A DNA stretch of 61,321 nucleotides, from NCBI GenBank assembly GCA_027491215.1, contig JAIXWP010000105.1, positions 1-61,321 on the forward strand, read 5' to 3'. The notes below the pieces were generated by a model that did not search any database, had not been told where the DNA came from, and saw only the letters and a program-made list of their open reading frames with translations. This DNA comes from Flavobacteriales bacterium. Its GTDB lineage: Bacteria; Bacteroidota; Bacteroidia; Flavobacteriales_D; Sanyastnellaceae. This document shows, in pieces, positions 1-61,321 of this stretch (the first letter of the stretch is position 1; every line of letters begins with the position of its first letter). A program made the position numbers and the translations under genes.

Positions 1-117
1 ATAAATAATATGGAAAAATCATTTCCTATTTAATTCATAAATCATGGTTTAATATTCTTAACATTTGGAATTTTTTTAAATCATGTTTTGTAATTAATAA
101 TGAAATTTTCTTATGAG

Positions 118-145
118 TTGGGGATTGGGGATTGGGGATTGGGGA
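118..145 (+). repeat. Four copies of TTGGGGA, G-quadruplex geometry
   Basis: Four perfect head-to-tail copies of the heptamer TTGGGGA occupy 118-145. This gives four GGGG runs separated by three-base ATT spacers, which fits the classic G-quadruplex pattern on the + strand. It lies about 140 bases upstream of the hydrolase start. Folding is inferred from the pattern only. Confidence 0.9.
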
Positions 146-164
146 TAGGAGAAATTTGAGTTTT

Positions 165-226
165 GAATCCCGAATATCGAATTCCGAATCCCGAATATCG
201 AATTCCGAATTGAGAATTGAGAATTG
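165..226. repeat. 21-bp tandem repeat plus AATTGAG tail
   Basis: Two exact copies of a 21-bp unit (165-185 and 186-206; unit starts GAATCCCGAATATCG and ends AATTCC) are followed by short GAATTGA repeats to 226. The unit contains GAATTC- and ATTCGGAAT-like dyads, so spurious open frames with repeated peptides appear on both strands. Confidence 0.9.
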
Positions 227-282
227 TTTTTTTGGCCTTTTTTCACCACTCAATTCTCATCTGAATCGTCGTAATTCGCAGT

Positions 283-1077
283 ATGAAAAAAATGACAATA
301 CTTCTTTTAGTGATGTTTTCGCTTTGCGCATCACTCAACTCTATGGGCGCTATCAAAGGCGAGGAAGTTACCTACGAATTACAAGGCGTAAAGATGAATG
401 GTTATGTATCGTACGATGAATCTTTGAAAGGTTCATTACCTGTTGTTCTTGTAGTACACGAATGGTGGGGTTGCAATCAATTTGCACGCGAACAAGCCGA
501 CAAAATAGCTGCTCTCGGATATTTTGCAGTAGCGGTTGATATGTACGGTGACTACAAAATGGCAAACAATCCACAACAAGCAATGGCATTGTCTGGTGTT
601 TTGTATAACGATGCACAATTAGCATTTGATCGAATGAATGCTGCAGTTCAGTTTGTATCAAAATACCCACAAGCAAATATTAAAAATGTATCTGCAATAG
701 GATATTGCTTCGGAGGATCGATGGTATTAAATGCAGCGAAAATGGGTATGGATTTAAAAGCCGCAGTTAGCTTCCACGGCGGACTTCAAGGAGTTCCCGC
801 ACAGAAAGGAAAAACGAAAGCACAAATTCTCGTTTGTCATGGCGGTGCTGATCCATTTGTACCACAAGCTGATGTGGATGCATTCCGCAAGAACATGGAT
901 GAAACAGGAACGAACTATGATTTCAAAGTATATGCAGATGCAACGCACGCATTCACAAACCCATATTCTACAGAAGCAGGCAAGCGCTTCGGATTACCGA
1001 TTGCTTACAATGAAAAAGCTTCAAATGATTCTTGGAATGATATGAAGACATTCTTCGCAAAGCATATCACCAAATAA
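283..1077 (+). CDS. Secreted dienelactone hydrolase family protein
   Basis: This 264-aa alpha/beta hydrolase of the dienelactone hydrolase family probably cleaves an ester or lactone in the periplasm. Residues 1-23 form a signal peptide (MKK, hydrophobic core, cut after SMGA). The family triad is visible: the nucleophile Cys142 in GYCFGG, Asp190 in HGGADPF and His222 in DATHAF. Cysteine in place of serine, with two glycines after it, is diagnostic of this family. The length is normal once the signal peptide is allowed for. The gene stands alone: repeats lie upstream and a clear intrinsic terminator follows. The physiological substrate cannot be read from the sequence. Confidence 0.88.
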   Translation: MKKMTILLLVMFSLCASLNSMGAIKGEEVTYELQGVKMNGYVSYDESLKGSLPVVLVVHEWWGCNQFAREQADKIAALGYFAVAVDMYGDYKMANNPQQAMALSGVLYNDAQLAFDRMNAAVQFVSKYPQANIKNVSAIGYCFGGSMVLNAAKMGMDLKAAVSFHGGLQGVPAQKGKTKAQILVCHGGADPFVPQADVDAFRKNMDETGTNYDFKVYADATHAFTNPYSTEAGKRFGLPIAYNEKASNDSWNDMKTFFAKHITK

Positions 1078-1110
1078 GATTAGATTCATATTAAATCAAA
1101 ACCTAAAAAC

Positions 1111-1143
1111 GGGCACGAGCTAAATCTTGTGCCCATTTTTTTT
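1111..1143 (+). terminator. Intrinsic terminator after the dienelactone hydrolase gene
   Basis: GGGCACGAG and CTTGTGCCC form a 9-bp stem (one G-T pair) around a 6-base loop, followed by a run of eight T. It ends the 283-1077 transcript. Confidence 0.85.
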
Positions 1144-1146
1144 CCA

Positions 1147-1202
1147 AACTCTCTAACTCTCCAACTCCCTAACTCTCTAACTTCCTAACTCCCCAACTCC
1201 CA
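1147..1202. repeat. Seven copies of an 8-bp AACTCYCY repeat
   Basis: Seven consecutive octamers, mostly AACTCTCT or AACTCCCT, run from 1147 to 1202 with one or two pyrimidine substitutions each. The array is purine-poor on the + strand. It lies between the terminator and the start of the next hydrolase. Confidence 0.88.
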
Positions 1203-1242
1203 ATCTTTTCATATATTAGCATCAATAACTTTTCTTCTTGAT

Positions 1243-2343
1243 ATGACGCGTATATCTTACTTGATCCTAATTGCTCTCACCTCTTTATTTCCTCTTGAAA
1301 CATTCGCTCAAAAATATGCAATGCATGTGCGCGACTCTATTGAGATTCGCAGCAATGCATGGCAAGACACCATTACATGTCAAATGCTTAAACCTACAAG
1401 CTTTGATCGCGATGCTGGTACTCAAACCTTCCCATTGATTATTCTTCTTGATCAACAAAATGGATTCACATTTGAATACAATTTGAGCACTATAGATATC
1501 CTCTGTATGCATCAACAAGTGCCACAGAGCGTTGTGATTGGCGTTCCCTTTCCGATTGAAAAACGTTGGTATCTAACATCATTTGATAAAAAAGAAAATG
1601 AATCTATCAGTGGTTTAGATAAAACAGAAAAGTTATTGTTCGAAGAGATCATTCCTGCAATGCGAAGCCAATACAACACCAATGGTCCTGTTATACTTAT
1701 TGGACATTCGCGAACTGCTTACTTAGCCAATATCATGATGGTGCGTCACCCCAAGGAACTCGCTGCAGTCGGTGCTTTCAGTGGTTTTTTCTCGAAAGAA
1801 TTCTCAGCGTATGACATGGCAAAAGCAGTAAGTGAATCACCTGCGCGCGTACCAATGATTGGAGCCAATATGAATCTTTGGACAGGAAAATATTGCCACC
1901 ACTATTACTCAGCAGGAACATCGATTGAAGAAGATAATTATCTCACGGATTACAGCATTTACTATGTCATTAGTGATACACTTTTAAAATCAAGAAACAA
2001 CTTTTCGCACTTTATGGTGGGCGTGCAGCACACACACATGACCTCCTATGTGATATCACTACAAAGCATGCTCATTGATTACTTCGGAGAGTATAGTAAG
2101 ATTCTATCGCACTGGCTTTATGAAAAATGTAATATCCTAAGTGGAGATAAAGTCGCCGAAACGCTTCGCAAAGATTTTGAAGAACTCAACTTCCGCTACG
2201 GAAGTAACATTATTCCAAATCCTGTCCACATCTTCTCCATAGCAAGTCATTATTACAATGAAGAAGAACTCGAAGTGTGCAATCAAATATTAGACTTCGG
2301 CCGTGAATACTACCCCATGGACCCCGAAATGGCACCTTGGTAA
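1243..2343 (+). CDS. Secreted esterase-like alpha/beta hydrolase
   Basis: This 366-aa exported protein resembles the esterase D/enterochelin-esterase branch of alpha/beta hydrolases. A signal peptide covers about residues 1-22 (ends LETFAQ). The likely nucleophile is Ser156 in LIGHSRTA, where the usual GxSxG is GHSRT with alanine in place of the last glycine. Histidines in the segment near 2028-2040 (HTHMT) could supply the acid-base histidine. The C-terminal ~80 residues may form a helical or TPR-like tail, as in Bacteroidota homologues. Function is inferred from the fold; the substrate is unknown. No terminator follows; repeats begin at once after the stop. Confidence 0.72.
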   Translation: MTRISYLILIALTSLFPLETFAQKYAMHVRDSIEIRSNAWQDTITCQMLKPTSFDRDAGTQTFPLIILLDQQNGFTFEYNLSTIDILCMHQQVPQSVVIGVPFPIEKRWYLTSFDKKENESISGLDKTEKLLFEEIIPAMRSQYNTNGPVILIGHSRTAYLANIMMVRHPKELAAVGAFSGFFSKEFSAYDMAKAVSESPARVPMIGANMNLWTGKYCHHYYSAGTSIEEDNYLTDYSIYYVISDTLLKSRNNFSHFMVGVQHTHMTSYVISLQSMLIDYFGEYSKILSHWLYEKCNILSGDKVAETLRKDFEELNFRYGSNIIPNPVHIFSIASHYYNEEELEVCNQILDFGREYYPMDPEMAPW

Positions 2344-2374
2344 ATGACAAATTACAAGTGACAAATGACAAATA

Positions 2375-2438
2375 TAACTAGTCACTAGTATCTAGTCGTT
2401 AGTCACTAACTAGTCACTAGTATCTAGTCACTAGTCAC
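2375..2438. repeat. 32-bp tandem duplication rich in CTAG
   Basis: Two 32-bp units (2375-2406 and 2407-2438) differ at two positions. Each starts TAACTAGTCACTAGTATC and carries several CTAG tetramers. Just upstream (2343-2374) TGACAAAT-like heptamers recur three times. The array fills the space between the convergent esterase and ferredoxin genes, where a terminator would be expected. Confidence 0.88.
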
Positions 2439-2442
2439 TAAG

Positions 2443-2793
2443 TTACAAGTGCATAAACTCTTTCTTGGCAAGCAACTGCTCTTTTGATTCGCGGTGATCT
2501 GGATCATCAACGCAGCAGTCTACTGGACATACAGCAGCGCACTGAGGCTCATCATGGAAACCTACGCACTCGGTACATTTATCAGTCACGATATAATATA
2601 CATCCATACTAACAGGAGTATTGTTGCCGTCTGAATCTACTTCAATGCTCTGGTTCAAAGGATTAATAATCCCACGAAGACCAGTACCATCAGAATACTT
2701 CCATTCAGCTCCACCTTCATAAATGGCATGATTTGGACACTCGGGCTCACAAGCCCCGCAATTGATGCATTCGTCTGTAATCATGATAGCCAT
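2443..2793 (-). CDS. 2[4Fe-4S] ferredoxin
   Basis: This 116-aa electron carrier has the two-cluster, YfhL/Alvin-type cysteine pattern. Cys9, Cys12, Cys15 and Cys19 (CxxCxxCxxxCP) form the first motif. Cys73, Cys76, Cys85, Cys89 and Cys93 form the second, with the eight-residue insertion between Cys76 and Cys85 typical of this subgroup. A spacer of about 50 residues separates the two halves. Upstream of the ATG a GGAGGA element lies 8 bases away, unusual in a phylum that rarely uses Shine-Dalgarno sites. The gene is divergent from the acyl-CoA reductase gene, a pairing I know from other Bacteroidota. A shared redox role is inferred. Confidence 0.9.
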   Translation of the reverse strand: MAIMITDECINCGACEPECPNHAIYEGGAEWKYSDGTGLRGIINPLNQSIEVDSDGNNTPVSMDVYYIVTDKCTECVGFHDEPQCAAVCPVDCCVDDPDHRESKEQLLAKKEFMHL

Positions 2794-2826
2794 AATCTAT
2801 TTCCTCCGTTGTTTTGAGTGATGTAC

Positions 2827-2834
2827 TAATTTCG
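2827..2834 (+). promoter_or_regulatory. -7 box TAATTTCG for the acyl-CoA reductase gene
   Basis: TAATTTCG fits the Bacteroidota -7 consensus TAnnTTTG with C at the seventh position. It is 28 bases upstream of the ATG at 2863 and only 3 bases from the opposing ferredoxin -7 box. Confidence 0.6.
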
Positions 2835-2837
2835 CGG

Positions 2838-2845
2838 CAAAAGTA
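2838..2845 (-). promoter_or_regulatory. -7 box TACTTTTG for the ferredoxin gene
   Basis: On the minus strand this reads TACTTTTG, a perfect TAnnTTTG match, 44 bases upstream of the ferredoxin ATG. It faces and nearly touches the rightward -7 box. Confidence 0.65.
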
Positions 2846-2862
2846 AGCATTGCTCGCAAATA

Positions 2863-3924
2863 ATGAAACAGGACTTAAAACAACGTATTTCTGCCTTTGT
2901 TCAACTGGGAAAGGTATTCGCTCAAATCTCTAAAGACATCGACTGGCCTGGGTTTGAATCAGGTCTTACCAAAGAAGAATGGGATGGATTCAAGCATCTT
3001 ATCGACTCAGAATTCCAATACAATGGTTGGTTTACTCCTCAGAACGTTAGAAATGCCATCGAATCTTGGTCGCTCGCTTTAACAGAAGAGAACTTGGAGA
3101 AATTCATGACGCCATATTCCAAAGCGCTTGAAAACAACCCACAAAAATCTGTTGCGATTATCTGCGCTGGCAATATACCCATGGTGGGATGGCACGATGT
3201 AATGTGTACACTTCTCTGTGGACATAAAGCTATCATCAAGCTTTCTTCTGACGACAAACACCTAATACCAGCTTCACTCATCATACTTGCGAAATTCTGG
3301 CCTGAAATCGCAGAGCAATACAATTTCGCTATTGGAAAGATGGAGAATTTCAATGCCGTTATAGCAACTGGCAGCAACAATACTTCACGATATTTTCATC
3401 AATACTTCGGAGAATATCCAAATATCATCCGCCAAAGCCGCACAAGCGTCGCAATACTGAATGGCAACGAGTCAAAAGAACATTTAGCAGAACTTGGAAA
3501 AGATATCTTTTCCTACTTCGGACTCGGCTGCAGAAACATCACAAAACTGTATGTTCCAGTAGGATATGACCTCAATCGCTTCTTCGAAGCGGTTTATCCA
3601 TTCCACCCGATCGTCAATCACAATAAGTACGCAAATAACTACGACTACATCAAGGCGATTTGGATGCTAAACCAAGACGAGTTAATTGAAAATGGCTTTC
3701 TAATTCTCAAAGAAGACAAAAACCTTTCTGCCCCTACAGGTAGCTTGTATTATGAATTCTATGAAAACGAATCTGAAATCAGAACATTCCTAGCCGAAAA
3801 AGCAAATGAAATTCAGTGCATCGTGAGCCTATTAGATATCCCATTCGGCCAAACTCAATGCCCCATGCTTTGGGACTACGCTGATGGAGTAGACACTATG
3901 AAATTCCTCTCGGAACTAGCTTAG
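2863..3924 (+). CDS. LuxC-type acyl-CoA reductase
   Basis: This 353-aa protein belongs to the LuxC acyl-CoA/acyl-protein reductase family within the aldehyde dehydrogenase superfamily and is expected to reduce an activated acyl group to an aldehyde with NAD(P)H. The segment CAGNIPMVGWHD near residue 105 matches the nucleotide-binding part of the family. Cys223 in GLGCRNIT is the probable acyl-accepting nucleophile. The length is shorter than luminous-bacterial LuxC (about 480) but typical of Bacteroidota versions. No luxAB genes are nearby, so bioluminescence is not implied. The gene is divergent from the ferredoxin gene. The true acyl substrate is unknown. Confidence 0.85.
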   Translation: MKQDLKQRISAFVQLGKVFAQISKDIDWPGFESGLTKEEWDGFKHLIDSEFQYNGWFTPQNVRNAIESWSLALTEENLEKFMTPYSKALENNPQKSVAIICAGNIPMVGWHDVMCTLLCGHKAIIKLSSDDKHLIPASLIILAKFWPEIAEQYNFAIGKMENFNAVIATGSNNTSRYFHQYFGEYPNIIRQSRTSVAILNGNESKEHLAELGKDIFSYFGLGCRNITKLYVPVGYDLNRFFEAVYPFHPIVNHNKYANNYDYIKAIWMLNQDELIENGFLILKEDKNLSAPTGSLYYEFYENESEIRTFLAEKANEIQCIVSLLDIPFGQTQCPMLWDYADGVDTMKFLSELA

Positions 3925-3974
3925 AAAGGGAAGAATCGATCAAAAATAGCAGACTTCTTTTGCCCCGAATTCCG

Positions 3975-3982
3975 TATATTTG
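3975..3982 (+). promoter_or_regulatory. -7 box TATATTTG before the DUF4249 gene
   Basis: A perfect TAnnTTTG match ends 10 bases before the ATG at 3993. It argues against a start upstream at the TTG at 3960 and implies a very short leader. No convincing -33 TTG is seen. Confidence 0.65.
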
Positions 3983-3992
3983 CGTCATACCA

Positions 3993-5144
3993 ATGAATAT
4001 GAAATATTTTTTCGCTTTTGCCGTTGTTGCGCTCCTTTTCTCAAGCTGCGAAACTGAAGTAGAATTGAATGCTCCATATAAGAGCACTACTGTCGTTTAT
4101 GGTCTTCTCGATCCTGTCCAAGATACTCAGTGGATTAAAATCAACCGTACATTTTTAGGTGATGGCAACAACTTCGACTATGCTTTGGTAAGAGACAGTT
4201 CGGAATACGATTTTTCTGAATTCAAAAGATTGGTTGTGGAAGAATATCTCGATGGTAACAAAACCAACGAATGGGCCCTTCAAGAAAAAGAAATAACAAA
4301 CAAAAGCATCAACGGTATTTTTTATGGTCCTCTTCAAACGGTTTACTTCTTCCGTCCTGCTGCGCTAAATCAAAATGCAGAATATCGCCTGGTAATTGAC
4401 TTCTTCGATCGCGAAGATGTTGAAGCAACTACGCCGCTTGTTCAACCAAACGAAATTACTTTCGTAAACCTTACATCGAGCCAAGGTCTTACGATATCGA
4501 TGGCAACAAAAACGGGTGAAAACTCTTTTGAATTCAACACACTCGAACGCTCTTTCCGTCCCGATGACAGCGCGCCATTCTACGAGGTTGTAGTTCGTTT
4601 CAACTATACTGAAAAGAAATACACCGATGCGACTCACACTACTTTAGTATCAGAAACTCCTAAACACGTTGACTACTTCTGCGGATCATATACTTCAGAA
4701 GATTCAGAAAGCGGAAAAATTCGATACACTGTAGACGGTGAAGCGTTCTTTAACCTTCTTGGAAATACGCTCACAAACGACCCTAGCATCGTTTATCAAA
4801 TTGGAACGTATGATCCAACCTTTACCCCTGCTCCAGAAACGCAATGCTTCGAGACAATCATCTACGCTGGTGGTTCAGAACTATACACTTACATCCAAGT
4901 AAATACTCCGACATCTGGAGTAGTTCAAGAACGTCCTACATACAGCAATGTGAGCAACGGTATTGGTCTATTCTCTTCACGCAGCACAGCGGCTATTAGA
5001 GACATTCCACTCATCAATTCTAATCCACAGCAGGTGCCTAACACAGGAAATGCTCTTGCATTTAGATTTAGCCAATACACTAACATGTTAAACTTCTGTG
5101 ATCCAGGAAACATGGCGAGCGGTATATTAACTACTTGCGAATAA
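3993..5144 (+). CDS. DUF4249 domain lipoprotein
   Basis: This lipoprotein of about 383 aa has a Bacteroidota DUF4249 domain. The N-terminus is a lipobox signal (hydrophobic stretch, then LFSSC), so the mature protein starts at Cys and should be anchored in the outer membrane. I chose ATG 3993 (ATG 3999 is also possible) because a perfect -7 box sits just upstream and the longer TTG frame would run through it. DUF4249 proteins often accompany TonB-dependent receptors elsewhere, but no receptor gene lies here. The next gene follows after 28 bases with its own possible -7 box. The molecular role of the family is not established. Confidence 0.8.
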   Translation: MNMKYFFAFAVVALLFSSCETEVELNAPYKSTTVVYGLLDPVQDTQWIKINRTFLGDGNNFDYALVRDSSEYDFSEFKRLVVEEYLDGNKTNEWALQEKEITNKSINGIFYGPLQTVYFFRPAALNQNAEYRLVIDFFDREDVEATTPLVQPNEITFVNLTSSQGLTISMATKTGENSFEFNTLERSFRPDDSAPFYEVVVRFNYTEKKYTDATHTTLVSETPKHVDYFCGSYTSEDSESGKIRYTVDGEAFFNLLGNTLTNDPSIVYQIGTYDPTFTPAPETQCFETIIYAGGSELYTYIQVNTPTSGVVQERPTYSNVSNGIGLFSSRSTAAIRDIPLINSNPQQVPNTGNALAFRFSQYTNMLNFCDPGNMASGILTTCE

Positions 5145-5147
5145 TTG

Positions 5148-5155
5148 TATCTTCG
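5148..5155 (+). promoter_or_regulatory. Possible -7 box TATCTTCG before the T9SS cargo gene
   Basis: TATCTTCG fits TAnnTTYG and lies 17 bases upstream of ATG 5173, immediately after the DUF4249 stop. Confidence 0.45.
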
Positions 5156-5172
5156 CCAAAACCATTGGCCGA

Positions 5173-6219
5173 ATGAAATACATTTTACTCGTTACTGCTT
5201 CTCTCTTTTCTTTCCAAATAAGCACTGCTCAAGTGCAAATTACTAGCGCAGATTTGCCAGATGCTGGGGATGTGCTCATTCAAGTCAATAATACGCTGAA
5301 TGCTGATGTCGACTTGGAAGCGACTGGAGCAAACTACAGTTGGGATTTCAATGACTTCCTTACTCCTCTGAACAGCACCAATACGGATTGTATCAATATA
5401 TCATCCACCCCTTTCACATACCAATTATTTTTCAATAACCCTTTTGATCCAGAGCACGATAGCGATTATGCTAACGGACAAGCTCAAGTAAACCTTGGAA
5501 CTGTCACTGCTGAGGATGCATATATCTATTTTCAAAATAGATCAGATCGCTTTGCACAAACTGGTCTAGCTGCTACTTTAAACGGAATTCCGATCGGAGC
5601 ACAAGCAAACCCTGTGGATGTGATCTATGAATTACCAATCGACTTTGGTGATCAAAGCACAAGCTTCTCTGCTATTGAGCTTGAAGTGCCAACACTTGGT
5701 GCTTATTTCGGAGAACAAACAAGAACGAATAGTGTAGATGGATACGGTACACTTAGTATCTACGGAGAAACATTTGACGTGGTGCGCGTGCGCTCGGAAA
5801 TTACTGCTGTAGATTCTGTATTCATTGAATTCGTTGGCACTGGATTCAATATTGAAAGACCACTCACTGTTGAATACAAGTGGCTTTCACCACTTCACAA
5901 AGTGCCCGTTCTTCAAATCACCACTCAAGCAGGTATCGTGTCAGGTGTTCAGACCATCGATCTTCTTGCTTCTATTGAAGAAAACGAATTGTCAAAATGG
6001 AATGTGTTTCCAAACCCAGCAAATGACCTCATTCAGTTCGCAGGAAATTTCAAATCTAACACTACCGTCAAAGTAGTGGATAGTATAGGAAGATCTGTGA
6101 TTGAAAACATGCCGATGCTCAACAAACAACTCGATTGTTCGGCATGGCAAGCTGGCGTCTACTTTGTCACTGTTTCAACTGGCAATAGTACTTCTACTCA
6201 GAAAATCATTATTCAGTAA
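5173..6219 (+). CDS. Exported protein with T9SS type A sorting domain
   Basis: This 348-aa secreted protein of unknown activity has an N-terminal signal peptide (MKYILLVTASLFSFQ, cut after STAQ). Its C-terminal ~75 residues are a type A T9SS sorting domain: WNVFPNPAND opener, VKVVDSIGR strand, WQAGVYFVTV and a basic/hydrophobic end. It should cross the outer membrane by T9SS. The middle ~240 residues are beta-rich and I cannot assign them to a family. The gene follows the DUF4249 gene by 28 bases. Its last 11 bases overlap the 3' end of the convergent sbcC gene. Confidence 0.85.
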   Translation: MKYILLVTASLFSFQISTAQVQITSADLPDAGDVLIQVNNTLNADVDLEATGANYSWDFNDFLTPLNSTNTDCINISSTPFTYQLFFNNPFDPEHDSDYANGQAQVNLGTVTAEDAYIYFQNRSDRFAQTGLAATLNGIPIGAQANPVDVIYELPIDFGDQSTSFSAIELEVPTLGAYFGEQTRTNSVDGYGTLSIYGETFDVVRVRSEITAVDSVFIEFVGTGFNIERPLTVEYKWLSPLHKVPVLQITTQAGIVSGVQTIDLLASIEENELSKWNVFPNPANDLIQFAGNFKSNTTVKVVDSIGRSVIENMPMLNKQLDCSAWQAGVYFVTVSTGNSTSTQKIIIQ

Positions 6220-9200
6220 GAATCAAACTTCCTCTTTCTTTATCCAATCGAACGTGAAGACTCACGTCCAATTCTTGTTGCAATTCTTCGACGTGTGATA
6301 TTAATCCCACGACGCGATTTTCATGCTTCAATGATTTAATAGTTTCGAGGACGACAGACAGCGATTCTTTATCAAGCGCTCCAAAGCCTTCATCCAAGAA
6401 AAAGAAACTTCGTTCACTTTCATTGATAACTTTCACACGCTCTGCTAGAGCCAAAGCGAGACACAATGATGCTTGAAAAGTCTGACCTCCCGACAACGTC
6501 TTTAGCAATCGACGCTTTCCTTCATTGAGATAATCTATCACATAAAAATTATTCTCCTGATCTACATCTAACGCCAAACGCTCACGTGTCAATTTTCTGA
6601 AACGAATATTTGCTGCCGCACATAATTCTTGTAAATAGAAATGCGATATATAACTGACAAATCCGCGACCTCTAAACAATACTTCAAGCTCTCTCAAGTT
6701 TGCCAAACGCTTCTCTAATGCTGTGCGCTGAACAATGAACTCCGCACCTTTCGCACGATCAGATAATAGCCTTTTCAATTGTTCTTGAGCCACTATTCGC
6801 GATTCCTTCAAAGCTTCCACATCTGCCTTCAGCTTTGCTTCACTTTCTTTTAATCGACCAATCTCTTCAGCGCTCGAAAGCTCAATTCCCTCTGTCTTTG
6901 CTAGCTCTTCCAAACGTAAGCGCACCGCGTACAGTTGCGAGTCAAAATCGCTCAACTGCTTTGAAATCGCCGCTTCATCCATTGAGCTATTAATCACACT
7001 GACCACGGCTTCTGTATCCTTTCCTTCCTGTATCAAAAGCCTTTCCCACTCTTGATTAACCTTGTCAAGTGAATCCGTTTCAGACTGAATATTTTCCTTC
7101 AATGTATTCTTCGTGCCCATGAGTGCAGCGATATCGGACTGACACTTAGAAGCCTTTTCTGACGCATCCTTCCAATCTAGCTCCGCTTGACGAATACTAT
7201 TCTCTACCTTATCAATATCGCTGAGAATCGCAGAATTATCCATTGTTAAATACCTCTGCCACCAATCGTCTTTGTCACTGTTTACCTCTGCATCTATCAA
7301 CGTAATTTTACCCTGCATCGAAGCAATCTGCGAAGCAATATCACCGATGCTTTTTTCAATGGATTCTTTTTGCTCAAGTAATTTTTGAGAATGATTTTCT
7401 TCACTCTTCAAATCTTCTTTCAACTTATCCAACTCCTTATCCTTAGCGACATTCCTGTCCAATCGTTGTTGTGCGTCTTGCCATGTCACGATAGATAGTG
7501 GCACCACTTTCTCCATCAACTTTAGATGCGACTCTTTCTTCTTTTCAAAATCGTCGTTCATTCGCTTCATTTCATTTTCTAATGAAGAAATAGAATTCTG
7601 CAACTGATCAACTTTCCGAACATCCATTCGGTATTTTTCTAATCGCTTTCGAATACTCAATAAAGCGTCTTCCGCAGACTTTAACTCATCATGATTCCCA
7701 TCAAAAACAGAAGGGTGCTCAAGACTACCGCAAAGTGGACATGCGTCGCCATTTTGGACCAAAGCCACGAAAGCGCTCAACCCTGCTTGTTTCAACAATT
7801 CATCTTTACGATCTGTGTATTCCTTCTCCTCCAACTCCAGTCGCGCTCCCCAAACACCCATACTCTCGTGTTCGGCATCCACCCATTCGCTCAGTATGCC
7901 TTCAAGATTCTTCTTGAACTTTTCGAGCTCACTATTATTTTCTTTTTGTTTTTGGGAAAAATTGTTCGCCTCATTGTCAAAGGTCTGTCCAGATGTCGCT
8001 ACCAGCCCCAATTGTAAGCGTATCTCGCCTGAATCGATCTGTCCCTCCACGGTCTCGCGGTACTGCGCGAAGGATAATGTCTTTGCCTTTGACTGCTCCA
8101 CGGAATCAAGCACATCCTTAAATTGTGCGCTTAAATTTTTCCTCACCGAATCAGCATTCTTCAACTCGCGCTTCAGGTCATTTCCTTGTATTATTTTTTG
8201 CAAATGCTGAACACGCTCCCTACGAGATTCGCGTTTTCCATGAAGCTCTTCTGTCTCTTTCAAACGTGTATCGAGCACTGGCCATGCGGCCTCTAGCTTC
8301 GATAGCTTTTCTGTGTTATCCTCTAATAAATCATTTACTCGCTTCAACCTTTGCTCATTATCTTTTTTAGATAAATAAAGCGGACCGAATGATGCTGTAA
8401 TGCGCTTATAAATTTCAAGATTCTTTCTCAGCGTTTCAATCTTCTCTTGTTCCTGTAGCAGTACTTGAAGTTTCGCTTGGTAGTCCTTCCATTGCTCGTG
8501 AAGCTCTTCTAACGATAGCAATGTCGCCAATCGTTTTTGGCCAGCCTCCCATTGGCTTTCCATTTCCGTAATAACACGCGAATGCTCTTCTATGTTATCC
8601 TTCAAATGCTGTTCTGTTTCCTCTGAAGTGTCAGATAACTCGTTCAGCTGGGCTTCCACGCGAATGAAATCCGCATTGGCTCGTGAGGAAAGCGTTCGTA
8701 CAGGCTGAGACAAATCAAACTTATTCAGTTGAAAAAGCTCTTGCAACATTTCATTGCGCTCGGAATCCTTTAACTCTACAAACTCACGAAACTTGCCTTG
8801 AGGAATAATGATAGTTCTACGAAAATCGTCGAACTTCATTCCTAGAATAGATGACGCATCCTTTGCAGTAAGCGGCACCCAATTATCTTCTTGCCATTGA
8901 TAGATTTTTAGATCAGCGCGATCCAGCTCATCAAAATTTTTGGTTTTGCGTTTCAATGTAAACACCGACAAGTAGCGCACCCCTTCATTTTTTCCAACCA
9001 AATATTCAAATCGAATCTCGAGCTTTTGACTCTGAAGATTGATCAGTCCTATATTCTCTCCTCTTTTGCTCAAACGCTCCGACTCTCCGTAAAGCGCGAT
9101 CATCATGGCTTCTAGAATAGACGACTTACCACTCCCCACAGCACCGAAGATGCCAAACAAACCAGCGCTTGTCAATTTTTCAAAATCAATCTCTTGCTTT

Positions 9201-9247
9201 TCACGATAAGAATACAACCCCTCGATTGACAGTTTCAATGGAATCAT
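6209..9247 (-). CDS. sbcC: Nuclease SbcCD subunit C (SMC-type ATPase)
   Basis: This 1012-aa Rad50-like ATPase pairs with SbcD to trim DNA ends and open hairpins. Walker A is GAVGSGKSS at residues 35-43. Two long coiled coils (about 170-480 and 520-800) flank a zinc hook, CPLC near residue 502. The ABC signature LSGGQTF lies near 915 and Walker B FFFLDEGFGALD near 957. The length matches the family. The ATG overlaps the sbcD stop by 4 bases, and a GGAGGAG purine stretch lies within the sbcD end, which suggests translational coupling. The 3' end overlaps the convergent T9SS cargo gene. Confidence 0.96.
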   Translation of the reverse strand: MIPLKLSIEGLYSYREKQEIDFEKLTSAGLFGIFGAVGSGKSSILEAMMIALYGESERLSKRGENIGLINLQSQKLEIRFEYLVGKNEGVRYLSVFTLKRKTKNFDELDRADLKIYQWQEDNWVPLTAKDASSILGMKFDDFRRTIIIPQGKFREFVELKDSERNEMLQELFQLNKFDLSQPVRTLSSRANADFIRVEAQLNELSDTSEETEQHLKDNIEEHSRVITEMESQWEAGQKRLATLLSLEELHEQWKDYQAKLQVLLQEQEKIETLRKNLEIYKRITASFGPLYLSKKDNEQRLKRVNDLLEDNTEKLSKLEAAWPVLDTRLKETEELHGKRESRRERVQHLQKIIQGNDLKRELKNADSVRKNLSAQFKDVLDSVEQSKAKTLSFAQYRETVEGQIDSGEIRLQLGLVATSGQTFDNEANNFSQKQKENNSELEKFKKNLEGILSEWVDAEHESMGVWGARLELEEKEYTDRKDELLKQAGLSAFVALVQNGDACPLCGSLEHPSVFDGNHDELKSAEDALLSIRKRLEKYRMDVRKVDQLQNSISSLENEMKRMNDDFEKKKESHLKLMEKVVPLSIVTWQDAQQRLDRNVAKDKELDKLKEDLKSEENHSQKLLEQKESIEKSIGDIASQIASMQGKITLIDAEVNSDKDDWWQRYLTMDNSAILSDIDKVENSIRQAELDWKDASEKASKCQSDIAALMGTKNTLKENIQSETDSLDKVNQEWERLLIQEGKDTEAVVSVINSSMDEAAISKQLSDFDSQLYAVRLRLEELAKTEGIELSSAEEIGRLKESEAKLKADVEALKESRIVAQEQLKRLLSDRAKGAEFIVQRTALEKRLANLRELEVLFRGRGFVSYISHFYLQELCAAANIRFRKLTRERLALDVDQENNFYVIDYLNEGKRRLLKTLSGGQTFQASLCLALALAERVKVINESERSFFFLDEGFGALDKESLSVVLETIKSLKHENRVVGLISHVEELQQELDVSLHVRLDKERGSLILTE

Positions 9248-10479
9248 TCGTCTCCTCCTTTATTCATTACCTCTTTCAACAATTCCATCAATTCTTCATT
9301 TGGCGGCATGCCATTATTTTGTTGAGCATAAAATTTCTCGAACAAACTTGGGACATCCAATTGCAGGTCTTCTGCTTTGATACGACTTCCATCTTGCGCC
9401 TCTTGATTTCTTCTCTTAGGAATAAGATGCACAATGCGCTCATGCGCGGTCATCAATGCTTTTCGAGTGGCTGCATCGAGCGAGTCGTCAGTCACAAAAG
9501 TCAACTCGACGTATGTATTTTGATGCTCTGCCAACCAATCTAGCGCATCTTGAAGCACAGAAAACTCAACGCGATGTAATTTGTATCCTCGTTCTAAAGT
9601 GATAGGCTTGAGAGAAGTTTCTCCACCCAACGAAACAATCACACCATATTTTTCCTGACCAGCTTCACTAAAACTATAATTCAATACAGCACTCGAGTAC
9701 ACCACTGGAAATCTTCTATTATCCACAATTTGATAGCGGTGCAAGTGTCCCAAAGCCGCATAATGCAAGCCATCCGGAAGATGATCAGTGTACATGGCTT
9801 GAGCTCCACCGATGTGTAAAATAGAACGCTCTCCCTCTGGTTCTTCCTCCGCAGTTCCTCCCTCCTTCATAAAAAAGAAGTGTCCGATGAATACATTGAT
9901 TGAATCACTTGTGAAATATTTCTGAGCTAATTGATTCCATTTCTCCCGAAGCAATTCGCGTAAATCATCTTCACGGTCTTCATTTCCAAGATAAATCTTC
10001 AAAAGCATTTCATTCGCATATGGAGCTGTAAGCATTACCATTGGCGGGCGTCCGTCGGGATATCGCAAAGTAACTACACCGTTTTCTGGAGCAGCAATTT
10101 CAACTCCCGCAGCATTTGTCATCGGAGCAATCATCTGCTGATTTGCGCCGAGTAAAATTATTCCAAGCTCTTTCGCCAACGGAAGCGGTGCTTCTATCAA
10201 AGCATGACTATCATGATTTCCTGCAATAGCAATCACAGGACGTTGTCCATTTTTTGAAAGTCTAAAAAGTGTTTTGTAAAACAAATCTTGCGCTTCATGC
10301 GAAGGATGAAACACATCGAACAAATCACCTGCAATCACTACAGCATCAACACTTTCACGATCTGCCATCTCAACCAATTCATCCATCACATCACGTTGCT
10401 CTTCCAAACGTGAATAGTCCATCAATCGTTTTCCCAAATGCCAATCTGCAGTGTGTAATATTTTATAAATGCTGCTCAC
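9244..10479 (-). CDS. sbcD: Nuclease SbcCD subunit D (exonuclease)
   Basis: This 411-aa Mre11-like calcineurin-fold nuclease has all metal-binding motifs: Asp12 and His14 in HTADWHLG, Asp52 in AGDLFD, Asn88-His89-Asp90 in AGNHDS, a histidine in FIGHFFF and GHLH in ALGHLHRY. The start is GTG: the frame begins GTG-AGC-AGC just before the conserved KILHTADWH segment, and no ATG fits as well. It is the first gene of the sbcDC pair. The 135 bases upstream are A/T-rich and shared with a divergent small gene. Confidence 0.96.
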   Translation of the reverse strand: MSSIYKILHTADWHLGKRLMDYSRLEEQRDVMDELVEMADRESVDAVVIAGDLFDVFHPSHEAQDLFYKTLFRLSKNGQRPVIAIAGNHDSHALIEAPLPLAKELGIILLGANQQMIAPMTNAAGVEIAAPENGVVTLRYPDGRPPMVMLTAPYANEMLLKIYLGNEDREDDLRELLREKWNQLAQKYFTSDSINVFIGHFFFMKEGGTAEEEPEGERSILHIGGAQAMYTDHLPDGLHYAALGHLHRYQIVDNRRFPVVYSSAVLNYSFSEAGQEKYGVIVSLGGETSLKPITLERGYKLHRVEFSVLQDALDWLAEHQNTYVELTFVTDDSLDAATRKALMTAHERIVHLIPKRRNQEAQDGSRIKAEDLQLDVPSLFEKFYAQQNNGMPPNEELMELLKEVMNKGGDE

Positions 10480-10614
10480 TTACTAAAGATCATTTTTAAA
10501 TGTTTGCAATTTGTCAACAAATCTCTTCCCTTTTATGAAGAAAGATTCAAAGGAAGGTAATTATTTTGTGTCTACAACCTTTGACCACTCTAACTCAATA
10601 ATCTTTTGTTTTTT

Positions 10615-10905
10615 ATGCAAAGACTTCTTGACAAATACGATTATATCTTATTGGACATTATCTACACATACAAGAAGAATAATAAGAATCAACTTATCAA
10701 ACTTTCGCAACTAGAAGCAAATTATTGGACGCGCATCGAGCGCGACGATGCGAGAGATAATCACACCGCTCAACTAGGAGAGCGCATCGCACACCTTTAC
10801 CTCAGCGGGTATATTCTCAACAAGAGTGGAGTTGGATACAATCTAACCAGAAAAGGAAAAGAAGAACTACTTGACGAACGTATGGAGAAAGTAGAGCGTA
10901 TTTAA
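10615..10905 (+). CDS. Small winged-helix-like protein, unknown function
   Basis: This is a protein of about 96 aa starting MQRLLDKYDYILL. It is charged and helical, with a C-terminal segment (LYLSGYILNKSG, then YNLTRKGKEELL) that looks like the wing of a winged-helix domain. It may bind nucleic acid, but I do not recognise the family. I prefer ATG 10615 over TTG 10606. A TTTG at 580-583 and ATCTTTTG at 601-608, with 17 bases between, could form a promoter directly upstream, giving an almost leaderless mRNA. It is divergent from sbcD and convergent with ribH. Confidence 0.6.
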   Translation: MQRLLDKYDYILLDIIYTYKKNNKNQLIKLSQLEANYWTRIERDDARDNHTAQLGERIAHLYLSGYILNKSGVGYNLTRKGKEELLDERMEKVERI

Positions 10906-10918
10906 TGAATAGCTCTCA

Positions 10919-11410
10919 TTAAAACGCTTCCAGCTGTCTTTTCAGTCCTACCATCTTAATGGCAGTTACCGCTGCTTCTACGCCTTTATTTCCAAGATTA
11001 CCGCCTGAGCGTGCACGCGACTGATCAACGGTGTTATCCGTGAGCACTCCGAAAATAACTGGCTTCTTATACATCAAGGATACATCTTTAACGCCTTGAG
11101 CAACCGCGTTACATACAAATTCAAAATGTGGGGTCTCTCCGCGAATAACACTGCCCAAGCAGATCACACATTCAACAGAGGAATTTTCCAAGAGCATCTG
11201 AGCACCCGACGGCAATTCATAGCTTCCTGGAACATGAACGATTTTGAGATAATCGAGACGAACACCACAATCAGTAAGGGTCTCTACGGCCCCTCTAAGT
11301 AGATTATCTGTGATGTCACTGTTCCATTCAGAAACAACAATCCCGATGCGCATACTCTGTGCATCGGGAAGTTGGTTCTTATCGAATAAAGATAAATTCG
11401 CTGTAGACAT
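10919..11410 (-). CDS. ribH: 6,7-dimethyl-8-ribityllumazine synthase
   Basis: This 163-aa riboflavin-pathway enzyme condenses 5-amino-6-ribitylaminouracil with 3,4-dihydroxy-2-butanone 4-phosphate. Family motifs are all present: VVSEWNSDI near residue 26, VPGSYELP, CLGSVIRGETPHFEFV (its His is the usual general base) and FGVLTDNT, with an Arg-containing end segment. The length is typical. It lies 1 base after the stop of the TPR gene and is probably co-transcribed with it. This TPR-ribH order is familiar from other Flavobacteriia. Confidence 0.96.
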   Translation of the reverse strand: MSTANLSLFDKNQLPDAQSMRIGIVVSEWNSDITDNLLRGAVETLTDCGVRLDYLKIVHVPGSYELPSGAQMLLENSSVECVICLGSVIRGETPHFEFVCNAVAQGVKDVSLMYKKPVIFGVLTDNTVDQSRARSGGNLGNKGVEAAVTAIKMVGLKRQLEAF

Positions 11411-11411
11411 C

Positions 11412-12107
11412 TTAAGATTTCTTCGCTTTCAACATAGCAAGAAGACGTGTGCCCTCTCCCCACTCTTGCGATTTGTTATCGTAATTGTCTGTCAAGTCTT
11501 TCAATAATGAGATTGCTCTATCGTCTTGGCCTAATTCCATATAAACCTTAGAAGCTTTCAAAATGTACTGTGGAGCAAGGTAGTTGCGACCAGCAGACGA
11601 ACCAGCTTTCTTAGCTGCTTTGTCCAACCATGAAGCACCTTCTTCGTTGTTACCCAATTGAACATACATATCACCTACGTTACCCATAGAGATTACGCCC
11701 AATGCTTCATCATCGAAGTCTGCTTGCTTGAAGTGCTCAAGAGCCTTTTCATATTCGCCCATGTCGCGATAGTTGATACCGCACCAGTAGTGAGCAATTT
11801 TACCAGTCTTTGTTCCGCTATATTTATTAGCGATCTCTTCGAATCCAACGAAGTCAGCAGCACCGTTCAATGCAACAGCAGCTGAATCAACTTCTTGAAA
11901 CTGAAAAGCTCTCCAGCTTGCGTTAGCAGCTTCTTTCTCTTTTGGAGCTTTGTAAAGGAACTGATAAGCGAAGAATCCTACAATAGCAGCGATGATAATA
12001 CCGCCACCTACCATAACAGGCTTGCGATTCTTATCCATAAATGATTCTGCTTTTCCATACACTTCTTGAACATTCAAGATAGTATCATCAGTTGTTTGCT
12101 TGGCCAT
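11412..12107 (-). CDS. Membrane-anchored tetratricopeptide repeat protein
   Basis: This 231-aa protein has a short cytosolic N-terminus, one transmembrane helix (about 33-52, GGGIIIAAIVGFFAYQFL) and several TPR-like helical pairs (for example IAHYWCGINYRDMGEYEKAL and GDMYVQLGNNEEGASWLDK). The layout resembles YfgM-type inner-membrane TPR proteins that assist export, but homology to YfgM is only suggested by architecture. A -7 box lies 20 bases upstream, and a perfect 15-bp palindrome lies further out. The gene is followed at once by ribH. Confidence 0.78.
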   Translation of the reverse strand: MAKQTTDDTILNVQEVYGKAESFMDKNRKPVMVGGGIIIAAIVGFFAYQFLYKAPKEKEAANASWRAFQFQEVDSAAVALNGAADFVGFEEIANKYSGTKTGKIAHYWCGINYRDMGEYEKALEHFKQADFDDEALGVISMGNVGDMYVQLGNNEEGASWLDKAAKKAGSSAGRNYLAPQYILKASKVYMELGQDDRAISLLKDLTDNYDNKSQEWGEGTRLLAMLKAKKS

Positions 12108-12127
12108 AGGTCAAAATTTTGTGGATG

Positions 12128-12135
12128 CAAAAATA
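12128..12135 (-). promoter_or_regulatory. -7 box TATTTTTG for the TPR-ribH operon
   Basis: The minus strand reads TATTTTTG, a perfect TAnnTTTG match, 20 bases upstream of the TPR gene ATG. Confidence 0.6.
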
Positions 12136-12171
12136 ACAGGATTTCTCATTCGTCCTAATTTGTATTTAAAC

Positions 12172-12186
12172 CACTGATAATCAGTG
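12172..12186. promoter_or_regulatory. 15-bp perfect palindrome, possible operator
   Basis: CACTGATAATCAGTG has perfect 7-bp arms around one base. It sits between the divergent TPR and TraB/GumN promoters, about 40 bases upstream of the TPR -7 box. A regulator-binding role is inferred from position and symmetry only. Confidence 0.4.
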
Positions 12187-12243
12187 ATAAATATTTATAT
12201 TCGAGATAATCCAACCTCTTTTCGAAGTTTTCGTATCCTTTAT

Positions 12244-12251
12244 TACCTTCG
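12244..12251 (+). promoter_or_regulatory. -7 box TACCTTCG for the TraB/GumN gene
   Basis: TACCTTCG fits TAnnTTYG and lies 17 bases upstream of ATG 12269. Confidence 0.5.
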
Positions 12252-12268
12252 TAAAACATACTTCTTAT

Positions 12269-15200
12269 ATGAAAATAATGCGTTCGATCGCTGTTGTTGG
12301 CCTCTTTCTTCTCTTTAGTTCTTCTCTCGTTGCTCAAAAGAAATATCAAAGTCTCCTTTGGGAAGTTTCTGGAAACGGCCTCAATAAGCCATCGTATTTA
12401 TATGGTACAATGCACGTCAGTGAAAAGTTGGTCTTCCAACTTGGCGATCCATTTTATGACGCTATTCAAAATGTAGATATTGTCGCACTTGAACTCGAAC
12501 CTGAGAGATGGCTTGCCGCAATGTTTGATGAAAATGGCTTTGGGCAAATGAGCAATATGCAAATGGATGACGAAGAGGAAGGTTGGGAAATTGCACCACC
12601 TCTTCAAAACGCTTTCAAACATCCCAATGACCTTCAGGAAAAAGTAAAAAACATTCTTGCTTTTGAACCTCCTCTGCTCAACTATATGCTGTTCCGCTTT
12701 GAAGAATACGGCTCTAGCGCCGACTTTGAAGAGAACACATGGTTGGATATGTATATTTATCAAACTGGAAAAAAACTAGGCAAAAAGACCATCGGACTCG
12801 AAACTTATGATCAAAGTACTTTGTATGGACAACTCGCTCGAAAAGCGGAATTGAACTCAAAAACAAAAAAGAGTTTTGACGAAAAAGATCGTAAAAAATT
12901 AATCGAACTTCAATCGCAAATCGAGCCCGCATATAGAAGACAAGATCTAGATCTCATTGATAGCATCAGTCAAAATACAAATAGCAAATCCTTCAACGAT
13001 TATATCCTCATTGAACGAAACAAAGTATTCGTAAATACGATCGATTCTGTTTCGAAAAAAGGAGAAACCATTTTCGCAGGCATGGGCTGTGCTCACCTTC
13101 CAGGAAAAGACGGTGTGATCGAAATGCTTCGTAGCATGGGATATACGGTGAAGGCGATGGATAAGGGAACTCGCGACGCAAAGCGCCGCGCTAAGTTGGA
13201 CAAACTCACCTTCAAAAGAACTTACGCTTCTTTTGCAACAAAAGATCAAGTAGTAAGCTTCAACTCTCCAACAAAAGTCTATCCTATCGGAAGCGGTAAT
13301 TCTGGTGCTGGCTGGCTGGCAATGGATATTCCCAACGGCGCTAACTTTGTTTTCTATCGCATTAAAACGTACGGAGGCAGTCTTAAGCATGATGTAAATT
13401 ACATCAGTTCTTCCATTGATAGCATTCTATACGAAGCAATACCAGGAGATATAAAATCAATCAAGCGTGGTACTTATAAAGGACACCCTTCTGTAGATAT
13501 TGTAAACGTGAATCGACGAGGCGATAGCCAACGCAGAAAGATCATTTACACACCAGAAGAGATATTTATTTTCAAACTTTCAGCAGGCGGTGATAAGGTG
13601 ATGAAAGGATTCGGAAATGAATTCTTCGAATCCATCAATCTAAATTACGATTTGAAAAATGGAGAGAATAAAACTTGGATTTCTCCGGACAAATCTGTTC
13701 AAGTAAAAATCCCAGGTGACATCACATACTATGTCAGCGAAAGCGAAATGTCAGCTAGCTCGCAACTCGAAGTTACATCATCCCATCAAGCCACTGGAAA
13801 TTACTATAGCATATATCGCATCCCTGAGTCTGAATCATTCTATATCGATGAAACAGAATACCTCAATGAAAACATCGCATATCACTTCGTTGAAGATGGA
13901 GAACTCGAAGTGATCGAAGAAAAAAATGCATCAATCGATAATCACCCTTCTCGATTTGGAAAATATCGAGCAAAAAACAACGACATTCTCTGGGCACACT
14001 TCATAAAACACAATCTTTCTAACTACGCATTCATAGTAAATGTGAAAGATTCGATTGAAGCAGACAAATTCTATGAGTCGATAAAAATAGAGCTCCCTGA
14101 GTACAAGGATTTCTATACCTACAACGACACACTTCTCCATTTCCAAATGGAGATTCCTTACGATCTCAATAAATTCCAGAAAAATTCAAACTACGGCTTC
14201 AATTGGCAATCAGATGATGAGGTGAACGAAGCGGAAGGAGTGCGCGAACGAATCCGTATTCAACCTCCATTTTCACCAGAAAATATTTTGGTCAAAATGA
14301 ATCGTAATGGAAAATATTATCAGGAAAAAGACTCGACGACATTTTTCCGAAATATTGAAGAAAGACTCGACAAAGAAGGAGAACTTATACTCAAGCAAAG
14401 GTCCATTCAAAAAACTCAGAAAGGAATACGAATGGAGTATCTCGCCACTGACACCGCTTCTACCCGCGCCATCATGTATCTCGTAGAGCTTCATAACTCC
14501 ACTTTGTACACCCTTAGCACCAGCATTGATACTTTGGATGGTCCAAGCCCATTCATCAATAAAGCCTTTGCATCGTTCACTCCAAAAGACTCTGTTTTTA
14601 CACGAAGTATTTTTGATGATGCAGGCGCACAATTCATTGCTGATCTCTACAGCACCGATAGCACCACTCAGAAAAATGCGGTGCAACTTGTTGACGAAGT
14701 CTGGATACACGAACGCAACGCCGAAAAACTCAGACAACTGCTCAAAAAACTTCCCGCTCTAGAAGATAAAAAGGAAGTCGAAGAAATAAAATCTTCAATG
14801 GTTATGGAGCTTTGGAGAGATTCTAGCAAAACAAACCTCGATTTTCTGCAGCAGGAATACTACATCAATATTGATAGTGCGACGATGCAAAATCGTATTC
14901 TACAGAACCTTGGTTGGATGAATACAAAGGATGCCACTTTGTTGATGAAAAAACTAATGCTCGACGAGCCACCTATTGGAGGAAAAAGCATCACCTCAAA
15001 TCCACTCTATGCCTTAAAAGACAGCCTCGAACTAGCCAAACTTCTTTTCCCAGAAGCTATGTCGCTCGTTTCGCTGCAAGAGTATGAGGATCCGACTTAT
15101 TCTATTTTGGCAACACTTGTGGACAGCGCAACGGTATCCAATTCGCTTGTACAACCTTACTTGAATCAAGTATTGCTAGAAGCAAAAAATGAATTGAAAA

Positions 15201-15868
15201 GAGTGAATGGAACAGAAGAAAAATCATACAACTTCAACACTACTCCACTCATCAATTACTGCCGAATTCTGCAGCCTTCACGATCTAAGCCAGAGGTAAA
15301 AGCTTTCTTCGACAAAATCTACAAATCGAAGAAAAGACAACTTCTCATTGACATCACTGAATTCAACATCAATCACAAAATCAGCACTCCTGACTCAATC
15401 ATCGAATTTATTGGAAAAGAAAAAGAATATCGACTCCCCCTCTATTCCACTTTGTATGATCTGAAATCAACTAACCTCCTGAAATCTGATTGGGCCACTA
15501 CTGATTCGCTCGTGGTGTTACATGCAGAAAAAAGATATGAGGGAAAGTACGACAACAAAGGAAAAGTAGAAAAGGTAGAAATTCTGGGCGAGCACATAAG
15601 AACCATTAAAGGCAAAGAGTACAAGGCCATTTATCTAAAGTTCAAAAGAAAAGGAGAACTTGATTGGCGAGGTACTGTTTTCGTTATACCAAATGATGGA
15701 TCTTTGTGGTCTCCAAATGTATGGGAGCCATCGAACACGACTGTGCTTGATCCAGGAGAAAACGAACAAAAAGAATTAGATAGAGTGTATCGTCAAATCG
15801 TAGATGCACATAGGAACAACAAATCAGGAGATGCAAACATATTCAGCAGCTACCAAGGATGGGAATGA
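12269..15868 (+). CDS. Giant exported TraB/GumN family protein
   Basis: This 1199-aa exported protein has a signal peptide at about 1-23 and a TraB/GumN domain at about 25-305. The opening motif is YLYGTMHV (residues 43-50), and the closing motif is GMGCAHLPG near 271 followed by GVIEMLRSMGY. Family members usually stop there, at about 290-300 aa. The remaining ~890 residues are not recognised: they hold two or three beta-rich modules (about 320-700) and a helical region of possible HEAT-like repeats (about 800-1060). TraB/GumN domains carry two GX2H-like motifs and are proposed metalloproteases; both are visible. ATG 12278 is an alternative start. It ends 4 bases before recF, so the two may share a transcript. 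Confidence 0.8.
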   Translation: MKIMRSIAVVGLFLLFSSSLVAQKKYQSLLWEVSGNGLNKPSYLYGTMHVSEKLVFQLGDPFYDAIQNVDIVALELEPERWLAAMFDENGFGQMSNMQMDDEEEGWEIAPPLQNAFKHPNDLQEKVKNILAFEPPLLNYMLFRFEEYGSSADFEENTWLDMYIYQTGKKLGKKTIGLETYDQSTLYGQLARKAELNSKTKKSFDEKDRKKLIELQSQIEPAYRRQDLDLIDSISQNTNSKSFNDYILIERNKVFVNTIDSVSKKGETIFAGMGCAHLPGKDGVIEMLRSMGYTVKAMDKGTRDAKRRAKLDKLTFKRTYASFATKDQVVSFNSPTKVYPIGSGNSGAGWLAMDIPNGANFVFYRIKTYGGSLKHDVNYISSSIDSILYEAIPGDIKSIKRGTYKGHPSVDIVNVNRRGDSQRRKIIYTPEEIFIFKLSAGGDKVMKGFGNEFFESINLNYDLKNGENKTWISPDKSVQVKIPGDITYYVSESEMSASSQLEVTSSHQATGNYYSIYRIPESESFYIDETEYLNENIAYHFVEDGELEVIEEKNASIDNHPSRFGKYRAKNNDILWAHFIKHNLSNYAFIVNVKDSIEADKFYESIKIELPEYKDFYTYNDTLLHFQMEIPYDLNKFQKNSNYGFNWQSDDEVNEAEGVRERIRIQPPFSPENILVKMNRNGKYYQEKDSTTFFRNIEERLDKEGELILKQRSIQKTQKGIRMEYLATDTASTRAIMYLVELHNSTLYTLSTSIDTLDGPSPFINKAFASFTPKDSVFTRSIFDDAGAQFIADLYSTDSTTQKNAVQLVDEVWIHERNAEKLRQLLKKLPALEDKKEVEEIKSSMVMELWRDSSKTNLDFLQQEYYINIDSATMQNRILQNLGWMNTKDATLLMKKLMLDEPPIGGKSITSNPLYALKDSLELAKLLFPEAMSLVSLQEYEDPTYSILATLVDSATVSNSLVQPYLNQVLLEAKNELKRVNGTEEKSYNFNTTPLINYCRILQPSRSKPEVKAFFDKIYKSKKRQLLIDITEFNINHKISTPDSIIEFIGKEKEYRLPLYSTLYDLKSTNLLKSDWATTDSLVVLHAEKRYEGKYDNKGKVEKVEILGEHIRTIKGKEYKAIYLKFKRKGELDWRGTVFVIPNDGSLWSPNVWEPSNTTVLDPGENEQKELDRVYRQIVDAHRNNKSGDANIFSSYQGWE

Positions 15869-15872
15869 GGTA

Positions 15873-17006
15873 ATGAGTGATCTGCGTGAAGCTCCATTGA
15901 GTATCGCTAAACTCTCATTGTTTCAATTCAAAAATTATGAATCCATCGAAATCAATTTCGATGCTCCTGTAGTATGCTTTCTTGGGGATAACGGTGAAGG
16001 AAAAACAAACCTGCTCGATGCCATTCACTACTTGACTTCTTGCAAATCCTATTTCAATGCGGTTGATAGCCAAAACATTAAATCGGGTGAAGATCAAGGT
16101 AGCATTGCAGGAGAATTTATGCGCAACTACCAACCTGAAATGGTGCATTGCGCGTTGAGAAAAAATCAACGTAAAATTTTCAAAAGAAATCACAAGGAAT
16201 ACGATCGACTTGCCGAACACATCGGCTTTCTTCCATCAGTGATCATCACGCCTTATGATATCGAACTCATCCTCGAAGGAAGTGAAGTGAGACGCAAATT
16301 TGTAGACATTACCATTTCTCAGTATTCAAACAAATACCTCGAGCATTTAGTAGCCTACAACCAAGCTCTTTCTCAAAGAAACAATCTTTTAAAATCTTTT
16401 GGAAAATCAGGAAAATACACCCCTGAGTTATTAGAGCCATGGGATTTCCAACTCGTTCAGCACGCTACCTTCATCTACGAAGAGCGTTTGAAATTCTTTG
16501 AAAAATTCATCCCCGTTTTCAATGGAATGTATCAAACCATATCCAATGGAAAAGAACAAGCTTCACTCGAATACAAGAGTGATCTAGCAACCGATAGCCT
16601 TGAAAATCTTCTATTAAAAAATAGGGATAAGGATAAATTTCTTGAAAGAACTTCTGCCGGAATTCACAAGGACGAACTCGAATTTTTACTTGATGGTCAT
16701 CCACTCAAAAAGTTTGCTAGCCAAGGCCAACAGAAATCATATCTCATTGCACTCAAGCTCTCACAATACCTCACCCTAAAGCAAGAAAATGAGGCAACAC
16801 CCATTCTACTACTCGACGATTTATACGACAAAGTAGATGAAACTCGTGTAGGCAATCTACTTGCTTGGTTGCATCAAAACCATCTCGGACAAATATTCAT
16901 CACAGATACACACACCGACCGTATTCCTGCCTTGCTCTCAAAAATGGAGGCTAAATTTGAAGCGTTTCATATCCAAAAAAACGCAGCTTCTAAAATGTCC
17001 TTCTAA
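15873..17006 (+). CDS. recF: DNA replication/repair protein RecF
   Basis: This 377-aa ABC-type ATPase loads RecA at gapped DNA with RecO and RecR. Walker A is GDNGEGKT (38-45), the signature-like segment is ASQGQQKSYLIALKL, Walker B is PILLLDDLYDKVD, and HKDELEF is conserved as usual. I set the start at ATG 15873 because RecF proteins begin shortly before the LFQFKNY strand and because this places the ATG 4 bases after the preceding stop. The longer frame from 15804 would overlap the upstream gene by 65 bases. A DUF721 gene follows after 2 bases. Confidence 0.95.
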   Translation: MSDLREAPLSIAKLSLFQFKNYESIEINFDAPVVCFLGDNGEGKTNLLDAIHYLTSCKSYFNAVDSQNIKSGEDQGSIAGEFMRNYQPEMVHCALRKNQRKIFKRNHKEYDRLAEHIGFLPSVIITPYDIELILEGSEVRRKFVDITISQYSNKYLEHLVAYNQALSQRNNLLKSFGKSGKYTPELLEPWDFQLVQHATFIYEERLKFFEKFIPVFNGMYQTISNGKEQASLEYKSDLATDSLENLLLKNRDKDKFLERTSAGIHKDELEFLLDGHPLKKFASQGQQKSYLIALKLSQYLTLKQENEATPILLLDDLYDKVDETRVGNLLAWLHQNHLGQIFITDTHTDRIPALLSKMEAKFEAFHIQKNAASKMSF

Positions 17007-17008
17007 CT

Positions 17009-17305
17009 ATGAGTTCAAGAAAATACAATGACCTTCCCATCAAAGCGATCATCCAACAGATGCTTGATAATGCCGGAATGTCCAAAAAATACAACGAACT
17101 CGAAATTATTAAGTGCTATCACGAGGTCATGGGTTCTATGATTTCTAAGCGCACCCGCGAGGTCAAGCTTCGCGATAGAACTTTGGTTTTGAAAATGGAT
17201 AGCGGGGTACTCAAAGAAGAACTCAACCACAACAAGCGCCAAATCATCCAAATGATCAACGATAAAATGGGGGCTCCCATCATAGAAGAAGTAGAGGTTT
17301 GGTAG
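17009..17305 (+). CDS. DUF721 (DciA-like) protein
   Basis: This small basic protein of 98 aa belongs to DUF721. The N-terminus (IKAIIQQMLDNAGMSKKYNE) and the beta-strand region ending in IEEVEVW are characteristic. In other bacteria DUF721 members (DciA) help load or position the replicative helicase DnaB; the same role here is inferred. It directly follows recF with a 2-base gap, a linkage that is common in Bacteroidota and supports a replication or repair function. No terminator is visible after it. Confidence 0.85.
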   Translation: MSSRKYNDLPIKAIIQQMLDNAGMSKKYNELEIIKCYHEVMGSMISKRTREVKLRDRTLVLKMDSGVLKEELNHNKRQIIQMINDKMGAPIIEEVEVW

Positions 17306-17325
17306 GTGTTTTTCATGTTTAAATG

Positions 17326-17333
17326 TATATTCG
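17326..17333 (+). promoter_or_regulatory. -7 box TATATTCG before the cytochrome gene
   Basis: TATATTCG fits TAnnTTYG and lies 37 bases upstream of ATG 17371. Confidence 0.5.
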
Positions 17334-17370
17334 CAACACCCCCGGGGAAATTTTGAAACCAACTCGTTAA

Positions 17371-19353
17371 ATGTCCATGAAATCGTTTTTACTAAAACGT
17401 CCTAAACTCACTCTTCTATCCATTGGCGCTGTAGCAGTCCTCGTACTTTCTGCTGCATACTCTCGTGAAGCTAAACCGATGCAATACCACTCTCAAGATG
17501 AGGTAGTGCAAATGATGATGTCGGTGACCGGACTTCCTGTTGGTGACAATGGCTATTTCACAGGTAGCGGAAAGTGTGCAGGATGCCACGGAATCGACCC
17601 AGTCGGCAATGCCAACATGACTGCCGAAGGTGTGCACATCAGTCCTACGGAAGACTGGAGGGCTACAATGATGGCTAACAGTGCAAAGGATCCACTTTGG
17701 AGAGCTAAAGTGGCACATGAGACTTCAGTAAACCCTGCGCATGCTCAAGAACTCGTAAATAAATGTACAAGTTGCCACGCTCCTGCTGGTCGCTACTCTC
17801 ACCTTATGATGGGTGAAGAAAATTTTACAATGGAACAATTAGTAGAAGATTCGATTGCTCTTGATGGCGTCAACTGTGGGACTTGCCACCAACAACGCAT
17901 GGACAATCTTGGCCAATTCTTCTCCGGAGAATTGCACTACCATACCGACACCATCTGGGGACCGTATGTCTCTGAAGAATTGAGCTTCCCTATTTTCGAA
18001 GCTGCCATGACTTCATTCGTAGGTTATACTCCTGTGGGAAACCACAAAGTATCAAAGTCTGAAATGTGCGCCGCATGTCACACGCTTGTTACAAACACTG
18101 CGGATCTAGAAGGAAATGCTACTGGCAACACATTCATTGAACAAGCAACCTATCACGAATGGTTGAACTCTGTTTACAATACTAATACTCCTCAACGTAA
18201 AGAATGTCAAGGATGTCACATGCCTCGTCTAGACGAACCTATTGTTATCGCATCTGGCTACGCATTCCTACCAGGCCGCCAACCTTTCGGTCAGCACTGG
18301 CTCGTAGGTGGAAATACTTTCATGCTTGGTCTCATGAGAGACAATGCTGAGGAACTTGGAGTGACTGCTACAACAGACAACTTTAATACGGTTATCGATC
18401 GCACATTGAGCCAACTTCAAAATGAAACAGCAACAATCGAAATCACTCCTGGTGAAGTTGATGGAGATACTGCTCGATACAGCGTGCGCATCACAAACCT
18501 ATCTGGTCACAAATTACCAAGCGGATATCCAGCAAGAAGAGCTTACCTCGAATTCGAAATGATCGATGAAGAAGGTAATACTATTTTCCACAGCGGTAAG
18601 CCTGCAATTGATAGTCCATTTGAAGTTTATGGAAATGACTTGCCATACGAACCGCACCACGATTTGATTACTTCTGAGGAACAAGTGCAGATATATGAAA
18701 TGGTGATGGGAGATGTCAATGGAAATCCAACTACTGTTTTAGAAAGAGCAGATGAAATGTTGAAAGACAATCGACTTGTTCCACTCGGATTTAGCACTCT
18801 CCACAGTGCTTATGATACAACAATGATTGTTGGCGCTGCTGCAACTGATCCTAACTTCAACAAGATCGGCGGTGCAGAAGGAACTGGCACTGACGAAGTT
18901 CGTTTCCACATTCCTGTAACGGGAGTAAATGGAAATGTAACGGTGCGTGCTAAAATCATGTTCCAAGCAGTTCCTCCGCGTTGGGTGGAAGAAATGTTCG
19001 GTGTAGAAAATGATGTGATCAATGCATTCGAAAGCATGTATTGGGAAGCAGGTCCTGCGCCAGTGCAAATGGCAATGGCAGAAGAAACTTCTATCATCGT
19101 CGGAATTCCGAATCTAGAAGCAAACAAATTCTCGATTGGACCAAACCCAACCATGAACGGAATGATCACTGTGAATGGAGGAAAAGACACCATCAAAGAA
19201 ATTAGAATCTATAACCTCCAAGGTCAACTCATCGAAACGCGTCGTATCAACATGATTCGCACACAAATCAATTTACCTGCTGCAATGGGGACATACATTA
19301 TCGATGTTCACACAAGCAATGGAAGATACGTTGAGAAAGTGATTAGACGATGA
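17371..19353 (+). CDS. Five-heme c-type cytochrome with T9SS type A tail
   Basis: This 660-aa exported protein has a signal or anchor segment at about 10-30. Five CxxCH heme-attachment motifs begin at Cys69, Cys132, Cys169, Cys233 and Cys279. A beta-rich domain (about 350-560) carries the HKLPSGYPARRAYLEF segment often seen behind such heme domains. The C-terminal ~75 residues form a T9SS type A sorting domain (FSIGPNPTMNG, EIRIYNLQGQLI, ending VEKVIRR). It is therefore probably a cell-surface electron-transfer protein or reductase. Substrate and partners are unknown; no quinol oxidase gene is adjacent. Its stop overlaps the next ATG by 4 bases. Confidence 0.88.
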   Translation: MSMKSFLLKRPKLTLLSIGAVAVLVLSAAYSREAKPMQYHSQDEVVQMMMSVTGLPVGDNGYFTGSGKCAGCHGIDPVGNANMTAEGVHISPTEDWRATMMANSAKDPLWRAKVAHETSVNPAHAQELVNKCTSCHAPAGRYSHLMMGEENFTMEQLVEDSIALDGVNCGTCHQQRMDNLGQFFSGELHYHTDTIWGPYVSEELSFPIFEAAMTSFVGYTPVGNHKVSKSEMCAACHTLVTNTADLEGNATGNTFIEQATYHEWLNSVYNTNTPQRKECQGCHMPRLDEPIVIASGYAFLPGRQPFGQHWLVGGNTFMLGLMRDNAEELGVTATTDNFNTVIDRTLSQLQNETATIEITPGEVDGDTARYSVRITNLSGHKLPSGYPARRAYLEFEMIDEEGNTIFHSGKPAIDSPFEVYGNDLPYEPHHDLITSEEQVQIYEMVMGDVNGNPTTVLERADEMLKDNRLVPLGFSTLHSAYDTTMIVGAAATDPNFNKIGGAEGTGTDEVRFHIPVTGVNGNVTVRAKIMFQAVPPRWVEEMFGVENDVINAFESMYWEAGPAPVQMAMAEETSIIVGIPNLEANKFSIGPNPTMNGMITVNGGKDTIKEIRIYNLQGQLIETRRINMIRTQINLPAAMGTYIIDVHTSNGRYVEKVIRR

Positions 19354-19841
19354 TCCAATTAAGACATGTACAAATGCAAGATGCCGAGCAAATGCTCGGC
19401 ATTTATGCTCCATATATTTTGGAAAATGTGGTTTCGTTTGAAATCAAACTTCCCACTATCGAAGAATTTCAAGAACGTATAAAAAATTACACGTCAAAAT
19501 ATCCGTGGCTCGTTGCAGAAGATAATGGCAGAATCATCGGATACGCTTATGCATCTACCTATCGCGAGCGTGAAGCATACAAGTACTGCGTGGAAACAAG
19601 CGTGTATGTAGCAAATCAAGCACAACGAAAAGGGGTCGCAAAAAAACTTTACGACCAACTTTTCGAAGAACTGAAAAAATTGGAACTCCATCAAGCATTC
19701 GCTGTAATCACTCTACCGAATGATAAGAGTGTAGCATTCCACGCTGCTTGTGGATTTATTTCATTCGCCACTTTTCCCGAAGTCGGATTCAAATTCAACC
19801 AATGGCACGATGTCCATTGGATGAGAAAAGTGATTGGCTAA
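19350..19841 (+). CDS. GNAT family N-acetyltransferase, PAT/YncA type
   Basis: This 163-aa acetyltransferase resembles phosphinothricin acetyltransferase and methionine sulfone/sulfoximine acetyltransferases: IRHV-like start, NVVSFEIKLPTIEEF near residue 27, WLVAEDNGRIIGYAYAS, the acetyl-CoA loop QAQRKGVAKKLYDQL and a closing HDVHWMRK. Acceptor prediction from sequence is weak. The ATG overlaps the cytochrome stop (ATGA), so translation is probably coupled although the functions look unrelated. The stop codon is immediately adjacent to the stop of the convergent phoH gene, with no spacer. Confidence 0.85.
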   Translation: MIQLRHVQMQDAEQMLGIYAPYILENVVSFEIKLPTIEEFQERIKNYTSKYPWLVAEDNGRIIGYAYASTYREREAYKYCVETSVYVANQAQRKGVAKKLYDQLFEELKKLELHQAFAVITLPNDKSVAFHAACGFISFATFPEVGFKFNQWHDVHWMRKVIG

Positions 19842-21182
19842 TTACAACAACTCATTCGCTAAATTAGCAAGCTCGCTTCGCTCGCCTTTTTCAAGCGTGA
19901 CGTGACAATACAAATCCTGCCCTTTTAAACGCTCAATAACGAACGATAAACCATTACTCTGCTCATCTAGGTATGGAGTATCAATTTGTCGAACATCACC
20001 CGTCAAAATGATCTTTGTATTCTCACCCGCACGCGTGATGATGGTCTTCACTTCGTGAGGTGTCAAGTTCTGCGCCTCATCCACAATCATGATACAATTC
20101 GACAAACTTCGACCACGTATGAAGGCAAGAGGACAAATGGTTATTTTTCCTGCAGCTTGCATCTCATCAATCGCCTTGCGCTTCTTCTCATTTTCACCAA
20201 ATTGATTTTTGATGAAATTCAAATTATCCCAAAGAGGCTGCATGTAAGGATTCACTTTCTCCTCGGCGTCTCCAGGCAAGAATCCAATCTCTTTATTAGA
20301 TAGCGGGACAATAGGACGAGCCAAGAATAACTGATCGTACGTATTCTTCAACTCTAATGAACCAGCCAATGCAAGCAAGGTCTTTCCTGTGCCAGCCACA
20401 CCACTGATCGTGACAAGTCGGATTTCAGGATTCAAAATCGCATGCATCGCAAATGCCTGTTCAGCGTTCTTAGGTTTGATACCATAGGCATATACCTTAT
20501 CTACACGCTGAAGAGATTTTTCTTTACCATTAAAATAAGTCAATGCAGAAGATTGTCCATTGCGAAGAATATAAAAATGATTACTCATTTTCTCCTTTCC
20601 AAGCACCGTCAGTTTTTTCGATTCACCATCTTGATAAAGTTTGCGAATAAACTCACTTTCCACATCTTCGATCAACGACATACCACTGTACATCATCATG
20701 CTGTCCTTTACCTTACCAGTCTTGTAATCCTCGGCGGGCAAGTCAAGCGCCTTTGCTTTTAATCGCAAATTGATGTCCTTGGTGACCATCACCACCTTCG
20801 ACTTCTTTTCTTCTTGTTGAAGTTGAAGAGCAGCGTTCAGAATTTTGTGATCATTCTTTTTATCATTAAAAATTCTCTCCGCATCCGAAGTTAGATTTTC
20901 AGAAGAATTTAAAATGATTTTAAGCTTTCCCCCCGCCCCATTGTGCAGCGGAATCCAAGCTTGTAGAGAATGATTTTCGGAAAGACGATCAATAATTCGA
21001 ATGCACTCACGTGCCTCGAAATTTTTGATATCGTTACCCACTTTAAACTTGTCCAACTCTTCCAATACTGTGATAGGAATAGCGACAAGATTGTCTTCAA
21101 AACTGTTGATACAGTTGTGATCGTGTAACAGCACAGACGTGTCTAGCACGTAGATCTTTTTTACTTTGCGCGGTGTAGGCAT
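19842..21182 (-). CDS. PIN-PhoH ATPase fusion
   Basis: This 446-aa protein joins a PIN RNase-like domain (residues ~8-140, Asp14 in YVLDTSVLLHD, conserved EELDKFK) to a PhoH ATPase domain (~240-446, Walker A GVAGTGKT near 257, Walker B IMIVDEAQNL, and RQIDTPY). It is the PhoH2/YlaK-type architecture, in which related proteins show RNA-dependent ATPase, helicase and RNase activity. Its cellular role in Bacteroidota is uncertain. The gene is single; upstream lies a 376-base region with palindromic repeats. Confidence 0.92.
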   Translation of the reverse strand: MPTPRKVKKIYVLDTSVLLHDHNCINSFEDNLVAIPITVLEELDKFKVGNDIKNFEARECIRIIDRLSENHSLQAWIPLHNGAGGKLKIILNSSENLTSDAERIFNDKKNDHKILNAALQLQQEEKKSKVVMVTKDINLRLKAKALDLPAEDYKTGKVKDSMMMYSGMSLIEDVESEFIRKLYQDGESKKLTVLGKEKMSNHFYILRNGQSSALTYFNGKEKSLQRVDKVYAYGIKPKNAEQAFAMHAILNPEIRLVTISGVAGTGKTLLALAGSLELKNTYDQLFLARPIVPLSNKEIGFLPGDAEEKVNPYMQPLWDNLNFIKNQFGENEKKRKAIDEMQAAGKITICPLAFIRGRSLSNCIMIVDEAQNLTPHEVKTIITRAGENTKIILTGDVRQIDTPYLDEQSNGLSFVIERLKGQDLYCHVTLEKGERSELANLANELL

Positions 21183-21379
21183 AAGCCGTTAGGTATTAAG
21201 CGTGTAACTGTAAACTCCCTTCTCGGCCGTCTTCCGTTGAAGAAAACCATTAATCGGGCTTCATAAAATTAGACTTCTAAATATTAAGCCAACTTTACCA
21301 CTTACTTACTTATTAACTATGCGCGGATGATAAAGCGACTGAAAATTAAGCCAGTATAAAACCTCGTTGAAAACTGCCC

Positions 21380-21420
21380 GGTGCCTTCGATATGCTTCCT
21401 TCGGAAGCTACTCAGGCACC
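21380..21420 (-). repeat. Left palindromic element (nested hairpin)
   Basis: The outer arms GGTGCCT (380-386) and AGGCACC (414-420) pair perfectly. The inner arms GCTTCC (394-399) and GGAAGC (403-408) pair around TTC. The two internal loops are TCGATAT and TACTC. The minus-strand orientation matches the right element at 21936. Flanking bases TCGCGC follow on the gene-facing side. Confidence 0.9.
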
Positions 21421-21466
21421 TCGCGCAAGAATAACGCTCGCAACAAAATATACTCAGGCACCTCGC
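21409..21466. repeat. 42-bp partial tandem repeat of the palindrome's inner end
   Basis: The 16-mer TACTCAGGCACCTCGC occurs at 21409-21424 and again at 21451-21466. Similar CAACAAAA-containing bases follow each copy, giving an imperfect 42-bp period. The second copy lacks the other half of the palindrome. Confidence 0.85.
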
Positions 21467-21576
21467 AACGAATGTGTGCTAACAACAAAACAGAATATTC
21501 CTACTTTATTCCATCGTTAAACAGAATAATTTCTTTCGTTCCCAATTAATTCGAGATAATGATCTTTGAATCAAAA

Positions 21577-21858
21577 ATGGCTTACATGTACATTCTAGTG
21601 TGCGCTAACGGTGGCCTCTATGTAGGAAGCACACACTCTTTAGATAAAAGAATTGCCGAACACAACGCAGGTGAAGGCGCCAATTACACCAAAAAAAATC
21701 TTCCTGTAAAACTAGTCTTGGCAGAAAAACACACTTCAATAAGCTCTGCCTTTAGAAGAGAACAACAAGTAAAAAAATGGTCCCGAAAAAAAAAGATCGC
21801 CTTAATTGAAGACCATAAAGAAGAACTAATAGAACTAGCAAAAAAAAATTTCAAATAA
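21577..21858 (+). CDS. Small GIY-YIG nuclease (UPF0213-like)
   Basis: This stand-alone GIY-YIG domain of about 93 aa belongs to the YhbQ/UPF0213-like group. Visible elements are MYILVCANGGLYVGST (the GIY...YIG strands, here MYI and YVG), an Arg in KRIAEHNAG, YTKKNLPVKLV, and a Glu in FRREQQVKKWSRKKK as the metal-binding acid. ATG 21577 gives the usual family N-terminus; ATG 21559 would add six residues. It should be a DNA endonuclease or structure-specific nuclease, but the substrate is not known. The gene lies alone between inverted palindromic elements, which suggests it may act on or move with them. Confidence 0.82.
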   Translation: MAYMYILVCANGGLYVGSTHSLDKRIAEHNAGEGANYTKKNLPVKLVLAEKHTSISSAFRREQQVKKWSRKKKIALIEDHKEELIELAKKNFK

Positions 21859-21860
21859 TA

Positions 21861-21903
21861 AATCCGAAAGGAATCCGAAAGGATTCCGAAAAGGATTCCG
21901 AAT
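21861..21903. repeat. CCGAAAGG array with GAAA-capped hairpin
   Basis: Just after the GIY-YIG stop, ATCCGAAAGG-type units occur three to four times. GGAATCC (870-876) and GGATTCC (881-887) pair across a GAAA loop. There is no T-run, so it is not a standard terminator. Confidence 0.8.
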
Positions 21904-21935
21904 CTATAAAAAAATGTACGGTCAATTGCGCGCGA

Positions 21936-21975
21936 GGTCCCTGAGTAAATCCCGCAGGGATTGTATCGAAGGGCC
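21936..21975 (+). repeat. Right palindromic element (nested hairpin)
   Basis: The outer arms GGTCCCT (936-942) and AGGGCC (970-975) pair with one bulged T. The inner arms AATCCC (948-953) and GGGATT (957-962) pair around GCA. The internal loops GAGTA and GTATCGA match those of the left element read on the other strand. Confidence 0.88.
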
Positions 21976-21996
21976 GCGCAGCCTTATCTTGCGGCC

Positions 21997-23547
21997 ATGA
22001 AAACCACCTTCACTACCCCCATCATCATCCTCTTCATCCTGCTCACAGGATTCGCTAACGCACAGAGTAAACAAGATCTTGCGACGATTAAGAAACTCGA
22101 TGCTACTTTTCAAAAAGCGCTGACAGACTTCAACGTACCGGGAATGGCTATTGCTATTGTGAAAGATGACAAAGTCATTTTTGCAAAAGGATACGGCACA
22201 AAAAACACTGCTACCAACGAGCCGGTTACCGAGAACTCTTCCTTTGCTATTGCGAGCAACTCAAAAGCATTTACCGCAGCGGCGCTTGCTATACTTGTCG
22301 ATGAAGGAAAAATTAAGTGGTCAGATAAAGTCAAAACATACCTCCCCTACTTCGAACTATACTCTCCCTATGTGACAGATGAAATGACCATTCGAGATCT
22401 ATTATGTCATCGCTCTGGTCTTGCTACTTTTTCTGGAGACCTCATTTGGTATGGAACTACTCACTCGCGAGCAGAAATCATCAAGCGCGCAAAATACCTA
22501 GAACCTGTCTATGGGTTTAGAGAAAGCTATGGATACTCTAATATCATGTTTCTTGCAGCAGGTGAAATCATCCCTGTAGTGACAGGTAAAACATGGGATG
22601 AATTCGTTCGTGAAAAATTCTTTGCGCCGCTTGCAATGACAAATGCAAATACAAGCATCAAAGATTTCAAGCCCGGTCAAGACATCGCAAGTCCGCACAA
22701 TGAAGTCAATGGAAAAAATGTTCCGATTGAATATGTAGATTGGGATAACATCGGTCCGGCCGGAAGTATCAATGCTTCGGTAATGAACGTTTCACAATGG
22801 ATCAGACTTCAACTCGGCAAAGGCACCTTAGAAGGAAAAAAATATTGGAGCCCGGCGCGCACATTTGAAATGTGGGAAAATATTACACCAAAACCTGTAG
22901 GTGCATGGCAAAGAGAGAACATGCCTTCTCGTCACTTCAATGGTTATGGCCTCGGTTGGGAATTGATGGAATACGGCGGAGCAAAAGTGGTGAGCCACGG
23001 CGGCGGCTACGATGGTATGATTTCAAAAACAGTACTAGTTCCTGAAAAAAATCTTGGATTTGTAATCTTGACAAACAATATCAATAGTCTTCCTTCTTGT
23101 CTCACTTTCTCTGTGCTCGATGCATTCTTAAATGTTCCTTCTGGAAAAGACTGGCCAGGTATTTTTCTTGAATTCAAAAAATCAGATGAAGCGGGAGCGG
23201 CACAGGCGAAAATAGAAGCTGAACAAAAACGATTGAAAGAGACAAAGCCTAGCTTACCACTCACAGAATACGCAGGCACGTACTCGAGCCCGATGTATGG
23301 CGATGTAGAAGTTAAAATAGAGCCTTCTGGCGAACTTTCTATCGACTTTAAGCCAACAGCACTCTTTAAAGGCAAATTAGGCCATTGGCACTTGGATACG
23401 TTTAAATTGAACTGGACCACTCAAATGATGCTTCCACCTGGAGATGTAAGCTTCGTAATCAATGCGCAAGGAAAGGTCGAAGAACTTAGAGTATTCGTAG
23501 AAAACCCTGATTTTGACTTCACTGAGTTGAAATTGATGAAAAAATAG
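21997..23547 (+). CDS. Exported serine hydrolase, beta-lactamase family, with DUF3471
   Basis: This exported class C beta-lactamase/D-Ala-D-Ala-peptidase-like protein is about 516 aa. The signal peptide is residues 1-23 (ends GFANAQ). The catalytic motifs are Ser87-x-x-Lys90 (SNSK), the YSN motif in YGYSNIMFLAAGE and HGGGYDG. A C-terminal ~100-residue DUF3471-like domain (LTEYAGTYSSPMYG) follows. It probably acts on peptides or esters in the periplasm; true beta-lactamase activity is not implied. I start at ATG 21997 because the longer frame lacks a signal peptide at its start and would begin inside the palindromic element. A TATCTTGC box and a 6-bp hairpin lie directly upstream. Confidence 0.88.
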   Translation: MKTTFTTPIIILFILLTGFANAQSKQDLATIKKLDATFQKALTDFNVPGMAIAIVKDDKVIFAKGYGTKNTATNEPVTENSSFAIASNSKAFTAAALAILVDEGKIKWSDKVKTYLPYFELYSPYVTDEMTIRDLLCHRSGLATFSGDLIWYGTTHSRAEIIKRAKYLEPVYGFRESYGYSNIMFLAAGEIIPVVTGKTWDEFVREKFFAPLAMTNANTSIKDFKPGQDIASPHNEVNGKNVPIEYVDWDNIGPAGSINASVMNVSQWIRLQLGKGTLEGKKYWSPARTFEMWENITPKPVGAWQRENMPSRHFNGYGLGWELMEYGGAKVVSHGGGYDGMISKTVLVPEKNLGFVILTNNINSLPSCLTFSVLDAFLNVPSGKDWPGIFLEFKKSDEAGAAQAKIEAEQKRLKETKPSLPLTEYAGTYSSPMYGDVEVKIEPSGELSIDFKPTALFKGKLGHWHLDTFKLNWTTQMMLPPGDVSFVINAQGKVEELRVFVENPDFDFTELKLMKK

Positions 23548-23566
23548 GTTATTTTAAAAAAAACTG

Positions 23567-23574
23567 TATATTTG
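23567..23574 (+). promoter_or_regulatory. -7 box TATATTTG for tRNA-Arg
   Basis: A perfect TAnnTTTG match lies 18 bases upstream of the tRNA 5' end. As the only gene directly downstream is a tRNA, it gives an internal check of the promoter consensus. Confidence 0.7.
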
Positions 23575-23592
23575 CGCCCGCTAAAAGCAAAT

Positions 23593-23666
23593 GGCACCGT
23601 AGCTCAATTGGATAGAGCATCTGACTACGGATCAGAAGGTTTGGGGTTCGACTCCCTACGGTGTCA
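23593..23666 (+). tRNA. tRNA-Arg (anticodon ACG)
   Basis: A 74-base cloverleaf. The 7-bp acceptor stem pairs GGCACCG (593-599) with CGGTGTC (659-665) with one G-T pair, and A666 is the discriminator. The anticodon stem TCTGA/TCAGA encloses the loop CTACGGA, giving anticodon ACG (arginine, CGN). The T-arm contains GGTTCGACTCC. CCA is not encoded. Confidence 0.97.
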
Positions 23667-23678
23667 CTAAAGCAAATC

Positions 23679-23704
23679 AAAAGCCCTCTTCGAGGGCTTT
23701 TTTT
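23679..23704 (+). terminator. Intrinsic terminator of tRNA-Arg
   Basis: AAGCCCTC (681-688) and GAGGGCTT (692-699) form an 8-bp stem around TTC, followed by a T-run. Confidence 0.9.
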
Positions 23705-23711
23705 ATTTCCC

Positions 23712-23719
23712 TACTTTTG
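23712..23719 (+). promoter_or_regulatory. -7 box TACTTTTG before the barrel protein gene
   Basis: A perfect TAnnTTTG match between the tRNA terminator and ATG 23736, 16 bases from the ATG. It supports the short start of the next gene. Confidence 0.65.
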
Positions 23720-23735
23720 TGGAAATCCGATTTCA

Positions 23736-24659
23736 ATGAAGAAAGTTTTACTAATGTTCGTGCTATGCACTTCTTTCGTTCAACTCAACGCGCAAAGCAG
23801 AAGATCAAGTGATGAAGAAAACAGTGATGAGACCGTTGAACTAACCGACAAAGAGGAAGAAGAAAAAGATCCTTTCACAGGCATCAGCATTGGTCTCAAC
23901 ATCGGCAGCTACTTCGCTTCAAAAACTACTGCCAATATCTATAACGGTACTTGCCAAATCGGCGACCTCAATCGCCCTGATGGGGTGCAATGCTACACCA
24001 TCGCTGAAAGAATTGACCCAAACACATTTCTCCAAACATGGCAACAAATCACCCAAGATGTTGGGGCGACGAACGTTGCTGTACCATTCGATTCGTATCC
24101 TGTCAATATGAGATACTCTCCTGCATTCAATGTAGGTATGCAGATCAAATACAATTGGGGAAAAGATCACGCGCTGGTTTTCAATTTCAATACGGTGAGA
24201 TTAAAAGCAATCGACGTATTCACACTTCGATTCGAAGGAACAGGAGCTCAACTCAACGCTCAACAGGATATCCGCACTTATGATATCACCGGCAGTGAAC
24301 AACGATTCAGCGCCAATATCGGATACCGCGGCGGTGTTATGATCAACGAAGGAATGAACTGGTACTACCAACTCGGTGGAAGCATGCTTGGAACACAAGT
24401 AGAAAAAAACCAAATCTTCATCGAAGGCAATGCATATGACTTATTCCTAGGCGCACAAAACCCCAACCAATTCGTGACACTCGATAACAGCCCAACAGGT
24501 ATTGGTTTTGGCGGATACGGGGCGCTCGGTATCGAATTTTTTATTAAAGACAAATACACTTTCGATATCAGCTTTATGACCTCTCGTGATACTATGAAGA
24601 TGTTCAACTATTCAACCACTGGATGGAATAAAACACTGATGGCCTCTTTCACATTGTAA
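23736..24659 (+). CDS. Predicted outer-membrane beta-barrel protein
   Basis: This protein of about 307 aa has a signal peptide (MKKVLLMFVLCTSF, cut after LNAQ), a Ser/Glu-rich acidic linker (about 20-45) and then alternating amphipathic strands ending in an aromatic/Leu residue (MASFTL), as expected for an outer-membrane beta-barrel. No specific family is recognised. I place the start at ATG 23736 because the longer frame begins inside the tRNA and passes through the terminator. The stop is followed after 2 bases by the TTG start of the exonuclease gene, so the two may be co-transcribed. Confidence 0.75.
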   Translation: MKKVLLMFVLCTSFVQLNAQSRRSSDEENSDETVELTDKEEEEKDPFTGISIGLNIGSYFASKTTANIYNGTCQIGDLNRPDGVQCYTIAERIDPNTFLQTWQQITQDVGATNVAVPFDSYPVNMRYSPAFNVGMQIKYNWGKDHALVFNFNTVRLKAIDVFTLRFEGTGAQLNAQQDIRTYDITGSEQRFSANIGYRGGVMINEGMNWYYQLGGSMLGTQVEKNQIFIEGNAYDLFLGAQNPNQFVTLDNSPTGIGFGGYGALGIEFFIKDKYTFDISFMTSRDTMKMFNYSTTGWNKTLMASFTL

Positions 24660-24661
24660 CT

Positions 24662-26023
24662 TTGAAATTCGCCATCACAGATATCGAAACCACGGGTAGT
24701 TATGCTTCAGGAAATAGCATAATCGAAATAGGTATTTGTGTTGTTGAAGACGATAAAATCATCGAGGAGTTTCATACACTGCTCAATCCAGGCATATCTC
24801 TACCACCTTTTATAATTGCGCTTACCGGCATTCAAACTCACATGTTGGCAAGCGCACCATCATTCTCACAAGTAGCAGATGACATTGCCGACATCTTCAA
24901 GGATGCGGTCTTTGTTGCACACAATGTCAATTTTGATTTCAGTTTTTTCAAAGCAGAATTCGAAGCACTTGGAATGACTTTTAATCCACCCAAACTTTGC
25001 ACCATCAAACTCGCACGAAAGGCCTTTCCTGGTATGCGATCGTATGGTCTTGGTAATATTTGTCGTGATCTACAAATCATCAACGATGCTCCACACCGCG
25101 CATTGGGCGATGCTCGTGCAACCACATCGCTTTTCTACAAATGCTTAGCAAACGTTGATTTCGATGTTGTACAAAAATTAATGGGAAGAACGACTACCGA
25201 AAATTTCCTTCCTCAACATATTGATCGTGCAGAGTATGACAAACTTCCAGAACGTACCGGTGTCTATTACTTCCTCAACCAACTAGGAAAACCTATTTAT
25301 ATCGGGAAGGCAAAAAATATAAAAAAACGCGTTCGTTCACATTTTGCCGGACCACTCAACACTGCAAAGCTGCAAGGATTTATTCGTGATATTCATCAAA
25401 TTGAATTTCGCGAAACAGGAGATGAAACACTAGCCTTGCTTTTAGAAGATTCGGAAATCCGGAAGCATTGGCCTCCTTACAATCGCGCACAAAAAGCAAA
25501 GACCAATTATTATAACATCATATCCTACGAAGATCAGCGAGGATATTTGAGATTAGCTGTGCATAAAGGCAAATACGCGTCGAATATTATTCAATCGTTT
25601 ACCTCTTCTATTCAAGCAAGAAATTGGCTCATTGAAACCACAGAAAGATTCAATATCGACCTTCGACTTATAGGACTAGATACAGGTCTTGAGAAAAAAG
25701 AATGGCCAGAAATTGATGAGCATAACAACATCCTCTTCGACGCATTAGAAACATTGAAAAAAGAACAAGCCAGCTACGTTCTACACAAACAAGGAAAAGC
25801 GAAAGGCGAGGTTGCATTCATCTATATCGAAAAAGGATTATTTCAAGGATTTGGATTCGCACCATATGAAGTGCAAATCACAAATCTCGAAGAGCTCTTG
25901 ACATACATCGAAAAACTCCCCGTAACTGAGATCAATCAATCCATCGCCCTCTCCCTCCTAGAAAATCCACGCCTCTGGAAAAAAACAGAGGTCTCCACTT
26001 GGGAGACCTCTGAGAGTTTATGA
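24662..26023 (+). CDS. DnaQ-type exonuclease fused to a GIY-YIG domain
   Basis: This 453-aa protein has an N-terminal DEDDh 3'-5' exonuclease domain (DIETTG at 6-11, HNVNFDFSFF near 90, HRALGDARAT near 143) followed by a GIY-YIG nuclease domain (~195-275, GVYYFLNQLGKPIYIGKAKN) like the N-terminal nuclease of UvrC or Cho. The C-terminal 170 residues are unassigned. Such fusions are thought to take part in DNA repair or proofreading. The start is TTG at 24662, which yields MKFAITDIETTG and leaves 2 bases after the upstream stop. The last codons form a strong hairpin (see findings). Confidence 0.88.
   Translation: MKFAITDIETTGSYASGNSIIEIGICVVEDDKIIEEFHTLLNPGISLPPFIIALTGIQTHMLASAPSFSQVADDIADIFKDAVFVAHNVNFDFSFFKAEFEALGMTFNPPKLCTIKLARKAFPGMRSYGLGNICRDLQIINDAPHRALGDARATTSLFYKCLANVDFDVVQKLMGRTTTENFLPQHIDRAEYDKLPERTGVYYFLNQLGKPIYIGKAKNIKKRVRSHFAGPLNTAKLQGFIRDIHQIEFRETGDETLALLLEDSEIRKHWPPYNRAQKAKTNYYNIISYEDQRGYLRLAVHKGKYASNIIQSFTSSIQARNWLIETTERFNIDLRLIGLDTGLEKKEWPEIDEHNNILFDALETLKKEQASYVLHKQGKAKGEVAFIYIEKGLFQGFGFAPYEVQITNLEELLTYIEKLPVTEINQSIALSLLENPRLWKKTEVSTWETSESL
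25986..26012. repeat. 11-bp hairpin inside the 3' end of the exonuclease gene
   Basis: CAGAGGTCTCC (986-996) and GGAGACCTCTG (26002-26012) pair perfectly around a 5-base loop, within the final codons. No T-run follows, so it is not a typical terminator. It may be a captured palindromic repeat or an mRNA 3'-end stabiliser. Confidence 0.75.
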
Positions 26024-26053
26024 GAAGCGTTGACTTTAAAATGAACAAGCTTC

Positions 26054-27658
26054 CTATTTCATTTTGTAAATAGTCACCGTCTCTAAAGAGTTCTTTGGAT
26101 TCAATCGATTCAACAGTATATCAAACCATCCTGGTTCCACTCTAGTGCAATATGTAAGCGTTGGAAAATAGCCTTGCATGCGCTGTACACGTTCATCCAA
26201 CTTTTCATCATTGTAAAACAAAATATAATTCGGCACATCCTTCGGATCATAGGTGCCTTTTTGTTTCTGCTCTAACTCCGGCATCATTGCAATCTCCGCA
26301 GCCCAATCACTAGAAGATCTAAAAACATAATACCACTGCCAATTGCCAGAATAAAACTGCGGTACCTGACTACCTGAATCACCTTGAGTAAATTCTTGAA
26401 TGAAATTTCTACAATCACCACTCTCATATAAATACAACATGGCTTCCACTCTGGCACGTTTAGAATATGTGGTAGCTAAGACCAACATAGCTGTGATATT
26501 CAACACCCAGAAAAAACCCCACAAGCCTTTGTGTAAGCTCGTTCTAGACAACCAAAATCTAGAAGTAGAAACGAATTGATTCCAACCGATGACACCTAGA
26601 ATTACAAAAAATGGCAACGCTGGTAAAATAAATCGCTCCTGTCTATTGGGATAAATAATATGAAAAACAACAAAGAATGTGATTGGTAAAAAGATGAAGA
26701 AATATTTCTTCCAACTTTTGAAATACCCCCACAGCAACATCAAACTCACAGGAGGTATAATAAACAGACTGATGAAACTCAAGTACGCAAATGGACTACC
26801 CGGATAGTTCATAGCATTCTTCGCATTATATCCAAAGTATCCTAACAAATGTTGGAAAGGCTGTCCCCCCCATAAGAACACATCATCTATCTGTGTAAGA
26901 AAAAAAGCGATAAAGGCTACGATGCCAAATGTGATGAACCTTGTAATTTGTTTTTGTAAAAGAAAAACAAATCCAACACCAGCAACAATCAACACCGTCT
27001 GATAACGAAATCCTACTGCTAAGCCCATTATAAAGGCTGCAAGAATCAACTTCCCAAAACGAATCTGCTGTGATTTATCAAAACGATCCTGTAGAGTCAA
27101 CGATCCATTTCCAAATGGAAACTTCAATTGAATGTATTGAAAAGCATTGTTTTTTAATAAGTAATAAACCCCAAATAATAGCGGAGGCATACATACCAAT
27201 TCAACCAAATTTCTCACTGAAAAATTAGGGAGTATGGCTAATAAAGCAAGTAACAATCCAACTCTAAATGCATCCTTCTTACCACTTAAACGCTCCGTGA
27301 TGCGATAAGCAAAATAGATAGTCAGCAATGAATAAGCAGCATGAATCAAGCGTATCAAATACATCTGTGTATCTGGATGCTCAATACCTAAAACATTAAA
27401 TATTTTGAAAAAAACAAATAGAAAACCTAAATAGAAAAAACTGATCGGTTCTGGTTCTTGACGATCATTGCCTATACCTGGCATCCATTCATTAAAATTA
27501 TATCCGTCGGCCCAACTACTCGATGGTTCAACGGTGAGAAAATGATCATCATGCATCATATAGCCCTTCGCAAAAAACACCGCTATCAAACGCACTAGAA
27601 ATGCCAGCATCAATAAAAATGCAAGCGGCCTTTCTTCGATTATTTTTTTCAAATTCAT
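26054..27658 (-). CDS. GT-C (ALG9/GT22-like) membrane glycosyltransferase
   Basis: This 534-aa polytopic membrane protein has about 10 predicted helices. The first loop holds an acidic HDDHF motif (36-40), where GT-C enzymes keep their catalytic Asp or Glu. A NRQERFILPALPFF segment near residue 345 resembles the HKEERF motif of ALG9/PIG-B mannosyltransferases. It should transfer a sugar from a polyprenyl-linked donor on the periplasmic side; donor and acceptor are not predictable. It follows the carboxylase gene by 14 bases and is probably co-transcribed, although the pathways look unrelated. Confidence 0.75.
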   Translation of the reverse strand: MNLKKIIEERPLAFLLMLAFLVRLIAVFFAKGYMMHDDHFLTVEPSSSWADGYNFNEWMPGIGNDRQEPEPISFFYLGFLFVFFKIFNVLGIEHPDTQMYLIRLIHAAYSLLTIYFAYRITERLSGKKDAFRVGLLLALLAILPNFSVRNLVELVCMPPLLFGVYYLLKNNAFQYIQLKFPFGNGSLTLQDRFDKSQQIRFGKLILAAFIMGLAVGFRYQTVLIVAGVGFVFLLQKQITRFITFGIVAFIAFFLTQIDDVFLWGGQPFQHLLGYFGYNAKNAMNYPGSPFAYLSFISLFIIPPVSLMLLWGYFKSWKKYFFIFLPITFFVVFHIIYPNRQERFILPALPFFVILGVIGWNQFVSTSRFWLSRTSLHKGLWGFFWVLNITAMLVLATTYSKRARVEAMLYLYESGDCRNFIQEFTQGDSGSQVPQFYSGNWQWYYVFRSSSDWAAEIAMMPELEQKQKGTYDPKDVPNYILFYNDEKLDERVQRMQGYFPTLTYCTRVEPGWFDILLNRLNPKNSLETVTIYKMK

Positions 27659-27672
27659 TTTCTAGAAAAATT

Positions 27673-29313
27673 CTATACTTGTAAAACACCTGTAGAATAA
27701 GCTCTTTCAGCAGGAGCATGATTGGCAGCCTCTATTCCCATGCTCAACCATTTTCTTGTATCTGTCGGATCAATTACTGCATCCAACCACAAACGCGCTG
27801 CTGCGTAATAAGGCGATGTCTGTGAATCATATCGCTCTTTAATCTTATTGTAAAGTTCGTCCTCTCTCTCTTTAGTAATTTCCTCACCCTTCGCCTTCAT
27901 CGACGCAACTTCAATCTGCAATAAAACTTTTGCGGCTTGAGCTCCGCCCATTACTGCAACTTGCGCTGTCGGCCAACCCACAATCAATCTTGGATCATAA
28001 GCCTTTCCGCACATAGCATAATTACCGGCACCGTAGCTATTACCGACCACAATAGTGAATTTTGGCACTACACTATTTGCTTGCGCATTAACCATTTTAG
28101 CGCCGTCTTTAATGATGCCACCATGTTCACTGCGCGAACCGACCATAAAGCCTGTAACGTCCTGCAAAAACACTAATGGAATATTCTTTTGATTGCAATT
28201 CATGATAAATCGTGCAGCCTTATCAGCGCTGTCGCTGAAAATAACGCCACCCAATTGCATACCATCTTTCTTACTCTTCACAATCATACGCTGATTGGCA
28301 ACAATACCAACGGCCCATCCATCAATACGAGCATAACAACACAAGATGGTCTTTCCATAATCAGCCTTGTATTCTGTAATGTCACTATCATCTACTATAC
28401 AAGAAATAATATCTCTGACTTCATAAGGTTTCGTGCGATCTTCGGGAAGAATGCCATATAAATCTTTCACGTTTCTCTTTGGAGCAATTGGCGCTACTCG
28501 ATCAAAGCCCGCTGTTTTTTGTGGCTTGCCAAACTTATCTATCAAATTGCGAATGGTCGTCAATGCATCTTTGTCATCCTTCGCTTTATAATCTGTAACA
28601 CCAGATATTTCGCAGTGCGTTGTTGCGCCGCCTAATGTCTCGTTATCGATATCCTCACCAATGGCCGCCTTTACGAGGTATGAACCCGCCAAGAAAATAG
28701 TTCCTGTCTTATCTACTATCAACGCCTCATCTGACATGATTGGGAGATATGCTCCGCCTGCCACACATGACCCCATAATTGCAGCGATCTGAGGAATACC
28801 CATGCTGCTCATCATGGCGTTGTTTCTAAAAATTCTTCCGAAATGTTCTTTGTCTGGAAAAATTTCATCTTGCATTGGCAAATAAACGCCCGCGCTATCC
28901 ACTAAATAAATAATCGGAATTCTATTTTCCATCGCAATTTCTTGCGCACGCAAATTCTTCTTCCCTGTAATAGGAAACCATGCACCAGCCTTTACTGTAG
29001 CATCGTTCGCCACCACAATGCACAAGCGTCCTTTTACATAACCCATCACCACTACGACTCCTGCACCCGGACAACCTCCGTGCTCTTTATACATTTCATC
29101 TCCTGCAAATGCACCAATCTCAATGCGATCTCTCCCTTCATCCAAAAGAAAATCTACACGCTCACGAGCGGTTAATTTTCCTCGCTCATGTTCTTTTGCG
29201 ATTTTCGCCTTCCCTCCACCGAGATAAATTTTCTCCAAACGATGATTCAACTGCGAAACCAATTGCATCATCTTGTCTTCATTTTTATTGAACTCTAATA
29301 CTCCTTTTTCCAT
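27673..29313 (-). CDS. Acyl-CoA carboxylase carboxyltransferase (beta) subunit
   Basis: This 546-aa carboxyltransferase of the propionyl/methylcrotonyl-CoA carboxylase type moves a carboxyl group from biotin to an acyl-CoA. Visible are GKLTARERVDFLLDEG near residue 46, the acyl-CoA site region MGSCVAGGAYLP, and the biotin-binding half with FLQDVTGFMVG, GNSYGAGNYAMCG and PTAQVAVMGG. The length and N-terminus favour the methylcrotonyl- or geranyl-CoA group over acetyl-CoA carboxylase, but the substrate is unsure. No biotin-carrying alpha subunit lies in this window. A -7 box (TAACTTCG) lies 30 bases upstream. Confidence 0.9.
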   Translation of the reverse strand: MEKGVLEFNKNEDKMMQLVSQLNHRLEKIYLGGGKAKIAKEHERGKLTARERVDFLLDEGRDRIEIGAFAGDEMYKEHGGCPGAGVVVVMGYVKGRLCIVVANDATVKAGAWFPITGKKNLRAQEIAMENRIPIIYLVDSAGVYLPMQDEIFPDKEHFGRIFRNNAMMSSMGIPQIAAIMGSCVAGGAYLPIMSDEALIVDKTGTIFLAGSYLVKAAIGEDIDNETLGGATTHCEISGVTDYKAKDDKDALTTIRNLIDKFGKPQKTAGFDRVAPIAPKRNVKDLYGILPEDRTKPYEVRDIISCIVDDSDITEYKADYGKTILCCYARIDGWAVGIVANQRMIVKSKKDGMQLGGVIFSDSADKAARFIMNCNQKNIPLVFLQDVTGFMVGSRSEHGGIIKDGAKMVNAQANSVVPKFTIVVGNSYGAGNYAMCGKAYDPRLIVGWPTAQVAVMGGAQAAKVLLQIEVASMKAKGEEITKEREDELYNKIKERYDSQTSPYYAAARLWLDAVIDPTDTRKWLSMGIEAANHAPAERAYSTGVLQV

Positions 29314-29343
29314 AAAGCCATTTTCATTGAATGGTTAATGGTG

Positions 29344-29351
29344 CGAAGTTA
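29344..29351 (-). promoter_or_regulatory. -7 box TAACTTCG for the carboxylase operon
   Basis: The minus strand reads TAACTTCG (TAnnTTYG), 30 bases upstream of ATG 29313 and back-to-back with the rightward box at 29367. Confidence 0.5.
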
Positions 29352-29366
29352 ATCATTCATATCCCC

Positions 29367-29374
29367 TATTTTCG
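29367..29374 (+). promoter_or_regulatory. -7 box TATTTTCG before the lipoprotein gene
   Basis: TATTTTCG ends 4 bases before ATG 29379, which would put transcription start at or just inside the start codon. Confidence 0.5.
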
Positions 29375-29378
29375 CCCC

Positions 29379-30452
29379 ATGAGATATTATCTAGCAATAT
29401 TCACATTTGTTATTTTAGGTTGCCAAAACAAGCCTCAGCAAACGCTCCCCACATCGCCCGCTGAAATCACTCGTCCTGAATATGCTAAAGGTTTTGAAAT
29501 CCATCATTTCGGTGATAAAACTTCCATCATCCTATTCGATCTTCAAAACATTGGAGACACCCTTGAAATCATCGATTTACCTAATGTCCCTGCGCAGCAC
29601 ATTGCTTGCTTATCTACTACCCATCTTTCTTATTTTGATAAATTAAATGCGCTCGAAACGGTTCAGGGAGTTGCTTTCGGGCATCTTGTCAGAAATCAAA
29701 ATGCGCAAGCAGCTCTTGCAAAAAATAAGATGCTTGACCTCTCCGACGCGGACGATGTAAGCATGGAATTACTGCTATCCATAAAGCCTGAATGGTTCAC
29801 TGTATATCCATACGGACACGATGGATACGAAAAATACACATCAAAAGGAATCAAATGCCTGCCGATTTCTGAATACCTCGAAACACATCCTCTCGGAAGA
29901 GCTGAATGGATAAAAGTTTTTGGTGAGTTATGCGGTAAATCAAAAGAAGCCAACGCTGTTTTTACAAGCATTAAAAATGAATATAACAAAACACAAAACC
30001 TCGTTGCAAATACTCCCAACCTAGATCGCCCTTGTGTTTTCACAGGCAGCCAAGAAGCTGGAACCTGGTATGCCCCTCCTTCAAACAGTTTTGTTGGAAC
30101 ATGGATTTCTGATGCAGGAGCTCAATATGTGCTCTCAGACTCTACATCAGATGGTAATTTGAAAATCCCCTTTGAGACATTGTATGATCTAATCTTCGAC
30201 TGCGACTATTGGGGAAGAGTAGAGTACGACGCTTCACCCCTTACATATGCCAAGATAAAGACAGAAGATCCTAGAATGTCTAAGGTAAAAGCTTTTACCC
30301 AAAATAAAGTCTTCTATTGCAATACCTCAGAAAGCGATTATTTCGGCGATGCAGTAATCGAACCCGAAATCATTCTCAAGGATTTAGTAAAAATATTTCA
30401 TCCAGAAATCCCCCTCGAGCACCAAGGGAAATATTTCATTTCCGTAAAATAA
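29379..30452 (+). CDS. Metal-cofactor-binding lipoprotein, BtuF/FecB superfamily
   Basis: This lipoprotein of about 357 aa has the helical-backbone metal receptor (cluster A-III ABC-binding protein) fold. A lipobox at the N-terminus (FTFVILGC) places it on a membrane. Family features are VAFGHLVRNQ-type loops, GEAK-like spacing with the long central helix SKEANAVFTSIKNEYNK, and a C-terminal LVKIFHPE. Substrate could be a ferric siderophore, heme or cobalamin; no permease or ATPase genes are adjacent. I start at ATG 29379 because it gives the lipobox and a -7 box lies just before; the longer frame starts at 29331. The stop abuts the next convergent stop with no gap. Confidence 0.85.
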   Translation: MRYYLAIFTFVILGCQNKPQQTLPTSPAEITRPEYAKGFEIHHFGDKTSIILFDLQNIGDTLEIIDLPNVPAQHIACLSTTHLSYFDKLNALETVQGVAFGHLVRNQNAQAALAKNKMLDLSDADDVSMELLLSIKPEWFTVYPYGHDGYEKYTSKGIKCLPISEYLETHPLGRAEWIKVFGELCGKSKEANAVFTSIKNEYNKTQNLVANTPNLDRPCVFTGSQEAGTWYAPPSNSFVGTWISDAGAQYVLSDSTSDGNLKIPFETLYDLIFDCDYWGRVEYDASPLTYAKIKTEDPRMSKVKAFTQNKVFYCNTSESDYFGDAVIEPEIILKDLVKIFHPEIPLEHQGKYFISVK

Positions 30453-31130
30453 TCAAGGACGAATTCGAACAATGAGTCCAAGAGAAAGATCGATTCCTCT
30501 TGCATCCAGAGTTACATCAATCTCATCAAAGTCGACCGCTTCGCCGTTGATGGTGTATTCATCTAAAATGAATGAGTGACCATCATACCCCATGGTAAAG
30601 AACATTCCAATGGGCCCGTCGCCAAAATATTTTATAATACCCGTATTTGCACTTAATCCTACACCTCTATAATCAAACTCCTCCTTGTTTGTGATACCAA
30701 AAGCTACAGACTCTTCTGAAATCACAAGTCGCGATGCGTGAAAACCAGCCCCCACAAACCATCTAAAATTTGAACGCTTGGAAATATTGAACTCTCCTTT
30801 CAAACCAGTAATTCGATAGACATTACTTTTTCCAGTATTGTCTTCCTCTGGATCATAGAGATAGGCACCAAATTTCATATCCACTCCTAAAGTAATGCGA
30901 TCTGTCAACTCATAGCGCAAGTCTAGATTCAAATGCTGCGTTACTGCACCGGAGGTGTCTGAACTCGAAAAAGTAGTATTCTGGTCGCGAATAGTCAACT
31001 CTGACTTGGTACCATAAGCGCCTATTCCGTAGCCAATTCGTGCTTGAAATTCTCTTGATCTGTCACTTTGAGAAATACCTTGAAAGGTAATGACAGCAAA
31101 TAGTGTCGCGATAATTATTCTCGTATTCAT
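30453..31130 (-). CDS. Predicted outer-membrane barrel protein
   Basis: This 225-aa protein has a signal peptide (MNTRIIIATLFAVITFQ, cut near GIS-Q) and about eight amphipathic strands, ending LIVRIRP. The pattern fits a small OmpA/OmpW-like barrel, but no specific family is recognised. A terminator for the next gene lies just upstream. It is convergent with the binding lipoprotein, stop codon to stop codon. Confidence 0.7.
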   Translation of the reverse strand: MNTRIIIATLFAVITFQGISQSDRSREFQARIGYGIGAYGTKSELTIRDQNTTFSSSDTSGAVTQHLNLDLRYELTDRITLGVDMKFGAYLYDPEEDNTGKSNVYRITGLKGEFNISKRSNFRWFVGAGFHASRLVISEESVAFGITNKEEFDYRGVGLSANTGIIKYFGDGPIGMFFTMGYDGHSFILDEYTINGEAVDFDEIDVTLDARGIDLSLGLIVRIRP

Positions 31131-31155
31131 GGCACTAAGATATCAATTGTTTGAA

Positions 31156-31180
31156 ACAAAAAAGACCCCTTGCGGGGTCT
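31156..31180 (-). terminator. Intrinsic terminator of the 66-aa gene
   Basis: On the minus strand AGACCCC and GGGGTCT form a 7-bp stem around GCAA, followed by a T-run (the A-run at 158-163 on +). Confidence 0.85.
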
Positions 31181-31204
31181 GGTTAAACTTCAGTTCGAAA
31201 GCAC

Positions 31205-31405
31205 TTAGTTCAATATCATTGAAACGTGCTTCAATTTTTTAGACTTTCTAACGCTCAATGCCTTGGAATAATCCATCAAAAAGCGAAGTGTCTCTTCCTT
31301 TGGCTCCAAATTCTGTTCGAATTCAGAGGTTGGTAGGATGCTTTCTACCATTTTCTTTTCGTTTTGAGTAAAATTTACTAAATCTTCAAGTGTAAAATGG
31401 GTCAT
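31205..31405 (-). CDS. Small conserved-looking protein next to the sigma factor
   Basis: This 66-aa, mostly helical, charged protein begins MTHFTLEDLVNF and has a C-terminal YSKALSVRKSKKLK segment that I recall from small Bacteroidota proteins of unknown function. It has no signal or membrane helix. It lies downstream of the ECF sigma gene but behind that gene's terminator, so it probably has its own promoter. A regulatory role is speculation. A terminator follows. Confidence 0.6.
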   Translation of the reverse strand: MTHFTLEDLVNFTQNEKKMVESILPTSEFEQNLEPKEETLRFLMDYSKALSVRKSKKLKHVSMILN

Positions 31406-31474
31406 AGGCCGATTTGGGTTGTTTTGATGGGTGTTGAACGCACACTTACTTCATTTATTTTATTGTATGTAAAA

Positions 31475-31510
31475 TAAAAAAAGAAAAACCCCTTGGCAAC
31501 GCCAAGGGGT
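31475..31510 (-). terminator. Intrinsic terminator of the sigma factor gene
   Basis: On the minus strand ACCCCTTGGC and GCCAAGGGGT form a perfect 10-bp stem with a 3-base loop, followed by a T-rich tract. It ends the sigma gene before the 66-aa gene. Confidence 0.9.
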
Positions 31511-31535
31511 CATCAACCAAAACCAATAATATACC

Positions 31536-32123
31536 TTATGATAAAGACATCTGAATCTGATGCTTATCAATCAACTTTCTTAGGTTTATCAATGCATAGC
31601 GCATTCTTCCGAGTGCAGTATTGATACTAATATCCAATGTTTCTGAAATCTCTTTGAAGCTCATATCATAGTACAAACGCATCATTACAATTTCTCGCTG
31701 CTCATCAGGCAATTGTGTCAAAAGCTTTTTAGCGTCAGCCAAAACTTGCTTATTCACAGCCTTCTCTTCAGTGGTTTTATCACCACTAGCGATGTAATCA
31801 AATGGATCGTAATCATCGTTTGCACGAGTCATAGGCATTTTCTTCTTTCCTCGGAAATAGTCAATGCACAGATTGTGTGCGATACGCATGATCCATGCGC
31901 TGAATTTACCTTCCTCATTGTACTGCCCTTCTCTCAAAGCATGAATAGCTTTAAGAAATGTGTCCTGGAAAATGTCTTCCGCAGCAGCTCTGTCTTTAAT
32001 GTAAACGGAAATTTTGCCGTATACACGACTCTTGTAGCGTTTCAATAATTCTTGAAAGCATTCTTCATTTCCTCTGATGTAAGCTTCTACTAGCTGACGA
32101 TCTGTCTGTTCGCTAAGACGCAT
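31536..32123 (-). CDS. ECF RNA polymerase sigma factor
   Basis: This 195-aa sigma-70 family ECF factor has region 2 at ~20-90 (IFQDTFLKAIHAL, DYFRGKKK) and region 4 with a helix-turn-helix near residues 150-180 (MSFKEISETLDISINTALGRM). No anti-sigma gene is adjacent, only a 66-aa protein behind a terminator. On the minus strand AGGAGG lies 5 bases before the ATG, a clear Shine-Dalgarno site that is rare in this phylum. It is divergent from uvrA across 320 bases that include a 16-bp perfect palindrome. Confidence 0.92.
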   Translation of the reverse strand: MRLSEQTDRQLVEAYIRGNEECFQELLKRYKSRVYGKISVYIKDRAAAEDIFQDTFLKAIHALREGQYNEEGKFSAWIMRIAHNLCIDYFRGKKKMPMTRANDDYDPFDYIASGDKTTEEKAVNKQVLADAKKLLTQLPDEQREIVMMRLYYDMSFKEISETLDISINTALGRMRYALINLRKLIDKHQIQMSLS

Positions 32124-32218
32124 GATGACCTCCTCTTTTTAATGAGTTCTACTTGGTAATTGTTTAGAACAAAGAGTAAAGTCTATCTATAAGCGAAACC
32201 TTGATTTAGTGGGGTTAT

Positions 32219-32234
32219 GTTCGTTTAAACGAAC
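32219..32234. promoter_or_regulatory. 16-bp perfect palindrome, candidate operator
   Basis: GTTCGTTTAAACGAAC is perfectly self-complementary. It lies about 95 bases from the sigma ATG and 210 from the uvrA ATG. It shares GTTCG/CGAAC half-sites with some LexA-type boxes but in the reverse arrangement, so its binder is unknown. Confidence 0.45.
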
Positions 32235-32395
32235 CTCCCTGTTAATTATTGTTGTCTCTGAAATATTTTCTCAGATATTCAAATATACGAATTATTTCAC
32301 AATTCGAACATCCGTTTTCAAAAATTCTCCCAAAAATATCAGTTCTAAGCCTTTAAAAGTGTGGATGAATGGTGAACTTATTTGCTCGTGGAAAG

Positions 32396-32425
32396 TTTGA
32401 TAATCCGTAAGTTTCAGCAACTTTG
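32396..32425 (+). promoter_or_regulatory. uvrA promoter (TTTG, 18-base spacer, CAACTTTG)
   Basis: TTTG at 396-399 and CAACTTTG at 418-425 match the -33/-7 layout with the first T of TAnnTTTG changed to C. The ATG is 18 bases downstream. Confidence 0.5.
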
Positions 32426-32443
32426 CAGGCTGCATAATTTTCC

Positions 32444-35236
32444 ATGAAAAAAAACAAAAACGACGAGCTTGATCCTCGAAAAAATATCATCATTAAAGGT
32501 GCGAGAGTCCACAATCTGAAGAATGTTTCATTAGCCATTCCAAGAAATCAACTCACCGTAATTACCGGGTTAAGTGGCTCAGGAAAGTCAAGTCTTGCCT
32601 TCGATACTCTTTTCGCAGAAGGTCAACGGAGATATGTAGAAAGCTTATCGAGCTACGCTCGCCAATTCCTTGGCCGTTTAGATAAACCTGATGTTGATAC
32701 CATCCAAGGTATCTCGCCTGCGGTTGCCATCGAACAAAAGGTGACAAGCCGCACTTCTCGCTCAACTGTAGGAACAACCACGGAGATCTACGATTATATG
32801 AAGCTCCTATATGCTCGTATAGGAAAAACTTTCTCCCCTATCAGCGGCAAGGAAGTAAAACGCCACCGTGTAGAAGATGTCATCGATTTTATTTCAAAAC
32901 ACAAAGAAGAAGAACGCTACTACATCTTAGCTCCTGTTCAAATAGAAAAAGGAACGGACATAAAGAAAAAACTTGAAATACTGGAGCAACAAGGTTTTAG
33001 TAGAATCAAAATCAATGATGACGTCTACAAAATCAATGAAGTTGAAATTAAGCTAAAAGCTTCTGATAAACTATACATCGTCATAGACCGCGTTACAGGT
33101 TCAAAAGATGAAGAAAATTTAGCACGAATATCTGACTCGGTCGGCTCTGCATTTTTTGAAGGCCGCGGCATTTGTATTATTGAATTAGTAGATTCCAAAA
33201 AGCTTCAAGAATTCTCTAATAAATTCGAAGAAGACGGAATCACATTTGAAGAACCTAGCCTCAACCTTTTTTCTTTCAATAACCCCGTTGGTGCATGTAA
33301 AACGTGCGAAGGATTTGGAAGCATCATTGGCATCGATGAAAACTTAGTCGTTCCCAATAAAAGTTTATCTCTGTACGAGGATGCCATTGTTCCATGGAGA
33401 GGCGAAAAAATGAGTGAGTGGAAAGATCAAGTGATCATGAATGCTCGCAAAAGTGAATTCCCTATCCACCGAGCATACGCTGAGCTCACACAAAAAGAAA
33501 AAGACTTGTTATGGAACGGTGACAAGTATTTTAATGGACTAAATGATTTCTTCAAATTTCTAGAAAGCGAATCTTATAAAATTCAGTACCGCGTAATGCT
33601 TAGTCGCTATCGCGGCAAAACATCATGTCCTGATTGCAAAGGAACTCGATTACGCAAAGATGCCAACTATGTGAAGATAGATGGCAAAGGAATATCCGAT
33701 GTGGTTAATATGCCCATTGGAGAGTGTCTTGATTTTTTCTTAAAAATCAAACTAAGCAAGCACGATGAAAAGGTAGCACTTCGCATTCTCACAGAAATAC
33801 GAAACCGCTTGAAATACCTTACTGATGTCGGCTTAGAATATCTTACGCTGAATAGATTATCAAACACTCTTTCAGGAGGCGAATCACAACGTATCAACCT
33901 AGCCACTAGCCTTGGAAGTAGCCTAGTTGGTTCAATGTACATACTCGATGAACCTTCTATCGGATTGCATCCCAGAGACACACAAAGACTCATTGGTGTC
34001 CTCAAGGAATTGAAAGCTCAGGGAAATACAGTGATTGTAGTAGAACACGATGAAGAAGTGATGCGCTCTGCGGATACTGTAATCGACATGGGGCCAGAAG
34101 CAGGAACAAATGGTGGAAACGTAGTATTCAACGGACACATCGATGAATTAATCAAAAAAGGAAATACCCTCACTGCAGATTATCTCTCTGGAAAGAGAAT
34201 GATTAAGATGGGGAAACAACATAAACCCGGAAAGGATAAGATCATCATCAAGGGTGCTCGTGAAAACAATTTGAAGAATGTATCTGTAGAGTTTCCTTTG
34301 CGTTGCTTCACAGTAATAACTGGTGTAAGCGGCTCTGGAAAATCTAGCTTGGTACGAGATATTCTATATCCTGCTTTGAAAAAAGAATTAGGTGGTTTCG
34401 GCGATGCACCCGGCGCATTCGATAGCATTGAAGGTGATATCAAAACCATCAAATCAGTTGAATTCGTTGACCAAAACCCTATCGGAAAAAGCAGCCGCTC
34501 TAACCCTGTGACTTATGTAAAAGCATGGGATGAAATAAGAACTTTGTATGCCAGCCTTCCTTTGGCAAAACAACGAGGATATAAGCCTACACATTTCAGC
34601 TTCAACGTAGATGGAGGCAGATGCGAGGCTTGCGAGGGAGAAGGATATCAAACCATCGAAATGCAATTCATGGCAGATATAAAGCTTCTATGCGAATCTT
34701 GCAAAGGCAAACGTTTTAAAGAAGAAGTACTCGAGGTTCAATACAAAGGAAAAAGTGTGAGCGATGTGCTCGACCTTACCGTAGATGACGCCATTGCATT
34801 TTTCTCAGAAGAAAAAGATAAAACAATCAATAAAAACTTACTCAACAAACTTGGTCCCCTTCAACAAGTAGGTTTAGGATATATTGGAATGGGACAAAGT
34901 AGCTCTAGTCTAAGCGGTGGTGAAGCTCAACGTATCAAACTAGCAACTTTTCTTGGGCTAGGTGGCGCTAATAATCATACGCTATTCATATTTGATGAAC
35001 CGACCACTGGACTTCACTTTCACGATGTCCAGAAATTAATGGATAGCTTCCAAGCACTGCTCGACAAAGGGCATTCAATTCTTGCTATCGAACACAACAC
35101 GGATGTAATGAAAAGTGCCGACTGGATCATCGACCTCGGTCCAGAAGGCGGAGACAAAGGAGGAAACCTCGTCTACTCTGGCACTTTAGAGGGCTTGAAA
35201 AAGGTAAAAAATTCTAATACGGCTAAGTTTATATAA
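32444..35236 (+). CDS. uvrA: UvrABC system protein A
   Basis: This 930-aa ABC ATPase recognises DNA damage for nucleotide excision repair. Two ATPase halves are complete: Walker [10 protein letters not shown] (42-50) and GVSGSGKSS (about 627-635), signatures [11 protein letters not shown] and [11 protein letters not shown], and Walker B regions [13 protein letters not shown] and [12 protein letters not shown]. Zinc-binding pairs CKTC, CPDC, CEAC and CESC are visible. The length is normal for Bacteroidota. A promoter-like -33/-7 pair lies just upstream, and msrB follows 14 bases after the stop. Confidence 0.96.
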
Positions 35237-35250
35237 CAAAAAAACATCTC

Positions 35251-35739
35251 ATGACTAAATGGATTTTTATATGCGCAATGTCATTGATGGTATCATGCGC
35301 AACAAGTAACACAGAACAAAAACCACCAGTTCAAAGAACAAACTCAATGGGAAAAATAGAAAGATCAAAAGAAGAGTGGCAAAAGATTTTGACCTCAGAA
35401 CAGTATCGAGTATTGCGTGAACACGGCACGGAACGCGCATTTACCGGTGAATACTATGATCATCACGATCACGGTGTTTATACATGTGCAGGATGTGGAG
35501 AAGCTCTATTTGCTTCTGAAACTAAATTCGAAAGTGGCACAGGCTGGCCTAGCTATTATGCCCCTCTCAATGATTCATGCATTGAAGAATCACGCGACAG
35601 CTCATTCGGAATGGTTCGCGTTGAAGTTCACTGTGCGAAATGTAATGGTCATTTGGGACATGTTTTCGACGATGGCCCCAACCCAACAGGTTTGAGATAT
35701 TGCATCAATTCTGTTTCTCTGAATTTCGAGAAACAGTAG
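35251..35739 (+). CDS. msrB: Peptide-methionine (R)-S-oxide reductase, lipoprotein form
   Basis: This 162-aa MsrB repairs methionine-R-sulfoxide in proteins. The zinc-site pairs CAGC and CAKC, the active-site segment GTGWPSY and the catalytic Cys151 in LRYCINS are present. Unlike cytosolic MsrB, it begins with a lipobox signal ([16 protein letters not shown]), so it probably acts in the periplasm or on the outer membrane. A conserved resolving Cys is not obvious. It follows uvrA by 14 bases and may be read from the uvrA promoter. Confidence 0.93.
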
Positions 35740-35746
35740 TAAGATA

Positions 35747-36337
35747 TTACTTTGAAGATTGCTTAAAGGTGAAGGCTCCATTGTAATAATGGAAGTTTTC
35801 ACCTTTTTTATTTCTTCCCATTAAGCAGAAATTCCCCTCCATATTTCCTTCAGAGGTGAGTTGCATGATTAGTACTTTTTTATCAGCACCAGCATATGAC
35901 TGCTTGCTATTGGGCAGGCAATACCAAGCACCATCGCTCGTAGTCAAGTCATCTCCTGTTTTCTCGAATGCATCTGTGTTAATGAGGGCTTCAGTATTGT
36001 TGTCGTAATTGTCTTCTGAACCTATTGTAAGCCAAGAGTCGAAAGCTAATTCAGGTTTTTCCTTAGCTAGCTTTCTATTCAATGTTCTAGAAGTTGGACC
36101 ATTGAGTGGAGTTTGATAAAAAGGTTTATCAGACTTGACCGAAAGAGGATGAGCCTTTTCGCCATAAACCATATACACTTGATCGCTATCATTCTCAAGC
36201 ACCACATAAACACGGATGGTTCTGCCTTTCACAGCACCACCGTTATCTACTTCCTCTACCACTATTCCTTTTACTTGAGAAAACAGGTTTCCTGCAACAA
36301 GCAGAACGAATGCGAAAAGTGCTATAATTTTTTTCAT
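35747..36337 (-). CDS. Secreted paralogue of the adhesin N-terminal module
   Basis: This 196-aa exported protein (signal peptide ending LFSQ) has unknown activity. It matches the N-terminal ~200 residues of the SprB-repeat protein upstream at several points: YMVYGEKAHPL against FAVYGEESPVF, FDSWLTIGSED against FDSYMTIGYEC, and SYAGADKKVLIMQLTS against SYAGADNRVKIAQFTS. It has no T9SS tail of its own. It ends the leftward cluster, 9 bases after porP/sprF. It may be a soluble partner or decoy of the adhesin module. Confidence 0.72.
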   Translation of the reverse strand: MKKIIALFAFVLLVAGNLFSQVKGIVVEEVDNGGAVKGRTIRVYVVLENDSDQVYMVYGEKAHPLSVKSDKPFYQTPLNGPTSRTLNRKLAKEKPELAFDSWLTIGSEDNYDNNTEALINTDAFEKTGDDLTTSDGAWYCLPNSKQSYAGADKKVLIMQLTSEGNMEGNFCLMGRNKKGENFHYYNGAFTFKQSSK

Positions 36338-36346
36338 CTTTTCTGA

Positions 36347-37303
36347 TTAGTTTACAACTTTACTGCGCTGCAGACGGCGTGGGCCTAAGCTGTTTGATCT
36401 AAACTTGCCTTTTTGCTTAGCAATATAGTAACCTAACAATATTTCGTGTGTGTGTGGGCTAAGCACTTTAGCATTGGTAGTAGTGATATCGTAGCTATAT
36501 CCCAATGTGAAATCCTTGTAAATACCTCCCAGCATAAATGCTAATGCATCCTGATGGCGGTAAGTGAACCCTGCCCAAGCGGCACCTGCATAATTTGCAC
36601 GAACATTAATATCGAGCTGCGCTGGTGTCACCGTTGTAAAACGAATAAATCCACTTCCTTGAAGATCCCAATTGTCGTCAAGATAATGTCTGTACGAACC
36701 CATAAATTGGAAGTGACGAAGATTTTGGTTTTCGTCTGAAGCTCCTTGCTCAATCTTTAACTTCGATTGCATCAGTTGAGGAATAGAGAATCCTGCATAG
36801 TACTTCTCTCCATAAATCAAGAAACCAAATGTTGCATCAATGTTCAATGTGGTTTCTGCTTGCATTCCATTCAGAGCAACATCAGCTTGGTCCAATACGA
36901 CAAGAGAGCTATTATCGAAAGTGTATTGACTAGCATTTAAGCTCAATCCGAAACTTACTGCATCGAAATTGTTCAAGTCTACATTATATGCACCCGCAAG
37001 TTCAACTCCCGACTCAGAGATCGCTCCGCCAGTGTTATCACTGTACATGATAGCACCAAGACCGATACCATGAGGAACACTTGTATGTCCGCTCGCCATA
37101 ATTGTGGTAGGTGCACCTTTGAAACCAGCCCATTGATTGCGATAGCTAGCAATGATTGGAGAATACTTTGCTTGTGTTCCAGCGGCTGCGGGATTCACCA
37201 TAAAGGTGTTGATCATGAATTGTGATCGACGACCTAATTGCTGAGCATTTGCTGCAGACGCAACAAAAGCAAGGCTGACTAAAAGGAAGAATATCTTTTT
37301 CAT
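36347..37303 (-). CDS. PorP/SprF family T9SS outer-membrane protein
   Basis: This 318-aa PorP/SprF-like barrel has a signal peptide (ending ASAANAQ). The mature start QLGRRSQFMINTFMVNPAAAG is the family hallmark, followed by WAGFKGAPTT and alternating strands. SprF-like proteins are needed for surface delivery of their neighbouring gliding adhesin, and here the gene lies directly after one. A GGAG element is present 9 bases before the ATG. It is the fourth gene of the leftward cluster. Confidence 0.93.
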   Translation of the reverse strand: MKKIFFLLVSLAFVASAANAQQLGRRSQFMINTFMVNPAAAGTQAKYSPIIASYRNQWAGFKGAPTTIMASGHTSVPHGIGLGAIMYSDNTGGAISESGVELAGAYNVDLNNFDAVSFGLSLNASQYTFDNSSLVVLDQADVALNGMQAETTLNIDATFGFLIYGEKYYAGFSIPQLMQSKLKIEQGASDENQNLRHFQFMGSYRHYLDDNWDLQGSGFIRFTTVTPAQLDINVRANYAGAAWAGFTYRHQDALAFMLGGIYKDFTLGYSYDITTTNAKVLSPHTHEILLGYYIAKQKGKFRSNSLGPRRLQRSKVVN

Positions 37304-37315
37304 CTCAGTGTCTCC

Positions 37316-40300
37316 TTAGTATTTAATGGTTACTGTTCCCATGATTGGATCCTTTTCTTCATCGTAATCGATCAAGAAATAATAGTCAGCCACTGGCAGG
37401 GGCTCGCCCTTCAATGTGCCATCCCAAGGAGCGTTATAACCTTTTGATTCAAACACAATTTGTCCCCATCTATTAAAGACCTGAACTGTTGCGTCCGGGA
37501 AGAATTCTAATCCACCAATCAACCAAGTATCATTCGATCCATCTCCGTTTGGAGTAAGTGCATTTGTAATGAAGAAACATCCAATAGTTGGCTCAACAAA
37601 TACTGATGTAACAAGTGTACATCCAATATCATCTGTAACACGAACACCATAGGTTTCATTCGATGAAAGTCCCACTGCGGTAGATGTCGTTTGAAGTAAA
37701 TCATCGAACCACTGATAAGTAATTGGAAGGTTTCCGTTCTGGACACCTACTGTTGCTGTACCATCTTGCTCATCCCAACATGTTTCAGGAGAAGACCAAG
37801 TGGTTAGCACCATATCTGTTATAATGTCTGGGATAACCTCCACTTCTGCTTCTTTCACACAACCAACCTCATCAATCAATTCCACTTCAATAGTTAATTC
37901 ACCTAGATTAGAAACAGTGAATGTGTTGTTACCATTATTGATAATCTGAAGAGTATCTGGACTTATAAAAGTGGTTAATTCTCCCGTTCCACCTAGAACA
38001 GAAATAACTGCTCCACCATCAGTCATACCTGTGCACGTCGGTGCATCGATATTAAGAATAATCTCAAGAGGAGTTGGTTCGTCAATCACGAAAGCGAGTG
38101 GTGCTAAACATTGATTAGCATCCACAATTGTAAGGTTATAATCAGCAGCACAAAGTTGACCTATCGTTCCTGAAGAAACACCTACCAAAGTACCTGGATT
38201 CAGCAAGTAATTGTACGGTGTAGTTCCACCTGTTACCGTATAGTTCACAATTCCATCGCATTCACCACCGCATGTAACATCAACGGTGTTCGTTAAGGTT
38301 GCAACTAAAAGTGCAGGCTCTGTGATAGTTACATCATCTGTAGCCTCGCATCCATTTGCATCACTAATAGTAAAAGTATAGTTACCTGGAGCTAAGTCAG
38401 AAACAACTTGAGGAACCGCTGTATTCGAAGGCTGAAGTGTTACGGCGCCCGTCCCGCCAGTAGATGTAATCACGACTTCACCGTCACCAAATCCGAAACA
38501 AGAAACGTTTGTTGGATTCAAGTTGATAATGAGTTCTGCAGGACCACCAATCACCACATTTTGAATTGGCTGCACACAACCAACTTCATCAGTAATGTTT
38601 ACGATGTAGGTTCCTGCACAAAGATTTTCTATAGTCGCAGCATTTCCTAAGCAAGGCGCAACACAGTTACCCGCCGCTGGTGCAGTTTCATAGGTATAGT
38701 TGGCCCCTGTTCCACCTGCTACGTTTGAGACATCGATGGTACCGTCACAAATACCGAAGCATGAAACCGCCTGAGACGACACTTCGAATGTCACTTGGTT
38801 AGGCTCATCGATCACGAAATCTCCATTCAGTGAACAACCATTAGCATCAACGATATCATAAGTGTACTCATCCGCGCACAACTCGTCTGCAGGTGTCAAT
38901 TGATTGTTTGAATTGAAAACTTGCTCGTTGAATGGTCCAGTACCACCCTGAATGTCGAATACTACCGTTCCATCGCAGCTATCAAAACAGATGGCATCTG
39001 TCAATGCTGGTGTTACTACTACTGCCGCAGGCTCGATGATGGTAAAATCAAATTGAAGTGAGCAGTTATTCGCATCAACCACATTTACCGTATAGTCTCC
39101 GCCATCTAAGTTATCAAAATTGATAGTTATATTTCCTGTACCTGTAACAGTCTCGATAATGTCAACTCCCAATAGAAGATCAACCGTGATTTCTCCAGTG
39201 CCGCCTTGCACAGTTCCTGTAATGGTACCGTTGTCGTAATCAAAACATGGAATGTTGGTGGAAGCAAGCTGAGCTTCTAATTCAATTGGACATGTGATGT
39301 CAATTACTTGATTCACGAAACATCCGTTATCATCGATAGCGGTCATATCGTATTCGCCACATTCCAAATTTGAAAGCAGGTCGCCACAAGCATTACCACC
39401 TTGTCCGTTCACTTCAATGTCAATTGTTCCTGTGCCACCACTGCAGATAAGTTCAATTTCACCTGTTGTTTCGCCAAAACATAAAACGCCGTTATTCAAA
39501 ACGGGTTCAAAAACCACTTGAGTTGGTTCAATAATTTGGAAAACTACAGTTGTATCGCGACATCCAGTAGCTTCTTGCATTGCTATGTAATATGAACCTG
39601 GAGCTAAACCAACAAGTTCCAATCCATCGTCATCATTTAAAAACTCATCAACCAAGGTTCCAGAACCAATTGTATTTCCGCTAAATAGTGAGTAGTTTAC
39701 AGTGCTCATACCACCATCTTCAACAGTGACAATGGCATCATCTCCAAAACAAGTTGGATTTTCTACTGTAGGATTTGTATCTAAAGGGAAACCGAGACAA
39801 GGATGTTCAATTTGCATACAAATATCCGTAGCTGTTTCAAATTGATTTGTTCCGACTTGGTTTGCTGTTTTATATGAAATATTCACACAGCCATCAAAAC
39901 CATCACATGAAGTGAATTGAGCAATTTTCACACGATTATCAGCACCAGCATATGATACAGCACAGGCACTGTTAAAGGTCCCCGCGAGCGTTACAGCGTA
40001 GTCATCCCAAAAGAAACTGCCTCCGTCAAACGGATTACCGTTTACTGGTCCTTCAAAAATATCGATCCAATCTTCGCAAAGACCAGCGTTGATAGGGGCA
40101 TCACAATTGATTTCCGAGCTACACTCGTAACCAATAGTCATATAGCTATCAAATGGCTCAGCTTCGTAGCCTGGAATTCCGAAACTATTCAAACAAGTGT
40201 TTTCCGAACCAAAAGCGGTTTCGGATTCAAATTGGAACAGACCGCACGGAAAATTGAAGTACGTGGTATTCACAGGGTCAAACAAACAGTCGAAAACAGG

Positions 40301-40519
40301 AGATTCTTCTCCGTAAACTGCGAAAAGGTAATTTTCTGAATTTGCGAAATTGATGAACACTTCATAGGTGACATAACCAGTCAAGTCTATTGCTCCATAA
40401 TTGCCATAATGTACGGTATACTCGATTTCATAAGCAGGATTAGCCAATTGTGCTTTGGCTGAATTGGTTATGGTGCAAAAAAGAAAGAACAGGACGGTTA
40501 TCCGGTAGAAATTCTTCAT
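37316..40519 (-). CDS. SprB-repeat adhesin with T9SS type B tail
   Basis: This cell-surface protein has 1067 aa from the chosen start. After the signal peptide (MKNFYRITVLFF, ending SAKAQ) comes a Cys-rich module shared with the 196-aa paralogue. Nine SprB-type repeats of about 75-90 residues follow (cores such as VSCFGICDGTIDV, GGTG, and YTVNVVDANNC). The end is a gliding-motility C-terminal domain (TPNGDGSNDTW, VQVFNRWGQIVFES, WDGTLKGEPLP) for T9SS export. I start at ATG 40519 because the longer frame (to 40576) overlaps the hydrolase gene and lacks the signal peptide at its start. Confidence 0.9.
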   Translation of the reverse strand: MKNFYRITVLFFLFCTITNSAKAQLANPAYEIEYTVHYGNYGAIDLTGYVTYEVFINFANSENYLFAVYGEESPVFDCLFDPVNTTYFNFPCGLFQFESETAFGSENTCLNSFGIPGYEAEPFDSYMTIGYECSSEINCDAPINAGLCEDWIDIFEGPVNGNPFDGGSFFWDDYAVTLAGTFNSACAVSYAGADNRVKIAQFTSCDGFDGCVNISYKTANQVGTNQFETATDICMQIEHPCLGFPLDTNPTVENPTCFGDDAIVTVEDGGMSTVNYSLFSGNTIGSGTLVDEFLNDDDGLELVGLAPGSYYIAMQEATGCRDTTVVFQIIEPTQVVFEPVLNNGVLCFGETTGEIELICSGGTGTIDIEVNGQGGNACGDLLSNLECGEYDMTAIDDNGCFVNQVIDITCPIELEAQLASTNIPCFDYDNGTITGTVQGGTGEITVDLLLGVDIIETVTGTGNITINFDNLDGGDYTVNVVDANNCSLQFDFTIIEPAAVVVTPALTDAICFDSCDGTVVFDIQGGTGPFNEQVFNSNNQLTPADELCADEYTYDIVDANGCSLNGDFVIDEPNQVTFEVSSQAVSCFGICDGTIDVSNVAGGTGANYTYETAPAAGNCVAPCLGNAATIENLCAGTYIVNITDEVGCVQPIQNVVIGGPAELIINLNPTNVSCFGFGDGEVVITSTGGTGAVTLQPSNTAVPQVVSDLAPGNYTFTISDANGCEATDDVTITEPALLVATLTNTVDVTCGGECDGIVNYTVTGGTTPYNYLLNPGTLVGVSSGTIGQLCAADYNLTIVDANQCLAPLAFVIDEPTPLEIILNIDAPTCTGMTDGGAVISVLGGTGELTTFISPDTLQIINNGNNTFTVSNLGELTIEVELIDEVGCVKEAEVEVIPDIITDMVLTTWSSPETCWDEQDGTATVGVQNGNLPITYQWFDDLLQTTSTAVGLSSNETYGVRVTDDIGCTLVTSVFVEPTIGCFFITNALTPNGDGSNDTWLIGGLEFFPDATVQVFNRWGQIVFESKGYNAPWDGTLKGEPLPVADYYFLIDYDEEKDPIMGTVTIKY

Positions 40520-40572
40520 GTTTTGGTTTTTGGCTTTAAATACAAGTCGAGAAAAAGATCTCAAACGTTGCC

Positions 40573-41412
40573 TCAACGTGGGGCGGCGCGGTGCGAATTT
40601 AGTAATAAAACGCTTGAAAAAAAAGCAGAAAGTCGATCTCGAAATAATGGATAGGTATTCAAGTTACTGTGACGACCACCCACCAAGGTTGTAAACTGTA
40701 TATCATTAATTCCCTGCGCTTTATGATAAAGTTTCATTGCCGAGCGATGAGGAACGATTTTATCCTTGGTACCATGGAATATTTGAACAGGGCATTGGAC
40801 ATGAGGCAAATACAGATCACTTCGCAATTTGTAACGCAATAGCGCAGCAGCAGGCAAAATTGGCAATTTATGCTTGGCAACATCAATTAGACTATAAAAA
40901 GGAGTCTCAAGCACCAAGCCATCAGATTTACGCCTAGAGGCCAACTTTGTCGCAAATCCAGTCCCAAGACTTCGACCGTAAATTATAATTGGTTGGCTTT
41001 CATATTTTGACGAAATATAATCGTAGCAAAATTCCACATCGCGATGAAGCTTCGCCTCGCTTCGTGAGCCTTCACTTTCGCCGTAACCTCGATAATCCAA
41101 AGCAAACACGTCAAACCCATATGAGCATAGCTCTTCGGCCATGAATTGCCAGCGCTTTAAACTGCCAGTATTACCGTGCAAGTAGAAAATCAATCCCCTC
41201 GGATTTTCAGCCTTCAATAAAATAGCATGAATTTTCCCATTATGGGGTGTATCTAGCCTAAACTCCTCGATGGGAGTGCTCACCTTGGTTCTAAAATGAT
41301 CTGGAATAAAACTCGGAACGAATATAAAACTCTCTTGAAAGAAGAAATAAATTACGCAAATAGCTGCATATACTAGCATTAAAACAACTAGAATATGCAG
41401 CGCTATTTCCAT
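40573..41412 (-). CDS. Membrane-anchored alpha/beta hydrolase
   Basis: This 279-aa serine hydrolase of the ABHD13/BEM46-like group has an N-terminal membrane anchor (about 5-27), the oxyanion segment HGNTGSL, DYRGYGESEG, the nucleophile Ser in IYGRSLGTG, Asp in HGTKDKIVP and His in GGRHSNL. Substrate is unknown; lipid or thioester cleavage is possible. It follows the E1 dehydrogenase gene by 10 bases and precedes the adhesin by 53 bases. The context gives no functional clue. Confidence 0.82.
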   Translation of the reverse strand: MEIALHILVVLMLVYAAICVIYFFFQESFIFVPSFIPDHFRTKVSTPIEEFRLDTPHNGKIHAILLKAENPRGLIFYLHGNTGSLKRWQFMAEELCSYGFDVFALDYRGYGESEGSRSEAKLHRDVEFCYDYISSKYESQPIIIYGRSLGTGFATKLASRRKSDGLVLETPFYSLIDVAKHKLPILPAAALLRYKLRSDLYLPHVQCPVQIFHGTKDKIVPHRSAMKLYHKAQGINDIQFTTLVGGRHSNLNTYPLFRDRLSAFFSSVLLLNSHRAAPR

Positions 41413-41422
41413 TTTTTATTTT

Positions 41423-43438
41423 TTAAAACTGAAGCACCTTCTCAACGATGCTGTGCAATCTATTATTGGCCAAGAAGTTTTTTTCGAGTTCTGCATTGAA
41501 TGGAATTGGAGTATCCAAACTTCCACATCTCATAACTGGCGCATCAAGATGAGAGAAGCAATTTTCAGTAATGCGCGCAGATATTTCCCCTCCGATTCCA
41601 CCTGTGGTAGAATCCTCATGAAGAACTACTACCCTACCGGTTTTCTTAACCGATTGATAAATGGTTTCCATATCAAGTGGTGCAAGCGTTCGTAAGTCAA
41701 TCAAGTCGGCTGATAATTCCGGATGTTGATTCAAATAGTCAAGCCCCCAATGCACGCCATAACCATAGCTGATAATGGTCAAATCAGAGCCTTCTCTCAA
41801 CAGGTTAGCAACTCCAAAGGGCAATGTGTAGTAACCTTTAGGCACATCACTTTCTATGCTTCTATATAGTGCTTTATGCTCGAAGAAAAGAACTGGATTA
41901 GGATCTTCAAAAGCCTGACATAACAGACCTTTTGCATCATGCGGAAAGGCAGGGTAAGCAATCTTTAATCCTGGAGTATGGAAAAACCATGCTTCATTGC
42001 TCTGACTATGGAACGGACCTGCTGCAACTCCAGCCCCTGTAGGCATTCTAACCACTACATCGGCATTTTCTTCCCAACGATAATGGAGCTTTGCAAGATT
42101 ATTTACAATTTGATTGAAACCACAAGTTACGAAATCAGCGAACTGCATTTCTACCATCGCCTTGTATCCTTTGATACTCAAACCGAGGCCTGTTCCAATA
42201 ATTGCCGATTCACATAGAGGAGTGTTTCGAACGCGTGCTTCACCAAATTCTTCTAGGAAACCTTCCGTCACTTTAAATACCCCGCCATACTTTGCTATGT
42301 CTTGCCCCATTAAAACAAGCTTCGAGTGTTTGCGCATACTCTCTTTCAATCCATCGCTCACAGCATCGATTAATCGCAACTTTGATGTCTCAGCACTAGC
42401 AGGTGCAACAAAGCTCTTATCGTCGAATGATTTGAATAAATCGTTGTGTTCTCTTTCAGTACTTGGAATAATGTTCGGCAAGTCATAAGCCTCTTTCAAT
42501 GAGTCATTGATCTCTTGCTTGATATCATTGCGCCAATTCAACACATCATCTTGGGTAATGATTCTTTCAGACAACAACCACAATTCAAAATTGGTGACAG
42601 GGTCTTTTGACTCCCATGATTCTATCAATCCTTCAGGGTAATATTTTGTACCGCTTGCCTCTTCATGCCCGCGCATTCTAAAGGTCATAAACTCAAGAAT
42701 AATAGGGCGAGGCTTATTCCGAATACTCTCAGCCAAGCGCTTCACTGTCGTATATACTTCAATGATATTATTTCCATCAATTTGAACGGCATCCTCACTT
42801 GGAATGCCATACCCAATTGCTTTATCAATAAACTGTTTGCATTTAAACTGTTCCCGACTTGGCGTTGAAAGACCCCAAGAATTATTCTCGATTCCGAAGA
42901 TGACGGGTAAGTCCCAAACACTTGCAACGTTCAGTGCTTCATGAAAATCACCTTCACTTGCACCACCATCGCCGCTAAAAACTATCGTTGCCTTTTTATC
43001 ACCGCCCAGTTTATTCGCAAGCGCAATACCGTCCGCAATGCCCAATTGCGGGCCTAAGTGAGAAATCATTCCTACTAAATGATGCTCTTTTGTACCAAAG
43101 TGAAAAGAACGATCACGACCTTTTGTAAACCCTTCATCCTTTCCTTGAAATTGAGCAAAAAGTCTTTTCAATGGAAGATCTCTACCAGTGAAAATCCCGA
43201 GGTTTCTGTGCATTGGAAGAATGAATTCATCCTTTTGCATTCCTAGTGCAACGCCTACAGAGATGGCTTCTTGACCGTATGAACTAAACCACTTGCTAAT
43301 TTTGCCAAGTCGTAATTGACTCAACATTTTTTCTTCAATCAAACGAGGCTTTAGAATAGCCTTATATAATGTCACAAGCTCATCATTTGATAAGCCAGAT
43401 TTTTTAAACTTGATAACAGGTTTTGTTAGCGTTGTCAT
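41423..43438 (-). CDS. Fused E1 alpha-beta 2-oxoacid dehydrogenase
   Basis: This 671-aa protein joins the alpha and beta subunits of a thiamine-diphosphate E1 component. The alpha half carries the TPP motif GDGGASEGDF (156-165) with FGIENN after it and GHEEAS. The beta half (from about 335) carries MQFADFVTCGFNQIVN and GGIGGEISARI. It most likely belongs to the branched-chain 2-oxoacid or pyruvate dehydrogenase complex. No E2 or E3 gene lies nearby. A -7 box lies 20 bases upstream. It is first in a leftward cluster ending at 35747. Confidence 0.92.
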   Translation of the reverse strand: MTTLTKPVIKFKKSGLSNDELVTLYKAILKPRLIEEKMLSQLRLGKISKWFSSYGQEAISVGVALGMQKDEFILPMHRNLGIFTGRDLPLKRLFAQFQGKDEGFTKGRDRSFHFGTKEHHLVGMISHLGPQLGIADGIALANKLGGDKKATIVFSGDGGASEGDFHEALNVASVWDLPVIFGIENNSWGLSTPSREQFKCKQFIDKAIGYGIPSEDAVQIDGNNIIEVYTTVKRLAESIRNKPRPIILEFMTFRMRGHEEASGTKYYPEGLIESWESKDPVTNFELWLLSERIITQDDVLNWRNDIKQEINDSLKEAYDLPNIIPSTEREHNDLFKSFDDKSFVAPASAETSKLRLIDAVSDGLKESMRKHSKLVLMGQDIAKYGGVFKVTEGFLEEFGEARVRNTPLCESAIIGTGLGLSIKGYKAMVEMQFADFVTCGFNQIVNNLAKLHYRWEENADVVVRMPTGAGVAAGPFHSQSNEAWFFHTPGLKIAYPAFPHDAKGLLCQAFEDPNPVLFFEHKALYRSIESDVPKGYYTLPFGVANLLREGSDLTIISYGYGVHWGLDYLNQHPELSADLIDLRTLAPLDMETIYQSVKKTGRVVVLHEDSTTGGIGGEISARITENCFSHLDAPVMRCGSLDTPIPFNAELEKNFLANNRLHSIVEKVLQF

Positions 43439-43458
43439 GCTAGATTTCTATTTGAATG

Positions 43459-43466
43459 CGAAAGTA
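43459..43466 (-). promoter_or_regulatory. -7 box TACTTTCG for the fused E1 gene
   Basis: The minus strand reads TACTTTCG (TAnnTTYG), 20 bases upstream of ATG 43438. Confidence 0.55.
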
Positions 43467-43537
43467 CTTTGAATATCCATATTCTTCGCCTAATTCAGAA
43501 AAAAACTGAACAAAAATGACGTTGATTTATTTCCCTA

Positions 43538-43545
43538 TATATTTG
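43538..43545 (+). promoter_or_regulatory. -7 box TATATTTG for the AT-hook gene
   Basis: A perfect TAnnTTTG match 34 bases upstream of ATG 43580. Confidence 0.65.
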
Positions 43546-43579
43546 GTGAATATTTTACCAACCACTTATCAAAAAAACA

Positions 43580-43924
43580 ATGGCATCAAAAATTTTGGTC
43601 GACATCAAGAAAGAGATTTCTCGTCTTGAGTCTCAAATTAAGACCTTGGTCGAAGCCGCAAACATGATTGCGGAAGTTCAGACTGGCCGAGGAAGAAAGA
43701 CAAAAATCTCTTCTCAAGTCGAGTCGATTGTAAAAAACGCCTCTAAAAAACCTGGTAAAAGAGGCACTGGAAAAAGAGGGCGTCCAAAGGGTAGCAAGAA
43801 TGGTCCTGACGCAAAAAAAACTGGTCCAAAAGGCCCAGAAAAAAAAGTAGTTAAAAAAACTACAACAGGAAAAAGAGGACGTCCGAAAAAGACAGCATCT
43901 AACACATCGGGCGCTTCTAACTAA
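43580..43924 (+). CDS. AT-hook, histone-H1-like DNA-binding protein
   Basis: This 114-aa protein has a helical, coiled-coil-like N-terminus (residues 1-36) and a basic, Lys/Gly/Pro-rich disordered tail with two AT-hook cores, KRGRPKG and KRGRPKK. It should bind the minor groove of A/T-rich DNA and may act as a nucleoid protein, as with other AT-hook or H1-like bacterial proteins. No enzyme motif is present. It has its own -7 box and a strong terminator. Confidence 0.82.
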   Translation: MASKILVDIKKEISRLESQIKTLVEAANMIAEVQTGRGRKTKISSQVESIVKNASKKPGKRGTGKRGRPKGSKNGPDAKKTGPKGPEKKVVKKTTTGKRGRPKKTASNTSGASN

Positions 43925-43971
43925 GGATAGAGACCGCTCAAACTTGAACTAAAATTGAATTCTCTACTCCC

Positions 43972-44010
43972 AAACGCCTTGAAAAATTAAAACTTTCAAG
44001 GCGTTTTTAT
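43972..44010 (+). terminator. Intrinsic terminator of the AT-hook gene
   Basis: AAACGCCTTGAAA (972-984) and TTTCAAGGCGTTT (994-44006) form a perfect 13-bp stem, followed by a T-run. Confidence 0.92.
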
Positions 44011-44014
44011 TTTG

Positions 44015-44022
44015 CATCTTTG
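44015..44022 (+). promoter_or_regulatory. Possible -7 box CATCTTTG before the FAD protein gene
   Basis: CATCTTTG matches TAnnTTTG except for the first T. It lies 38 bases upstream of ATG 44061, just after the AT-hook terminator. Confidence 0.35.
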
Positions 44023-44060
44023 TACTATAATTTTTTTGGTTGAATAGACCAACTCTTAAT

Positions 44061-45620
44061 ATGTCAAAAATTTTCCAACTTGTTGTTCTTCCTGAACACG
44101 CGGCTGATTCAGCAAAAATCATCTCTTATGTTCGCCATCAAGATGGCTCGATAAAAAAAGATGATACTGTCGTGATTTTAAAAAAATCCATTGATGCTCG
44201 TCAAAAACAAGTTAAAATGAATCTCAAAGTTGAGATTTTTGGAAAGGATGAAAAAATCCCTGAGCGCTTTGTACCTAAAGTGTATAAAAATGTAGCCGAC
44301 GCCCAAACGGTAATTGTCGTTGGAGCCGGTCCCGCTGGGCTTTTCGCAGCACTTCGCCTCATTCAAGAAGGACTCAAACCTATTGTCATCGAGCGTGGAC
44401 TTGACGTTCAAGCAAGAAGAAGAGATCTAGCAGCTCTGAATCGCAAGCACATCGTCAATCCAGAATCCAATTATTGCTTCGGTGAAGGAGGAGCGGGCAC
44501 TTACTCAGACGGTAAACTATACACCAGAAGCACCAAGCGCGGAGATGTTGAATCCATACTTGAAACGCTTGTTCAATTTGGCGCTCATGAAAATATCCTG
44601 ACGGAAGCTCACCCTCATATCGGAACAAACAAGCTCCCGCAAATTATCGCGGCAATAAGAAATGAAATCATTGCATGTGGCGGAGAAGTTAAATTTCAGC
44701 ATAAAGTCACTGACTTGATTCTTGAAAATAACTCATTGAAGGGTGTTATCTGTAATGAGGATGTCCGCATTACCGCTGAAGCTGTGATATTGGCAACAGG
44801 TCACAGTGCAAGAGATATTTTCAAATTACTTCACGATAAAAAAATCTTGATTGAGTTTAAGCCATTCGCTTTAGGAGTGCGCGCCGAACATCCTCAAGAG
44901 GTAATCGACACGATTCAATATCATTGTGATGCTCGCGGTGAATTTCTGCCTCCGGCATCTTACAGCCTTGTTCACCAAGTGAATGACCGCGGAGTGTACT
45001 CCTTTTGCATGTGCCCAGGTGGAATCATTGCTCCTTGTGCTACATCGCCTGGTGAAATCGTCACCAATGGATGGTCTCCAAGCAAAAGAAATAATCCATG
45101 GGCAAATTCAGGAATAGTCGTTTCAGTCAATTGGGACGATATTCCTGAGTTCCATAAATTCGGACCGCTAGCAGGATTAGAATTTCAGAAATCTGTAGAA
45201 CAAAAATGTTGGGAAGCGGGAGGTAAGTCCCAAACAGCTCCAGCACAAAGAATTTCCGATTTTATTATAAAGAAAAAATCGACCTCACTACCTACTTGCT
45301 CATATCACCCAGGCATTGTGAGTGTCAACATGCATGAAGTGTTACCTCCATTCATTTCTAAAACACTTCAAGAAGGCTTTGTTGCTTTTGGAAAAAAAAT
45401 GAAAGGATACTTGCATCCAGATGCAATTATTGTAGGTCCTGAATCTCGCACTTCATCACCAGTTCGCATACCAAGAAATCAAGACACGATGATGCATCCA
45501 GAAATCGAAGGGCTTTATCCATGTGGAGAGGGCGCTGGTTTTGCGGGTGGAATTGTGAGTGCTGCAATTGATGGTGAAAAAACAGCAAAGCTGATTGCTG
45601 ACAAGATTTTAGCGAGCTAA
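44061..45620 (+). CDS. FAD-dependent oxidoreductase, COG2509 type
   Basis: This flavoprotein of about 519 aa has an N-terminal ~80-residue appendix and then a Rossmann FAD site VVGAGPAGLFAALRL (about 86-100), YCFGEGGAGTYSDGKL and a closing GEGAGFAGGIVSAA. These match the uncharacterised COG2509 dehydrogenases widespread in bacteria; the substrate is unknown. I place the start at ATG 44061 rather than the TTG at 44040. The last 12 bases overlap the convergent oxidase gene. Confidence 0.87.
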   Translation: MSKIFQLVVLPEHAADSAKIISYVRHQDGSIKKDDTVVILKKSIDARQKQVKMNLKVEIFGKDEKIPERFVPKVYKNVADAQTVIVVGAGPAGLFAALRLIQEGLKPIVIERGLDVQARRRDLAALNRKHIVNPESNYCFGEGGAGTYSDGKLYTRSTKRGDVESILETLVQFGAHENILTEAHPHIGTNKLPQIIAAIRNEIIACGGEVKFQHKVTDLILENNSLKGVICNEDVRITAEAVILATGHSARDIFKLLHDKKILIEFKPFALGVRAEHPQEVIDTIQYHCDARGEFLPPASYSLVHQVNDRGVYSFCMCPGGIIAPCATSPGEIVTNGWSPSKRNNPWANSGIVVSVNWDDIPEFHKFGPLAGLEFQKSVEQKCWEAGGKSQTAPAQRISDFIIKKKSTSLPTCSYHPGIVSVNMHEVLPPFISKTLQEGFVAFGKKMKGYLHPDAIIVGPESRTSSPVRIPRNQDTMMHPEIEGLYPCGEGAGFAGGIVSAAIDGEKTAKLIADKILAS

Positions 45621-46727
45621 TTCACTTAGCTCTTTACCAACCAAGGACCCTATTGCTACGCCCATTCCCCCCATGCGTACGCCGATAAAAAGCCTGTCAT
45701 TTATCTTAGTTACAATGGGCTTTTTGACATCCCCTAAGCCTAAAATGCCTGACCAACGATAGTAAATTTTTATCTCCTCATCCGTTATATAATTCGTAAT
45801 AAATGAGGATATTTTATTTTGAATTAAATCTGTCAATCCGAAAACCTGAGTGCTCTCCTCCTCCATCGCTGTATTTCTAAAACCTCCAATTAAAATTCGA
45901 TCATCAATCGATCTAAAATAGATGTATCCCTCATCCAAATGATATGTCCCAAGTGGAATTGGTCGGAGTAATTTATTAGTAACTACCACTTGATTTCTTG
46001 CTGGTCTGACTTCTAAATCAGGAATTAAATTTTTCGCGAATGCGTTGACACAAATAAAAATTCGCTCAGCTAAAATTTCGGTATCATCCACCAATACAGA
46101 ACTGCCATTTTTATTAACGGAAGTGATATTAATCCCATTAAAAAACTCAACTCCTATTGACATGCACTTTTCCTTAAAAGCCTTAACCATTCTGCCAGTA
46201 TCAATGCTGCCTTCAAGTTTATTTTTTATAGAAGCGACAAACTTCTTTTTTCCTGAAAAAAATAAATGATCATTCGATAACTGATAGACCTCTTTTCCGA
46301 TCGAAGTCTCGAGCAAAGAATTTAAATAGTCTAATTTTTCAACGCAGTTTTTTTCAAGGAAACCATCTTCTTCCCTAAACAATTCAGTTCCGCCGCATGG
46401 AACATATCCAATTTGGTCATCCCCTAAAATTTCTCTTAAGTAATTTAATCCTTTGAATCGACGCTCCACTAGCGCTAGGACTTCACCTTCCGAAGAATGT
46501 TTTAAATCGCTTAATAGTTCGCTCGGGCTGCCAAAACAAGCAAATCCTGCATTCTTCGTACTCGCTCCCGCGGAGAAAGGGTCCCGATCAATAACGACCA
46601 CTCTTCTTTGGGGAAATAAAAGTTTGAGATGATACGCAGTGGACATACCTACTAGTCCACCACCAACTATAAGATCCTGAATACCATCTAAATAGCGCGA
46701 TTTTTCCCAAAAACTCCAATTGCTCAT
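45609..46727 (-). CDS. FAD-dependent amine/amino-acid oxidase, DAO family
   Basis: This protein of about 372 aa has a glycine/D-amino-acid-oxidase fold: dinucleotide site IVGGGLVGMSTAYHL, ASTKNAGFACFGSPSE (the usual substrate/FAD loop), EVRPARNQVVV and a C-terminal GVRMGGMGVAIGSL. The substrate is unknown. I chose ATG 46727 because it starts shortly before the FAD site as in relatives; the frame extends to ATG 46763. Its 3' end overlaps the convergent COG2509-type gene by 12 bases. Confidence 0.82.
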   Translation of the reverse strand: MSNWSFWEKSRYLDGIQDLIVGGGLVGMSTAYHLKLLFPQRRVVVIDRDPFSAGASTKNAGFACFGSPSELLSDLKHSSEGEVLALVERRFKGLNYLREILGDDQIGYVPCGGTELFREEDGFLEKNCVEKLDYLNSLLETSIGKEVYQLSNDHLFFSGKKKFVASIKNKLEGSIDTGRMVKAFKEKCMSIGVEFFNGINITSVNKNGSSVLVDDTEILAERIFICVNAFAKNLIPDLEVRPARNQVVVTNKLLRPIPLGTYHLDEGYIYFRSIDDRILIGGFRNTAMEEESTQVFGLTDLIQNKISSFITNYITDEEIKIYYRWSGILGLGDVKKPIVTKINDRLFIGVRMGGMGVAIGSLVGKELSELAR

Positions 46728-46802
46728 GTCCGCAGGATATTTATGAAGCGAACTTAAGTACAATTTTTCCGTATAGTCCTAGTTAACAGAGAGAAATCTC
46801 AG

Positions 46803-46810
46803 TATATTTA
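46803..46810 (+). promoter_or_regulatory. Possible -7 box TATATTTA before the TPR/coiled-coil gene
   Basis: TATATTTA differs from TAnnTTTG only in the last base and lies 26 bases upstream of ATG 46837. TACCCTTG (809-816) is an overlapping alternative. Confidence 0.35.
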
Positions 46811-46836
46811 CCCTTGCAAGGAAAACACCCAAAGGC

Positions 46837-49800
46837 ATGAAAATCTTTCATCCCATCTTAATTTCTATGGCGTTGATTATGACGTCATTGATTGGTCTTT
46901 CGCAGGATGAACTCATCCTGAAAGGAGCATTAAAAGATGCTGAAACTCTTAAAAAATTAGACGACTGTCAAATCATTGTGTTCCAAAATGGAACTCAGTA
47001 CGACGTTTTCGATACCGGAAGCAGTGGTAAGTATGAATTTCGTCTTCCGCTTGGATATAACTACGACATTAAATACACCAAGCAAACCTATGTCACTAAA
47101 ATCATTCGAATAGATACTCGAAACATCCCTGAAGAGGATCGCGCGGGTGGATTCCAACTAGATCTCCCGGGAGTTCTATTCAAGTATATCGAAGGTTTCA
47201 ACCTGGACATCATGAAAGAACCGGTTGGTAAGGTATCCTTCTCTTCTCAAGAAAATGCCATGGATTTTGATATTCCTTATGCAGATCGCATGAGAGAAAA
47301 AATTGAAGCAGAAATTGAGCGAATAGAAAACCTTGCCAATAAATCAGATGAAATGAAAGCCCAATTTGATAAACTCATCAAAGAGGGTGATCTAAAAATG
47401 GGTGAAAAGAAATATCAAGCCGCAATGGAGAAATTCGACGCAGCTAGAAAACTTATCACTACCGAAGCTATTGCAAAACAAAAATATGACGAGGCTAAAG
47501 CTGCCTTTGATGCTGAGCAAGCAGCAGCAGGACTTGAAGCAAAATATCAAAAACTACTAAGTGACGGGGATGTGGCTATAAAGGCTAAAAAGTGGGAAGA
47601 TGCAAAAAAGCTTTTCACGGATGCCAAAAACATGAAGCCAGCTGAGCGTTTGCCTAAAGACAAGCTTGATGAGATCTATAATCTCATGAAGAATGAAGGG
47701 GCTATGAAGGAGTATGAAGCCATCATCGCTCAAGCAGATACTAAGTTCAACTCAAAGGATTACGCCATTGCAATTGAGAAGTACACCGAGGCATCGAAGT
47801 TGATGCCTAATATCATGTACCCAAAAGAGCAGATCAATAAAGCTCAAAAGGAACTGGATGCAATGCTAGCCAATGCTGCATTGGAAGCAAATTATAACAG
47901 ACTTTTGACAGAAGGAGATGCAGCAATAAAAGTACAGAACTGGGAGGAGGCTAAGAAAAAATTCCAAGATGCTAAAGCCTTAAAACCAAACGAACAACTC
48001 CCAAAAGATAAGCTTGAAGAAATAGCGGAACTTCAAAAAAATGCGGGAAAACAAGCGCAATTCGATGCCATTATTGCAATTGCAGATACTAAATTCAACG
48101 CCAAGGATTATCAAATAGCAATCGATAAATACAAAGAGGCTTCTGCTATTTTGCCTAACAATCCATATCCAAAAGATCAGATAGCGAAAGCTCAAGCAGC
48201 AATCGATTCAGCAAATGCTGCGAACTCTGCCTTAGAAGCAAGCTATCAAAAAGCAATCAAAGATGGAGATCTTGCTATCAAGGATAAAAAGTGGGATGAC
48301 GCTATTGCAAAATTCAATGAAGCGAAGGGCCTAAAACCATCAGAAAAACTTCCCCAACAAAAGTTGAGTGAAATCACGGAGTTGATGAAGAATGCCGCGA
48401 AACAAGCGGAGTATGATGCTGCTATCGCTGACGCTGATGCTAAATTCAATGCAAATGACTACAAAAATGCCATTGAAAAATATAAGCAAGCATCAAACAT
48501 TATCCCGAGCATAGCATACCCGAAAGACCAGATTGGTAAGGCTCAAGCAGCACTCGATCTAGCGCTTTCAGAAGAAGCAAAGAAGAAGGCTCTGGACCAA
48601 CGATATAAGGATCTTGTTAATGTAGGAACTAAAAATATTTCTGAAAAGAAATATGATTCTGCCCTAAACAATTTCAAAGACGCACAAGAACTAAAGCCTG
48701 AAGAGCAACTTCCAAAAGATAAAATCAAAGAAATTGAAGAGCTTCTTGCTGAGATCGAAAGAAACAAACAAAAAGCGGATCAAGATGCATTGGCAAACAA
48801 AGAGAAAGAAGAGCGCGAAAGACAATTCAATGCATTGATTCAAGAAGCAGATAAACTCTATGCAGAGAAGAGTTGGCTAGAGTCTAAAGCAAAGTATGAA
48901 GAAGCACTTGTGGTTAAGGATGCTCAATATCCTCGCGCTCGTATCGCTTCAATCGATGAAATCCTTCTTCAAGAAGCTAAGTCTAAAGACGATCTCGCAG
49001 AAGCAAACCGACTGAAAGAGGAAGAGCGCAAACGTCAAGAAGAAGAGCAACGTCTTGCGCGCGAAGAACAGGAAAGATTAGCAGAAGAAGCTAGACTTCG
49101 TCGCATGGAAGACGAAGAAGCTCGCAGAAAAGCACAAGAAGAAGAATTGGCGAGAAACGCTGCAAATAACAAATCTGGATTTAGAAACGGGGCCAACCGT
49201 GATAAGGAAGATGAAGTTGAGGCTTATTATCGTGAAGCTCGCGCACTAGAAGATTCAGCGAAATATGCGCAAATGAGAGATCGTGCGGAGAACAATCAAA
49301 ACTTCATTGATAGTCGCAATAAACGTTCTGAAGACCGCATTGGAGCGCAACGTGAAAAGATTGACGCGAAAAAAGAAGGTCAGCTTAACATGAATAGCAA
49401 AGGCAACTCATACATTTCGATGAGCACTGCAGAAGCTGAAAAGAAAAAAGAAGAAGATTCTAAAAACAAGAACGACTACATCGATCGTTCAGAAAACAGA
49501 ATCGAACGTTCAAAAGAAGTAGCATCTCAACAAAAAGAAGCACAAGAAGGAATTGTTCAAAACGATCGTAATAGACAAAAACTTGTTACAGAACTAGAGG
49601 ATAAAGAAAAGACATACGCAGACAATACCGCTACTTACGAAAGTCGCAGTGGAGCTTTGCGCACAGATGCTACTATGGAAGCAGACCGCCAGAAAGAAAA
49701 TCAAACGAACATGGCTTTCGCTGGTGAGAATGTTAGAAAAGAAAATGAGACAGAAGCTACAGAGAAAAAAGAAGAAGCATCTTCTAAGATGAACGACCTG

Positions 49801-50262
49801 CAGTCCGCAGCAAACGTTCGTCTTGAAACCACTACTTCAAAAATCCAGAGACAAAAAGAAAGCTCTGAAGATTTGAGTAACTCAGACCGCAACAAAACAG
49901 ACGATGCCATGATGGCCATCAGCGAAAAGAAGCAGCAATCAGAAATGCTTCAGATTCAAAAAGAAAATCAAGCCGCTGAAAATCGTTATGAAAAGAGAAA
50001 GGAAATGTTTGATGTGAATACTGGTAGCGATAAAACCAACTCCCCTACTCCTGGAGCAGAAAATATTCCAGAAGGGGTAACGGAGAAATCTTACAAGTTG
50101 AATAATCAAATCATAACTGAACGTACCGTGAAGCAAAACGGTAAGGTGAATACTTACTTGAAGTCCGTTTCAAAAACAGGTATCTACTATTTCAAAAACG
50201 GTAAACCAATTACCAAGCAAATGTGGATTCAGGAAACCTTGGAGAAAACAGATAACGGATGA
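46837..50262 (+). CDS. Large exported TPR and coiled-coil protein
   Basis: This 1141-aa protein has a signal peptide (ending IGLSQ) and a carboxypeptidase-regulatory-like domain (~25-130). Tandem units of about 117 residues start at DNA positions 47533, 47881, 48232 and 48592; each holds two TPR-like helix pairs (cores such as DGDVAIKAKKWEDAKKLF, and LPKDKL). A long, highly charged coiled coil (about 640-1060) follows. The last ~70 residues (KSYKLNNQIITERTVKQNGK) look beta-rich. The family occurs in Flavobacteriia but has no known role; an envelope scaffold is a guess. Its stop overlaps the aroQ ATG by 4 bases. Confidence 0.8.
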   Translation: MKIFHPILISMALIMTSLIGLSQDELILKGALKDAETLKKLDDCQIIVFQNGTQYDVFDTGSSGKYEFRLPLGYNYDIKYTKQTYVTKIIRIDTRNIPEEDRAGGFQLDLPGVLFKYIEGFNLDIMKEPVGKVSFSSQENAMDFDIPYADRMREKIEAEIERIENLANKSDEMKAQFDKLIKEGDLKMGEKKYQAAMEKFDAARKLITTEAIAKQKYDEAKAAFDAEQAAAGLEAKYQKLLSDGDVAIKAKKWEDAKKLFTDAKNMKPAERLPKDKLDEIYNLMKNEGAMKEYEAIIAQADTKFNSKDYAIAIEKYTEASKLMPNIMYPKEQINKAQKELDAMLANAALEANYNRLLTEGDAAIKVQNWEEAKKKFQDAKALKPNEQLPKDKLEEIAELQKNAGKQAQFDAIIAIADTKFNAKDYQIAIDKYKEASAILPNNPYPKDQIAKAQAAIDSANAANSALEASYQKAIKDGDLAIKDKKWDDAIAKFNEAKGLKPSEKLPQQKLSEITELMKNAAKQAEYDAAIADADAKFNANDYKNAIEKYKQASNIIPSIAYPKDQIGKAQAALDLALSEEAKKKALDQRYKDLVNVGTKNISEKKYDSALNNFKDAQELKPEEQLPKDKIKEIEELLAEIERNKQKADQDALANKEKEERERQFNALIQEADKLYAEKSWLESKAKYEEALVVKDAQYPRARIASIDEILLQEAKSKDDLAEANRLKEEERKRQEEEQRLAREEQERLAEEARLRRMEDEEARRKAQEEELARNAANNKSGFRNGANRDKEDEVEAYYREARALEDSAKYAQMRDRAENNQNFIDSRNKRSEDRIGAQREKIDAKKEGQLNMNSKGNSYISMSTAEAEKKKEEDSKNKNDYIDRSENRIERSKEVASQQKEAQEGIVQNDRNRQKLVTELEDKEKTYADNTATYESRSGALRTDATMEADRQKENQTNMAFAGENVRKENETEATEKKEEASSKMNDLQSAANVRLETTTSKIQRQKESSEDLSNSDRNKTDDAMMAISEKKQQSEMLQIQKENQAAENRYEKRKEMFDVNTGSDKTNSPTPGAENIPEGVTEKSYKLNNQIITERTVKQNGKVNTYLKSVSKTGIYYFKNGKPITKQMWIQETLEKTDNG

Positions 50263-50687
50263 AAAAAAGAGTGATGATCATCAACGGTCCGAATCTCAAC
50301 CTCATAGGAAAGAGAGAGAAGGACATATATGGTGATCAAGATTTCATAACATTCTTTACCGCACTCAAACAAAACTTTGAAGAAGTTCAGTTAGAGTATT
50401 TTCAAAGTAATGTTGAAGGGGAGTTGATCAATAAACTCCATGAAGTGGGATTTTCTTTTGACGGAATCATCTTCAATCCTGGTGGGTACTCTCACACAAG
50501 CGTGGCATTGAGAGATGCTATACTGGGAATAAAAACACCCGTCATTGAAGTGCACATTTCAAATCTTCATGCAAGAGAAGAATTTAGACACCAATCTTTA
50601 ACTGCCTTTGGCAGCATCGGAGTCATTAGCGGGTTTGGACTATGGTCTTATGAAATGGCATTGCAGTTCATGTTAGACAATTTTTAA
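50259..50687 (+). CDS. aroQ: Type II 3-dehydroquinate dehydratase
   Basis: This 142-aa shikimate-pathway enzyme converts 3-dehydroquinate to 3-dehydroshikimate. The motifs INGPNLNLIGKRE (8-20), the catalytic Tyr24 in IYGDQ, NPGGYSHTSVALRDA and EVHISNLHAREEFRH are all present. The length is typical. The ATG overlaps the preceding stop (ATGA), so translation is likely coupled to the large TPR gene. A short hairpin overlaps the stop and the convergent stop. Confidence 0.96.
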   Translation: MKKRVMIINGPNLNLIGKREKDIYGDQDFITFFTALKQNFEEVQLEYFQSNVEGELINKLHEVGFSFDGIIFNPGGYSHTSVALRDAILGIKTPVIEVHISNLHAREEFRHQSLTAFGSIGVISGFGLWSYEMALQFMLDNF

Positions 50688-50689
50688 AG

Positions 50690-51262
50690 CTAGGCTTTTC
50701 CGAATTCTTTCATGCCGCTTTCAATAACGCGAATGAGAAGCTCAGCATCCTTATCAGAAAGTTGTTTGCCTACTCTAATTTTTGTTCCAGAATGACTAAA
50801 ACCGACCTTCTCCCCACCAATAATCCAAAAGCTATCATCCAGGAATGCAAGGAAATTTCCTGGATTCCTTTTGATGAGTCCTAGTTTGAATATGCTACCT
50901 ATTAAAAAGGTTTCTGGCAATGCTCTCTTCCAATAAGCATTCATGATTTCTAGCTTGCCTTTTGAAATACGAATAATCTCTCGGCCACCTTTTCGCCACA
51001 TGTACACCTTTATTATTTTCACAAAAAAATAGGCCCAAAGAGATGAGGCTATAACGAAAAAAACGCGGTCGCTCATGATGGTTGTTTCAATGGCGTATTT
51101 GATAAATACCACACCACAAAAAGTCCATGCTAATAGCCAACCCACGAGCAAGGCTTCTTGCCAACGCTCTATTTGTTGAGATATCGTAACAACGATATCC
51201 TCTTTAGATCTAACAACTGTAATTCTTTTTCCTATAAACTTAGGAGCACTTGTTCCGCTCAT
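50690..51262 (-). CDS. Two-helix membrane protein, unknown function
   Basis: This 190-aa protein has two adjacent hydrophobic helices (about 36-58 and 66-85) followed by a basic, soluble C-terminal half rich in beta strands, resembling small PH-like (bPH) membrane proteins. I do not recognise the family. Its ATG overlaps the stop of bshA by 4 bases, so the two genes are probably co-translated. It is convergent with aroQ. Confidence 0.65.
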   Translation of the reverse strand: MSGTSAPKFIGKRITVVRSKEDIVVTISQQIERWQEALLVGWLLAWTFCGVVFIKYAIETTIMSDRVFFVIASSLWAYFFVKIIKVYMWRKGGREIIRISKGKLEIMNAYWKRALPETFLIGSIFKLGLIKRNPGNFLAFLDDSFWIIGGEKVGFSHSGTKIRVGKQLSDKDAELLIRVIESGMKEFGKA

Positions 51263-52398
51263 ACTATTTCTAAAACTGAATTATATAATGCCTCATATTG
51301 AGGAAGAATTTTGTCAATACTGAATTCGATTGCTCTTTCACGAGCTTTCAGTTTAAACTTCGCCAAACGGGTTTCATCGCTAAGTAGATATTTCGCATTC
51401 TTTGCCATATCCTCAACATCACCTACATGACTCATCATGCCAGTTACTCCGTGTCTATTAACTTCGGGCAAGCCACCCGTATTCGTGGAAATCACTGGTA
51501 CTTCACAAGCCATTGCTTCTAGTGCAGCAAGACCGAAGCTTTCAGACTCTGAAGGAAGCAAGAAAAGGTCAGCAACCGATAACGCTTCTGTTGGATTCTT
51601 TACACTTCCTAAGAATATAACATCGTCGCAAATTTTTAACTCTCTACAAAGTGCTTCTGCCTTGGTTCTATCAGGACCATCACCAACAAACAATAACTTG
51701 GCTGGCATCTCCGCGCGCACGCGTGCGAATATCTCAACTACATCAAGCACTCGTTTTACTGGTCTGAAATTGGAAATGTGCACCAAGATTTTCTCTCCAT
51801 TCGGAGCATATTCTTTTCTTGTCTCTTCCTTATTCGGAAAATCAAGCTTTTCAATGTTTATAAAGTTGGGAATCACTTCTATTTCCCTATTGATTCCAAA
51901 AAGCTTATATGTGTCTAATCGAAGACTTTGTGAAACAGCCGTAACCGCATCACTTTTATTGATTGCAAAGGAGATTACTGGTTCGAAGGAAGCGTCTTTT
52001 CCTAAAAGCGTAATATCTGTACCGTGAAGAGTAGTGATAACTGGCAGATTAATTCCTTCGTCAGCTAATACCTGCTTTGCTGTAATAGCTGCTGAAGCGT
52101 GCGGAATCGCGTAATGCACGTGCAGAAGATCTAACTTCTCATACTTCACAACATCCACCATCTTACTCGCTAAAACGAGTTCATAAGGAGGATATAAGAA
52201 CAATGGGTAATCGCTCACGTTTACTTCGTGATAACGAATATTTTTCTTCATTGCGCCTAATCGAACCGGTTGGCTGTATGTGATGAAATGAATCTCGTGA
52301 CCTTTATCTGCAAGAGCCTTTCCTAGCTCAGTAGCTACTACTCCACTTCCACCGTAGGTGGGATATCCTACTATTCCAATTTTTAATTTCTGCGCCAT
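51259..52398 (-). CDS. bshA: N-acetyl-alpha-D-glucosaminyl L-malate synthase
   Basis: This 379-aa GT4 glycosyltransferase links UDP-GlcNAc to malate, the first step of bacillithiol synthesis. YPTYGGSGVVATELG near residues 12-26, LHVHYAIPHA, TTLHGTDITLLG and the GT4 motif ESFGLAALEAMACEVPV are present and fit BshA closely. No bshB or bshC is in this window. It is followed, with overlap, by a two-helix membrane protein gene. Confidence 0.93.
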   Translation of the reverse strand: MAQKLKIGIVGYPTYGGSGVVATELGKALADKGHEIHFITYSQPVRLGAMKKNIRYHEVNVSDYPLFLYPPYELVLASKMVDVVKYEKLDLLHVHYAIPHASAAITAKQVLADEGINLPVITTLHGTDITLLGKDASFEPVISFAINKSDAVTAVSQSLRLDTYKLFGINREIEVIPNFINIEKLDFPNKEETRKEYAPNGEKILVHISNFRPVKRVLDVVEIFARVRAEMPAKLLFVGDGPDRTKAEALCRELKICDDVIFLGSVKNPTEALSVADLFLLPSESESFGLAALEAMACEVPVISTNTGGLPEVNRHGVTGMMSHVGDVEDMAKNAKYLLSDETRLAKFKLKARERAIEFSIDKILPQYEALYNSVLEIV

Positions 52399-52463
52399 GA
52401 ACTATAAATAGGCAACGAAGGTCGGAAGTTCACGGCTAGAATAAAAGAAAACAATTACTAATT

Positions 52464-55400
52464 CTACTTAGCGTATCCCAAGACACGATAAACCTCAGAC
52501 TGAATGCGGGTTCTGATGTCAAGTTGCAGCAACTTCTTATTCTCAGCATCAGGATTTACACGATTGCTTAGGAAAATGTAAACGATGCCTGTTTCGGGAT
52601 CAGCCCAGCACATAGTTCCAGTAAACCCAGTATGACCGAAGCTATCGGATGACGCTTGAGCACAAGAGGAACCCGTGCCTTTTGAAAAGGCTGGTTTGTC
52701 AAAACCAAGTCCTCTTCTATTACCTGCAAAATGACGAGTATTGAAAAGACGAATTGTCTCGTTAGAGATATACGTCTTATCACCATACACACCTTTATTC
52801 ATCAACATCTGCATAATTGCTGCGAGGTCTTGTGCATTTGAAAATAACCCTGCGTGGCCAGCAACACCACCAAGCATAGCTGCACCTTGATCGTGTACAT
52901 AACCTGTAATGTGCTGATCTCTGAATACCTTATCATTCTCAGTTGGCGCAATCACTTTTTTATCCATTCTTTCCAAAGGCTTATAACCGATAGTATGAAG
53001 CCCCATTGGCTTGTAAAAATGATTGGTGACATATTGATCTAAAGGTTGATTCGAAATTTTTTCTACTAACTCCTGAGTAAAATAAAAAGCCAAATCACTG
53101 TACTTGTAGCTCTTGTCAGCACTAATTGGAGTTTCCAGAACTTGTTTCATCATCTCCGACTTGTAGTCATCCTTGATATAGATTCCATCCGCGACTTGAT
53201 TACTGAAACCTCTTTCTGGAGCAGTCTTGTAAATTGAAGGATCCAAGACTCCATCAGACATCGTCTTGGTGTAGAATGGAATCCATGCTGTAAAGCCTGC
53301 CGTGTGCGCTAACATTTCCTTAATCACCACTTTTGAATAGACATTGTCTTGCGGGATATCGAGGTAGTCACCCAACGTTTTATTGACGTCCAACTTTTTC
53401 TCATCCTCCAATTTCATGGCAGCGAGCGTTCCGCTAGCCACTTTAGTTATCGAAGCTAAATCGTAAACAGTATTTTGATCAACTGCTTGACTATCGTTCC
53501 AATCAAGCGATCCAAAAGCTTTATCATAAACTACCCATCCGTCTTTTGCCACTAGCACGCGACAACCAGGATATGCTCCTTGCATCACACCGTTCCAAGC
53601 GATAGAATCCACTTTGCTAAATGAATTACTATTGATAGCCACTTTGAATGATGCTTCATCACTCATCATATCTTCTTCATAATCCGCAGCTGGCGCTCCT
53701 TTCACGTCTGTTTTCTCCTCAACATTTACCAATGTTTGAGAGATCAGATCTAGGTTCACCCATCTAAGGATTCCACCCCCATCTACTTTACAGCCATCCT
53801 TACAAACAAAATCTGCGGTAGCTGTCACAGGCAACGCTCCTGATGCATCAGTTGCACCAACGATTAATTCTGCACATGCCTTTCTCGTAAGCTCGTCATC
53901 TTGGTAAGCGACTACGACTCCCTCTATATTACTTAAATCACGAAGTGTCGACAATGAATATGGATTTGCCAAGACCGCCAACACCACTGTTGTCTTTTCC
54001 CCTACACTATTTAAAATTCTAGCCGATTCATTGGTTACACCAAAGTTCTTCGAAGCTTTGTTACTAGTTCCCACCATATCAGCAATCACTAGATCATACT
54101 CACTCAACTTATCATACCAAGCCATTGCTGATTTGTATTCAGGATTCTTTTCCATCATGAATACATCGACAGGCAAGTACTTCGAAATCGCTGCAGTGAA
54201 TGCTGTTGGAGCAGCCGCACCGATTTCAACTACTGCTACTTTTTTGTACTCTCTAAAATTGATGGGTAAAGTTTCTTTTTCATTGCGAATAACAGTCAAA
54301 CTCTGCTCCACCAATTTCGCTTGAAGACTTTTTGCAGATGCAGAATTCAAATCCTCCACCAAACCTTTTGTTTTGATAGGAGTAAAATTTGAAAGTCCCA
54401 CCCATTCCTTAGTGCGCAAGATTCTTAGACAACGATCATTAATTTCAGCTTCTGTTAATTCACCGCTTGCAATGGCATCTTTTATCTTTTGAATTGCGAG
54501 TGGAATATCCGCGGAGAATAGCAACACATCGTTACCAGCTTTGATCGCTTGTAAATCCATGTCACCAGGCTTCCAAAATTTCGCTACGCCTTGCATATTT
54601 AGTGCATCAGTAAACACCAATCCATCAAAGCCCATTTCTTTTCGGAGCAAGCCATCAATAATTTTTGGAGACAACGTTGATGGAAGGTTTCGAGTGGTAT
54701 CGAGAGCAGGGACGAATAAGTGTGCAATCATACTTCCACCAAGGCCTTGAGCTATCAACGCTTTGTAAGGATACAATTCCAAACTATCCAGGCGTTCTTT
54801 TGAATATGGAATAACTGGAAGATCTTTGTGGCTATCCGCATCAGTATCGCCATGACCTGGAAAGTGCTTTGCAACTGCTAAAACATGATTGTCTTGTAAA
54901 CCTTTCATGTACATCAAACCACGTCGGGTGACTAGTTCTCTATCTTCTCCAAATGATCTATTTGAAATAACAGGATTCTTTGGATTATTATTGATATCAA
55001 GCACCGGTGAGAATGAAACATGTACTCCAAGGCGCTTTAATTGACGAGCCATTTCGACGCCAAATTCGTAGGTGAGTTCATCACCTTCAGAGGCACCTAG
55101 GGTCATCTGTCTTGGGTAAGCAATGGTTGAATCTAGACGCATGCCTAACCCCCACTCCGCGTCCATTGAAATGAGAAGTGGAATACTAGATTCTGCTTGA
55201 AATTTATTGGTAAGATTAGCTTGACGAACAGGACTTCCTTGAAAGAATATAATTCCGCCAATACCGTAATTTTTGACAAGCGAAGAAATTTTTGAAGCAT
55301 TGTAATCACGGTGCTTTGGATCACTCCAAGCTGCTACCATGAAAAGCTGACCAATCTTTTGATCCAAACTCATCGATTGAAAGATGGAGTCTGCCCATGG

Positions 55401-55490
55401 TGTAGGTGTCTCTAGAAAGCACGGCTGTTGAGCCTTTGCGCCTCTAAAAGCCAAGACTAAGAAGAATGAAAGAATGATGTGAATTCTCAT
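52464..55490 (-). CDS. GH3 beta-N-acetylglucosaminidase fused to a serine hydrolase
   Basis: This 1008-aa exported protein has a signal peptide (ending GAKAQ). A GH3 NagZ-like domain covers ~30-400 (KHFPGHGDTDADSHKDLP; catalytic Asp in VFTDALNMQGV) and a GH3 C-terminal-like domain ~400-590. A class C beta-lactamase-like domain covers ~640-1008 (SITK, YSDLAFYF, GHTGFTG). The fusion is familiar in Bacteroidota and suggests peptidoglycan fragment turnover: one part removes GlcNAc and the other acts on peptide or ester bonds. It lies 65 bases upstream of bshA. Confidence 0.93.
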   Translation of the reverse strand: MRIHIILSFFLVLAFRGAKAQQPCFLETPTPWADSIFQSMSLDQKIGQLFMVAAWSDPKHRDYNASKISSLVKNYGIGGIIFFQGSPVRQANLTNKFQAESSIPLLISMDAEWGLGMRLDSTIAYPRQMTLGASEGDELTYEFGVEMARQLKRLGVHVSFSPVLDINNNPKNPVISNRSFGEDRELVTRRGLMYMKGLQDNHVLAVAKHFPGHGDTDADSHKDLPVIPYSKERLDSLELYPYKALIAQGLGGSMIAHLFVPALDTTRNLPSTLSPKIIDGLLRKEMGFDGLVFTDALNMQGVAKFWKPGDMDLQAIKAGNDVLLFSADIPLAIQKIKDAIASGELTEAEINDRCLRILRTKEWVGLSNFTPIKTKGLVEDLNSASAKSLQAKLVEQSLTVIRNEKETLPINFREYKKVAVVEIGAAAPTAFTAAISKYLPVDVFMMEKNPEYKSAMAWYDKLSEYDLVIADMVGTSNKASKNFGVTNESARILNSVGEKTTVVLAVLANPYSLSTLRDLSNIEGVVVAYQDDELTRKACAELIVGATDASGALPVTATADFVCKDGCKVDGGGILRWVNLDLISQTLVNVEEKTDVKGAPAADYEEDMMSDEASFKVAINSNSFSKVDSIAWNGVMQGAYPGCRVLVAKDGWVVYDKAFGSLDWNDSQAVDQNTVYDLASITKVASGTLAAMKLEDEKKLDVNKTLGDYLDIPQDNVYSKVVIKEMLAHTAGFTAWIPFYTKTMSDGVLDPSIYKTAPERGFSNQVADGIYIKDDYKSEMMKQVLETPISADKSYKYSDLAFYFTQELVEKISNQPLDQYVTNHFYKPMGLHTIGYKPLERMDKKVIAPTENDKVFRDQHITGYVHDQGAAMLGGVAGHAGLFSNAQDLAAIMQMLMNKGVYGDKTYISNETIRLFNTRHFAGNRRGLGFDKPAFSKGTGSSCAQASSDSFGHTGFTGTMCWADPETGIVYIFLSNRVNPDAENKKLLQLDIRTRIQSEVYRVLGYAK

Positions 55491-55586
55491 GATACACCTA
55501 AATTTTATGCTTCTTACAAAACAAGGTGAAATACAACAACTATTGCACCACGCTTATTGTGGTTTAGCAACAGTTATATGTGCAAA

Positions 55587-56297
55587 TCATGAAATATGTT
55601 CCAATGAGCCTATTTTTTTCATTACTTGGCTCATCACAAACTGGAATTGCTCCTCGATAGTGAGGTGTGTGTTATCAATAACAACCGCGTCATCAGCTCT
55701 TTTTAGAGGATCGTTAGCACGAGTTGTATCATATTCATCACGGCTGTTTACATTATTCAAAACCTCTTCGAGTGTAGTCTCAACACCCATTGATTTTAAC
55801 TCTTCATAACGACGCTGAGCGCGAACTTTGCTATCAGCTGTCATGAAAAATTTGAGTTCTGCATTTGGTAGAACTACAGTTCCGATATCTCTCCCGTCCA
55901 TAACCACACCGCCTGACTCGGCCATACGTTTTTGAAGCTTCACCAGCTTTACTCTCACTGCTTTGACATCCGAGATTTTCGAAACGTGATTGCTCACTTG
56001 TAATGAACGAATTTCCTTCTCAACATTTTGTCCATTTAAAAATGTCTCAATGAAACCTAGATCGAAGTTGTATTTAAAATTGATCAGAACAAGATCCAAG
56101 GCTTTTTCTAATCCCGCCGTATCTACAGTTCCATTTGCATGGATAAACCCATGTTGCAAAGCGTATAGCGCCATTGCTCTATACATTGCACCGGTGTCTA
56201 TATACACATAGTTCAACTCCTTTGCAACGGCTTTAGCTATTGTACTCTTCCCACAAGAAGAATACCCGTCTATAGCGATATTGATTTTTTGCTTCAC
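55587..56297 (-). CDS. cmk: Cytidylate kinase
   Basis: This 236-aa enzyme phosphorylates CMP and dCMP. The P-loop is GYSSCGKST (11-19), with YIDTGAMYRA, DGRDIGTVV and the arginine segment YDTTRANDPLKRADDA. The length is normal. The gene is single, with a -7 box (TATTTTCG) 24 bases upstream. Confidence 0.95.
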   Translation of the reverse strand: MKQKINIAIDGYSSCGKSTIAKAVAKELNYVYIDTGAMYRAMALYALQHGFIHANGTVDTAGLEKALDLVLINFKYNFDLGFIETFLNGQNVEKEIRSLQVSNHVSKISDVKAVRVKLVKLQKRMAESGGVVMDGRDIGTVVLPNAELKFFMTADSKVRAQRRYEELKSMGVETTLEEVLNNVNSRDEYDTTRANDPLKRADDAVVIDNTHLTIEEQFQFVMSQVMKKIGSLEHIS

Positions 56298-56321
56298 GGC
56301 TTATACACTTTTGGATAGCTG

Positions 56322-56329
56322 CGAAAATA
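56322..56329 (-). promoter_or_regulatory. -7 box TATTTTCG for cmk
   Basis: The minus strand reads TATTTTCG (TAnnTTYG), 24 bases upstream of ATG 56297. Confidence 0.5.
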
Positions 56330-56347
56330 CACACTATCAATGAAATT

Positions 56348-57286
56348 TTACGACTTTAAAGTTAAGAATACTTCCGCTAGCATACATCTAGCACTCCCTC
56401 CACCATATTTTTCGATGGTTTCGATGTCTGAAACTACCAACCGGCCATGACTTCTCAACTCATCTAATTGTTTGTTTGTGTATGCTTCAAAAGCGCTTTT
56501 AGACATTACTATTAAGGTCTCCCCGCCCTTGTTTTTAAGCTCTAGAATGTTTCCAGCAAACCTCGATGTTTGTTCTTCTGATATGGTAATTACTTGTCGA
56601 CCAATAGAAAGTTGATCTAATACCATTAAGCGATCACTAATATTATCAATGGCTTCAGCACAAACCACAGCCCACTTGGACCCAATAGACATCATCACAT
56701 TGGTATGATAAATTGGGAGTCGATGGTTATTCACTGTCTGAAAAGACTCGAAAGAAATAGTTCTATACCCGCATACCAGAGCCCATTGAGAAAGCACTTC
56801 TTGATTGCTCCTTTCCGATATCGACATATAAGCTATCTGATTCTCATGATCCAAAACAAGACTACCCGTGCCCTCCAAAAACTTATATTCGTCTTCAAAG
56901 TACGATAAGTCAACGACCTCAAGCCCAATTTGACAAAGCTCCTTGAGCATTGGTATCAATGGGATATGTTTCTCCAACCTGCGATTAGCAGCAAACATGG
57001 GATAAATAATAACACGACCTTTTTGATCTGTGGAAATCCAGTTATTAGGAAAAATACTATCAGGAGTATCGTACAGACCAAGGTCATTCTGAGTCAAAAC
57101 ATTGACTCCATTTGCAGTCAAAAGTGTCACAAACCTGTCAAACTCGTCTGAGGCCTTACCCCTCACTTCCTCAGATTTAATAAGGCTTACAGCGGATTGA
57201 TAGTAGTTATTCACGCTGGTCTGCTCATTCATCCTGAAAAAAAATGGGCGAACCATCAAAACCGTATTTGTACTTTGGTCGTTCAT
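56348..57286 (-). CDS. CtlX-like arginine deiminase-related hydrolase
   Basis: This 312-aa protein of the guanidino-group-modifying (arginine deiminase/amidinotransferase) superfamily is closest in pattern to citrulline utilisation hydrolase CtlX: NEQTSVNNYYQ, DTPDSIFPNNW, LEGTGSLVLDH, YHTNVMMSIG and a catalytic Cys near the end in GGGSARCML. It should act on citrulline or a related guanidino/ureido compound. The partner genes usually seen with CtlX are not in this window. It is divergent from a lipoprotein gene. Confidence 0.85.
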   Translation of the reverse strand: MNDQSTNTVLMVRPFFFRMNEQTSVNNYYQSAVSLIKSEEVRGKASDEFDRFVTLLTANGVNVLTQNDLGLYDTPDSIFPNNWISTDQKGRVIIYPMFAANRRLEKHIPLIPMLKELCQIGLEVVDLSYFEDEYKFLEGTGSLVLDHENQIAYMSISERSNQEVLSQWALVCGYRTISFESFQTVNNHRLPIYHTNVMMSIGSKWAVVCAEAIDNISDRLMVLDQLSIGRQVITISEEQTSRFAGNILELKNKGGETLIVMSKSAFEAYTNKQLDELRSHGRLVVSDIETIEKYGGGSARCMLAEVFLTLKS

Positions 57287-57355
57287 TAGTATGCAAAGTT
57301 GGATGATTTTACCGTTTTTGCTGCACTAATGATAAAATCACTAACTAATTGAATC

Positions 57356-58054
57356 TTGATTTACAGAATCCTCTCCCTCATATCTTGCTTTGCCATTATC
57401 ACTTCGTGCGGAGACAACCGCTTCTTTTCAAGTGAATCTGAAGGCTCGATCATTTATGATGTCTCTTTCCCTTATGAGCAAAATAGCCTGATGCTTGAGC
57501 TTTATCCTAAAGAGATGCTATTTGAATTTAATAACGACTTTTTGCGTGGCTCCTTAAAGTCAACATGGGGTGTTATTACAACCGACCTCTTGATCAACAA
57601 AGACCAAAAGACCTATGAGCAGTTTTTCAAATCCTTTGGAGATAAATACTCACTGGCGCTCAAGTCAGACAATATGAAAGACCTCTTCAGCTTAACACCT
57701 GAGGCAAAAATCACACCTACCGATGACACCTTAACTATAGCTGGTTACCTATGCCACAAAAGCCTCGCAGTCTTTCCTGGTGACACTTTACCACCGATAG
57801 AACTCTATTTTACCAAAGAACTAGATATTACAAGAGACAATTGGTGGAACAAATACTATCAAATTGATGGTTTTCTTCTGGGTTATGAAGTCGAGCAATA
57901 TGGGAAACGAATGAAACTTCGCGCACGTGAAATCACCTTCCAACCTATAGCCCCAGATCGTTTCGTGGCGCCTGAAGGCTACACAGCACTTAATGCTCTA
58001 GATATGGACAAACAAATCAAAAAAGTAGTAGAAGAATTTATGGTTTCGAAGTAG
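57356..58054 (+). CDS. Lipoprotein of unknown function
   Basis: This 232-aa lipoprotein begins at TTG 57356; an in-frame stop lies two codons upstream (57350-57352) and no ATG gives the N-terminus. The lipobox is in AIITSCGDN. The rest is beta-rich with a repeated hydrophobic/charged pattern (GSIIYDVSFPYE, HKSLAVFPGDTLPPIELYF) that recalls GLPGLI/DUF4412-type proteins, but I cannot assign it. It ends inside the convergent gene (17-base overlap). Confidence 0.65.
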   Translation: MIYRILSLISCFAIITSCGDNRFFSSESEGSIIYDVSFPYEQNSLMLELYPKEMLFEFNNDFLRGSLKSTWGVITTDLLINKDQKTYEQFFKSFGDKYSLALKSDNMKDLFSLTPEAKITPTDDTLTIAGYLCHKSLAVFPGDTLPPIELYFTKELDITRDNWWNKYYQIDGFLLGYEVEQYGKRMKLRAREITFQPIAPDRFVAPEGYTALNALDMDKQIKKVVEEFMVSK

Positions 58055-58466
58055 ATTCCAACAGATCTATTGGCTTAATATTTTCTAACTCTAACTCAAG
58101 TTCATAATTCTTTGACTTAATATCATCCGCTGATATTTTTTCCATAACAAAAGAAATCCCATTCAGACGCCCCTTAAGCGTTGTCTTTTCTGCAATAGTG
58201 TAAGTCTTGGTCTCACTAGATTCGACTGTTACACCATTTTGAAAAACTTCTACCTGAAGATCATACATCATTGGAAACTCATTCGAATTTTTAATTTGAA
58301 GCGTTAGCATTTGAGGCGAGTTTTTTTTGTACCACTTCTGCTTTACCCAACGAACAGAAAACTCCAGTCCTTCTTGCTCTTTCACCTTTTCATACTGAGA
58401 AAATGCCACTAGGTTAAATAGGAACAGCAGCCCCAACATCATTACAATCTTTTTCATCATCATCAA
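58038..58466 (-). CDS. Small secreted protein, unknown function
   Basis: This 142-aa exported protein has a signal peptide ending AFSQ and a beta-sandwich-like body (LQIKNSNEFPMMYDLQVEVF). Four tandem ATG codons at the start make the exact first residue uncertain. No family is recognised. CATCTTTG (474-481, minus) lies directly upstream. It overlaps the convergent lipoprotein gene by 17 bases. Confidence 0.65.
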   Translation of the reverse strand: MMMMKKIVMMLGLLFLFNLVAFSQYEKVKEQEGLEFSVRWVKQKWYKKNSPQMLTLQIKNSNEFPMMYDLQVEVFQNGVTVESSETKTYTIAEKTTLKGRLNGISFVMEKISADDIKSKNYELELELENIKPIDLLESTSKP

Positions 58467-58545
58467 ATTTTCACAAAGATGAATTAAAAATCTTTTGAAA
58501 CAAATACAACAACATTACGTAAGAGCCATGGAATAAGGTTTTGAA

Positions 58546-58598
58546 TGCAATTGGGCGAACTTGAGTAGAGAACTTGCGAGCCTAATTGCATTTTTTTT
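58546..58598 (+). terminator. Terminator-like hairpin upstream of the RnfD-like gene
   Basis: TGCAATTGGGC (546-556) and GCCTAATTGCA (580-590) pair over 11 bp with one G-T, followed by eight T. No gene on this strand ends nearby. It lies 46 bases before ATG 58644, so it may be an attenuator or the end of a small RNA. ATCTTTTG at 490-497 is a weak promoter candidate. Confidence 0.6.
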
Positions 58599-58643
58599 GA
58601 ACCAATCCGAAAGTCTCAGGTACGGGGTTGCAAATTCCAAAAG

Positions 58644-59504
58644 ATGCAACAATCCAATTGGCTTAAATGGCTCAGTAGCGATGCCCGCCACTTTCAAATC
58701 TTATCTCAATTCACTTTTCTCATTTATGGAATTCTATTTCTGGGATGGGATCAAGATTGGTTGAACTATGCAGCAGCTTTCACTGGCACCGTTGGTATTC
58801 AAACGATATTCATCAAAACGGGATATGCTCAAAACCATAGTTACAAGAGTGCTATCATTACAGCCCTTGGATTATGTCTACTACTTAAGACTAACTCTCC
58901 TATCATCTTCTTCTGCGCTGGCGCAATTGCGATTGCTCAAAAATTTGCAATTAGAATAAATGGGAAGCATTTATGGAATCCAGCAAACTTTGGGATAATC
59001 ATCGCCATTATTCTTTCTGGAAACGCTTGGGTTTCACCTGGGCAATGGGGTAATCAAGCGATATTTGTGCTCGTAAGTTCTGTAGCAGCATGGAACGTTC
59101 TATCCCGCATTGGGCGGATAGATACGGGAATAATATTTCTTCTTTCTCTGAGCATTTTCGAGTATTTCAGAACAGTAGTTTATCTTGAATGGGGACACGA
59201 GGTTTGGCTACACAAAATGACAAGTGGATCTATTCTTCTATTCTCATTCTTCATGATTACCGATCCTATGTCCACCCCATTAAACAAAAAGGCTCGTATT
59301 GTCTGGACGGTGTCTGTTGCATTTGTGTCGTTCTATCTCACAAATTTCTTCTTCATTAATGCTTCTGTGCAATGGGTATTGTTTGCACTTACCCCATTCA
59401 CACCGCTCATAGACAAACTAGCGAAAGCGAGTCAATTCAATTGGCAAAAATCAATTCAACCTTTATTTAATTTAAAAAAACAAACCAATGAAAGCACTTA
59501 CTAG
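58644..59504 (+). CDS. RnfD/NqrB-like membrane protein
   Basis: This 286-aa polytopic protein has about 8-9 helices and a C-terminal SGSILLFSFFMITDPMSTP segment, matching the conserved FFIATDP region of RnfD/NqrB subunits. I see no GAT-type flavinylation tetrad, so covalent FMN is doubtful. No other rnf or nqr gene is present. The ATG of the DUF2330 gene lies 17 bases inside its 3' end, so the two are co-expressed. A terminator-like hairpin lies in its leader. Confidence 0.8.
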   Translation: MQQSNWLKWLSSDARHFQILSQFTFLIYGILFLGWDQDWLNYAAAFTGTVGIQTIFIKTGYAQNHSYKSAIITALGLCLLLKTNSPIIFFCAGAIAIAQKFAIRINGKHLWNPANFGIIIAIILSGNAWVSPGQWGNQAIFVLVSSVAAWNVLSRIGRIDTGIIFLLSLSIFEYFRTVVYLEWGHEVWLHKMTSGSILLFSFFMITDPMSTPLNKKARIVWTVSVAFVSFYLTNFFFINASVQWVLFALTPFTPLIDKLAKASQFNWQKSIQPLFNLKKQTNESTY

Positions 59505-60936
59505 AAAATTGCTCGCACTGAGCATGGCTATGTTGATCATCGTGCAGTCATCCTATGGCTTCTGTGGCTTTTATGTTGCAAAAGCAGACACCACCATTTT
59601 CAATAATAAAAGTGAAGTTATACTTGTGCGAGATGGTAAACACACCGTTATCACTATGAGCAATGACTTCAAAGGTGATGTGAAAGATTTTGCCATGGTG
59701 GTACCCGTGCCTGTAGTATTAAAAGAATCTGACATTAAAGTAGTAGATAGAAAAGTATTTGAAGCGCTTGATGCTTACTCTGCTCCACGACTAGTAGAAT
59801 ATTACGATCAAAATCCTTGTCAACCAGAATATGCACTGGATGAGATATATGCAATGCCTACTTCAGTCAACTCAAACTCGATGGTCATGAAATCAGAATC
59901 AATCAGAGAAAAAGACTTTGGCGTAAAAATCGAAGCTCGCTACAAAGTAGGAGAATATGACATTTTACTTCTATCAGCAAAGGAAAGCACTGGACTTAAG
60001 GATTGGCTTCTTTTGAGCGGCTATAAAATACCTACAACCGCTGATGAGGTGCTCGCTCCATACATCAAAAGCAATATGAAATTCTTTGTGGTAAAAGTGA
60101 ATGCGGAAACAATTGCAAAAGGAAAATTCGAATACTTGAGCCCACTTCAAATAAGCTTTGACCATGATAAATTCATGCTGCCCATCCGACTAGGAATGGC
60201 TAATAGTACTGGCAGTCAAGACATGATTGTGTATGCTTTTACAAGAACAGGTCGTGTTGAATGCACCAATTACAGAACAGTAAAAATGCCAACTGATCGC
60301 CATATTCCTCTCTTTGTAAAAAATGAGTTTGGTGATTTTTATAAAAGTCTATTTCAAAAAACTTGGAAGACAGAAAATCGAAATGCGGTATTCCTCGAGT
60401 ATGCTTGGGATGTTACTCCAAACTGGGGAATGAAGTGCGATCCATGTGTAGGGCCACCTCCAATGCAACAAGAATTTGCAGACGCTGGAGTTTGGTGGGC
60501 AAATACCGGAGGCCAAACCTTCTTCACCCGAATGCACGTTCGGTATGAAAAAAGTAAGTTCCCAAGCGACCTCACTTTTCAAGTTACTCCCAATAATGAA
60601 AACTACCAAGCACGCTATGTACTAACCAACCCTGCCTCTGGAGAATTTGAGTGCGAAGAAGGACAACAATATCTGCTCGATCTGAGAGATAAAAGAAAAC
60701 TAGAGTTAGATGAATATGCCGCTCTGACTGGGAAAATCAGCCCTAAGGGACAAAAGTATTTATCAGAATATCAAGGAAAAATACTGCTAGCTAAGAAAAA
60801 CGAAGCTCCTATTTTTATGAAAGAATTTTTCAAGAACAATGGACCTCGTAAACTACTCATCGCTCTGTCCGCATTCATGGCTTTGATTATTTTATTCCGA
60901 TTTTCAAGATCTAAAATTGAAACAAAAATTGTATAA
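59488..60936 (+). CDS. DUF2330 protein
   Basis: This 482-aa exported protein has a signal peptide (ending SYGFC-like region), a DUF2330 domain (CGFYVAKADTTIFN, VILVRDGKHTVITMSN, MVVPVPVVLKESD) and a C-terminal transmembrane helix (about 453-470). Cysteines in CDPCVGPPP may bind a cofactor. DUF2330 has no known function. The start overlaps the RnfD-like gene by 17 bases, strongly linking the two as a membrane module. Confidence 0.87.
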   Translation: MKALTRKLLALSMAMLIIVQSSYGFCGFYVAKADTTIFNNKSEVILVRDGKHTVITMSNDFKGDVKDFAMVVPVPVVLKESDIKVVDRKVFEALDAYSAPRLVEYYDQNPCQPEYALDEIYAMPTSVNSNSMVMKSESIREKDFGVKIEARYKVGEYDILLLSAKESTGLKDWLLLSGYKIPTTADEVLAPYIKSNMKFFVVKVNAETIAKGKFEYLSPLQISFDHDKFMLPIRLGMANSTGSQDMIVYAFTRTGRVECTNYRTVKMPTDRHIPLFVKNEFGDFYKSLFQKTWKTENRNAVFLEYAWDVTPNWGMKCDPCVGPPPMQQEFADAGVWWANTGGQTFFTRMHVRYEKSKFPSDLTFQVTPNNENYQARYVLTNPASGEFECEEGQQYLLDLRDKRKLELDEYAALTGKISPKGQKYLSEYQGKILLAKKNEAPIFMKEFFKNNGPRKLLIALSAFMALIILFRFSRSKIETKIV

Positions 60937-60963
60937 AAAAAGGGGCGATTACTCGCCCCTTTT
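60935..60963. terminator. Bidirectional intrinsic terminator
   Basis: AGGGGCGA (941-948) and TCGCCCCT (953-960) form an 8-bp stem around TTAC, with A-run and T-run on either side. It serves both the DUF2330 gene and the convergent SPFH gene. Confidence 0.92.
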
Positions 60964-60983
60964 CTTTTATCATATTGATGTAA

Positions 60984-61321
60984 TTAAGATCTCTTATCGC
61001 CAGTCTTGTCAGCCATCAAGGTGCTCATTCCCATCATTTGTTGCATTGTCTTTTGCATACCGTCGGCGCTTCCGTCCAAGAAAATGACGTTGCCTTTGCC
61101 GTACTCTGCAAAATTCTTAATTGCCTCGGTCCACATTGAGAACATAATCATTGAAGTATCAAGATTTGCTTGTTGCATTTCTCTGGCAGCATTGTTCATA
61201 CCCTTTGCTACCTCTTCTCTGAAAAGAGCCACACCTTGACCTCTCAATTGTGCTGCCTCTCGTTCCGCCTCAGCTGCGATTTTAATTGCATTACCATCAG
61301 CCTCTGCTGCCTTGGTTTTAG
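60984..61321 (-). CDS. SPFH/flotillin-like protein (C-terminal part)
   Basis: Only the last ~112 residues lie in the window; the gene continues past the right edge. The sequence (IKIAAEAEREAAQLRGQGVALF, continuing LDTSMIMFSMWTEAIKNFAEYG and GNVIFLDGSADG) is typical of SPFH/Band 7 proteins that assemble on membranes. The apparent TTG start at 61247 is internal, since the open frame runs on to the edge. It is convergent with the DUF2330 gene. Confidence 0.85.
   Translation of the reverse strand, partial: KTKAAEADGNAIKIAAEAEREAAQLRGQGVALFREEVAKGMNNAAREMQQANLDTSMIMFSMWTEAIKNFAEYGKGNVIFLDGSADGMQKTMQQMMGMSTLMADKTGDKRS

Follow-up and report, generated by a model that had tools for sequence, protein, structure and literature searches.

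A standalone GIY-YIG nuclease gene amid tagged palindromes, a candidate REP-like mobile unit from a Flavobacteriales genome

Short hairpins accompany a small nuclease gene in the REP/RAYT systems (REPtrons, REPINs) and in the IS200/IS605 elements. The former are single-gene units with REP-like hairpin flanks and gene-less hairpins elsewhere, defined by a Y1/HUH tyrosine transposase and a GTAG tag, while the latter are hairpin-ended, with fixed ends and a small TnpA nuclease gene of the Y1 type. Another family, Ssn of Neisseria (Nat Commun, 2025), reportedly consists of site-specific GIY-YIG nucleases whose targets are cognate repeats in single-stranded DNA only. As for the repeats themselves, the CGTC REP superfamily surveyed by Di Nocera et al. 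(2013) is composed of tagged short hairpins that lie between genes and at times within them; its hosts include Bacteroidetes, Chlorobi and Spirochaetes. The survey counts dRS3 among the CGTC REPs and found no dedicated transposase for the superfamily (PMC3733652).

We analyzed a window of 61,321 nucleotides, the whole stretch of DNA under study, in which a GIY-YIG nuclease gene (21577–21858) is bracketed by two opposed palindromes (21380–21420 and 21939–21973). The features of this intergenic locus are as follows.

21318–21379, no strand: outer left flank; DNA homology to the same-genus genome G039 runs out near 21317, which leaves 63 bp up to the left palindrome
21380–21420, minus strand: left palindrome GGTGCCT-GAGTA...TATCGA-AGGCACC, class A, with its tag GGT toward the gene; flank GCGCGA to 21426
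21451–21466, minus strand: half palindrome (tag, 5' arm and GAGTA only), a direct repeat of 21409–21424, 100% over 16 nt
21577–21858, plus strand: GIY-YIG nuclease gene, 93 aa from the ATG at 21577 or 99 aa from the ATG at 21559
21939–21973, plus strand: right palindrome CCCT-GAGTA...TATCGA-AGGG, with the tag flank GCGCGAGGT (21930–21938) toward the gene

A preliminary description of this DNA had placed a single gene between two opposed palindromes, and the comparison bears it out: the arms 21384–21426 and 21930–21972 are inverted-identical at 34 of 43 positions (79%), constitute the sole inverted pair in the 1-kb region, and are each themselves a hairpin. The inward-pointing flank GCGCGAGGT is likewise real, and the GIY-YIG gene alone is coded between the palindromes, as had been stated. 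Across the window, the next-best 43-nt match of an arm reaches 22/43 in inverted and 25/43 in direct orientation. The left hairpin reads GGTGCCT GAGTA-GCTTCC-GAA-GGAAGC-ATATCGA AGGCACC and the right one (GGT)CCCT GAGTA-AATCCC-GCA-GGGATT-GTATCGA AGGG; the stem sequence varies between the two ends with self-complementarity kept, GAGTA...TATCGA is constant, and both carry the core GAG…TCGA behind a tag GGTNNCT. Across the window, no other GAG...TCGA hairpin takes this form, and the scan returned 1 unrelated match against 1.1 expected by chance. The genome as a whole holds 3 palindromes of this kind, the third being an orphan on another contig (C145:2691), so no burst of copies has taken place there; the orphan and the half palindrome are additions to the preliminary description. 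Directly after the nuclease stop codon, a 12-nt unit (AAAGGATTCCGA) is present three times in tandem (21867–21901).

The layout resembles that of REP/RAYT, and the parallel with REP/RAYT drawn in the preliminary description holds for the way such a unit would work. It fails for the defining features: no Y1/HUH transposase lies between the palindromes of the window and no Y1_Tnp gene was found in its genome (99.95% complete), the GTAG tag is absent, and the enzyme chemistry is different. With IS200/IS605 the unit shares hairpins at its ends, a small nuclease gene and a possible preference for single strands; it differs in the lack of a TnpA/Y1 domain and in palindromes whose number and orientation vary between loci, with no fixed ends or target site apparent. 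The CGTC REPs are characterized by CGTC at one end, an 8–9 bp stem, a 4–5 nt loop and a CCA-like tail, a set of features that the window palindromes do not show, their class (class A) having GGT as its tag instead, with an internal loop of the form GAG...TCGA. A second class of the present palindromes (class B) carries GTC at the same end as the CGTC REPs. A further difference from these repeats is that palindromes of similar design are here accompanied by a dedicated GIY-YIG gene.

In the Ssn family, too, the GIY-YIG nuclease is small, stands alone and has a cognate sequence that occurs repeatedly. The present unit likewise has its putative cognate palindromes next to the gene as well as at distant sites (one orphan in its own genome, more in relatives). 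Three loci (L099, L103 and L112, class C) have related GIY-YIG genes amid GTCATTCCCGCG...GCGGGAATCC palindromes, which we take to resemble the Neisseria dRS3 repeat. The window class differs by its GGTNNCT tag and GAG...TCGA core. The window protein is a likely candidate member of the Ssn family, and parts of the present results may already be published under that name. The earlier statement that no described family has this make-up is thus probably too strong, given Ssn and the CGTC REPs. A literature search with the exact repeat sequence gave no match, and within the literature open to searching no paper describing GIY-YIG genes paired with REP-like palindromes was retrieved. Evidence of mobility of the kind given below (an insertion in hsdR, present and absent sites) is not known to have been reported for Ssn.

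The window protein carries a GIY-YIG domain (PF01541, E=1.8e-17) and keeps the conserved residues of the fold, among which Y5, Y15, G17, R25 and E62 are invariant across 25 aligned proteins. It is the sole small GIY-YIG protein of its genome, the 2 other matches falling in much longer open frames (607 and 463 aa). Within the window, an ORF at 24662–26023, 3 kb from the unit, joins an exonuclease-like (DnaQ-type) N-terminus to a second GIY-YIG domain (E=4.8e-8). The AlphaFold model of the window protein (pLDDT 92.5) resembles UPF0213 proteins and Slx1, with a TM score of 0.60 and a deviation of 1.7 Å relative to the Slx1 nuclease domain. Slx1 is a structure-specific nuclease, and the predicted fold fits an enzyme acting on extruded or single-stranded hairpins. 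Fold and domain are common to the UPF0213/YhbQ-like proteins (PDB 1zg2, 1ywl), whereas more distant GIY-YIG relatives (L087, L110 and L111) lack such flanking palindromes. Proteins 51–63% identical to that of the window occur in many phyla, with a patchy distribution: homologues are present in 13/114 genomes of the family and in 109/395 sampled genomes of the phylum (E<=1e-12). A viral scan returned only two weak partial matches. A second GIY-YIG subfamily, met as weak matches in the bacterial genomes (L021, L024, L025 and L026), has a tRNA gene in 4/4 fetched loci, three tRNA-Val and one tRNA-Asp; in L024–L026 the tRNA ends about 45–95 bp upstream of the nuclease match.

The association of this gene with the palindromes is strong. 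Any hairpin with the core GAG...TCGA was looked for at 60 loci, each taken with as much as 10 kb of flanking DNA. Hairpins crowd the gene on either side, with a density of 2.59/kb at 0–250 bp from it versus 0.004/kb at 5–12 kb, while 12 control cores give values near zero at the same loci. A hairpin is found within 500 bp of the gene in 45 of the 60, and several of the remaining 15 have other palindromes of similar design, e.g. GTCATTCCCGCG...GCGGGAATCC. In an independent set of 80 named loci, selected by protein similarity only, 71 are positive (3.28 hairpins/kb within 250 bp versus 0.042/kb further out). The positive loci come from at least 10 phyla: Bacteroidota, Calditrichota, Fidelibacterota, Spirochaetota, Ignavibacteriota, Chloroflexota, Chlorobiota, Planctomycetota, Thermodesulfobacteriota and Actinomycetota. 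The densities in both sets, together with the uniqueness of the pair in the window, rule out chance pairing.

Several palindromes in mixed orientation stand on both sides of the gene at other loci, and the inverted, inward-pointing layout of the window is no rule. They are therefore better described as REP-like repeats than as the inverted ends, or fixed terminal inverted repeats, of the earlier proposal. Palindromes without a gene are common in some genomes; those far from any such gene could reflect movement in trans or simple decay. Genome-wide counts of CTGAG...TCGAAG exceed those of the reversed control in many genomes. Among 14 genomes picked by eye for a high count and no match at the class A threshold, 11 hold a homologue that is class B-like or further removed; within about 1.5 kb to the left and right of the gene, GTC-tagged hairpins are present at 5/20 loci of this sort, which explains the high counts only partly.

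Could the palindromes be moved in trans by a RAYT/IS200-type tyrosine transposase, the GIY-YIG gene being a caught passenger? The layout recalls REP/RAYT and some Y1_Tnp gene is present in 16 of 20 genomes checked, but we hold this explanation to be very improbable. In the same genomes, a hairpin lies within 600 bp of only 1/20 RAYT/IS200-type (Y1_Tnp) genes, and this control, with the lack of any such gene in the window genome, largely refutes it; moreover, the hairpins are associated with the GIY-YIG gene and their tag tracks the GIY-YIG clade (see below). The nuclease–palindrome link, inferred in the preliminary description, thus receives strong support from the association, the RAYT control and the concordance of tag and clade, and the contrary outcome it had named, palindromes in relatives unassociated with GIY-YIG genes, was not seen.

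The structure of the hairpins was analyzed on 129 palindromes chosen by the 11-nt core GAGNNNNTCGA alone. Arm positions -4 to -2 pair in 97, 99 and 101 of them (75–78%), against maxima of 61, 61 and 71 in 2000 shuffles. The positions X and X', after GAG and before TCGA, respectively, form a C-G or G-C pair in 103/129 (80%), with a shuffle maximum of 68. From this pairing we infer a fold of the form T-[GA/GA]-G-X...X'-(T bulge)-C, in which the G-A mismatches of the core G-A-G...T-C-G-A would stand in tandem, next to a G-C pair that has a bulged T, with the covarying pair or stem as the cap.

Two tag classes are distinguished by GG at position -7 (class A, to which the window belongs) or GTC at -8 (class B), the tags being GGTNNCT or GTCANNCT. 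On a protein tree of 42 loci, the distribution of GG and GTC needs 1 change, compared with 10–19 in 200 label shuffles, in a tree that has few columns and many open forks and whose related loci have inherited tag and protein type together. Paralogues from one genome are split by clade, each with its own tag: L064 (GG) and L106 (GTC) in G169, L072 (GG) and L080 (GTC) in G338, and L071 (GG) and L083 (GTC) in G125. Minor variants (GC, GA or GT at -7) exist at a few loci of the looser 80-locus set, so that GG holds for a strong majority but has exceptions.

Gain and loss of the unit can be followed at several places. In Chlorobium, the gene and hairpins stand beside one orthologous flank gene in 6/30 examined genomes, and 24/30 are without both; in several of the 24, the same two neighbour genes are about 60–190 bp apart, and they are several hundred bases further apart in the element-bearing genomes. 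In the genome G221, the GIY-YIG gene and palindrome arrays are inserted in frame inside a gene for an hsdR-like restriction helicase (L063:8240-11182, minus strand). This insertion of about 180 codons falls in the loop FQTFMSG^SPYFGEYP, keeps an open frame of 999 aa and is missing from 9 homologues. Another genome (G178) has two diverged dispersed copies with unrelated flanks, and in several genomes small GIY-YIG genes resembling one another follow in tandem at intervals of about 0.3–0.9 kb, at the following places.

G348:C1:1911881-1912826, tandem GIY-YIG array
G244:C1:1384616-1385519 and 1733884-1734724, tandem GIY-YIG arrays
G282:C1:135227-136954, tandem GIY-YIG array
L103:431-1553, tandem GIY-YIG array
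L097:9368-10611, tandem GIY-YIG array

At the window locus, a search of DNA from the same genus gave no clean empty site, the flanks being too divergent, and a protein-guided comparison with G039 was used instead. Window positions 21100–21317 match G039 (L242) at 74% by blastn. In G039, phoH is followed by tRNA-Arg and then by the homologue of the window gene at 23661; in the window, the unit and a serine hydrolase gene (21997–23547) stand between the phoH side and that gene. The difference between the two genomes also takes in the serine hydrolase gene, so the insertion may have other boundaries than the two palindromes, and this gene may have arrived with or near the unit. The GIY-YIG gene and flanking hairpins are absent from the phoH loci of 29 relatives in the family; this was the comparison suggested in the preliminary description, and conservation in place, its contrary outcome, was not seen. 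Taken with the presence/absence sites, the hsdR-like insertion and the multi-copy genomes, mobility of the gene with its palindromes, as had been proposed, is well supported by sequence comparison.

The same observations bear on the reading of the palindromes as mere RNA hairpins that, for instance, terminate or stabilise the mRNA of a housekeeping UPF0213/YhbQ-like gene. The hairpins are indeed near the gene at each end, and their RNA copies would fold as well; yet they flank it in mixed orientation, form arrays, and occur inside the hsdR-like gene and elsewhere in genomes. Their core is specific while the stems vary, the more distant relatives L087, L110 and L111 lack them, and the gene is not conserved in place. 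We give this explanation, largely refuted by the mixed orientation, the relatives without such palindromes and the lack of conservation in place, hardly any credence.

A nuclease that serves the host or is neutral, and has cognate repeats like those reported for Ssn, deserves more weight. Such a non-selfish enzyme would cut incoming or lagging-strand single-stranded DNA at the repeats and tune DNA uptake or genome dynamics, and the presence/absence patterns would result from ordinary horizontal transfer and loss. The kind of protein, the design of a gene with cognate palindromes, the predicted Slx1-like fold and the apparent resemblance of the class C palindromes to dRS3 are consistent with this possibility. 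However, insertion of the whole unit in the hsdR-like gene looks selfish, as do the tandem and dispersed copies and the patchy spread in the family, and we consider the host-serving alternative unlikely, if clearly less so than the two others.

The unit looks like small mobile or selfish DNA built on an unusual enzyme, and we regard as probable a minimal nuclease–palindrome unit in which a standalone GIY-YIG nuclease, with tagged hairpins as its cognate sites, spreads via single-strand cutting and host repair. The sites would be short hairpins with a 5' tag (GGTNNCT in the window) and the core G-A-G...T-C-G-A, recognised while the DNA is single-stranded, on the lagging strand or during recombination or DNA uptake. 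The nuclease, which presumably binds and cleaves single strands, would cut at or beside the hairpin, and host repair or recombination would rejoin or copy the cut ends. By this putative route, palindromes and occasionally the whole gene with its flanking palindromes would reach new places, genes included. No GIY-YIG enzyme is known to rejoin ends, and true transposition would therefore depend on the host. A broader proposal, that this is a widespread selfish DNA whose transposase-free nuclease spreads a tagged G-A-mismatch hairpin along with its own gene by single-strand cleavage and host repair, and is the missing dedicated enzyme of CGTC-type and related REPs, is put forward tentatively, as a reading that may or may not hold. 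What the data tie together is tagged palindromes of the general CGTC-REP kind and a specific GIY-YIG gene across at least 10 phyla, with a tag that follows the enzyme clade. If this is confirmed, REP-like mobile DNA evolved around a second, unrelated nuclease fold, tag and core form a code from which the targets of many a small GIY-YIG gene can be predicted, and such enzymes may serve as single-strand cutters.

Some palindromes are nested in one another (L014:475-515, L048:1926-1967 and L041:815-868), and in two of these the inner one ends directly before the outer TCGA. These few cases hint at insertion next to the TCGA of another palindrome, a possible target preference.
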